From IMG/VR virus record IMGVR_UViG_3300000116_000021, positions 21,178-57,022 of that record: 35,845 nt of DNA; one strand, written 5' to 3'. Origin of the DNA: a virus. The position numbers and the translations under genes were made by a program. Shown here piece after piece: positions 1 through 35,845 of this stretch. How positions within the stretch are numbered: the first letter of the stretch is position 1; each line of letters starts with the position of its first letter. The notes under the pieces are model-generated. The model ran no database searches, had not been told where the DNA came from, and saw only the letters and a program-made list of their open reading frames with translations.

Positions 1-1246
1 TAATATCCTCCTGATCTTTATTTGTATCAGAGGTAACTACCAGTGCAGGATAGTAGCAATCAACTAATTTTTGGAATGCATGACATGCCTTGACACTGGG
101 CAGTGCCATCATGTGGTATTTGCCATTCAGCAAACGATCACCAATGCGGATACCACGTTGTGGTCCAAAGTAATTATGAATAAACTCTCTCACAAGTGAT
201 TCATGCAGGAACTCATCTCCTTTCATGGTGAAGATGTTCTTCATTGCATCAGGATCGTTACCAAAGATCTCTTGATATGCAGAAGTTTGATACTTAGCAA
301 AGGCAACATTCATCTTAGGACGCCTATCCTTGAAGACTCCACGTTGAACATCCAGTTGCTCATCAAAATAAGTATAGACAAACTTCTGATTATCATCGGG
401 GAACATCCAGCAAAGTTTGTGGGCAGTTCCAGAGATATAGCAGATCCGAGTATCAAGTGCCTCACGCAGTTTGACAAACTGATCAGCAGTGCCGCCGATA
501 TGTGCCTCATCAAAGGCAACGAAGTCAACGTCCTTAATCTTGTCCAGACGCTTCAAGCAAGTCTGAACCGTACCCCAGAGAACAACGTTCACATCACGTT
601 GACGCCAGTATTCAAGGAAGGTCTCCCAACCAGGATCTTTGAGAGAGACGTACTTGACTGAAGGGAAGTACTTGTTTGAATCTTTTTTCCAGGACCCCTC
701 AGGAGACTTCTGACGAGAGCAAACCAGGGATACTTTATAGTCAGTATCAACAATGTGCTTCAAGACCATTGCAGACTTACCTGAGCGACACTTAGCGAAC
801 AGCAGGAACTCTTTACTAGTACACCATGCAATCTTACTAAGGAACTTCTGCTGATACGGACGTGGTTTGAATTCCTTATACACCTTCTCCTTACCAGAGA
901 AGAATTGTTCATGGATCATCTCACCGATGATGTCCAAGTTGTATCGCTTTGGATCATACTCAAAAGTCTCAGAGTTCTTAGCACCAATCCTCTTAATACC
1001 AGGTTGTTTAACTAACCAAGAGTGAATAATCTTATCATGACCACCATCTTTACCATCATCGCGAGTAGATACATCCTCCCACCAACGACAGCGGATATAC
1101 TCAGAATTCAGAGCAACTACTGCCTGCTTCTGCTTACCATAGTCTCTGTTCTTATGTCGCTGTTCCCAGCAAAAAATTGTCTGTCCAACATTCAGGATAT
1201 TCTGGTTACCCTTAAAACTGTCGAAGTAGATGTTGACGAGGGACAC
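1..1246 (-). CDS. Superfamily 2 DNA helicase, 3'-truncated by window edge
   Basis: An open frame enters from the stop at 1274-1276 and runs off the left edge, giving about 415 residues without the C-terminus. Visible SF2 motifs, counted from a GTG at 1246: a Q-motif-like RPYQ about 20 residues before the Walker A region, Walker A AKCRSGKS (G156-K157-S158), the DEAH box (from D246) within VAFDEAHIGG, and a motif III-like SGTAHK. About 130 N-terminal residues (YFDSFKGNQNILNVGQ and on) precede the helicase core and match no family I can name. The start is uncertain: no ATG exists near the 5' end, and GTG 1246 is the best codon although no Shine-Dalgarno is at the right distance. It follows the fibre gene's terminator. 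It could be a UvsW-like or restriction-type helicase; the sequence seen does not decide. Confidence 0.75.
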   Translation of the reverse strand, partial: MSLVNIYFDSFKGNQNILNVGQTIFCWEQRHKNRDYGKQKQAVVALNSEYIRCRWWEDVSTRDDGKDGGHDKIIHSWLVKQPGIKRIGAKNSETFEYDPKRYNLDIIGEMIHEQFFSGKEKVYKEFKPRPYQQKFLSKIAWCTSKEFLLFAKCRSGKSAMVLKHIVDTDYKVSLVCSRQKSPEGSWKKDSNKYFPSVKYVSLKDPGWETFLEYWRQRDVNVVLWGTVQTCLKRLDKIKDVDFVAFDEAHIGGTADQFVKLREALDTRICYISGTAHKLCWMFPDDNQKFVYTYFDEQLDVQRGVFKDRRPKMNVAFAKYQTSAYQEIFGNDPDAMKNIFTMKGDEFLHESLVREFIHNYFGPQRGIRIGDRLLNGKYHMMALPSVKACHAFQKLVDCYYPALVVTSDTNKDQEDI

Positions 1247-1272
1247 GAATAGAAGAATCGCTTTACCCCGTA

Positions 1273-1278
1273 ATTATA
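1273..1278 (-). promoter_or_regulatory. Possible -10 element upstream of helicase
   Basis: A perfect TATAAT on the minus strand lies just after the fibre gene's terminator and about 27 bases before the putative GTG start. The -35 position falls in the terminator hairpin and does not match TTGACA, so this is a weak candidate on its own. Confidence 0.3.
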
Positions 1279-1284
1279 ACCCAT

Positions 1285-1307
1285 AAAAAAGGGGGGCATT
1301 GCCCCCC
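1285..1307 (-). terminator. Rho-independent terminator of tail fibre gene
   Basis: On the minus strand a 6-bp pure G:C stem (GGGGGG, loop CAATG, CCCCCC) is followed directly by six T. It starts 9 bases after the fibre gene's stop codon, so it should end that transcript and separate it from the helicase gene. Confidence 0.92.
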
Positions 1308-1315
1308 GTGACAGT

Positions 1316-4300
1316 TTAGAGATTGTCCAACCTGTCCTTCAACTCGTTGATCTGTTCTTGCTGCTCCTTGATTGCCTCAATCAGAACCGCAACCATATTC
1401 TGGTATGCTACTGACTTAACGCCATCAGAGGATTCAAGAACAAGTTCTGGAAGAATAGTCTCAACTTCCTGCGCGATAACACCAATTTCTCTTTCTGGTT
1501 GTCCAATACGATTATAGTATACACCTCTAAGATCTAAGACCTTATCAAGTGCGTTGGTAATGCCAACAACATTCTCTTTAAGTCTTTCGTCAGAGTTTGC
1601 AGTAACTGTACCAGAGAAGGTTGCATTACCTGAACTATTGAGTCTAAGTCTTTCCTGAGGATTTGATACACCACTACCTTGAGTACCAAATATAATACCA
1701 AACTGACCTGTGGTTCCTTCAGATACACCCTTGATGTATCCACGCTCACCATCATTACTAATATCTCGACCCTCAAATTTAATTCCACCATATCCAAACG
1801 AAGAGTCAAGAGCTGGATCTGTCTGAGTAAATCTAATATAGTTACCTAATACATCCCCAGTAGTTCCAGGATCAGTACTAACAATAATATCATTAATGAA
1901 GGTAGAAATTCCTGTATGGTTCGTAGTGTTAAAGTTAACTTGCTGATTAAAGGTACTAATACCAGTTTCAACAATCCAACCATCAGATATGTTCCATACC
2001 AAAGATTGCATTCTAAATTCAACGTTGTTCTCAAAGAGAACAGGACCAGCAGCATATAGAGAGTATCCTGCCTTCGCTTGAGTCGTTTCAATACCAACTT
2101 GTGCAGTAGTCGAGATACCAACACCATCAAATACCCAAATATCAGATACGTTAGTTAACTGAGATCCATCACCTCGGAATGTACCACTCCAAAGACCGAC
2201 GTAGTAATTATCTGGATTTGCCTGTATAGGACCAAATCTCTTCCAGGTATTATCGTTAGTATATACCCATCCAATTTCACCACCAGATTTAGGTTCTGCA
2301 TCATATACAACGTTACCAACATTACCAGCAATTCCTGGTGTAGCAATACCGACAGTATATTCTCTAGCAATTGTTTGGTCACCTTGAATCAGCAAGGTAT
2401 TTGATTCTACTGCACTATTGACAGTAACCTTCTTATTAAAGACTACTGGTCCATTAAATTCGGAGATAATAACCTTATCCTTACCACCATCAACTTTAAT
2501 ACCCCTATCAACAGTTAGTTGTTCAGTAGAACTAACATCAAATCCAATTTCTCCACTATTACTGGTAATATCTTCACCACGAACAGTTGGAACTGGAGCA
2601 TTTGTAATCAAATCTTTACCAGTTGATCCACTAGTAAATTTGTTTACAGTGTAAGCATTACCTCTATCATCCAATCCATTATAGAATGGAGTACCAGCAT
2701 TTACAGATACTGACTGTGATAGCAGTCTTTCAACTTGTCTGAATTTTCTATCTTGACGTTCTGGAAGTGCAGTGGAATAATTACCAGGACCAAAACCAAG
2801 ATATTCAAATGTATGACCAGAAGCCCGTTGAATAGAATTCCTTCTAAATTCAACTGGTTTGAATCTTACTCTCTTAATTACAGATCCGATTGGGTGTGAT
2901 TGTTTTTGGGATCCAAACAATCCACGGAATACGCCAATAGAATTATCACTAGCAACTGTTTGATCGATACGCATTATTTCATTATCAATCGTCAGATAAT
3001 CACCAACTTCCCATCCTCTATGAGTTGCATTTGTAACATTAATCGTATTTAATGTTGGATCAATAAGTTCTGATGCTAAGGTTGTAGTAATACCTGCATA
3101 TTGTGGTGTTAGACGTGCTGAAATTGATTCATTATCAAAATCAATACTATCTGCTTGGGCAATAATACCTCTAGGGTAGATTAAACCACCGCCAGTTGCA
3201 GGCACTGCCGTTGTTCCAACACCAACATTTAATGTAAAGTTATTTACATTTAATATATCATCAACAATAAATTCACCATCTAAAATATCATTATTAAATC
3301 CAGCAATTCTTATATTATTACCTACTAAAAGACCATGTGAGTTAGATGTGATAACACTAGTAATTCCACTAATATTATCATAAGATATAGAACTGATTCC
3401 AATAGACTCGCCAGTTATGTAAGCAGTAACATCAGACAGAACAGCAGCATTTACATTAGTCAATCCATTTGTATTGATGCCAGTTACACTTTGAGCACCA
3501 ATAAATGGAAGTCTGTAGAATACAGTAGATGCTGAAGATACGTTTATTTTGGTATCATTACCAGTTTCAACAGATTCAATCTTATACAGATTATTATAAT
3601 CACCAAATCTATCGTCTCTAATACCATCAATTCTAAGTACATCACCAACGCTATTATTAATTTGTTCGACAGTCACATAACCCTGAACAAATCCAGTAGT
3701 ATTTGCAACTCCAGTAATAGCAAGGGTATTGCCTACACCAAATGCAGATCCACCATCTACAATTACAATGTTAGATATTGATCCATTAGCATCAATTCGT
3801 ATGTTTGCTGTTGCAAACTTACCCGTGGTGGAACCAGCAAATCCAACTAATTCTGCGTTATATAATGTCTGAACACTTCCAGACCCATCACCATAATTGA
3901 GACCAACACTAGTAATTCCAACCTTTGTAATCGAATCAAATCCATGATCACCTTGTGTAGTGATCGTATGAGAAGTTCCTGTTAAAGATTCAATCTCTAA
4001 AATATCAACACCTACTTTAAAGTCTCTAATATTTTTGTTGATAACTTCTTTAGTAAGACTCTTTTGGGGATCATTAACCTCTGTCAGACCAAGTGGTGTA
4101 GGAAGAGAGAAGGTTCTCGTTTGATCAGGATCTGATAATAAATTATCTCTATCCATCTGTGGATAAAGATTTTTAAGTGGTTGAGTAAATCTGAGATTTT
4201 CAAATGGAGTTACTGCTGGTTGAGAAGAAGCATCAATCAGAGTTAAGTGGTAAACACCATCTTTTGAATTAGGAACATAATCTTGGATTTCTTCCTTCTT

Positions 4301-7147
4301 ATAAACAAACAGAGTATTTGCAAACTCTTTCCTTTCATACCTAGGAAGATCAATATTTCTTTGATCTAGATTATTTTGGAATCCCCCAGGATTCGTTGTC
4401 ATTCCAACAGTGAATGACTTTCTTGTTGGTCTAGAAGTTACATTGTATACACCATTAAATCCAGTGTTAGCAATACCAGTTGTGTTTGCTACTGATACAA
4501 CGTTTACAATTTTGACTTGTGAACCTACTGATAATTCATGAGGTGCCTCAGTAAAGATTGTAGCAATACCAGCAAGACCATCCCATTGAGTTCCAGATAT
4601 AAATCTAGGATTTCTCAACTCAGCACTGTTAGATAAAACAACTGGTTGAACACTCTTATACTTAATGACTTCATTATTTGTCAGACCAGTCGTCTGACCA
4701 GACTCTTGAAGTACAAACGAATCTTCGGGGGGTCTACCAAGAACAGCAGAGTCTCTTGGGACAACATATCTTACCTTATAAATTTTGTCATCTAGAGATC
4801 TATTATCAGGTGTTCTTGTAAAGAATGTTTTTGGGGAAGCTTCACCAAGAGATGCCGTTCCCAATCCAACAAGGGTATCATAAATTTGATTTTGTTCAGA
4901 ACTTACATTAATATACCACTGCGAATTTGAGGAGTCATATTGAACTGGGTGTGATATATCTCCCGACTTCTTATCAGATACTCTAGATTGAATTTGAAGT
5001 ATACCACCCTTACTATTAACAACTACTGCAGACGCACTAATAGTATCATTAAGTGTTTGAGATAATTTAACCTGATCACTATTGATACCAACAGTAATTG
5101 CATAGTACAATCTATTATGATCTAACCCATCAGGAAGTTCACCATCATCACTCAATACACGAATAGTCTCACCGTTGATAAATTGGTGTGGGTCGGTAAG
5201 GTTAAAAATATTTGATGTGATACTATTAATACCAATCGCAGTTCTACCAACAGTACTAACTTTGGTTGAAGATACCTCATAACTTGTATTGCCTACACCA
5301 GTTCCCTGAGTCTCTGGCATTACAATTACAGCCTCTTTAACTTGAGGTTGTCCGCCAACGTTGATAATTACCTTTAATTTATCATTCTCTTTGGAACCAA
5401 GTCTATATCCTTGAATTACAGAATTTGGAGGAGTGTTTATATTTGTCTTATTATATAAGTATAATCTACTAGTATTACCTACACCAATAGTTTTAGCAAC
5501 ATCAATTGCCTCATATTCAATATTTACCTCTTGGGTATTTACCTTTTCTGGAGGCAAAATATGAGTAATTAAACCAGTATCATCTCTAGGGAACGCATCA
5601 TTCCTAAATCCAGAACATACTAAAGCTTTCGCACCGAAATTGGAATTCGAGTTCGTGATGGACATATCTCCACCACTTTCAGATATAAAGTGGTTTGCAT
5701 ATCCAATAGCAAATACAGATACTAACTGCAAGAAAGCATCATTAGATCCTTTAATGTGGAAGTTCTCAAAAGATGGTTTATAAACTGCAGATGTGTCCGT
5801 ATGCAGATTTTCTACTGCTGAAGAGTCTTCATATACACCAGATGTAGAATTATATTTTACAAATGCATTATCATCTTTTTGGAGACCAATTCCAGTGAAT
5901 TGAGCCACAACCATAGACTTAAATCCAGTCGCCTTACTGCCATCAGCATGAAGACCACACATACCAAATACTGATCTCAAAGAACAGTTAAAGATGTATG
6001 GAGATGCGGAAGTAACAGAGTCAACTACAATGTTAAGTGTTGCGGATCCAGCAACTAGAGCAGGTAATGGATTTGCTGGAGGAGAAGATACCTCATAATT
6101 AATTCTAGTATTACTCTCTACAGAACTAATAACAAATGATCCATTATATCCACCAGTAGGCACACCCTCAATTCTAATTGGAGTATCTACATCAAGACCA
6201 CCAAGTTCTTCTACAAGATCAACAGTAATCGTATTTGATGCTGTTACACCATCACCAGACTTGATGCTACTAATTCCAATATTTTCTCCCTTAGAACCAA
6301 CGATTCGATATTCATCAATTTTAGTTTGAATATCAACTGACGTATCAGGGAAGTCTGGTCTAATATCTCTACCGCTCGAATCACCATAAACTAGTCCTAT
6401 CCTTTCATAATACATGTCCAGATCGGTTCTGGATGAAGTATAGTTTAAATAAACATCATTAAATTTGACTGGATTTACACCATCAGCATATTCAAAACAT
6501 GTTAACTTATGATGAGAGAAGTTAGGAACAAAGTCAGTGGTTCCATAATCCTTAAAAACTTTTGAATTTGGATCAGCATCAAAAAATGTAAACTGATAAA
6601 AGTAACAAGTACCAGTTACACGGAATAAACAAGTTTGAGTTATACTATTATCTGCTGGATCTGGAACAAATTTAGGACGAATCTTCGTTTTACGAAGGTC
6701 CATACCAACTATAGAAGTACCACGGGGGATAATAACACCACCGTAGACAGAATTCATCTTATAAAGATCATTATTCGGATCATCAATATCAAAATTAGTG
6801 TCTAATGTAAATTCTTGGAGTGAATCAGAAGAAGATCCATTACGAGTTAACCAATCATTTGAATTTACTGGAGCATCTTGAACAGGAATCCATCCTGGCC
6901 TATTATCAATAACATGCTCACCAGGATATACGATAATAGTTGTTCTACTAAACCTATCATTATCCAGACCCTTCTGATAAGAGAATCTTGCTGCCTCTAT
7001 AAGAGCTCTTTGAATAGTTTTGAAGGGTCTAACAAGGGAATTGCCTTGGTTTTCAATACTATCCGTCGAGTCAATACTGGAGGGATCAACATAGAGGATA
7101 TCCCCTCTACTATTCTTAAGAAAATTATCTAAGCGACTAAGACCCAT
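1316..7147 (-). CDS. Giant tail fibre-like protein with S74 chaperone domain
   Basis: A 1943-residue virion protein, probably a host-recognition fibre. The N-terminus (residues about 1-120) carries LYVDPSS and PFKTIQRALIEAARFSYQKG, the start of a right-handed beta-helix (pectin-lyase-like) segment typical of cyanophage fibres. The middle has degenerate repeats of the form 'H-G-hydrophobic-x-x-G-x-x-I-R-I-x-G ... NG-x-F-x-V' (for example SHGLLVGNNIRIAGFNNDIL and PHELSVGSQVKIVN). The C-terminus from about residue 1850 (SDERLKENV ... GVIAQEVETILPE) is the peptidase S74 / endosialidase intramolecular chaperone, which in known fibres helps trimerisation and cleaves itself off; a C-terminal coiled coil (EQQEQINELKDRL) follows. 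Start ATG 7147 has GTGGA upstream and a late promoter motif at 7178-7185. It ends at a strong terminator. The exact receptor cannot be inferred. Confidence 0.9.
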   Translation of the reverse strand: MGLSRLDNFLKNSRGDILYVDPSSIDSTDSIENQGNSLVRPFKTIQRALIEAARFSYQKGLDNDRFSRTTIIVYPGEHVIDNRPGWIPVQDAPVNSNDWLTRNGSSSDSLQEFTLDTNFDIDDPNNDLYKMNSVYGGVIIPRGTSIVGMDLRKTKIRPKFVPDPADNSITQTCLFRVTGTCYFYQFTFFDADPNSKVFKDYGTTDFVPNFSHHKLTCFEYADGVNPVKFNDVYLNYTSSRTDLDMYYERIGLVYGDSSGRDIRPDFPDTSVDIQTKIDEYRIVGSKGENIGISSIKSGDGVTASNTITVDLVEELGGLDVDTPIRIEGVPTGGYNGSFVISSVESNTRINYEVSSPPANPLPALVAGSATLNIVVDSVTSASPYIFNCSLRSVFGMCGLHADGSKATGFKSMVVAQFTGIGLQKDDNAFVKYNSTSGVYEDSSAVENLHTDTSAVYKPSFENFHIKGSNDAFLQLVSVFAIGYANHFISESGGDMSITNSNSNFGAKALVCSGFRNDAFPRDDTGLITHILPPEKVNTQEVNIEYEAIDVAKTIGVGNTSRLYLYNKTNINTPPNSVIQGYRLGSKENDKLKVIINVGGQPQVKEAVIVMPETQGTGVGNTSYEVSSTKVSTVGRTAIGINSITSNIFNLTDPHQFINGETIRVLSDDGELPDGLDHNRLYYAITVGINSDQVKLSQTLNDTISASAVVVNSKGGILQIQSRVSDKKSGDISHPVQYDSSNSQWYINVSSEQNQIYDTLVGLGTASLGEASPKTFFTRTPDNRSLDDKIYKVRYVVPRDSAVLGRPPEDSFVLQESGQTTGLTNNEVIKYKSVQPVVLSNSAELRNPRFISGTQWDGLAGIATIFTEAPHELSVGSQVKIVNVVSVANTTGIANTGFNGVYNVTSRPTRKSFTVGMTTNPGGFQNNLDQRNIDLPRYERKEFANTLFVYKKEEIQDYVPNSKDGVYHLTLIDASSQPAVTPFENLRFTQPLKNLYPQMDRDNLLSDPDQTRTFSLPTPLGLTEVNDPQKSLTKEVINKNIRDFKVGVDILEIESLTGTSHTITTQGDHGFDSITKVGITSVGLNYGDGSGSVQTLYNAELVGFAGSTTGKFATANIRIDANGSISNIVIVDGGSAFGVGNTLAITGVANTTGFVQGYVTVEQINNSVGDVLRIDGIRDDRFGDYNNLYKIESVETGNDTKINVSSASTVFYRLPFIGAQSVTGINTNGLTNVNAAVLSDVTAYITGESIGISSISYDNISGITSVITSNSHGLLVGNNIRIAGFNNDILDGEFIVDDILNVNNFTLNVGVGTTAVPATGGGLIYPRGIIAQADSIDFDNESISARLTPQYAGITTTLASELIDPTLNTINVTNATHRGWEVGDYLTIDNEIMRIDQTVASDNSIGVFRGLFGSQKQSHPIGSVIKRVRFKPVEFRRNSIQRASGHTFEYLGFGPGNYSTALPERQDRKFRQVERLLSQSVSVNAGTPFYNGLDDRGNAYTVNKFTSGSTGKDLITNAPVPTVRGEDITSNSGEIGFDVSSTEQLTVDRGIKVDGGKDKVIISEFNGPVVFNKKVTVNSAVESNTLLIQGDQTIAREYTVGIATPGIAGNVGNVVYDAEPKSGGEIGWVYTNDNTWKRFGPIQANPDNYYVGLWSGTFRGDGSQLTNVSDIWVFDGVGISTTAQVGIETTQAKAGYSLYAAGPVLFENNVEFRMQSLVWNISDGWIVETGISTFNQQVNFNTTNHTGISTFINDIIVSTDPGTTGDVLGNYIRFTQTDPALDSSFGYGGIKFEGRDISNDGERGYIKGVSEGTTGQFGIIFGTQGSGVSNPQERLRLNSSGNATFSGTVTANSDERLKENVVGITNALDKVLDLRGVYYNRIGQPEREIGVIAQEVETILPELVLESSDGVKSVAYQNMVAVLIEAIKEQQEQINELKDRLDNL

Positions 7148-7177
7148 TTTATTCCACTAGATTCTATTGCTATGACT

Positions 7178-7185
7178 TATTTATT
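7178..7185 (-). promoter_or_regulatory. T4-like late promoter (AATAAATA) for tail fibre
   Basis: AATAAATA on the minus strand, one base off the T4 late consensus TATAAATA, 31-38 bases upstream of the fibre ATG. It overlaps the stop codon of the preceding 60-residue gene. Confidence 0.65.
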
Positions 7186-7363
7186 CATTCTCTTTTGCAT
7201 CCAAAATATATTCTACAGTGTTTGCAACATCTTCCATAGCAACCCTCAAAAATGGTTGCTGTCCAGAATATTGTTCTAGTTTAAGAATACCGTTAGCGCA
7301 TTCTTCAGATAGAGTCCAACGCCATTTCTTTATACTCTTAGAATACCATAGATTTATCTTCAT
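7181..7363 (-). CDS. Small hypothetical protein (60 aa)
   Basis: Unrecognised 60-residue protein with a basic, tryptophan-rich N-terminus (NLWYSKSIKKWRWTL) and an acidic C-terminal helix (DVANTVEYILDAKENE). It follows the 96-residue gene after 6 bases and has the same strand and base composition, so it is probably the second gene of the same transcript. Its stop codon overlaps the late promoter of the fibre gene. Shine-Dalgarno is weak. Function unknown. Confidence 0.6.
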   Translation of the reverse strand: MKINLWYSKSIKKWRWTLSEECANGILKLEQYSGQQPFLRVAMEDVANTVEYILDAKENE

Positions 7364-7369
7364 ATTTAA

Positions 7370-7660
7370 TTATTCTAATTCTATTAACATTTCTGGATTT
7401 TCTAACTCAATGTCAAAAAAACATGGATGTAGTTCTTCCATAATCAAATAACTAGACGCCATATACAATTTTTCAGAAGTATATCTCTTATGATGATTAT
7501 TTGCAGCATTTACAAGAGAATAATCCCATTCTTCATCTTCAGTCAATTCATCCCAAGTAAATGGAATTCCATGTATGAAATACATATTAACGATACGATC
7601 TGGAGATGCCAATTCACTTGTATTATGCCAACAATACTCTTTGGTAATCTTTAACTTCAT
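7370..7660 (-). CDS. Small hypothetical protein (96 aa)
   Basis: Unrecognised acidic, aromatic-rich protein (contains HGIPFTWDELTEDEEWDYSL and a C-terminus rich in E and L). It lacks signal peptide and membrane segments. Start ATG 7660 is supported by GAAGAG about 9 bases upstream and by a CTAAATA late motif at 7690-7696. It lies between the tRNA cluster and the fibre gene and probably forms a bicistronic unit with the 60-residue gene downstream. Confidence 0.65.
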   Translation of the reverse strand: MKLKITKEYCWHNTSELASPDRIVNMYFIHGIPFTWDELTEDEEWDYSLVNAANNHHKRYTSEKLYMASSYLIMEELHPCFFDIELENPEMLIELE

Positions 7661-7689
7661 GTATCATTCTCTTCAGATTCTTCTCTTGA

Positions 7690-7696
7690 TATTTAG
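7690..7696 (-). promoter_or_regulatory. Late promoter motif CTAAATA
   Basis: Minus-strand CTAAATA, the T4-late-like variant seen in cyanomyoviruses, 30-36 bases before the ATG of the 96-residue gene and just downstream of the tRNA-Leu 3' end. Confidence 0.5.
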
Positions 7697-7700
7697 GAAA

Positions 7701-7784
7701 TGCGAGTAGGGAGACTTGAACTCCCACGAGATTGCTCTCAACAGATTTTAAGTCTGGTGCGTCTACCGATTCCGCCATACTCGC
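7701..7784 (-). tRNA. tRNA-Leu (anticodon UAA)
   Basis: Full class II cloverleaf on the minus strand: acceptor GCGAGTA/TACTCGC, D-arm GCGGAATCGGTAGACGC, anticodon loop CTTAAAA (UAA) between CCAGA and TCTGT (outer C-U mismatch), long variable arm (GAGAGCAATCTC) and T-arm GGGAG-TTCAAGT-CTCCC. Discriminator A; the CCA end is not encoded. Confidence 0.95.
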
Positions 7785-7788
7785 TTAG

Positions 7789-7861
7789 TGCTTCCTGTGA
7801 GGATCGAACTCACCTTAGGCAAATTATGAGTTTGCTGCATTCACCAGATTGCTAAGGAAGC
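7789..7861 (-). tRNA. tRNA-Met or tRNA-Ile2 (anticodon CAU)
   Basis: Acceptor GCTTCCT/AGGAAGC, anticodon stem GCAAA/TTTGC around loop CTCATAA (CAU), T-arm GTGAG-TTCGATC-CTCAC, discriminator A, no encoded CCA. A CAU anticodon fits elongator Met or a lysidine-modified Ile reading AUA; the sequence alone does not separate them. The first acceptor pair is a normal G-C, unlike bacterial initiator tRNA, which argues against fMet. Confidence 0.93.
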
Positions 7862-7864
7862 GAA

Positions 7865-7952
7865 TACTCGTGGATGGATTTGAACCATCTCAAAGCCTCT
7901 AATCTGGAGGAAAAGGTTTATAAAACCTCTCTGACTACCAAGTCTCACGAGC
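7865..7952 (-). tRNA. Atypical class II-like tRNA, apparent anticodon UAU
   Basis: The acceptor stem is complete (GCTCGTG/CACGAGT with one G-U pair), as are the T-arm (GATGG-TTCAAAT-CCATC) and a 5-bp anticodon stem GAGGT/ACCTT with a 7-base loop TTTATAA, which reads UAU (Ile, codon AUA). It also has a long variable arm of about 23 bases with stem CCTC/GAGG, normally seen only in Leu, Ser and Tyr tRNAs, and a short D-arm (3-bp GAC/GTC stem with loop TTGGTA). Amino acid identity is therefore unclear, and it may be degenerate. Confidence 0.7.
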
Positions 7953-7959
7953 AAAAAAA

Positions 7960-8115
7960 TTACTCAGATATAAAAGTAGGTGGATGAAAAGAACAGTATT
8001 CATTGAATACGATTTTCATCTCCTTACAAGTGAGATTTGCATTTTTTGCTGCTTTAGGAAGATTCCATTTTGCAGTAAACAACATTTCCATAGAACAGCG
8101 AGTTTCAGGTCTCAT
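7960..8115 (-). CDS. 51-residue protein inside the tRNA cluster
   Basis: ATG 8115 to TAA 7960 encodes a 51-residue protein (MRPETRCSMEMLFTAKWNLP at its N-terminus, then basic KAAKNANLTCKEMK and a C-terminal HPPTFISE). The middle has the look of a small DNA-binding helical protein but matches no family I can name. The stop lies 8 bases before the class II-like tRNA gene, so it would be cotranscribed with the tRNAs from the promoter at 8300-8328. No clear Shine-Dalgarno is visible; in-frame ATGs at 8091 and 8085 are alternative starts. The bases between it and tRNA-Gly (8116-8216) show no gene, only a small inverted repeat. Confidence 0.5.
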   Translation of the reverse strand: MRPETRCSMEMLFTAKWNLPKAAKNANLTCKEMKIVFNEYCSFHPPTFISE

Positions 8116-8216
8116 TGTAGAGTCATGTGTGTGTTTGTGTATTGGAAACGACTGGACTTACACCAGTTAAGAGGGCATTGTCTGCTTGTCTCGATTCTTT
8201 GACTTCGTATCCATAG

Positions 8217-8288
8217 AGCGGAGTATCGGAATCGAACCGACGACATCTAACTTGGAAGGATAGCGTTCTACCGCTGAACTAACTCCGC
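8217..8288 (-). tRNA. tRNA-Gly (anticodon UCC)
   Basis: Acceptor GCGGAGT/ACTCCGC, D-arm GTTCAGCGGTAGAAC, anticodon stem CTATC/GTTAG with one T-T mismatch around CTTCCAA (UCC), T-arm GTCGG-TTCGATT-CCGAT with one mismatch, discriminator T, no encoded CCA. It is the first gene after the tRNA operon promoter. Confidence 0.93.
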
Positions 8289-8299
8289 GTTACTCATAT

Positions 8300-8328
8300 A
8301 GTATACCTTATATTTTTATATTAGTCAA
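8300..8328 (-). promoter_or_regulatory. Sigma-70-type promoter of the tRNA operon
   Basis: Minus strand: -35 TTGACT (8323-8328), exactly 17 bases of spacer, -10 TATACT (8300-8305). Transcription would start about 5 bases before tRNA-Gly. Position and spacing make this an early/host-polymerase promoter for the tRNA cluster. Confidence 0.8.
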
Positions 8329-8330
8329 CC

Positions 8331-9074
8331 CTACCAAGGACCACCAGTCGCAGGGTCTTGTGCAATACCGACAGCAGTATTAATCTCTGACAGTTTTTCA
8401 GTATTTTCTTGAAGTTGCCTTTCCAATCCCCATACTTGTAACTCATAGTCACCTTTCATGCTCTGAGTGATGGTCGCAAGAGTTTCTTCCCCTTGAACAT
8501 TAGACCAACCAGTATTATAATCTGATACTAGAGTACCCAAACTAGCAGAGTATCCAAAGACCTTACCAATTTCAGATCCACCATGTTGAGTTAATTTAGT
8601 ACTAACACCACTTCCAACATTTGATGAAGTCAAAGTATTGTATGACCCACCAATAAATGGGTAATCAGATCCAACATCACCACCAGAAATTTTGGGATAG
8701 TCGTAAATTTGGGCAATATCTCTTTTAATTATTCCATACGCAATATTAGCTGTACCAACACCAGCAACACCTAATGAAACACCTGTTGTAATAGCAACTC
8801 CTGTAACAGCATTACCATATACACTAGTTACAGAAGATAAAGTTGTTCCATATGATGCGGAAGACAATCCAGTATTGCCACCAGCAGATTGAATAGATGT
8901 TTTTATAGTATTAATGCCATCTAAAGATGATACTATTGATGTCGATTGAGTTCTAGCAGGCCCCATAAAAGCATCTCGAAGAGAAGTAGCAACTCCAATT
9001 CTCTTTGGCAACCTCTCCTGCTGCAATTCGTACATTGCCTTATCGGCAAGCAATCTGTCGTTTACAACTCCCAT
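8331..9074 (-). CDS. Putative virion structural protein (247 aa)
   Basis: The N-terminus MGVVNDRLLADKAMYELQQE is a helical, charged segment followed by LPKRIGVATSLRDAFMG. The middle (about 45-190) is rich in Gly, Ser, Thr and Val, as in phage fibre or tail proteins. The C-terminus is a helix (KGDYELQVWGLERQLQENTE) ending in PATGGPW. No signal peptide and no enzyme motif are seen. It sits with fibre-like genes and has a late promoter motif, so a virion role is inferred, not shown. Start ATG 9074 lacks an obvious Shine-Dalgarno. Confidence 0.65.
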   Translation of the reverse strand: MGVVNDRLLADKAMYELQQERLPKRIGVATSLRDAFMGPARTQSTSIVSSLDGINTIKTSIQSAGGNTGLSSASYGTTLSSVTSVYGNAVTGVAITTGVSLGVAGVGTANIAYGIIKRDIAQIYDYPKISGGDVGSDYPFIGGSYNTLTSSNVGSGVSTKLTQHGGSEIGKVFGYSASLGTLVSDYNTGWSNVQGEETLATITQSMKGDYELQVWGLERQLQENTEKLSEINTAVGIAQDPATGGPW

Positions 9075-9097
9075 AAATTATATAAGGCGTTTGATTC

Positions 9098-9105
9098 TAT
9101 TTATT
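9098..9105 (-). promoter_or_regulatory. Late promoter motif AATAAATA
   Basis: Minus-strand AATAAATA, 24-31 bases before the ATG of the 247-residue gene. It lies directly before the likely start codon of the divergent glycosyltransferase-like gene, so the two 5' regions overlap. Confidence 0.55.
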
Positions 9106-9891
9106 GTGAAGGTTGCACTGCTAATGACGGGATATATGAGAAATTGGGAACAACACCTCCCAAATATCAAATGCAACATCATTGATAAGTATTCTGCAGA
9201 CGTTTATATCTCATCATACAACTATTCAGAATTATATATGGGTTCTGGTGTAGTTAATGTAGATACTGATAGTCTGATAAGAGAATATCAACCAAAAAAC
9301 TATCTATTCAGAAATAAAGAAACTCTACCTGAATTTGAATTTAAATCAGATGGTTTAGAGATGAATGGTAGAGATTGGTCATATAGGATATTGAAGCAAT
9401 GGTACTGCATATATTTGAGTCTGTCTCTATTTGACCCAGAAGATTATGACATAGTGATCAAATGTAGAAGTGATTTCTCAACAAAGAACTTCAATATTAA
9501 AGATGGAGATATAGTTATACCTGCATGGAAGGTCCATCCTGGTCCATGCGAACCAGAAGACTCATATGTTGATTACTTCGCTCATGGCAAAGGTTACTGG
9601 ATGAAGCAATACTTCAAATTTTATGAGAAAATAAAAGAGATGCATGACAATGATTGGGGAGATGTCTCTTTAGGAGAGACCCTAATCAAGTCATACATCG
9701 ACAGATATATTGGAAAGGACCATATCAAGTTTGATTATGATATAGATTGGATGCTCAGGAATGAAATGTGGGCATCAGATTATAGGAGATTGTTTGAGAT
9801 TGGGGATCCTGATAAACTACTCAAAGTTCCAGCCACTGAGAAGGATGCGTTGATCCTTGATGATAGTCTGGATTCTGTGGGTTCAAAGTAA
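9106..9891 (+). CDS. Glycosyltransferase-like protein
   Basis: About 261 residues. The N-terminus (V/M-KVALLMTGYMRNWEQHLPN) is the Rossmann-like beta strand and turn of a family of small sugar-transferase-like proteins found in phages, giant viruses and marine bacteria. Next come DVYISSYNYSE and YDIVIKCRSDF, which resemble the first beta-alpha units and the metal/nucleotide-binding region; no clean DxD motif is seen, so activity is inferred. GTG 9106 places the start at the family position; a TTG at 9091 is an alternative. It lies on the strand opposite to all its neighbours and its last 71 bases overlap the 3' end of the convergent oxygenase gene. It may modify virion, DNA or host glycans. 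Confidence 0.55.
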   Translation: MKVALLMTGYMRNWEQHLPNIKCNIIDKYSADVYISSYNYSELYMGSGVVNVDTDSLIREYQPKNYLFRNKETLPEFEFKSDGLEMNGRDWSYRILKQWYCIYLSLSLFDPEDYDIVIKCRSDFSTKNFNIKDGDIVIPAWKVHPGPCEPEDSYVDYFAHGKGYWMKQYFKFYEKIKEMHDNDWGDVSLGETLIKSYIDRYIGKDHIKFDYDIDWMLRNEMWASDYRRLFEIGDPDKLLKVPATEKDALILDDSLDSVGSK

Positions 9892-10495
9892 CCCTAATAT
9901 CACCAGGAATCACTAACCGCTCTTCTTTTCTCTCAGAGATCTTTTGAGTAAAATGCCCAATCTTACTTGGAAAAATTACAACACTTCCTTCAATAGGTGT
10001 AATACCATAAACATTGCAGTTATACTTGTTATATTCAGTAATTAGATTTTTCTTAATTGACTCAGTAAACATATCTCCAACACATTCATTGGGATTTTTT
10101 TCTTGAGCAATGCAAAACCTATCGGATGTCTCTCCACTATTTACATAGTAAACAAAACTCAAATCAGATGCATTGTGATTATGAGGTTTAACTGAAGGTG
10201 TGGCATCATCCTTATGATACCCAACCCAGGATTTAATGATGTGATAGTCTAACTTTGAATGATCAACTTTCAAATAATCAAAGTAATTATCTACATGAGA
10301 CCGAAGTTCTTCAAAAAACGGTTTGCATGATACTTTTTGATGTGCAAAAATTCTTCCAGAATATTCTGGACTTTCATTTTGATATCCGTCAAACCAATAA
10401 TCACGAAGTTCATCAATATGATTTTTGATTTCTTCATGACACTCTACCATTCCCTGGTACACAATCGTAGGGAATGCTTCATGTACTCGATGCAT
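9821..10495 (-). CDS. 2-oxoglutarate/Fe(II) oxygenase-like protein
   Basis: A 224-residue protein resembling the phage 2OG-Fe(II) oxygenase group (2OG-Fe_Oxy_5 type): PHNHNASDLSFVYYV supplies candidate iron ligands H105 and H107 (or D111), EGSVVIFPSKIGHFTQ gives the distal histidine H181, and basic residues near 189-193 could bind 2-oxoglutarate. These enzymes hydroxylate proteins or small molecules; the substrate is unknown. Its start shares one base with the stop of the upstream fibre-like gene (TGATG), so it is translationally coupled to it. The 3' end overlaps the convergent glycosyltransferase-like gene by 71 bases. Confidence 0.75.
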   Translation of the reverse strand: MHRVHEAFPTIVYQGMVECHEEIKNHIDELRDYWFDGYQNESPEYSGRIFAHQKVSCKPFFEELRSHVDNYFDYLKVDHSKLDYHIIKSWVGYHKDDATPSVKPHNHNASDLSFVYYVNSGETSDRFCIAQEKNPNECVGDMFTESIKKNLITEYNKYNCNVYGITPIEGSVVIFPSKIGHFTQKISERKEERLVIPGDIRVTLNPQNPDYHQGSTHPSQWLEL

Positions 10496-11142
10496 CAGAT
10501 ACCATTAATATTATATTCTCTATTATCTCCTGGATAGTCCTCTGGTGTCAAGCCCTCATACTCAGGAATGTTTTTGGAGGTATCCTTACGTTCACCAAAT
10601 ACAACATAATCACAATTAATACCAGTTCCTGCATTATTTTTAATAATAATTTTATTTCCCCACTCAATTTTATAAACAAATAGTTCTTGCCAATGTCCAT
10701 TGGGAGTTAGATTAACAGATATATTATCCATATCAACCAAATCCTTCCAATAATAAGGAAGTTCAATATAAGATTGATTGACTAATTTACCTTTAAGATA
10801 TACATCTGCAGTTGGTCCCTCAAGAGTAATATACCTAAGACGATGATTTTCTTTAGATGGGTGCTTAATGTCAAATGATTTTTTAGCATCCCAAATTGCA
10901 GATTTTGCATTTAGAGAGGATACTGCGGAACTTACAATATCTGATGCCTGAACAATGGCATCTGCCTTAATATTACCACATAATACATTGTAATGAATCC
11001 AAGGCGTACATGCCTCAACAGGATAATTTGGATCACCAGTTGTTGCTTTTAACAAATAGTCATATTTGCTTGAAAAGGGTCCAGTAATTCCCTCATCTGC
11101 ACATCCCGTGGTATTACTTGCCTGTGGAATAAATTCTGCCAT
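10495..11142 (-). CDS. Fibre/baseplate-associated structural protein A
   Basis: 215 residues. The C-terminal 130 or so (KKSFDIKHPSKENHRLRYIT, EGPTADVYLKGKL, PEYEGLTPEDYPGDN) are clearly paralogous to the next upstream gene product; this module recurs in cyanophage fibre and baseplate proteins. The N-terminal 85 residues are not shared and contain cysteines and prolines. No enzyme motifs are visible. Start ATG 11142 has a good Shine-Dalgarno (AGAGGT). It is part of a minus-strand series of structural genes leading to the 2OG oxygenase, with which it overlaps by one base. Confidence 0.7.
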   Translation of the reverse strand: MAEFIPQASNTTGCADEGITGPFSSKYDYLLKATTGDPNYPVEACTPWIHYNVLCGNIKADAIVQASDIVSSAVSSLNAKSAIWDAKKSFDIKHPSKENHRLRYITLEGPTADVYLKGKLVNQSYIELPYYWKDLVDMDNISVNLTPNGHWQELFVYKIEWGNKIIIKNNAGTGINCDYVVFGERKDTSKNIPEYEGLTPEDYPGDNREYNINGI

Positions 11143-11144
11143 AA

Positions 11145-11915
11145 TTACCTCTTAGTATCATAATGATATCCAGATACCGAATACTCATCGTTATTACCTG
11201 GATAGTCTGCTGGGGTTGTACCCTCATATTCTGGAATTAGTTTCTCACCATCTACTCGCTCACCATAAACATGATAATGGCAGTTAATAGGTCTAGAAGA
11301 GTGAAGAAAAACTTTATTGTCTTCAATTTTATGAACTATAATATCTTGATGACTTCCAACTGGAGTAATAGATACTGTAATTGAATCGGGATCTACCAAT
11401 TCTCCCCAATATTCTGGAAGGTCAATTACACTATCATTCTTCAATTTACCTCTTATGTATACGTCATTTGTTGGTCCTTCGGGACAAGTGTGACGCAATC
11501 TCCAACCTTCCTTTGTTGGATGAGGAATATCAAAGTTCTTTTTAGCAGATAGGATATGTCCACCACAGCGAGACATAACTTCTCCCTGAGCGATGATATT
11601 CATTCCAGCATTAATGCTAGAGTTAGTATCAATAACACCCAAAAATGCTGCTGGTCCCGTGACAGCGAGTGAATATGGATTATTAACCCCAGTACACAAA
11701 GAACCAGGAATAATTGGCGGAATCATCATGTCACCATTCTGACATGGACCAATCATTACAGTCGCTGTTAAGAATGGTGGAAGAGCACCAAAAATAGATG
11801 GACCCTCCATAAATGAACCACCTCTAATCTGTAGAGGACCCTTGCCCAACACAAGACTAGGATCACCCTGACCGACATACAAAGTCTTTTTAACTTCTAA
11901 ATCTGGTACTTTCAC
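11145..11915 (-). CDS. Fibre/baseplate-associated structural protein B
   Basis: 256 residues. The N-terminus begins MKVPDLEVKKTLYVGQGDPS and continues with a Gly-rich, hydrophobic stretch. The C-terminus shares with protein A the modules KKNFDIPHPTKEGWRLRH, CPEGPTNDVYIRGKL and IPEYEGTTPADYPGNNDEY. The start is a GTG that overlaps the TAG stop of the upstream gene; a Shine-Dalgarno GGAGGA 8-9 bases before it supports this codon. The next gene begins after 2 bases. A duplication of one fibre/adhesion domain with divergent N-termini is inferred. Confidence 0.7.
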   Translation of the reverse strand: MKVPDLEVKKTLYVGQGDPSLVLGKGPLQIRGGSFMEGPSIFGALPPFLTATVMIGPCQNGDMMIPPIIPGSLCTGVNNPYSLAVTGPAAFLGVIDTNSSINAGMNIIAQGEVMSRCGGHILSAKKNFDIPHPTKEGWRLRHTCPEGPTNDVYIRGKLKNDSVIDLPEYWGELVDPDSITVSITPVGSHQDIIVHKIEDNKVFLHSSRPINCHYHVYGERVDGEKLIPEYEGTTPADYPGNNDEYSVSGYHYDTKR

Positions 11916-12502
11916 TAAATAAATCCTCCAATTCTTTGTTGTGTTTCAAATAATGATACTCCTTTTGATGGTTTAATAGTTGTTGCAGAGTCAACACAGT
12001 CAATCATTCCACCATAAAAATTCATTGCAGCACTTCCTACTATTTCACAAGTTCCAGACGATAAAAATTTAGCAACAGCATCACCATTAACCTCAATATT
12101 TTTGCCACGAATAGTAATTTTTTCGTTAGCATCAATATTGACATTTCCACTAGTGTTTCCGTCACCTGTTGCCTTTATATCAACATTTCTACCTTCAATC
12201 CTAATTCTACCACCAGGTGCTCTAAGAATCAAGTCTCCATTAGAAGCATTAACAATAAAAGATGTTGAATCAACTGGTTTTTCTCCACAATGAATTTGAT
12301 AAACACCAGGACATCTGTTTATTGTACCCCCCTTCATTTTACCAGAAGACATGAACATTGTATAGTGCTCAGACGCTTGCGCCGCTTCTCCATTACGAAT
12401 CAATACTCCAGCATATGTACTATTTGGACTTATATGACCAAATTTTATATGACCATAGTCATTTCCCAATTCTATGGGATTATGGATTCTTGGTTTTGCC
12501 AT
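11915..12502 (-). CDS. Beta-helix spike-like baseplate protein
   Basis: 195 residues. The segment from about residue 80 to 170 alternates short strands with repeated V/I-x-I/L patterns (SFIVNASNGDLILRAPGGRI, NVNIDANEKITIRGKNIEVN), the signature of the triangular beta-helix found in the T4 gp5 C-terminus and VgrG spike proteins. N-terminal residues (HNPIELGNDYGHIKFGHISP) form a separate cap-like part. It follows the OB-fold gp5-like gene with an 18-base gap and has AGG 7 bases before the ATG. The likely role is a spike or spike-associated baseplate component; the similarity is structural and judged by eye. Confidence 0.6.
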   Translation of the reverse strand: MAKPRIHNPIELGNDYGHIKFGHISPNSTYAGVLIRNGEAAQASEHYTMFMSSGKMKGGTINRCPGVYQIHCGEKPVDSTSFIVNASNGDLILRAPGGRIRIEGRNVDIKATGDGNTSGNVNIDANEKITIRGKNIEVNGDAVAKFLSSGTCEIVGSAAMNFYGGMIDCVDSATTIKPSKGVSLFETQQRIGGFI

Positions 12503-12520
12503 GATTACCTATGGATAATA

Positions 12521-15181
12521 TTATCCACCGCTTGATGGTGGAGATGGTGGTGGTGCAGGAGCATTATAAGTTGGCAAAGGTACTGTGGATGAAGTAGATG
12601 AAGTAGATCCCGTTTGTACTAATTTACTATTAATCCACTCAAATCTAGAGTCAGAATACCGTAAACTTTCAGAAGCTGATTCATAAATGTATGGATGTGG
12701 TCTACCATTGTATTGTTCATGACTTGCACCGACCATTTTACGTGATTTATGAATATGGAATGGACCATAATATGGTTTTCCATTTACAAATCCAACAAAT
12801 CCTTCATTATCAATATTACCAACACAATCAACCACCGAAATAACACTTTGCAGAAGATCATTTGGATTTTGAAGACCTTCAAGATCATCACCTATTCGGT
12901 CTATACAAAGAACTGGATTTAACAAAGCATTATAACCAGTCTCAGATTCAATGTATATTTCTGGTCTTTCAATATATCCTCTTCCAGCCTTAAGAATTTC
13001 TATTGATTCCAGAACCCCAAACGGTCCAAATTTGGGAATAACTTCGGCTCCATTGCTTGGTTTAATTACAATCTTATCAGTAGAAGAATAATTTAATCCC
13101 GCATCCTCAATATCAATATTACAAAGATATAATATTATTGGATAACTTCCAACATCAAGAGAAGGAAAAGAATCTATATTTGTTTCTCCATTTATACCTG
13201 TTCCAGGAATTCTAGTAATACCTCTTCTATCAGCAATTTTATCTCCTATATCATCACCAATTCCAATATCCCCTATACCACCATCAATATTCGGTTTACC
13301 AGCCGCTCCACCAGGAGGTGTTCCTGGAGTTGGGGTAACTGGTAAGAATACACCAAAAATAATTCTATCATCAGAGCGTATAATTTCATCATCTTCAGAA
13401 CCATCAGAAATAATTTCATCATTCTGAACCTCTGGTGGATATTTTCTCCATCTACCATCGGGTGATCTAACTACAGTCCAATCTTTTGGTGCCCAAACTC
13501 TGCCATCACCACCTAAATCACCGTTAAAATTCGGAATATATCCAGATCCAGGATCCTCAACAATAACTTGTGAGACACTTAGTGTTGGTTCAAGAGTAGA
13601 TGGATTAATACCACCATCAGATTTCATAACAACCCTAAATCTTGAACCCCCACCTTTACCACAACTATCAGAAACATCAATAGATGGCACCTTCGTATAT
13701 CCAAGACCAGAAGAAATTAAATCAATACCAAGAATATCACCAGCAGCACTTACAATTGCATTGCCTCTAGCGCCTGATCCACCGCCGCCCCAAAACGATA
13801 CTTGTGGAGGACCACAAAACAATGGTCCAATATTACATTTGTTAGCAGAATTTACAGCATCACTTAGTATGTCACCAAAATCGATATTTGCAATATTATC
13901 AATATCAACAAGATTTGCAGCATTTGCAGCCAATCCCTTTGCTTGATCAATAATACTACCAATATCAAAAGATACTGGTGGTTTTCCTCCTTCAAAAATA
14001 CTCCATTCTTTAGTTTCTGGACATTCTTGGTCTTCTTCACAGGCAAGAAAACCTGCAATTTGACCCAAAATTCCCAGAATTCCATTTACAAGACTAAATG
14101 CTCCCCCAATAAGTGCTGATAATTTAGATAGAATGGAATCAATAGCACCACTTAATGCTCCCAAAGTGCTACCAAGAAGAGATCCAACAAAGTTCTGAAC
14201 GGCACATGCTGGCACATTAATATAACGATCCAACATTCCAGTTAAAAATTTGCCAACTAATCCCTTAAGATTAGACATCATTTTATTGAAAAGACAAACA
14301 ATTAATTCAATTATGGCATCTTTTGCAACTTTTGCCTTATCTCTATCTGATGGATTAACTAATTCAATTAATTTTTTAGTTTGTTTGTTTATCTCCTCCT
14401 CAACAAACTTACGAATATTTTTAAATAAATCTTTTAGACCTTGAGCAACAAAACTACTTGCCTTTTCTACTTGTTCTTTGATCCAAGCTTGCTTCTCAGA
14501 AATCCACCCCTGAGCAGCATCTTGCCAACTGTTAAGTTGATTTGTTGCTCTCTCAATTTTTTGAATTAATTCCTGCATAGACTTCTGAATAGAAGTCATT
14601 GGAACTTTTTCACAATCAGATGGTGATGCTAAGGGGAATGGAGGTTCCTGCATCATAGTGACATCCGACACAGATGCCATATTAGGATAGAATATACTCT
14701 CGTAAACTTTTCCTTGAACTATAGGAAGAGAATATCCAGCAACTCGATCAGTTGCAATAATGCCACTAAAAGGTAGAAGACCATTACTTTCTGGTTGTGT
14801 TCTTGGTAAAATAATTTGATCAACATTACCAAATGTTCCTATATGAAGCGGACCTTCTTTTTTAGATGGATTTTCCCAGATACCCCAAATAATTGAACCC
14901 TGAGTTATTGCTGGCGTCAATCCAGTAGTCTTATGACCAGATCCAGTACTACCACAATTTATCGATATCCAAGGCAACTGTTCATCAGACAATTCATTCT
15001 TGTCTGGGGGATGAACTCCCTGTATTCTACACTTTACTCTGTAACCCCAATTTTTTAATTCACTAGGACCATTCACAATCTCTTGATCTCGTTCCCAAGA
15101 TTGTCTTGGAGCAACTACACCCTGCCAATAATTAGAAGGACTTCCGTTGTCAAATAGGCTGCCAAAGTTAGATGAACTCAT
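12521..15181 (-). CDS. 5: gp5-like baseplate hub protein with N-terminal OB fold
   Basis: 886 residues. Residues about 17-135 (NYWQGVVAPRQSWERDQ, RVKCRIQGVHPPDKN, LPWISINCGSTG) are an OB-fold as in T4 gp5, the hub/spike base. Then come a charged coiled-coil region (200-290), hydrophobic Gly/Ala helices (about 310-385) and several G-x-G/N-Y motifs with following beta strands (SGLGYTKVPSIDV, PGSGYIPNFN, AGLNYSSTD, AGRGYIERPEIYI) also found in gp53. No lysozyme active site (E-D-T triad of T4 gp5) is seen. The C-terminus ends in a Pro/Ser-rich tail (APAPPPSPPSSGG). It is three to four genes downstream of the tape-measure-like genes and directly after cp12. The naming follows the OB fold and context. 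Confidence 0.7.
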   Translation of the reverse strand: MSSSNFGSLFDNGSPSNYWQGVVAPRQSWERDQEIVNGPSELKNWGYRVKCRIQGVHPPDKNELSDEQLPWISINCGSTGSGHKTTGLTPAITQGSIIWGIWENPSKKEGPLHIGTFGNVDQIILPRTQPESNGLLPFSGIIATDRVAGYSLPIVQGKVYESIFYPNMASVSDVTMMQEPPFPLASPSDCEKVPMTSIQKSMQELIQKIERATNQLNSWQDAAQGWISEKQAWIKEQVEKASSFVAQGLKDLFKNIRKFVEEEINKQTKKLIELVNPSDRDKAKVAKDAIIELIVCLFNKMMSNLKGLVGKFLTGMLDRYINVPACAVQNFVGSLLGSTLGALSGAIDSILSKLSALIGGAFSLVNGILGILGQIAGFLACEEDQECPETKEWSIFEGGKPPVSFDIGSIIDQAKGLAANAANLVDIDNIANIDFGDILSDAVNSANKCNIGPLFCGPPQVSFWGGGGSGARGNAIVSAAGDILGIDLISSGLGYTKVPSIDVSDSCGKGGGSRFRVVMKSDGGINPSTLEPTLSVSQVIVEDPGSGYIPNFNGDLGGDGRVWAPKDWTVVRSPDGRWRKYPPEVQNDEIISDGSEDDEIIRSDDRIIFGVFLPVTPTPGTPPGGAAGKPNIDGGIGDIGIGDDIGDKIADRRGITRIPGTGINGETNIDSFPSLDVGSYPIILYLCNIDIEDAGLNYSSTDKIVIKPSNGAEVIPKFGPFGVLESIEILKAGRGYIERPEIYIESETGYNALLNPVLCIDRIGDDLEGLQNPNDLLQSVISVVDCVGNIDNEGFVGFVNGKPYYGPFHIHKSRKMVGASHEQYNGRPHPYIYESASESLRYSDSRFEWINSKLVQTGSTSSTSSTVPLPTYNAPAPPPSPPSSGG

Positions 15182-15185
15182 ATAA

Positions 15186-15413
15186 TTAATCTTCGTAAAC
15201 TAAACACTCAGGTTTAGATGGATTAGCATCACAATATAGTTCTAGCGGTGATGGGTCATGATGATCACCTGCTTCAATCTCTTCCTTATGATGTTCTACA
15301 TATTTTTCCAATTCATGCAGTTCGCCTTCAATGTGACGACGTTGATTGGGGGAGATCATAGGATTGTCAAGAATTTCTTTGTCCTTGGTAATATGATCTT
15401 CGATGCTTTCCAT
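15186..15413 (-). CDS. cp12: CP12-like Calvin cycle regulator
   Basis: 75 residues. The C-terminus PLELYCDANPSKPECLVYED is the CP12 signature: two cysteines (C61, C70) flanking the NP-x-x-x-x-C loop and the final YED. In plants and cyanobacteria this region binds GAPDH and, with PRK, forms an inactive complex under oxidising conditions. The cyanobacterial N-terminal cysteine pair is missing and is replaced by an acidic/helical region (MESIEDHITKDKEILDNPMI), as in other phage CP12 proteins. Phage CP12 is thought to shut down carbon fixation so that reducing power goes to nucleotide synthesis. A perfect late motif TATAAATA lies 23-30 bases before the ATG, and the gene is inserted between two tail hub genes. 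Confidence 0.88.
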   Translation of the reverse strand: MESIEDHITKDKEILDNPMISPNQRRHIEGELHELEKYVEHHKEEIEAGDHHDPSPLELYCDANPSKPECLVYED

Positions 15414-15435
15414 ATTATTTAATCTACTTTAGTGT

Positions 15436-15443
15436 TATTTATA
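15436..15443 (-). promoter_or_regulatory. Perfect T4 late promoter TATAAATA before cp12
   Basis: Minus-strand TATAAATA, identical to the T4 late consensus, 23-30 bases before the cp12 ATG, in the 39-base gap after the hub protein's stop codon. It should drive cp12 and probably the downstream gp5-like and spike genes. Confidence 0.8.
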
Positions 15444-15452
15444 GTAGTTATA

Positions 15453-17021
15453 CTAGAAATCCAAATACTCATCTAGATTGAAGTTTTTTTCATTATCATC
15501 TAGATCAAAATTAGAATACTTAGTCCTATCAATTGTTTGAGAATCTTCAGATGGACCCAATCTTGACATCAAATCTTCTCCCCCCAAAGCATATCGTTCC
15601 ATATTAGAAGATGAAAATGGATTGACAGTACCAGTTCCAAACAATCCTCTTCCAGAATTTCCAGTTATACCTTTAGATTTAAGAGAGTCTGGTGCAGATT
15701 TAGATGCAATACTCTTATTTGGTTTTCTACCATAAGAATCTCTAACTAAATGCATTTTAGTCAAAATTGTTTTAGGTGTCAAGTGAGTACATACATCAGC
15801 AATAATATATAAACCACTCATCTCTTTATCAAGACCTGTCTGTTCTGATGATCCTTGTGCTGGAAAATCACAATGAACAATACTTCCTGCTCGGAGTGAA
15901 TAGTCTCCATAAACTGTAACATTTACATTAAGAGTAAATAATTTATTATATGTCATCGAAGATTGAAGTATCACATCTTCTAATATTAAATTAGAATCTC
16001 TTTGTTTCTCAAGTTGTTCAGCAATTCCTCCTCCTGGCAATTCCCCTGCAGAATCAGTTTTAGTAAATCTTTTTGATAAAAGAACACCATCGGTTTCAAA
16101 TTTATTTTTAAAATCTTCAGATAATACTGGATGTTCCAATCCACCATGCAGTTTTTGATCCTCACCAACAATCTCTTGCGATTTGGTATTAAAAATATGT
16201 GTATATGTATTAAACGTCTCAAGTTTTGATCCATATGCTCCTGTAGATAGATTTTTTTTAACATCTATCGTAGTATCAGAATCAAAAGACAAAATTTTAC
16301 CATCATACCCATTCGGGATTTCAACAGTAGAATTATAGATAAATGATTTATATCCTTGCTCATCATCAAAAAGAGAATCTATAGATCTAAAATTATATCC
16401 ATCATATGTTTCATATATCAGATATCCTGCACTATTCTTAGATGATTGTGAAACACCCTTAGTGGCTATTTCTGCTAATAATCTAAATGGTTTTTTACCC
16501 TGCCCAATAAAGTTAAATTTATTTGCAGTTGCATCTATTATAATATCCTTTTTAGTTTTTAATATATCCTTTAAAATAATTCCCGCAGATTGACTAATAT
16601 CCCCCTCAAAACTTCTATAGACCTCCGTAGATAAAAAATCATCAGCAATTAACTCTAGAGATACAAGATCTAAAGTATATATTATATTATTTGATGATGA
16701 TATGATATTGCGAATTTCTCCAATATATAACGCATTATCATCAGCAAATTTTAATTTATTTCCCAAATCATCTTCTACTGTTACATGAACTTTCTCAGAA
16801 CCAACTAATTTCAATCTCTGCAAAACAGCAATGGATTCTCCAGAACCATCATCATGACCAGTATCTACAATAACTATACTAAATCTAACAGAATTATCAA
16901 GAATACTCTCATAATATTCGCAAAGAACTACTCCAGCACTAACATCAACAGATTCTGATGAAGATTTAGAATATATTACAAATTTTGAAATATTCCCAGT
17001 CTGCTTTAGTTCAGTTTCCAT
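15453..17021 (-). CDS. Baseplate hub protein (gp27-like)
   Basis: 522 residues, placed between the M23/tape-measure-like gene and cp12/gp5. N-terminal beta-rich region (KFVIYSKSSSESVDVSAGVV, FSIVIVDTGHD), a middle segment with SAGIILKDILKTKKDI, and the C-terminal module LRAGSIVHCDFP ... SGLYIIADVCTHLTPKT, then MHLVRDSYGR, which is the last domain of tail hub proteins of the gp27/gpD type. The final 80 residues are polar and probably flexible. The ATG overlaps the upstream stop by one base (TAATG). Sequence identity to T4 gp27 is not evident; the assignment rests on the C-terminal motif and position. Confidence 0.6.
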   Translation of the reverse strand: METELKQTGNISKFVIYSKSSSESVDVSAGVVLCEYYESILDNSVRFSIVIVDTGHDDGSGESIAVLQRLKLVGSEKVHVTVEDDLGNKLKFADDNALYIGEIRNIISSSNNIIYTLDLVSLELIADDFLSTEVYRSFEGDISQSAGIILKDILKTKKDIIIDATANKFNFIGQGKKPFRLLAEIATKGVSQSSKNSAGYLIYETYDGYNFRSIDSLFDDEQGYKSFIYNSTVEIPNGYDGKILSFDSDTTIDVKKNLSTGAYGSKLETFNTYTHIFNTKSQEIVGEDQKLHGGLEHPVLSEDFKNKFETDGVLLSKRFTKTDSAGELPGGGIAEQLEKQRDSNLILEDVILQSSMTYNKLFTLNVNVTVYGDYSLRAGSIVHCDFPAQGSSEQTGLDKEMSGLYIIADVCTHLTPKTILTKMHLVRDSYGRKPNKSIASKSAPDSLKSKGITGNSGRGLFGTGTVNPFSSSNMERYALGGEDLMSRLGPSEDSQTIDRTKYSNFDLDDNEKNFNLDEYLDF

Positions 17022-19750
17022 TATACTAACACCTCTCTTCTTTTGGAAGGAGAACCTCCTCCACGATTAACTGTTCTTATAACGACAGGGACAGGGACAC
17101 GAACTTCTCTATCAACTAATAATAATGTAGATCCACTACCTTCTTCGTAATTAGTATTTCTCATAAGAGTTTGAGGTTGTTGTGAATTTTGTGTTGGTAT
17201 ATATGACACTCTTTTAACTTTCCCATGATTATTTATCCAGTCAATTGGATTTACTGGACTACTAAAATCTCCATTACTAGCAGGAGCAGATTTAGATATC
17301 TCCCAGTGTAGATGAGGATCATATGTAGTTAGACTACCCCAACCAGATCCACCAACATTAGCAAGTAAGGCACCTGCTTTAAATTTATCACCAACTTTCC
17401 CTGCAGGAGGTCCATTTAAGTGACCAAAGAAATGATAAGCACCATGTACATCATCTTTCCATACAATCCAATAACCATACCCACCATCTATACTACTACC
17501 CAAAACATTGTTTACATGAGTTACTTCACCATCCAAATATGCATACATTCGAGTACCAGTTGGAGCACCAACATCAACACCTTTGTGCAATCGGGGACCG
17601 CTTCCCAAATCTCGCATACCCATGGAGGAAGTAATTTCGGCACCAGATCCCGTAGCAAATGGACTGTAAGAAGTATTGACATTTGATCCTTGTCCAAATA
17701 TCTTGTCTATTGCACTTCCTGTATTTCCTTTCAATGGCATTAGTTTTGAAGATCCTGGAAGAGTTATACCTGCAGGCGTAGGTGTTCCTGCTCCTGTTCT
17801 AGGTGCTGTTGTTGTAGGTGCTGTTGTTGTAGGTGCTCCTGCTCCTGGTGCAACTCTTTTAGGACGAGTTGATAAAAGCGTAGAGGTTTTATCAAGATCA
17901 TTAGTAACTTTTTGTGTATTTTGAGTAACATCCCTTAAAAAAGAATTCTCAATTTTCTTACTAACTTCAAACAACCTACGTGTTTTCTGATTAGGCAATT
18001 CTACAACTGTACCACCTGCAGATAATTTTTGAAGTAATATTCTCAACATATTCATAGGAGCTGGTAGTGCTGCATCAAAAAACGTAACTAAATTTTTAGC
18101 AATATCAGCAACAATTCTTCTATCTACCTTTTTACCTGTCAGTAAAGCTACACCAAGAGACATGATCTTGGATACTATACTATTATTCCTTTCTCTTAAC
18201 TTATCTGTAGACTTTTTAATTAATGCAAAAGCTCCATCTTTATCATCAACACTACCAAAAATATTTTCTGTTTTTGTTTTATTAGCTCCAGATAAATTAT
18301 CAATTCCTGAGGGAGTAAAATTTTTAATTTTTGCACTTAATGCTGCATTTTTATCAGCATTAGAATCCTCATCTTCTCCAATTTGACCACCTCCATATCT
18401 ACCTTCGATAGTATTTTTTGCTTCATTTTTTTCACTACCAGTAAGAACATTATAAAGACTTGCTCCAATTTGATCACCAATAACACCACCAATTAGACCA
18501 CCAATAGTTGATCCCGCAGCACCAAGGAGAATATTACCAATAAAAGGAACAACAGATCCAACAATACCACCAATGGCACCACCAAGAAATGTACCAAGTG
18601 CCTGACCTGCAGCCGCACCTACAGCAGCAGCTGCTGCCTTACCAACTGGTTCTTTAAATACTAAAGTTCTAATACCAAAGTCAATCAGAGGACCGACAAT
18701 AGGAATTTTACCCGCAATTCTTCCAGCACCTCTAGAAGCTACTTTTTTGCCAACCTTACCAAAAGCCTGTCCAAATCTATTTTTAGCAGCCCTTTTACCA
18801 AATCTTTGCTGATATCTTCCCGCAAGATCCTGCTGTGACCTGGCAGCGGCGGCATTAGAGGTACTTCCACCCCTAATCATTCTTTGATTGTTTAAATTAG
18901 TCCCCGAGTTAGTTAAGAGAGTTCCATTACGACTTACTCTACGATTGAATCCATTAACTGTATCAGTACGTATACCATTTCTGTTAAATCTACCCCTACT
19001 ATTAGTTCTATTACCACCTTTACCACCACCTAAAGGATTAGATCCACCAGTGCTTATCATGGCAGCGATGATTGCAAGATTCATGAATTTTACAAATAAA
19101 CCCTCAAAAGATTTTAATTTGTCAGCGGCATCCTTACCAAAAATATTTTCAGTTAGCACATTAACTTTATTAACTACTTTATATCCAATGTCAATAAATG
19201 ATACCAATTTATCAAACATTCCTATAGAAAAATCAACTAAAAAATCAAAAACTTTACCAATTTGCAATTTACTAACAATATCTGCTATTGCTGGCAAAAG
19301 ATCAATTAGTTTTATAAGTATTATTGCTCCTATCAATTTATTCATAAAACTTAGGAGATTACCAACTGGTCCATTAGTTGGTATACTAATTCCACCACCA
19401 ATAGATGATTTTTTTTCTAATTTAGATTCTTTTTCCTTTCTCTTTTTATTTTCTTTTATTCTATTCTGATTCTTTATTTTTTCTAAGTTTATTTTTACAG
19501 TCTTCTGAATAATTTTATGTATTTTTTTAGTAGTTGCTCCAATTTCACCAATATCTTCCTTTGCTTTATCATTAATACCACCTCCATCTTCTTCTGGTTC
19601 ACCTTTTACTAGATTTACAACACCAAGAATACCCTTATCATTTTTTGAAGAAGGTATAATTTTTGCTACTGGAAGTGCAATCTTTTTAGGGACTGCAATA
19701 AAATCTACAGGATCTGCAGATGGTAATAGTTTTTTAGCATTTATTGCCAT
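17021..19750 (-). CDS. Tape-measure-like tail protein with M23 peptidase domain
   Basis: 909 residues. A charged N-terminal coil (to about 125) is followed by hydrophobic helices (NLLSFMNKLIGAIILIKLID, then FVKFMNLAIIAAMI) and a Gly/Ala-zipper region (about 370-440, AAAAAVGAAAGQALGTFLGG), as in tape measure proteins. The C-terminal part is an M23/LytM zinc endopeptidase: RLHKGVD near residue 721 (His and Asp zinc ligands), HFFGHLN near 772 and DPHLHWE near 814, so all catalytic motifs are intact. The likely role is local peptidoglycan cutting during DNA injection. No lysozyme is seen in the gp5-like protein, so this domain may take over that task. One-base overlap with the hub gene downstream. 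Confidence 0.8.
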   Translation of the reverse strand: MAINAKKLLPSADPVDFIAVPKKIALPVAKIIPSSKNDKGILGVVNLVKGEPEEDGGGINDKAKEDIGEIGATTKKIHKIIQKTVKINLEKIKNQNRIKENKKRKEKESKLEKKSSIGGGISIPTNGPVGNLLSFMNKLIGAIILIKLIDLLPAIADIVSKLQIGKVFDFLVDFSIGMFDKLVSFIDIGYKVVNKVNVLTENIFGKDAADKLKSFEGLFVKFMNLAIIAAMISTGGSNPLGGGKGGNRTNSRGRFNRNGIRTDTVNGFNRRVSRNGTLLTNSGTNLNNQRMIRGGSTSNAAAARSQQDLAGRYQQRFGKRAAKNRFGQAFGKVGKKVASRGAGRIAGKIPIVGPLIDFGIRTLVFKEPVGKAAAAAVGAAAGQALGTFLGGAIGGIVGSVVPFIGNILLGAAGSTIGGLIGGVIGDQIGASLYNVLTGSEKNEAKNTIEGRYGGGQIGEDEDSNADKNAALSAKIKNFTPSGIDNLSGANKTKTENIFGSVDDKDGAFALIKKSTDKLRERNNSIVSKIMSLGVALLTGKKVDRRIVADIAKNLVTFFDAALPAPMNMLRILLQKLSAGGTVVELPNQKTRRLFEVSKKIENSFLRDVTQNTQKVTNDLDKTSTLLSTRPKRVAPGAGAPTTTAPTTTAPRTGAGTPTPAGITLPGSSKLMPLKGNTGSAIDKIFGQGSNVNTSYSPFATGSGAEITSSMGMRDLGSGPRLHKGVDVGAPTGTRMYAYLDGEVTHVNNVLGSSIDGGYGYWIVWKDDVHGAYHFFGHLNGPPAGKVGDKFKAGALLANVGGSGWGSLTTYDPHLHWEISKSAPASNGDFSSPVNPIDWINNHGKVKRVSYIPTQNSQQPQTLMRNTNYEEGSGSTLLLVDREVRVPVPVVIRTVNRGGGSPSKRREVLV

Positions 19751-19751
19751 C

Positions 19752-22259
19752 TTACTCTACCCCCAAAAGTCCGTAGATTTGAATATTCATTAACCTAGAT
19801 TCTGTCTGATAGAATGACGAAAATTCGTCAATTTCTCTAGTTCCAGATGCAACAGATCCCTGAGATTTTGGTGCTGGTGCAGGTATTCTTGTACTAATAA
19901 TATTCATTTTTGTAGTCGGTGGCGGTGGAACCTCCAATGATGGTTTAGTTATTTTAGTTTGAGCAGATTGTGATGGTGAAGAATTTTTTGGTCGTGGTTT
20001 AACTGCAGAAAGTGCTCCAGAGAATGGCGCACTTGATTTTGTAGATGGTGTTTTAATCTCTGGAATTATTAAGGAATTATCAGATTTGCCCATACCTTCA
20101 GGAGAGTTAGCACGAGACCCCTTTATCCCCCCAAGTCTAATCATATTCGATGCAGCAGATTTGCCAGATTCGCCACCAGCAATTCTATGCATTGGCATCG
20201 ATGATGGTCGAACATCCTTTGGTTTTGGCATCATATCATTACTAATCAACCAATTCCTCTCATAATTACTCATATCATTAGTAGATTTTCTCCATCCTTC
20301 CTGCATCAATTTTTTTGTTGCTTCTTGGATGAGATCTTCCATGCTATATCCAGGTTGATTATTCCAATATTTTTCATAATCGGGATGATTAGAATCCTCA
20401 GTTATTTTTGTGTATTGTTGTCTTCCTAGTGCTCTCCCCTGCCTCTCAACATCAATTGGAACTAAACCACCACCAGCAAATTTAAGACTTCCAAATGGAG
20501 TGAATGATGGCTTATTTGTTCCTCCACCCATCTTATTGAGATTTAAAAAGAATGGTGCTCCAAACTTATCAACTGCTTTTTTAGATATTACAACCTCTCC
20601 TGGTTGAGCAGCAATCAATTGGGTATCTTTACCAGCACCTTTAATCCTCTTTCCTGTAGAACCAGTTATCTTCCCTGCAGAACTATTCTGAGTTCTTCTT
20701 TTATTCAATCCACCACCAGAATAACTGGTTACTCCACCACCACCAGCAAAAGAAGGTATTCCTCTCTGCATCACTTCTTCATTTCTAAGTTGTGGTCCAC
20801 CAGGAGTTCTATCTTCCCCTGGTTTTACTATTTCTGGATTACCTTCAGCAAGTTTTTCTCTATTATTGCCAAGTTGTGTCGCAGCAACATAACCACCAAC
20901 TCCTACAGCAATAGCGGCAGCAGCATATGGATTTTTTTTAATCAGATTAAGTAATTTAGGAATACCTTTTTTCGCTATAGTAAGAGTTAATTTAGCAATT
21001 GTACCAAGAACTGTTCTAATTACTCTACCCATAGGGTTAGTAAATAATAATACGCCAGCAAGAAGTGCTGGCCACCAATCACCAATAAATTTAATTAAAG
21101 ATTTGATTTTACCCTGATTTTCTTTTTTTGAAATATAATCTACTAATTTATACAGAACTCTTCCAATAAAGACTGTTTTTAAGAAATTAAATATTCTTTC
21201 AAATAATCCCACAGTTGGAACTAAAATCTTTTTAGCAAGAGATGCTGTTTTTTTAAGTTTTTTCTCTAAATTATCTTCCTTCTTGCCACGAGTTTTATTT
21301 TCTTTAGTGTTTCTATCTTTTTCTAATTGCTTCCTAATCGCAGTGTACTGCCCCTCCATCAACTTTAAGATTGATTCTACAGTCTTGCGTATACCAGCAA
21401 TGTCTTGATTTAATGATGCTTTACGTGGTTTTGAAGGTTCTTCTGAAGGAGAAAGTGCTTTCTGCTCTTGATCTGGAGCACCAGTAATAAAGTTTTTTGC
21501 ACCTTGCAATGGAGGAGCACTACCCCTATCAACATTTCTTTTGTTGATCTTAAATCGACCAACTTTACGTTTTACTCTTTTGTATTCTTCAGTTATTAAC
21601 TCAGATTCTTCACTAGAAACCTCAGTTTTTGTCATCCTGGCTTCTAAGGCCCATGCCTTCAGATTCTGGATGTAAGTATCATAGTCAATATCAAATACAT
21701 CATCTAATTTAAGAAGTCTTAATATTCTTTCATCTATCTCTTCATTGACAAGATCATCACCACGAGTACCCTCATACATCTTCCCACTGATAGCAATAGC
21801 ACCACCTTTTTTAGGTTTAGCATTGCCCATATCTTCAAGCATAGATGGCTCATCATCAGAAGCATATGGATTATCTCGATCCTTCTCTTGCTCCTGCTCT
21901 AAGTCATCAATCTTAGGTTTTTTTATCTTTGGTAACTTTGGTTCTTTTAGTGGAGGTTTTAGTTTACTATTATCAACTACATAATACTTCCAAATATAAA
22001 GTATATAACTATTATATTTTTCTGCTTCTTTTGAATTTTGTGGGAATATAACTGAGGGTGAAGGATAATCTTTCTCAGACTTATCCCAAGCCCTCATGAA
22101 TATATCATGAACTCTATCAGGATCTACTCCAAACTCATTTGAAATTAAAAACTTACTACGCGCAATATATCCGCCAATAGACGCCCTATAACTGCCCTTT
22201 TTCCCAAGAACTCGTGTGTAAGGTATAATCTCTGATATGTAATTTGGTATATTTGCCAT
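19752..22259 (-). CDS. Second tape-measure-like tail protein
   Basis: 835 residues. The N-terminal 100 residues look globular (NYISEIIPYTRVLGKKGSYR, EFGVDPDRVHDIFMRAWDK), then charged coil (about 265-345), a hydrophobic block (KSLIKFIGDWWPALLAGVLL, NPYAAAAIAVGVGGYVAATQ) and a segment AAQPGEVVISKKAVDKFGAP that is common in phage tape measure proteins. The C-terminal third is Pro/Ser-rich and disordered. ATG 22259 overlaps the stop of the 57-codon ORF by one base, so it sits right after the tail assembly chaperone genes, the place where tape measure genes are usually found. Whether this or the M23 protein corresponds to T4 gp29 cannot be decided by eye. Confidence 0.6.
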   Translation of the reverse strand: MANIPNYISEIIPYTRVLGKKGSYRASIGGYIARSKFLISNEFGVDPDRVHDIFMRAWDKSEKDYPSPSVIFPQNSKEAEKYNSYILYIWKYYVVDNSKLKPPLKEPKLPKIKKPKIDDLEQEQEKDRDNPYASDDEPSMLEDMGNAKPKKGGAIAISGKMYEGTRGDDLVNEEIDERILRLLKLDDVFDIDYDTYIQNLKAWALEARMTKTEVSSEESELITEEYKRVKRKVGRFKINKRNVDRGSAPPLQGAKNFITGAPDQEQKALSPSEEPSKPRKASLNQDIAGIRKTVESILKLMEGQYTAIRKQLEKDRNTKENKTRGKKEDNLEKKLKKTASLAKKILVPTVGLFERIFNFLKTVFIGRVLYKLVDYISKKENQGKIKSLIKFIGDWWPALLAGVLLFTNPMGRVIRTVLGTIAKLTLTIAKKGIPKLLNLIKKNPYAAAAIAVGVGGYVAATQLGNNREKLAEGNPEIVKPGEDRTPGGPQLRNEEVMQRGIPSFAGGGGVTSYSGGGLNKRRTQNSSAGKITGSTGKRIKGAGKDTQLIAAQPGEVVISKKAVDKFGAPFFLNLNKMGGGTNKPSFTPFGSLKFAGGGLVPIDVERQGRALGRQQYTKITEDSNHPDYEKYWNNQPGYSMEDLIQEATKKLMQEGWRKSTNDMSNYERNWLISNDMMPKPKDVRPSSMPMHRIAGGESGKSAASNMIRLGGIKGSRANSPEGMGKSDNSLIIPEIKTPSTKSSAPFSGALSAVKPRPKNSSPSQSAQTKITKPSLEVPPPPTTKMNIISTRIPAPAPKSQGSVASGTREIDEFSSFYQTESRLMNIQIYGLLGVE

Positions 22260-22432
22260 TAGTAGCTATTAGATTGTTGCTGCGCTTTGAGTTTTTCTTC
22301 TTCCAAATGAGCCTTCAATAGTGCAACATAAACTTCTCGCTCCCATGGTATTAAATTTTCAACTTCAGTTAGTGAGTATTTATGGTACTGCAACAAAGCA
22401 AAATTTAATTTATAATAATTTTCCAAATCCAT
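22259..22432 (-). CDS. 57-residue tail assembly chaperone ORF (frameshift partner of gp26)
   Basis: MDLENYYKLNFALLQYHKYS then LTEVENLIPWEREVYVALLK and a charged Q/E/K tail. The pattern 'PWERE-V/I-Y-V-x-L-L' is typical of the small downstream partner of tail assembly chaperones, and the gene holds the position of T4 gene 51. No Shine-Dalgarno precedes its ATG. The frame is open upstream through the slippery site at the end of gp26, so the main product is probably a gp26 fusion of about 301 residues. It overlaps the next gene's ATG by one base. Confidence 0.75.
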   Translation of the reverse strand: MDLENYYKLNFALLQYHKYSLTEVENLIPWEREVYVALLKAHLEEEKLKAQQQSNSY

Positions 22433-22443
22433 GTGAGCGAGGG

Positions 22444-22471
22444 CTATGCGAAAAAACTAGATAAACCCTCC
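22444..22471 (-). promoter_or_regulatory. Programmed -1 frameshift signal (slippery site with SD-like stimulator)
   Basis: Minus strand: GGAGGG (22466-22471), 9 bases of spacer, then T TTT TTC (22450-22456) in the gp26 frame, then GCA and TAG. The heptamer fits X XXY YYZ. Slipping by -1 leads into CGC ATA GCC CTC GCT CAC ATG, which is the frame of the 57-codon ORF. The upstream SD-like element at this distance resembles the stimulator of E. coli dnaX. No strong downstream hairpin is seen. Confidence 0.8.
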
Positions 22472-23163
22472 AAAACTACTTTGCTTTTTACTCCAGTTTG
22501 AGGATTTTTGACTTGAATTTCATGAGAAAGTTTGGGCATCGTAGCAAAAAATTTCTCAATTCCTTTGAACTGAGAAGAATTCATTTGATCCAAAAATTCC
22601 ATAACATCTTTTTTAGGAATATCTTCCAATGCCCAAGATTCTTCTGCAGTGAAAATTTGACTGATACAAGACCCAATAAGATCAAAAGATTGCTCAACCG
22701 TGACATTATCAGCAAAGTCAAAGTTATTTTTAATAAATTGATCTAAAGATGGATACTTCATCTCAATCATAATTTCATCATCAATTTTAATAGTTTTAGT
22801 ATGATCTTCATTCTTTAAAACTTTAATATCATCAATATTAATAGTTGTAGGAACATACGTTACTTCATCATCTGGACAAAGAACGTTTACTTCTAATTCT
22901 TCACCAACAGACTTTCCACGAATATTTAAAAACAAATATTCTATGTCAAATGTAGGCAAATTCTCTACAATAATATCTTCGGTTTTAATACAATTTTTAA
23001 TTACTGTTTTAATTGCATTTGTAATTTGTTTTGAATCTTCACTCTCTAACGCAAGGACTAACAATTTTTCTTCTCTTACAAGAAATGGTCTATACTTAAT
23101 TTCTTGTCCTGTAGATGGCAACTCAAGTTCATATGTTGGAGTTGATATAGTGGGTAATGGCAT
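22444..23163 (-). CDS. 26: gp26-like baseplate hub / tail assembly protein
   Basis: 239 residues: LPTISTPTYELELPSTGQEI, KYRPFLVREEKLLVLALESE, KNCIKTEDIIVENLPTFDIE, YLFLNIRGKSVGE and LCPDDEV match the T4 gp26 baseplate family (T4_baseplate). T4 gp26 acts in hub assembly. A perfect late motif TATAAATA lies upstream of ATG 23163. The last codons contain the -1 slippery heptamer, with the stop only two codons later. Downstream ORFs follow in a tight series. Confidence 0.85.
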   Translation of the reverse strand: MPLPTISTPTYELELPSTGQEIKYRPFLVREEKLLVLALESEDSKQITNAIKTVIKNCIKTEDIIVENLPTFDIEYLFLNIRGKSVGEELEVNVLCPDDEVTYVPTTINIDDIKVLKNEDHTKTIKIDDEIMIEMKYPSLDQFIKNNFDFADNVTVEQSFDLIGSCISQIFTAEESWALEDIPKKDVMEFLDQMNSSQFKGIEKFFATMPKLSHEIQVKNPQTGVKSKVVLEGLSSFFA

Positions 23164-23183
23164 AAAACGAATTCAGATAATGA

Positions 23184-23191
23184 TATTTATA
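23184..23191 (-). promoter_or_regulatory. Perfect T4 late promoter TATAAATA before gp26
   Basis: Minus-strand TATAAATA 21-28 bases before the gp26 ATG, in the short gap after the gp54-like gene. It would drive the gp26 and tail operon. Confidence 0.8.
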
Positions 23192-23210
23192 GTTGATATT
23201 GATAATGTAA

Positions 23211-24050
23211 TTAAAAGATACTACTAGAACCCAAGTTTGTAGTAAAAGGGTAGTTTGGTGGAGGATTAGAATTCCAAACATCTGTAATTGGAAGATTTTT
23301 AAATGATGCGTCAGTGTTAACAAGATTAGGCAAATTTAACGATCCATCAAATAATTTTTCTTGTGGAATACTATCAAGGATAGATCCCGTTGAAGAATTG
23401 GAAAAGAAGTTTAGACCATAGTTATAATCAGTTTGAGATTTTGTTTGAGTAATAAAATATCGAGTATAGTTCATAGATACCGTCACCTTCAATAATTGAG
23501 ATGTATCATAACTAACAGGAATAGTATTCATCGATTTTGGAAAAACATCAACAAACTCATATTCTAATACATTTGAAAATAGATCATTTCCAGATCCAAG
23601 ATCCTTTTCAAACTTTACAACTTTCATAGTAGATTTATAATCGTCTGGAAATCTAGCTCTTTGTACTATTTTATTCCTTAACTGTCGATCAGTGTAATCA
23701 CTCTCACCAACAATATACTTCATCCAGTAATCAAAAAATCGTATCTGAAGATAATTACTATCAAGAGTAACTAAAAATGTCAAATCAATAGAATCATCAT
23801 ACAACCTAGTATAAGCATGTCTCTCGATGATTCCATGGTAATCCCTGCTAGTTTCAACTGTTGCTATGCTTGACCCAGGAAGTGATGCTTCCATGCAAGT
23901 TAGCTCAAGTAGTTCCCCATCAACTTTTGGAGAAGTTCCAAATGATGGTTGTGGCATTATAACAGAGTACACAGAAGTTAAAGAAGGATTTAAAATCCTA
24001 CTTTTTAACTTATTCATACTAACACCAAAGTTTATACCTAAGTTTGGCAT
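23211..24050 (-). CDS. 54: Baseplate tail tube initiator (gp54-like)
   Basis: 279 residues. Core motifs RLYDDSIDLTFLVTLDSNYL, FFDYWMKYIVGE, EYEFVDVFPKSMNTIPVSYD and KVTVSMNYTRYF resemble the tube fold shared by gp19, gp48 and gp54. The C-terminus is Pro/Asn-rich. The gp48 and gp53 homologues are encoded on the plus strand nearby, which makes gp54 the natural missing partner of the tube-initiation complex. The 43-base gap to gp4 holds divergent signals; no Shine-Dalgarno is evident before its ATG. Confidence 0.7.
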   Translation of the reverse strand: MPNLGINFGVSMNKLKSRILNPSLTSVYSVIMPQPSFGTSPKVDGELLELTCMEASLPGSSIATVETSRDYHGIIERHAYTRLYDDSIDLTFLVTLDSNYLQIRFFDYWMKYIVGESDYTDRQLRNKIVQRARFPDDYKSTMKVVKFEKDLGSGNDLFSNVLEYEFVDVFPKSMNTIPVSYDTSQLLKVTVSMNYTRYFITQTKSQTDYNYGLNFFSNSSTGSILDSIPQEKLFDGSLNLPNLVNTDASFKNLPITDVWNSNPPPNYPFTTNLGSSSIF

Positions 24051-24057
24051 CTAAATA
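24051..24057 (+). promoter_or_regulatory. Late promoter motif CTAAATA before gp4 operon
   Basis: Plus-strand CTAAATA starting one base after the divergent gp54-like ATG and ending 36 bases before the gp4 ATG. It is the only promoter-like signal for the four-gene plus-strand block. Confidence 0.5.
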
Positions 24058-24093
24058 AAGGAAATACATCTATACTATATGTAGTCAACTTCT

Positions 24094-24537
24094 ATGAACG
24101 AAAGTATTAAAAGTAGATACCGTCCATCATATCCTAAAAAATATAAAGGAAATCCAAATAATATTATTTGTAGAAGTAGTTGGGAACGTAAATTTTGCTC
24201 CTGGTGTGATTTAAATGAGAGTATCATTGAATGGGCAAGTGAAGAGTTTTGCATTCCATATAAATCACCAATTGATGGAAGAGTACATAGATACTTCCCA
24301 GACTTTTTAATAAAAGTAAAAGAAAAAAATGGATCGGTCAAAACATATGTCATTGAAGTAAAACCAAAGAAACAAACACAACCACCAAAGAAAAAGTCTA
24401 GAGTAACTAAAACCTTCATTTATGAAGCAAAGACTTATGAAGTCAATAAAGCAAAGTGGAGAGCCGCTGAAGAGTGGTGTAAAGATCGTAAACTTGAATT
24501 TAAAATTATAACCGAGGACGAACTAGGAATCAAGTAA
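24094..24537 (+). CDS. 4: Head completion protein gp4
   Basis: 147 residues, about the length of T4 gp4. SRYRPSYPKKYKGNPNNIIC then SSWERKFCSW (E31), RYFPDFLIKV (D70) and YVIEVKP (E88, K90) form the PD-(D/E)xK-like nuclease fold signature kept in the gp4/gp50 head completion family. In T4 the protein finishes the head neck after packaging. The stop overlaps the next start (TAATG). A CTAAATA motif lies upstream. Confidence 0.88.
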   Translation: MNESIKSRYRPSYPKKYKGNPNNIICRSSWERKFCSWCDLNESIIEWASEEFCIPYKSPIDGRVHRYFPDFLIKVKEKNGSVKTYVIEVKPKKQTQPPKKKSRVTKTFIYEAKTYEVNKAKWRAAEEWCKDRKLEFKIITEDELGIK

Positions 24538-25175
24538 TGACAAAAAACACTCTTTTTGAAGATTTGAGAGAAGAAGTTAACCTTGAAGAAGGAAGATCTC
24601 CATTTTTCTATAGAAAAGCATTTAGAAGACTGACTCGTAAATATATGACTAAACCAGAACTCTTTGTCCGAGATGAACGTAGAGACAATGCTGAAGATAA
24701 GTATTCACGAGACAAAAATTTAATTCGCAGATTTCCCAAACAAGGTCATTTATTCATGTTTGAGTATTCTTCAGAAAAAGATAATGTAAAAGTATTTGAT
24801 CCATTTCCATTGGTTTATTGTATAAAAATGGAAGGACGTTCATTTATGGGTTGCAATCTTCACTATATTCATCCATTAAAAAGAAAACTTGTTGTAGAAA
24901 ATTTGAAAATGGATAAACTCACACTACCATATAATTCAATATCTAAATATAATATAGATCAAATAAAAGGTTTATTATTAGACATTGCTATCGATGAATG
25001 GACAACTGCATCAACTTTACCAATAGAAGATTTTATATCCTTAGAAAATGGTAAACCAAGGCAAATAAATGTTGCAGACGTTTGGAAAAAAAATAATAGA
25101 TCCTTTAGAAAGATGCTTCGTGGAGCAAGAATATATAAAGGTTATGGTAAAAACGATCTCGATTTTAAAGGATAA
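24537..25175 (+). CDS. Conserved phage assembly protein, possibly gp2-like DNA end protector
   Basis: 212 residues. LFMFEYSSEKDNVKVFDPFP, LVYCIKMEGRSFMGCNLHYI and HPLKRKLVV recall proteins of marine T4-like phages that I remember as labelled DNA end protectors ('DPFPLV ... GLNLHYL'), but I cannot verify this. The ends are basic (FFYRKAFRRLTRKYM; NNRSFRKMLRGARIYKGYGK), in line with nucleic acid contact. It lies between gp4 and gp48; in T4, gene 2 is next to gene 4, which supports the guess. It is translationally coupled to gp4 and leaves 5 bases before gp48. Confidence 0.5.
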   Translation: MTKNTLFEDLREEVNLEEGRSPFFYRKAFRRLTRKYMTKPELFVRDERRDNAEDKYSRDKNLIRRFPKQGHLFMFEYSSEKDNVKVFDPFPLVYCIKMEGRSFMGCNLHYIHPLKRKLVVENLKMDKLTLPYNSISKYNIDQIKGLLLDIAIDEWTTASTLPIEDFISLENGKPRQINVADVWKKNNRSFRKMLRGARIYKGYGKNDLDFKG

Positions 25176-25180
25176 CTAAA

Positions 25181-26614
25181 ATGCCCCAACAATCAACATT
25201 TGACAATAGTGGCGGATTCTTTGAGAGCGGTAAAAATCCGTATCTACCTAGCTCGAACCTATATAAATCTCCAATATTTTCTTTACATGGGAAACCCAGA
25301 ACTGGAGAACCAACACCAAAAATTGAATACGTTAATATATTCAATACTAAAGACGGTAGTACTGCATTATACAGAATACGACGGGGTTTTGCTGGGGTTG
25401 GAGTGTTTGATTTAAGAAAAGAAGACAGAATAGCTATACGCACATCTGATGGTAAATATGAACCTGAAGAATATGGCAAAAAAATATTAGATGAGAAAAA
25501 TCCAATATTAGGATCTGTTATGGAGAATTTGGTTAATGACGCATCTACAATATCAGAGGTGGAAAAAAACACAAGATTCAACTATATAAGTGGATATAAA
25601 GCCGAAAATCCCAATGAGGCAGCGAAAAAGTCACAAGCAGAATTAAATGCTCAGGCTGATGCAATTCTTCAAACTACGCCTGAAACGGAATTAGAAGTTA
25701 TTCCTAGTGTTGACGATAGTAATACTACTACACTAACATCTAGTGGCATTGTTGATGGAATATCTGCTAATAGTAATTTTAACAGTGGTGATTTGAGGTA
25801 TCCACTTGGAGTACCCAATAATATTGAGGTTGACTATATTAAATTCTCAGCATTAAAATATGCACCAGCAACGATAAATACAACAAATTTTGGAATATCA
25901 TCTGGAAGAAATGAAGTAATAGGTGAATCAGTTTATCTGCCAATTCAAGGACAAATTTCGGACACTAATGGTGTAGGATGGAATGAAGAAACTATAAATC
26001 CCCTCCAAATTGCAGGAGCAGGGATCGCTAATGGAACTATTACAGGTGGTGGTGGTGAGGGTGCAACGCGAATTCAAAATCTCTTAAATAGCGCCATAGG
26101 TAACAATGCAGAATTAAAACAAGCAGTAAAAGGTGCTGCAATCAACGCTGCTATTGGTGCAAACTTCCTCCCCAGAGAACAAAGAGCAATCTTCAACCCA
26201 AATACCGAACTACTATTCAATGGACCTCAACTTAGAGCATTCAACTTCACATTCAAATTGACACCAAGAAATGAACCCGAAGCAAAAAATATAAAAAATA
26301 TTATAAGGTTCTTTAAGATAAATATGGCAGCACAAACAACTTCAGGTGAAATATTCTTAAAAGCACCTAATGTGTTTAGAGTAGAATACTTATTAGGTAA
26401 CGATGCTGGAAATCATCAAGGTTTGAATTTAATAAAAGATTGTGGATTGCAGTCATTTGCTGTTGATTATACACCTGATGGAAGTTACATGACTGTTGGC
26501 AAAAATGGATCTATGTTTTCATATAGTCTCACAATGAGCTTTATGGAACTATTGCCAATATATGCTAAAGATTATAATGAAAACGAAGCAGCGAACCACC
26601 CAATAGGATACTAA
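25181..26614 (+). CDS. 48: Baseplate tail tube cap gp48
   Basis: 477 residues. The C-terminal part has TELLFNGPQLRAFNFTFKLT, PRNEPEAKNIKNIIRFFKIN, FRVEYLLG, DCGLQSFAVDYTPDGSYMTV and SYSLTMSFMELLPIYAKDY, all characteristic of gp48-type tube cap proteins. The N-terminal 130 residues are polar and a Thr/Ser/Asn-rich linker (about 150-200) follows. Gp48 and gp54 form the platform on which the tail tube polymerises. It precedes gp53 by 2 bases, so all three baseplate genes on this strand probably share one transcript. Confidence 0.82.
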   Translation: MPQQSTFDNSGGFFESGKNPYLPSSNLYKSPIFSLHGKPRTGEPTPKIEYVNIFNTKDGSTALYRIRRGFAGVGVFDLRKEDRIAIRTSDGKYEPEEYGKKILDEKNPILGSVMENLVNDASTISEVEKNTRFNYISGYKAENPNEAAKKSQAELNAQADAILQTTPETELEVIPSVDDSNTTTLTSSGIVDGISANSNFNSGDLRYPLGVPNNIEVDYIKFSALKYAPATINTTNFGISSGRNEVIGESVYLPIQGQISDTNGVGWNEETINPLQIAGAGIANGTITGGGGEGATRIQNLLNSAIGNNAELKQAVKGAAINAAIGANFLPREQRAIFNPNTELLFNGPQLRAFNFTFKLTPRNEPEAKNIKNIIRFFKINMAAQTTSGEIFLKAPNVFRVEYLLGNDAGNHQGLNLIKDCGLQSFAVDYTPDGSYMTVGKNGSMFSYSLTMSFMELLPIYAKDYNENEAANHPIGY

Positions 26615-26616
26615 AA

Positions 26617-28995
26617 ATGGCAAATTATTTTAGTCAAGTACCATTCTTAGCATATATTTCACGAGATACTGAAAAAAATACTCTTAATGACTATACTGTT
26701 GTCAAGAACTTATTTAAGAGAGCAAAGATAAGAGATGATATATTTCAAAATGTAAGTTATTTTGATAAGTATCAAGTTAAAGGAGATGAGCGCCCCGATC
26801 AAATTGCACAAAAAGTATATAATGATTCTTCATTAGATTGGGTCGTATTATTAGCAAATAACATTCAAAATTATTATGATGAATGGCCCAAATCACAATT
26901 GGCATTCGATAAATATCTTATAAAAAAATATGGTTCATATGATAATCTTTATGACATTCATCACTATGAAACTGAAAAAGCAATGTCAAGAGACGGTCAT
27001 ACCATTGTAGAATCTGGTATAGAAGTTGATGAAGGTTTTTTTAAAGCACCCGAATATGATCTTGAGAGAGATACAAGTATAATTTTACCTTCAGAAATAC
27101 CTGGAAACTTTGCATCAGCAACAGCAGAATACGATAATGGAAGTGGAGAAATTACAAAATTATCCATTGTAAGTGCAGGATCTGGATATACTAGCTTTGC
27201 AGAAGTTACCATTGAAGATCCCCCATTACCAAGAAGAGGCATTGTATCAGTTCAATTAAATGTCCCCCCAGATGAAAGAGAAGTTGGAGCAATAACACTT
27301 GTAGATTCTGGTACTGGATATACATATCAACCAAAAATAACATTTGATGATCCCCCACCAACAGTAACTGCAGAATTAGAAGCCGTTATCGGTGTTGGAG
27401 GAACAATACAAAGCGTTGGAATTGCATCAGCAGGAGATGGATATACGTTTATTCCAATTATAACATTCCCACCACCACCAAATATAATTGAAAGTGCAAT
27501 CTTTGTATCTGATACAACAATTACTGTTGAAAGTGGTTTTGAGGGTTTGTTCTTAAATGCAACAGGAACCAGATTATTTACATGCCATGGTGCAAACTCA
27601 TATACGAATGGAGTAATTCAACAATATGAACTATCATCTGCCCATGATATGTCAACTGCATCATTATTAAGATCTTTAACAGTAAATATCAATACGTTAA
27701 CATTTCAATATTGTACTGGTGTAGAATTTAGACCAGATGGAACAACAATGTACGTAAGTGGTCTTACAAACTCTGGTAATAAACTAGCACAGTACAATCT
27801 ATCCACACCTTGGGATATTAGCACCGCATCATTGGATGGAAGTATATCTATGCCAGCGATGGCAGGTATGAGAATACAAGATACTGGAGAACACATTTTT
27901 ATTGTCGATGTTGAAGATCCAGATACCATTAAAAAATATCAATGCACTGTAAACTGGGACATAACATCAATGTTCCCACTCCCAGTTCAAACTGCAAATA
28001 TTTCAATTATTTGTCAACCCAACGAATCATCTATTCGGGGATTCTCATTTAAAGATGATGGCACAAAAATGTATATTTCTGGTACTGATAATAATTCAGT
28101 ATTTGTAATCACATTAACAAATGCTTGGGATATTAGTGGTCTAACTCTTTTAGGGACTCTAAATGTTCAAAATAGTAGTGGAGACTCAACACCATTAGAT
28201 GTGTATACAAATCCATATGAAACTCTATTTTTTATTGGTGGAGCAATTAACAGAAAAATTTACACATATAATACGGATGTTACTGCATCAGCAACAGCAG
28301 AAGTTGGTATTGGAACTAGAGCAGAAACTATTATAAATGTAACTGTAACAAAACCTGGGGCTGGTTACACTACTACACCTCTACCACAAATCCAAATTCA
28401 ACCCCCAATTCCAGATAGAACAGCAAAAGGATATGTTACAATTGTTAATGGTTCAGTATCTGACATTATAATGCAAGACCGTGGATACAACTATAGAACA
28501 GCACCAACTGCAATTATAGAAGATCCATTTACTCCAATTACTGCAACAGCAAATGTGAAGACTGAGAATGGATTTGTAACTGAACTTAAATTGACAAATC
28601 CAGGAAGAGGATACAATTCTTCTCCTCAATTATTCTTCAGTAAACCTGGTCCGCTTTATACACCATCATTCGGTGAAGTATATGAGCGCGATGGACAAGA
28701 GTGGAAGTTTGATGGATATAACTGGAGACGTAGGTTAACATTTGGAACAATATATTATGATGATACTGCAGATGAGATATTAGAAATACCTGGAGCAGCA
28801 TCATCAAATGTAGTAACAAACTATGAGTATGAAGAGAGATTAGAGAATAAAAAAAGATTAATTTACTTACTAAAACCAGAATACTTATCAATGATATTCA
28901 ATGACTTAGATGATATTATGCCATATAAAAAAGGTTCTGAGCAATATGTGTCTCAGAACCTTAAAAGGGGAGATAACCCCAGATTATACAATTAA
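26617..28995 (+). CDS. 53: Baseplate wedge protein gp53 with beta-propeller-like insert
   Basis: 792 residues, several times the length of T4 gp53. Residues 1-140 (YFSQVPFLAYISRD, QKVYNDSSLDWVVLLANNIQ, NYYDEWPKSQLAFDKYLIKK) are the gp53 wedge domain. Three G-x-GYT-x-x-P motifs follow (about 186-280), then about 290-556 hold five degenerate repeats of 45-55 residues with 'F-x-x-D-G-T-x-M-Y-V-S-G ... QY-x-L-S-T-x-W-D-I-S-T-A-S-L', a beta-propeller-like pattern. Three more G-x-G/N-Y motifs come after (about 577-673), and then a conserved C-terminal end (EERLENKKRLIYLLKPEYLS). The extra region probably decorates the baseplate surface. Its last codons overlap an antisense terminator for gp32. Confidence 0.85.
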   Translation: MANYFSQVPFLAYISRDTEKNTLNDYTVVKNLFKRAKIRDDIFQNVSYFDKYQVKGDERPDQIAQKVYNDSSLDWVVLLANNIQNYYDEWPKSQLAFDKYLIKKYGSYDNLYDIHHYETEKAMSRDGHTIVESGIEVDEGFFKAPEYDLERDTSIILPSEIPGNFASATAEYDNGSGEITKLSIVSAGSGYTSFAEVTIEDPPLPRRGIVSVQLNVPPDEREVGAITLVDSGTGYTYQPKITFDDPPPTVTAELEAVIGVGGTIQSVGIASAGDGYTFIPIITFPPPPNIIESAIFVSDTTITVESGFEGLFLNATGTRLFTCHGANSYTNGVIQQYELSSAHDMSTASLLRSLTVNINTLTFQYCTGVEFRPDGTTMYVSGLTNSGNKLAQYNLSTPWDISTASLDGSISMPAMAGMRIQDTGEHIFIVDVEDPDTIKKYQCTVNWDITSMFPLPVQTANISIICQPNESSIRGFSFKDDGTKMYISGTDNNSVFVITLTNAWDISGLTLLGTLNVQNSSGDSTPLDVYTNPYETLFFIGGAINRKIYTYNTDVTASATAEVGIGTRAETIINVTVTKPGAGYTTTPLPQIQIQPPIPDRTAKGYVTIVNGSVSDIIMQDRGYNYRTAPTAIIEDPFTPITATANVKTENGFVTELKLTNPGRGYNSSPQLFFSKPGPLYTPSFGEVYERDGQEWKFDGYNWRRRLTFGTIYYDDTADEILEIPGAASSNVVTNYEYEERLENKKRLIYLLKPEYLSMIFNDLDDIMPYKKGSEQYVSQNLKRGDNPRLYN
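28927..28960 (-). terminator. Intrinsic terminator of gp32, inside gp53 coding end
   Basis: On the minus strand a perfect 9-bp stem GGTTCTGAG/CTCAGAACC with a 10-base loop is followed at once by six T (28927-28932). It lies 56 bases after the gp32 stop codon and within the last 25 codons of the opposing gp53 gene. On the plus strand the stem is followed by TTAAAA, so it would terminate poorly there. Confidence 0.88.
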
Positions 28996-29015
28996 ATTAT
29001 AATAAATCTTCTATA

Positions 29016-29978
29016 TCAACTCTCAGCGAGTTTTTGGAAGTATGACAGAGGATCATCTTCTTCACTGGAGGAATTTGATGAAGTTGCACTTTCAGAAGAA
29101 AGATTATTCAGTTCTTCCTTTATGTCAGGAGGAAGCACAGATCGTTCATTACTGCCACCACTAAAATTGGGAGCAAATGAACCACGCATATCATCTTCAC
29201 CTTGAACTTCCTCATCATTTTTTTGATTACGAGGAGTGCCCCTGCGACCAAGGACATAATCAAGACGTGTTTGAAGTTCATCGTAAGTCTTAAACTGATC
29301 AGTAGCAGTCATGGCAGAGAGCGAGTATTGCTTCTTCCAAAGTGCTTCTAGAGCGTCATCATCATTCAGAAGTGCTGAAGGAGAATCAAACTCAGACTTA
29401 TCATAATTCCAGTAACCATCAACCTTACGAATCTTCAGTTTAAAGTTTGCACCTTCCCAGAAGTCAAAGGGATTGATTGGACTTTCGTCTTCAAATTCTG
29501 GTTGCATTGCTGCCATGACCTTATCAAAGATCTTTTTACCAAACTTAAATAAGAAGACATTACCTTCATTAGAAGGATTTACAGGATCCTTAACAACATA
29601 GATGTTGCTGTAATAGGACAATTTACGCTTTTGCTTACGAACAACTTCTTTATCAGCATCATGACCACTGTTCCAAAGCTCACGATTGTGCTCTGATACA
29701 GGATCTTTCTGTCCGATAGTAGTCAAAGAATTTTCAATATACCAACCACCAGGACCTTGGAACCCATGAGTGTACATCTTTACCCATGGAAGATCTTCAC
29801 TATCAGGAGCAGGAAGGAAACGAATAACTGCGTATCCATTACCAGTTTTATCCATTTCTGGTTTCCAGAGACGGTCATCACCACCACTAGAATTACTATT
29901 CATCTTCTCAACTTCCTTGACAAGTTTTTGTGTCAAAGAACCTAGAGAAGATTGTTTTTTGAGATTTGCAAAAGACAT
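29016..29978 (-). CDS. 32: Single-stranded DNA-binding protein gp32
   Basis: 320 residues from ATG 29978 (MSFANLKKQSSLGSLTQKLV), chosen because AGG lies 8 bases upstream and T4-like gp32 N-termini look like this; an upstream in-frame start at 30080 would add 34 unlikely residues that cover the promoter. Core: RFLPAPDSEDLPWVKMYTHG, FQGPGGWYIENSLTTIG, YYSNIYVVKDPVNPSNEGNV, FKFGKKIFDKVM. The C-terminus is acidic and Ser-rich (SSSEEDDPLSYFQKLAES), as in gp32, where it recruits replication partners such as gp59. It is the last gene of the replication block and has its own consensus promoter and terminator. Confidence 0.93.
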   Translation of the reverse strand: MSFANLKKQSSLGSLTQKLVKEVEKMNSNSSGGDDRLWKPEMDKTGNGYAVIRFLPAPDSEDLPWVKMYTHGFQGPGGWYIENSLTTIGQKDPVSEHNRELWNSGHDADKEVVRKQKRKLSYYSNIYVVKDPVNPSNEGNVFLFKFGKKIFDKVMAAMQPEFEDESPINPFDFWEGANFKLKIRKVDGYWNYDKSEFDSPSALLNDDDALEALWKKQYSLSAMTATDQFKTYDELQTRLDYVLGRRGTPRNQKNDEEVQGEDDMRGSFAPNFSGGSNERSVLPPDIKEELNNLSSESATSSNSSSEEDDPLSYFQKLAES

Positions 29979-30027
29979 TAGATTACCTAAGATTTTTTTT
30001 GTATTCGGCTTGTAGTTGTACCCTTGA

Positions 30028-30068
30028 GGCACTTGCGGCGAGTACGTACCTATAATAGTGCAAGTGCC
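30028..30068 (-). repeat. 9-bp inverted repeat around the gp32 promoter start
   Basis: GGCACTTGC (30028-30036) and GCAAGTGCC (30060-30068) are perfect reverse complements, separated by 23 bases. One arm lies in the -35/-10 spacer, the other just after the expected transcription start, so it looks like an operator on DNA more than an RNA hairpin of the gp32 transcript. Confidence 0.6.
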
Positions 30069-30080
30069 CGTTATTGTCAA
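30052..30080 (-). promoter_or_regulatory. Consensus sigma-70 promoter of gp32
   Basis: Minus strand: perfect -35 TTGACA (30075-30080), 17-base spacer, -10 TATTAT (30052-30057). Transcription would start near 30045 and give a leader of about 67 bases before the gp32 ATG, room for a T4-like autoregulatory operator. The -35 overlaps the stop of the upstream DUF1825 gene. Confidence 0.85.
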
Positions 30081-30415
30081 ATTTCTGGTTCGTTTACCTG
30101 ATCTTTCATGTGATCGATCAGTTTTTCCATATTACTAAAAATTACATTCATATCCACATTTTCAGGCATCCCAAGCATGGTAGCAGATTTAACGATATTC
30201 TGCTTCATTTTTATTGCTTCTGGATCGTCGGATAGGGACAATCTAGCATAAAGTATTTTTTGCTTATCAATAAGAGTTTTTAGAAGATCCACATGATCAA
30301 TCTTATCTTGCTTATCCATTGTATAAAAACTAAACATTTTTGCGTATAGTTTTTCTTGCAATTCGTTAATATGAACAATTTCTGCTCTCACAACATCAGA
30401 TTCAAAAAAAGTCAT
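30077..30415 (-). CDS. DUF1825 family protein
   Basis: 112 residues from ATG 30415 (MTFFESDVVRAEIVHINELQ); AAGGA 10 bases upstream supports this codon over the GTG three codons earlier. MDKQDKIDHVDLLKTLIDKQ, KILYARLSLSDDPEAI and MLGMPENVDMN match the cyanobacterial/cyanophage DUF1825 family, which is helical and of unknown function. The ATG overlaps the gp59 stop (ATGA). Placement between gp59 and gp32 suggests a role tied to replication or late transcription, but this is only context. Confidence 0.75.
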   Translation of the reverse strand: MTFFESDVVRAEIVHINELQEKLYAKMFSFYTMDKQDKIDHVDLLKTLIDKQKILYARLSLSDDPEAIKMKQNIVKSATMLGMPENVDMNVIFSNMEKLIDHMKDQVNEPEI

Positions 30416-31017
30416 AGAACACAATCCTTTAAAATTTTACGAAATTTAAATATATCAATATTTAGGAAAGAATCATACTTTTTAATTGTTTTAGATGTCG
30501 TCTCCCAAACAGGATCTTCTAATTTTTTATCAAAATCGCGACTAAAATTCAAAATACGATTTAGTATTATTAAAGTTTCAATAGATATGTGACCCTGAAG
30601 ATGTAACTTGAAAACATTGGGATGTTGCCCATTTTCAATTTTGAACAAAGAATCCAAATCAGTATTAACCATCATATTTTCAACTTCCCCCCTAAAAATA
30701 TAACTCAAACTTTGTATTCTCTTTTGCCACTCAACATAAGCAGATTCACCTTCTCGAATCATCTCACCTATCCAAGTTGTATCTCCAGATGCCACAAAAT
30801 TTGAGACAAAAAAGTCAACAACTTCCTTATCATTTTTTTGTCTACTCATCTTCTCAAACCAATACCTATCTCTTCTCTTATAAAAAGATTGAAGAGAAGC
30901 ACGAGTTTTACCACAATATTTGTGATAGTCGTACTTATCTTTTGTAAAGTGATTCTTCAGTCCAAGATAAGTTTTGTATACGTCAAAGGGAGTCATTTTT
31001 ACAAAAAGGGTTTTCAC
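30412..31017 (-). CDS. 59: Helicase loader gp59
   Basis: 201 residues. TPFDVYKTYLGLKNHFTKDK, YDYHKYCGKTRASLQSFYKR, RDRYWFEKMSRQ and EWQKRIQSLSYIF match gp59 of T4-like phages, the protein that loads gp41 helicase onto gp32-coated forks. The GTG at 31017 is chosen because AGGGA stands 8 bases before it; the ATG at 30996 (MTPFDVYK) has no Shine-Dalgarno but is a possible start. A 39-base gap separates it from gp33; the stop overlaps the DUF1825 start. Confidence 0.88.
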   Translation of the reverse strand: MKTLFVKMTPFDVYKTYLGLKNHFTKDKYDYHKYCGKTRASLQSFYKRRDRYWFEKMSRQKNDKEVVDFFVSNFVASGDTTWIGEMIREGESAYVEWQKRIQSLSYIFRGEVENMMVNTDLDSLFKIENGQHPNVFKLHLQGHISIETLIILNRILNFSRDFDKKLEDPVWETTSKTIKKYDSFLNIDIFKFRKILKDCVL

Positions 31018-31056
31018 TTAATTTTCCCTGGGATAAATTTTACGATTTTTTCTCAA

Positions 31057-31332
31057 TTAAAAAACCAATTTTGCTCTGGATGTTCTCTTGAGGAAGTTTA
31101 ATTCCACAGCATCACACTTAATTTTTTCTTTAAGTGGTTTAGTTATTAGTTTAGGAACTGATTGCAAATCAATTGAATTGCAATCACAAAAGTAAACTAT
31201 AGCATCGATATAATTCATGGTCTCATTATCTCTAACTAAGTATTCAATCTCTTGAGCAAACTTTGTAGGACAAAAAAACTTTTTTTCTAATACCTTTTCA
31301 AACTCATCTTCGATCTTACTAGGCATATGCAT
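31057..31332 (-). CDS. 33: Late transcription coactivator gp33
   Basis: 91 residues from ATG 31332 (or 89 from ATG 31326). KIEDEFEKVLEKKFFCPTKF, AQEIEYLVRDNETMNYIDAI, FCDCNSIDLQSVPKLITKPL and KEKIKCDAVELNFLK are typical of cyanophage gp33, which links the sigma-like gp55/RNA polymerase to the sliding clamp at late promoters. The C-terminus SRAKLVF ends in a hydrophobic residue pair, in line with a clamp-binding tail. The 5' end overlaps the nuclease stop in another frame. It fits the presence of T4 late motifs in this window. Confidence 0.82.
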   Translation of the reverse strand: MHMPSKIEDEFEKVLEKKFFCPTKFAQEIEYLVRDNETMNYIDAIVYFCDCNSIDLQSVPKLITKPLKEKIKCDAVELNFLKRTSRAKLVF

Positions 31333-31993
31333 CCAGCTTGTAGTTAACAAACTCTCTAATGTATTCTTGTAGAAGTTTGATGTATTTTGTTTTGTCATAT
31401 TCTTCATAAACAACGCAATCTCCGTCTTCGCATGCCATAATAATGACAAGTTTTTTTACACTAATACCAGTAAGTTCATAAAGCATACATCCATATGCCA
31501 TACATTGAACAAAATAATGCTCAACCCACTCTACTGGTTTTGGTTTCTTTGAAGTCTTAAAATCAATAATTGCTAACTCACCATCAAATTCAGCAATACA
31601 GTCTACAGTGCCAGCAATACCTAGCACCTTACTATATAGAGACCTTTCTAGCGCGTGAATATTAGTAATTTTATCCAACTCTGGTTTGGCAATCTTAAAA
31701 AGATATTCTGACAGGGGTTGGACCTTTGGAAGATCACTATTTTTTAAGTAATACTCCGTAAGGGTGTGCATATCTGTTCCACGACTTGTAGATTGCTTGG
31801 TAATTTTATCGGCCTTTGCATTACCAACCTTTTTCCTCCAGTTAATAAAAATCTCACGATTTTTATGACTAGTTACAGACGTAATAGAGACTAACTTTAG
31901 AAGTTCTCCATCATCTGGAACAGAATAGAATCGAACCCCATCAATAGTCTCACGACTCAGACTAGGCAAATCAATTTCAACGTGATCAAACAT
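31319..31993 (-). CDS. RecB/Cas4-like PD-(D/E)xK exonuclease
   Basis: 224 residues from ATG 31993. Motifs in order: RGTDMH (H76), ALERSLYSK (E116), GIAGTVDCIAEFDG (D131), LAIIDFKTSKKPK (D144, K146) and FVQCMAYGCMLYEL (Q-x-x-x-Y motif). These make a complete RecB-family nuclease active site. In cyanophages such proteins are linked to recombination or host DNA degradation. The start shares a base with the PhoH stop (TGATG) and TTAGG stands just upstream. Its 3' end overlaps gp33 by 14 bases. No iron-sulfur cysteine cluster is obvious. Confidence 0.85.
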   Translation of the reverse strand: MFDHVEIDLPSLSRETIDGVRFYSVPDDGELLKLVSITSVTSHKNREIFINWRKKVGNAKADKITKQSTSRGTDMHTLTEYYLKNSDLPKVQPLSEYLFKIAKPELDKITNIHALERSLYSKVLGIAGTVDCIAEFDGELAIIDFKTSKKPKPVEWVEHYFVQCMAYGCMLYELTGISVKKLVIIMACEDGDCVVYEEYDKTKYIKLLQEYIREFVNYKLDAYA

Positions 31994-32745
31994 CAATAAC
32001 CTAACTCATGTTTTGCAATAAGGTATTCTTTACATAGACCAGAACGAACAATATCATCAAGACCAAACTCAATAATATCAAACGAGGGCATAACCCTAAG
32101 AATCTTCATAAAATCCACAATACCATTTTTTTCATTGGTTTTTTGCAAATCAGATTGAGTTGCATCACCACAGAAACAAATTTTTGTATCTTTACCTGCC
32201 CTTGTTATTATACTATCAAGTTCATGAAAATTCAAGTTTTGAAATTCATCAACAATAATAATTGCTTTATCTAAAGTTGTTCCCCTAAGAAAAGAAGTAG
32301 ACCAAAAACTGATTGTACCCTGAGTTTTGAGATTTCCATATAGCATTTCAAAATCAGAGTCAGTCTCCATCCTAAACATATATTTTACCATATTTTTATA
32401 TGGAATCTGATAGATATCTGCTTTATCCTCATGGGTTCCAGGAAGGAATCCAATCTCTCTAGTAGCAACCAAAGAACGAACGATGTAGATCTTCTCATAG
32501 GGTGAGTTCTCATCAAGAACATCCTTTAAAGCATTATACAATGTAATAAAGGTTTTTCCTGTACCAGCACACCCATATACAACTAAATTTTTATTAACAG
32601 AAAATGAATCACATAAAGATGATTGATTTTCTGTTAATGGTTTAACATCAAGTAAGAAGTCCGTATTAATTGGTTTTTTTCTTAACTTTCTAATAGACAT
32701 ACCATCAGACATAGTTTGCAATTCACCTCTCCTCTTTCTTGCCAT
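31993..32745 (-). CDS. phoH: PhoH-like ATPase
   Basis: 250 residues. Walker A GCAGTGKT (58-65), IYIVRSLVATREIGFLPGTH, Walker B IIIVDEFQN and ICFCGDATQSDLQ, all typical of the PhoH P-loop family (related to SF1 helicases). phoH is a near-universal cyanophage gene; its role in infection is unknown and the link to phosphate stress is not proven in phages. A perfect late motif (32797-32804) and a sigma-70-like promoter (32765-32794) both precede it. It is translationally coupled to the nuclease gene. Confidence 0.92.
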   Translation of the reverse strand: MARKRRGELQTMSDGMSIRKLRKKPINTDFLLDVKPLTENQSSLCDSFSVNKNLVVYGCAGTGKTFITLYNALKDVLDENSPYEKIYIVRSLVATREIGFLPGTHEDKADIYQIPYKNMVKYMFRMETDSDFEMLYGNLKTQGTISFWSTSFLRGTTLDKAIIIVDEFQNLNFHELDSIITRAGKDTKICFCGDATQSDLQKTNEKNGIVDFMKILRVMPSFDIIEFGLDDIVRSGLCKEYLIAKHELGY

Positions 32746-32764
32746 AAATCTTACTTCTCAATGA

Positions 32765-32794
32765 ATAGTATTAAAGAATTACAATCTTTGTAAA
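32765..32794 (-). promoter_or_regulatory. Possible sigma-70-type promoter of phoH
   Basis: Minus strand: TTTACA (32789-32794), 18-base spacer, TACTAT (32765-32770), about 20 bases before the phoH ATG. Each hexamer differs from consensus, so support is moderate. Confidence 0.4.
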
Positions 32795-32796
32795 AA

Positions 32797-32804
32797 TATT
32801 TATA
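32797..32804 (-). promoter_or_regulatory. Perfect late promoter TATAAATA before phoH
   Basis: Minus-strand TATAAATA 52-59 bases before the phoH ATG, in the gap after the 82-residue gene. It may give late expression of phoH and of the nuclease, gp33 and gp59 genes behind it. Confidence 0.65.
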
Positions 32805-32813
32805 ATCACAATA

Positions 32814-33062
32814 TTAGATTTTAGTGACTAAAGATCCAGGTGCTTTGGATGCTTTATTAAGGACTTCATTCCATTCTGGTTTCTGTTTAATCAAACGATC
32901 TTTCCATTCACCAACTTCAAGTCCCAATAATGGGGCATTGTCTGGCGTATAATATCGTTGCCAATCTGGATTATCTTCACTCCACTTATCCCAGTCATGA
33001 ATACTCATGACAACTTCTTTAGTTTCGCCAGTCTCCTGGTGCTTTACGGGGTACGTTGCCAT
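32814..33062 (-). CDS. Small conserved phage protein (82 aa)
   Basis: 82 residues from ATG 33062: MATYPVKHQETGETKEVVMS then IHDWDKWSEDNPDWQRYYTP. The opening 'TY-P-V-K-H-x-ETGE-x-K' resembles the first strands of FmdB-like zinc ribbon proteins common in T4-like phages, but no cysteines are present, so zinc binding is ruled out. The start overlaps the thyX stop by one base (TAATG). Function unknown. The spacing implies cotranscription with thyX. Confidence 0.7.
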   Translation of the reverse strand: MATYPVKHQETGETKEVVMSIHDWDKWSEDNPDWQRYYTPDNAPLLGLEVGEWKDRLIKQKPEWNEVLNKASKAPGSLVTKI

Positions 33063-33697
33063 TAATTCCACTCCAATGCTTCTGAGATAATTGGAAACTG
33101 CTCAATGAAGATGGCACGAATATCTTCAGCGAGTTCCATGTGTTCTTTTTGTGTGCCATTTGCAGTACGCAAATCTAAATAATGTGCCCATGACCGAATA
33201 TTTCCGCTCATGTAGAGTCTGGTTTGTGTATTTTGTGGGAGCACAAAACGAGCACATTCCTTTGCCACACCATTATCAAGTAGTGCATTATAAACTTCAA
33301 GACTTTGCTTGAAGTGATTCTCAATCATCGCTTCCATGTATGCTTTATCGCGTGGATTAATATCATCAATAGAGTTTTGACGATTCTTTGTATCCTGACG
33401 ACGAAGATCTGGAATGGGAATTTCTAGTTGAAGTTCCTTACTATCAGCATATCGTTGCGAAAACTGTTGATATGTGAACGAACGGTGACGAAGCACTTGA
33501 GTTGCCACTGCCAGTGATGTATTTAGTTCCACTGTCATGAATGCATGTTCAAAGATGCTCCAGTGACGATGTTTAATACAATACTTAAGGAGACCAGCAA
33601 AACTATCATTCTCCTGGTTTTTAGGATTTGAAACACGAGCACAGTATGCAATTTGCTTCTCGGCTTCAGGAGTTACACTGATAAGTTTTGCACTCAT
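33062..33697 (-). CDS. thyX: Flavin-dependent thymidylate synthase ThyX
   Basis: 211 residues. The ThyX signature RHRSFTYQQFSQR (R70-H71-R72 and S80) is complete, with YCARVSNPKNQ near the N-terminus, HWSIFEHAFMTVEL and a C-terminal NIRSWAHYLDLR. It makes dTMP from dUMP with FAD and NADPH and methylene-tetrahydrofolate, replacing host ThyA-type activity and feeding phage DNA synthesis. GGA 9 bases before ATG 33697 supports the start. A TTGATG-17-TATAAT promoter lies upstream. The small 82-residue gene is coupled behind it. Confidence 0.96.
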   Translation of the reverse strand: MSAKLISVTPEAEKQIAYCARVSNPKNQENDSFAGLLKYCIKHRHWSIFEHAFMTVELNTSLAVATQVLRHRSFTYQQFSQRYADSKELQLEIPIPDLRRQDTKNRQNSIDDINPRDKAYMEAMIENHFKQSLEVYNALLDNGVAKECARFVLPQNTQTRLYMSGNIRSWAHYLDLRTANGTQKEHMELAEDIRAIFIEQFPIISEALEWN

Positions 33698-33724
33698 TTA
33701 ATTATCCAAATAATTCTTAAGATT

Positions 33725-33753
33725 ATTATATCATATTTTCACCTACTCATCAA
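33725..33753 (-). promoter_or_regulatory. Sigma-70-type promoter of thyX
   Basis: Minus strand: -35 TTGATG (33748-33753), 17-base spacer, perfect -10 TATAAT (33725-33730), 28 bases before the thyX ATG. Confidence 0.7.
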
Positions 33754-33770
33754 CAAATTCACATACAATA

Positions 33771-33929
33771 TCAATCACAATCGTTAAAGACTTCATCATA
33801 ATCAGATATCATATAGTTATGACTATCATTTTCAGTATATACTTCTGATTCCAATTCCTCAAGTAGAGATTTTATCTCTCGAATCAGTACTTTAAGTCGG
33901 GTTTTTTCCATAAATTCTTTAGCATCCAT
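33771..33929 (-). CDS. Small acidic protein (52 aa)
   Basis: 52 residues: a helical basic/charged first half (MDAKEFMEKTRLKVLIREIK, SLLEELESEVY) and an acidic tail (SDYDEVFNDCD). It probably forms a coiled coil; no family is recognised. It starts 15 bases after the terminator of the 55-residue gene and has no clear promoter of its own apart from a TATAAT just before the ATG, so it may depend on read-through. It is followed by the thyX promoter. Confidence 0.65.
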   Translation of the reverse strand: MDAKEFMEKTRLKVLIREIKSLLEELESEVYTENDSHNYMISDYDEVFNDCD

Positions 33930-33943
33930 ACTAATTATATTAC

Positions 33944-33969
33944 AAAAAAAGAGGGGTTACAACCCCTCT
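33944..33969 (-). terminator. Rho-independent terminator of the small-gene operon
   Basis: Minus strand: stem AGAGGGGTT/AACCCCTCT with a 2-base centre (effective loop 4 or more) followed by seven T (33944-33950). It starts 20 bases after the stop codon of the DUF4278 gene. Confidence 0.9.
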
Positions 33970-33988
33970 CAATAAGTAAGTAAGTTAA

Positions 33989-34156
33989 TCACTTGCTGTA
34001 GGTCTTCCCACGATAGCAGAATGTGCCATGGGTTTCCTTGGATTCTACACAACGTGTATTATACTCAACACCACGATATGAGGTGTGAAGAACTTGTGCG
34101 TCGTGAAGAGCAGATGCTTTGGTGATCTGCTTGCGAATCATGTTTAGTGTGTTCAT
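33989..34156 (-). CDS. DUF4278-like protein (55 aa)
   Basis: 55 residues: MNTLNMIRKQITKASALHDA, then YRGVEYNTRCVESKETHG and FCYRGKTYSK. The two 'YRG-x-x-Y' boxes are the mark of the cyanobacterial DUF4278 family, whose function is unknown. TAGGAG stands 9 bases before the ATG, the best Shine-Dalgarno in this region. It follows the 53-residue gene by 45 bases and is closed by a strong terminator, so both are one operon under the promoter at 34426-34454. Confidence 0.8.
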   Translation of the reverse strand: MNTLNMIRKQITKASALHDAQVLHTSYRGVEYNTRCVESKETHGTFCYRGKTYSK

Positions 34157-34201
34157 TGTAGTTACTCCTAAAGTAATAGAGGGTTTTTAATCCCCGTTCC
34201 T

Positions 34202-34363
34202 TCAGTCGTGTGCGTCCCAGAAACACTCAGGGGTAGATTCCTTTACGGTCTCTATCAACTCTACCTTAAAAGCATTTGAGATATTCTCATTTGCTTTCAT
34301 TCTCAGCATGATTGTATCAGCTTGTTGGCAGCTAAGTGATGAATAGAATAATAGTTCTAGCAT
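34202..34363 (-). CDS. Small hypothetical protein (53 aa)
   Basis: 53 residues: MLELLFYSSLSCQQADTIML, RMKANENISNAFKVELIETV and KESTPECFWDAHD. It has a hydrophobic start with one cysteine and a conserved-looking C-terminus ending in a Pro-Glu-Cys-Phe-Trp-Asp box. No family is recognised, but codon use and composition fit a real gene. It is the first gene after a strong sigma-70 promoter, so early expression is likely, as for many small host-takeover proteins (inference). GGAG lies 11 bases before the ATG within a small hairpin. Confidence 0.7.
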   Translation of the reverse strand: MLELLFYSSLSCQQADTIMLRMKANENISNAFKVELIETVKESTPECFWDAHD

Positions 34364-34364
34364 G

Positions 34365-34417
34365 GGATGAACGGCTCCGTTCCGCGACTTACTTGCGTCC
34401 GATCTCTCGGATGAACG
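34365..34417 (-). promoter_or_regulatory. Structured leader with repeated CGTTCATCC
   Basis: CGTTCATCC occurs twice in the leader (34409-34417 and 34365-34373). Both copies can pair with GGAACG (34378-34383), and the nearer pairing forms GAACG-GAGC-CGTTC, which places the GGAG Shine-Dalgarno in a hairpin. Mutually exclusive pairings are possible; regulation is only inferred. Confidence 0.35.
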
Positions 34418-34419
34418 AT

Positions 34420-34436
34420 AGGTCTATTATAGACCT
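34420..34436 (-). repeat. Perfect inverted repeat over the -10 element
   Basis: AGGTCTA-TTA-TAGACCT on the plus strand: 7-bp arms, 3-base centre, covering the -10 hexamer of the promoter. The symmetry and position fit a repressor or activator operator. Confidence 0.6.
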
Positions 34437-34454
34437 CATAGATTATTTAGTCAA
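34426..34454 (-). promoter_or_regulatory. Consensus-like sigma-70 promoter of the small-gene operon
   Basis: Minus strand: -35 TTGACT (34449-34454), 17-base spacer, perfect -10 TATAAT (34426-34431). It would give a leader of about 55 bases ahead of the 53-residue gene. Confidence 0.85.
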
Positions 34455-34478
34455 GTGTCTTCGTATCAACACGAACAT

Positions 34479-34964
34479 TTATTTCTCTTCATCAAAAAAC
34501 AGTACTTGAGTGAGTCTACCATTGTCCATACAATCACCAAATCCAGGCACAATACTTCTATGATAAAGATCTCCCCTATAAAATACCATACGATTATATA
34601 AATTACCTACCATAGTAACTAAATTATCATTACAATCAAATATTCCCGTACCAGAGTTGATAGGTGCGTTTGGTGTTAGGTATAAAACACCTGCCCAATC
34701 ACAATCATCTTTATGGATCCATGTGGATTCTCCACTCAGACACAATTGAAACCGAAAACAATCTCTATCTTTCCTATAAACAAAATTTCTATTAAATATT
34801 TTAAATATTTTTTCATCTATCATTTTCTGATATTCAATATCTGCACTATCAGATCTATATCCTGGATATTTACCAATAGTATTAAAATTTATTTTAAGTA
34901 CAGATTCCCTAACAGCATCTGGATTAGATAAAAATCTATCAACTATTATAGTATCCACTTTCAT
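34479..34964 (-). CDS. 2OG-Fe(II) oxygenase-like protein (DUF6445 type)
   Basis: 161 residues from ATG 34964. STWIHKDDCDWAGVLYLTPN gives the iron-binding H84-x-D86 and the following strand, YNRMVFYRGDLYHRS the distal H135, and NGRLTQVLFF the 2-oxoglutarate-binding R150. All three ligands and the arginine are present, so the enzyme is probably active; the substrate is unknown. The N-terminus VDRFLSNPDAVRESVL is typical for these phage oxygenases. It overlaps the glutaredoxin-like gene by one base (TGATG). It is the second oxygenase-like gene of the window and not closely similar to the one at 9821. Confidence 0.8.
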   Translation of the reverse strand: MKVDTIIVDRFLSNPDAVRESVLKINFNTIGKYPGYRSDSADIEYQKMIDEKIFKIFNRNFVYRKDRDCFRFQLCLSGESTWIHKDDCDWAGVLYLTPNAPINSGTGIFDCNDNLVTMVGNLYNRMVFYRGDLYHRSIVPGFGDCMDNGRLTQVLFFDEEK

Positions 34965-35203
34965 CAAACAAACAATCCCATACTATTCAAATAACGAAGA
35001 GTTTCTTTCATGTTGCCAATATGCTTATTTCCAATAGAACATTGAGGATAAGTTGCTTGATCACCAAACTCACATTCAAATTGATGCTGAGTAAAATGGT
35101 TTCCTAAAAGATACTCGTGAAACTCGCCACCAATTGCTTTAAGTAGCATTGATATCCTCTCACACTCTTGACTGCCGTTACTATAAATTACTGCTGTTGT
35201 CAT
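34964..35203 (-). CDS. Glutaredoxin-like protein lacking the CxxC pair
   Basis: 79 residues. AVIYSNGSQECERISMLLKA (beta-alpha start), EYLLGNHFTQHQFECEFG, DQATYPQCSIGNKHIGNMKE with the cis-proline TYP, and TLRYLNSMGLFV make a thioredoxin-fold glutaredoxin. The usual CPYC is replaced by NGSQEC, so only the second cysteine (C13) remains; a monothiol role or a non-catalytic role is possible. In cyanophages such genes often sit near ribonucleotide reductase, which is not in this window. It starts 12 bases after the zinc-ribbon gene. Confidence 0.65.
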   Translation of the reverse strand: MTTAVIYSNGSQECERISMLLKAIGGEFHEYLLGNHFTQHQFECEFGDQATYPQCSIGNKHIGNMKETLRYLNSMGLFV

Positions 35204-35215
35204 CGTTATAAGTAC

Positions 35216-35386
35216 CTAATTTTTTTTCTTTGAATCAGTAATCCCTCCACCATTTTTCACCCAGCAAGGTTTACATAACGAATTTTTGTATCTTTTCTCG
35301 AACGGGACATAGCATCCAACTTGAGGTGTTTGATTCGCTGGCACCATTTTACCACATCCAACGCATTTTGTCTCCCACATTTTCAT
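35216..35386 (-). CDS. Small zinc-ribbon-like protein (56 aa)
   Basis: 56 residues. KCVGCGK (C8, C11) and LCKPCWV (C38, C41) form a CxxC-x26-CxxC zinc site; the C-terminus is basic (SKKKN). Such small zinc ribbons often bind nucleic acid or RNA polymerase, but nothing more specific can be said. The ATG overlaps the upstream stop (ATGA); an ATG two codons later is an alternative start. Confidence 0.75.
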   Translation of the reverse strand: MKMWETKCVGCGKMVPANQTPQVGCYVPFEKRYKNSLCKPCWVKNGGGITDSKKKN

Positions 35387-35682
35387 AATGTTCGCTCTAA
35401 TCTATTTGTTGCTTGGTCAGGAAAGTCTCTCGGTCTACTATCAGTAGCATTATCAGTTCTAGCAGATCCTTCGTTTGCTTTCATAGTATGCTGATAGTTT
35501 GGTCTTGGATATCTAATACAGAATGGATCTGGCATCCAGTATGTTACCTGCCATTCTTGTTCGGGATTTAACTCTAGATGCTTCTCTACACTATGAGAGA
35601 AAATACCAATTTGAATGTATCCATCATGACTGACACATCTACCATTACCAATGTCAACCAGGAATAGCATTTTACTACTCAT
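35383..35682 (-). CDS. Hypothetical protein (99 aa)
   Basis: 99 residues: a beta-rich N-terminal two thirds (KMLFLVDIGNGRCVSHDGYI, QIGIFSHSVEKHLELNPEQE, WQVTYWMPDPFCIRYP) and a polar, Arg/Asp-rich tail that looks disordered. No family is recognised. It overlaps both neighbours by ATGA junctions, so it belongs to a tightly coupled series of small genes. Confidence 0.65.
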   Translation of the reverse strand: MSSKMLFLVDIGNGRCVSHDGYIQIGIFSHSVEKHLELNPEQEWQVTYWMPDPFCIRYPRPNYQHTMKANEGSARTDNATDSRPRDFPDQATNRLERTL

Positions 35683-35819
35683 AGGACTTCTTGCTCTGGG
35701 TTAAGATTTTTGACGAATTGCACAGGATCTTTTTCGGACGTGTGTACCCAATGATAGCGCATCATCTCGAAAATGGGATCCCACATGGGGACACAAACAT
35801 AATCAGACTCTTTGGTCAT
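35679..35819 (-). CDS. Small hypothetical protein (46 aa)
   Basis: 46 residues from ATG 35819 to TGA 35679: MTKESDYVCVPMWDPIFEMM then RYHWVHTSEKDPVQF and a C-terminal NPEQEVL. Codon use fits the neighbours. Its stop overlaps the next ATG (ATGA), which argues that it is translated. The Shine-Dalgarno is weak and no promoter can be seen in the 26 bases left before the window edge. Confidence 0.6.
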   Translation of the reverse strand: MTKESDYVCVPMWDPIFEMMRYHWVHTSEKDPVQFVKNLNPEQEVL

Positions 35820-35845
35820 AATAATTTACCAAAAGTTATGTTTTA

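Follow-up and report, generated by a model that had tools for sequence, protein, structure and literature searches.

A putative -1 frameshift site that would join gp26 to a gp51-like extension in a T4-like phage

The gene for the gp26 homologue of a T4-like ocean cyanophage is followed, 11 nt past its stop codon, by the ATG of a 57-codon ORF, and the question that this locus raises is whether the two are separate genes or one gene that is read in two ways. The window, by which we mean the whole analysed stretch of 35,845 nucleotides, comes from a virus record of 57,022 bases (IMG/VR IMGVR_UViG_3300000116_000021) and contains T4-like tail genes. The original prediction was that ribosomes slip into the -1 frame at the end of gp26 and thereby fuse it to the short ORF. 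Having compared the window with its relatives, we consider it very probable, as far as sequence evidence can tell, that a programmed -1 frameshift makes a short tail assembly chaperone (TAC-N) and a long one (TAC-NC) from gp26 and its extension. Direct support comes from the slippery signal, its conservation, the coding constraint on the -1 frame and a fused homologue in T4.

The gp26 3' end and the neighbouring genes

Read on the minus strand, the 3' end of gp26 consists of GGAGGG, a 9-nt spacer (TTTATCTAG), T TTT TTC, GCA and TAG, in agreement with the predicted zero-frame heptamer two codons before the stop and the predicted Shine-Dalgarno (SD)-like element 9 bases upstream of it. After a -1 slip the reading continues with CGC ATA GCC CTC GCT CAC ATG GAT, that is RIALAH and then M, so that the six stop-free codons said to lead into the ATG of the 57-codon ORF are indeed there, and the frame stays free of stops up to the TAA. 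The expected lengths of 239 aa for gp26 and about 301 aa for the fusion (238 + 63 = 301 aa) were likewise obtained. As had been noted, no SD-like sequence precedes the ATG of the 57-codon ORF in the window, and the following 835-aa gene overlaps by one base, its ATG beginning at 22259, the last base of the TAA. The main ORFs of the window, 9,887 codons in all, contain in-frame TTTTTTC once, at this gp26 end, and in-frame TTTTTTT twice elsewhere. A second in-frame XXXYYYZ sequence, GGGTTTA, lies 22 nt before the stop; it is found in a minority of loci only and was attributed to chance. The coordinates of all features are collected in Table 1.

Table 1. Features of the gp26 locus in the window
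Feature	Position	Strand	Basis or remark
Tail tube protein	23211..24050	-	upstream of gp26; PHROG 45 E 5.4e-33, PF23849 E 5.1e-16
gp26 homologue, proposed TAC-N, 239 aa	22444..23163	-	PF12322 E 1.4e-72, PHROG 150 E 6.5e-77
SD-like GGAGGG, proposed stimulator	22466..22471 (read 22471-22466)	-	9 nt upstream of heptamer
Slippery heptamer (proposed site of the -1 slip), T TTT TTC	22450..22456 (read 22456-22450)	-	sequence and relatives
gp26 zero-frame stop TAG	22444..22446	-	sequence
-1 frame extension, 63 codons	22262..22450	-	proposed TAC-C (gp51 C-terminal part); stop TAA 22261-22259
57-codon ORF as originally drawn	22259..22432	-	starts at ATG 22432
835-aa gene after the 57-codon ORF	19752..22259	-	candidate tape measure by position
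909-aa gene with peptidase M23 domain	17021..19750	-	next after the 835-aa gene

The 835-aa product has a hydrophobic middle part, and searches of PHROG, Pfam and NCBIfam matched it to no named tape measure family, only to PHROGs without that function; its position makes it a plausible tape measure protein. No informative NCBIfam match was obtained for gp26, for its extension or for the 835-aa protein. In the 909-aa protein the M23 peptidase domain is C-terminal, and there are weak matches to tape measure PHROGs, so it could be a tape measure or a tail lysin. Elsewhere in the window (26617-28995, plus strand) lies a gene for a 792-aa gp53-like baseplate wedge protein with a long insert in its middle that has repeat-like stretches, and this insert matches several virion structural PHROGs.

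Conservation of the heptamer and coding constraint on the -1 frame

Relatives were gathered from IMG/VR and from phage records and comprised 252 loci with a readable gp26 end, which were reduced to 150 non-redundant loci by removal of near-duplicates; T4, whose genes are separate, and a Stenotrophomonas phage locus that has lost one T (L177) were left out before the heptamer was counted in these 150. The collection includes cyanophages and phages of Aeromonas, Vibrio, Stenotrophomonas and Sinorhizobium, and scans with the gp26 of Vibrio D481, Aeromonas AS-zj and Stenotrophomonas as query returned 0, 4 and 2 loci, respectively. An alignment of the relatives' gp26 3' ends had been set beforehand as the test of the prediction. 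The prediction passed it: the heptamer was present in 148/150 relatives, the SD-like word in 140/148, and an open -1 frame in 250/252. The heptamer was TTTTTTC in 142 relatives and TTTTTTT in 6, in counts that, like the codon counts below, ignore phylogeny and span protein identities down to about 28%. It was missing from the Vibrio phages SD25 and D506, in which the -1 frame is still open. The gp26 stop lies 7, 10, 13, 16 or 31 nt past the first base of the heptamer, the heptamer being held constant while the stop position shifts.

The conserved Phe-Phe dipeptide was encoded with little freedom. Its first codon was TTT in 148/148 relatives and its second TTC in 142/148; the codon before it ends in T always, since the heptamer is defined that way. 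In the rest of gp26, TTC makes up 29% of Phe codons, and among the other Phe-Phe dipeptides of the same genes (n = 144) T TTT TTC was found 0 times and T TTT TTT 3 times. Codon choice is the clearest signal beyond chance that we could read from these sequences.

A side group of loci lacks a canonical XXXYYYZ. In SD25, D506 and Klebsiella phage Menlow (Ackermannviridae; L087, L088 and L260) the sequences GTTTTTC, CTTTTC and ATTTTC stand in its place, and the -1 frame runs 161-176 nt past the gp26 stop.

Openness beyond the gp26 stop for at least 100 nt was a property of the -1 frame (250/252 loci) and never of the +1 frame (0/252). The two loci that were not open are L177 and one in which the contig ends (L209), and T4 is counted among the 250, but its open frame is gene 25 and not TAC-C. 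In an alignment of 40 sequences the linker that precedes the ATG of the window was conserved as Arg/Leu-Ile-x-Leu-x-His and the Met was not; the His at linker position 6 was kept in 131/148 relatives, through both CAT and CAC codons. The pN/pS of the linker was 0.55 in the -1 frame versus 1.08 and 2.2 in the other two frames, and that of the body of the extension was 0.25 in the -1 frame. These values indicate that the -1 frame is under protein constraint, also upstream of the ATG.

These data bear on the possibility that the 57-codon ORF is a gene of its own, which ribosomes would reach from the gp26 stop through reinitiation or coupling, the heptamer being incidental. Such a gene would find its start in the nearby ATG of the window and in the ATG that 115/148 relatives have within the first 15 codons, and gp51 is often annotated as its own gene in GenBank records; however, 19/148 relatives have no ATG, GTG or TTG in those 15 codons, residue 7 is Met in just 73/148, and among all relatives an SD-like word precedes just 2 ATGs. 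It would account neither for a heptamer that stays though the stop moves nor for the fusion of both parts in T4. We rejected the separate gene, to which we assign a very low probability, because its start codons are unconserved and the constraint begins before the ATG. The ATG is probably not a true start, as judged from these comparisons, and reinitiation could make some free 57-aa protein.

Stimulatory elements around the heptamer

An SD-like word 6-20 nt upstream of the heptamer was present in the 140 relatives mentioned above, versus 13% of control windows taken within these genes. GAG was used for the Glu codon of this word in 77% of cases versus 30% elsewhere, and this preference is the better evidence for the SD-like element, because conserved Leu-Glu-Gly-Leu residues supply part of the word. 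In Escherichia coli dnaX, an SD-like sequence about 10 nt upstream of the -1 heptamer AAAAAAG acts together with a strong downstream hairpin. The upstream element of the window is alike, whereas the hairpin of dnaX has no counterpart there: folding of the sequence downstream of the heptamer gave -2.2 kcal/mol (z +0.59). The SD-like element would therefore be the sole recognised stimulator in the window.

Among the relatives, RNA folding downstream of the heptamer exceeded that of synonymous shuffles on average (mean z -2.06). In P-SSM2, S-SSM7 and their kin a hairpin begins 5-8 nt past the heptamer. Its seven-pair core was complete in 35 sequences versus a mean of 7.7 and a maximum of 14 in shuffles that ignore relatedness, and two of the pairs change on both sides (ATGGCTC/GAGTCAT, ATGTCTC/GAGACAT, ATGGTTC/GAATCAT). 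Among individual loci, L090, L091 and related cyanophage loci carry a strong covarying hairpin 5-35 nt past the heptamer, for example GTATGTCTCA...TGAGACATAC, which the lineage of the window lacks, and other lineages have a small palindrome, GGTCCATATGGACC/GATCCATATGGATC, past the heptamer.

The same elements help to weigh a second explanation, in which RNA polymerase slips at the T-run, adds or drops a base of the mRNA, and the long form is made from edited transcripts. A conserved run of six or seven T is what this would need, but six bases are short for slippage by RNA polymerase, the strict X XXY YYZ phasing with its final C is a constraint at the level of codons, and both the upstream SD-like element (6-20 nt away) and the hairpins of some lineages act on ribosomes. 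We regard it as even less probable than a separate gene. Least credible of all is the idea that one ORF was divided by decay of a fused gene or by faulty sequencing, for which the one-T-short L177 record could be cited and which is refuted by the recurrence of the same two-frame layout in 250/252 loci. In L177 (2245-2265) five Ts precede the C where the near-identical L176 has six, and the missing T probably reflects a mutant or an error in sequencing the homopolymer.

The predicted products and related decoding systems

Sequence homology to the T4 gp26/gp51 family was found for both parts of the predicted fusion. The gp26 protein belongs to the Pfam family T4_baseplate and aligned with T4 gp26 with a probability of 98.9 over 204 columns (hhalign). 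PHROG 634, named 'baseplate hub assembly catalyst', matched the extension in 40/40 members (E 5.9e-25 for the window), and the extension also matched the far end of the PHROG 150 profile. Residues 7-294 of the fusion aligned with residues 1-249 of T4 gp51 (243 columns, probability 97.3, E 2e-11, hhalign), the FF-R junction landing inside gp51. Since the fusion matches T4 gp51 end to end, T4 gp51 is the natural in-frame counterpart of the predicted frameshift product. An AlphaFold model of gp26 had a pLDDT of 84.9; Foldseek gave it no significant E-value among PDB structures, and the top probability (0.72; E 1.1, 60 columns) among the 50 PDB matches listed was that of the HK97 tail assembly chaperone 2OB9, a match that lends weak support to the chaperone fold. 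The gp26 profile had no matches among PDB sequences. We think that gp26 is probably a tail assembly chaperone and not a hub subunit.

TAC genes of T4-like phages were reportedly identified by Vladimirov, Gautam & Davidson in 2022 (Virology 566:9-15), whose abstract is said to describe frameshifting as apparently conserved in several groups of T4-like phages, with genes 26 and 51 in use in the T4 group. A frameshifted TAC in T4-like phages is already known in substance since that year. As the 2022 work is summarised in later papers, some T4-like phages carry a short gene and a longer fused gene (PMC10885494), and it is cited as the source for slippery polyT signals in the TAC-N genes of such phages (PMC12846349); as far as these summaries go, the gene pair (26/51) and the products (TAC-N and TAC-NC) are the same as ours and nothing essential is different. 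The present analysis adds the sample size, the statistics on codons and start codons, and the stimulators that are specific to lineages. We found no paper in the literature on ribosome profiling of cyanophages that touches this locus.

The predicted system is like that of phage lambda, in which ribosomes slip into the -1 frame close to the 3' end of a short gene, at GGGAAAG, and short and long chaperone forms result. In lambda this gene has the tail tube gene on one side and the tape measure gene on the other; in the window the upstream tube gene was matched, and the downstream 835-aa gene is a tape measure candidate by position. According to the passages of a 2016 review that treat this frameshift, the tape measure of lambda is coated by gpG and gpG-T, with the T part bringing in the tube, and long-tailed phages keep the frameshift 'except T4' (PMC5009743). 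In the scheme that we propose, gp26 and the downstream 63-codon stretch would be one gene with two readings. The majority of ribosomes would halt at TAG and release TAC-N (gp26), and a smaller fraction, delayed at T TTT TTC by the aid of the SD-like GGAGGG, would slip one base back and make TAC-NC. By analogy with lambda, the tape measure protein may be covered by many copies of TAC-N and few of TAC-NC, the latter recruiting the tail tube protein through its C-terminal domain. We infer the slippage, its rate and the chaperone action.

The wider claim that T4-type gp26 and its partner are a frameshifted chaperone pair has to be divided. For the phages considered here it is supported by conservation, the open frame, constraint, codon choice, the SD-like element and collinearity with gp51; it does not hold for T4, in which genes 26 and 51 encode homologous proteins but are two separate, divergent genes without a frameshift, gp51 holding both domains. 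Two independent genes were found in T4 and in Aeromonas phage 31, whereas the window has one overlapping reading unit, and the independent genes are a feature of the T4 subgroup and not of the whole gp26/gp51 family. In a large environmental sample, T4-like phages other than those of the T4 group very probably retain the frameshift of the lambda type, which the 2016 review lists as absent from T4 (PMC5009743). It also follows that 'gp51, baseplate hub assembly catalyst', which is listed alone or missed in many cyanophage records, should be annotated as the C-terminal domain of the predicted fusion. The TAC locus of Vandenendeviridae and Andersonviridae, as described for phage Adele, resembles the window in that the 3' end of TAC-N has a T-run with a conserved -1 frameshift signal; it differs in its motif, GTTTTT, and in the virus families concerned (PMC12846349).

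A broader interpretation, which we offer tentatively and hold to be slightly less than an even chance, is that a single homologous chaperone gene has at least four modes of decoding across the T4-like phages and their more distant relatives, with stimulators swapped between lineages so that a required short-to-long ratio is kept. The modes would be slippage by -1 on T6C helped by an SD-like element (as in the window), such slippage with a downstream hairpin in addition (the P-SSM2/S-SSM7 type), slippage by +1 at NCC CGA (Thornevirus-like) and two separate genes (T4).

Three loci, from Listeria phage LIS04 (L089), Bacillus phage SP-15 (L263) and Streptococcus phage GXN1 (L264), have the +1 frame open and not the -1 frame, for 217, 199 and 268 nt, respectively, past the gp26-like stop. 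Their +1 tails are TAC-C-like, with ..FERxEMYSRLL.. in LIS04 and SP-15 and ..SVTDIESM.. in GXN1. The T6 run is not kept in them, and NCC CGA TTY, common to all three shortly before the stop, looks like a +1 slip site.
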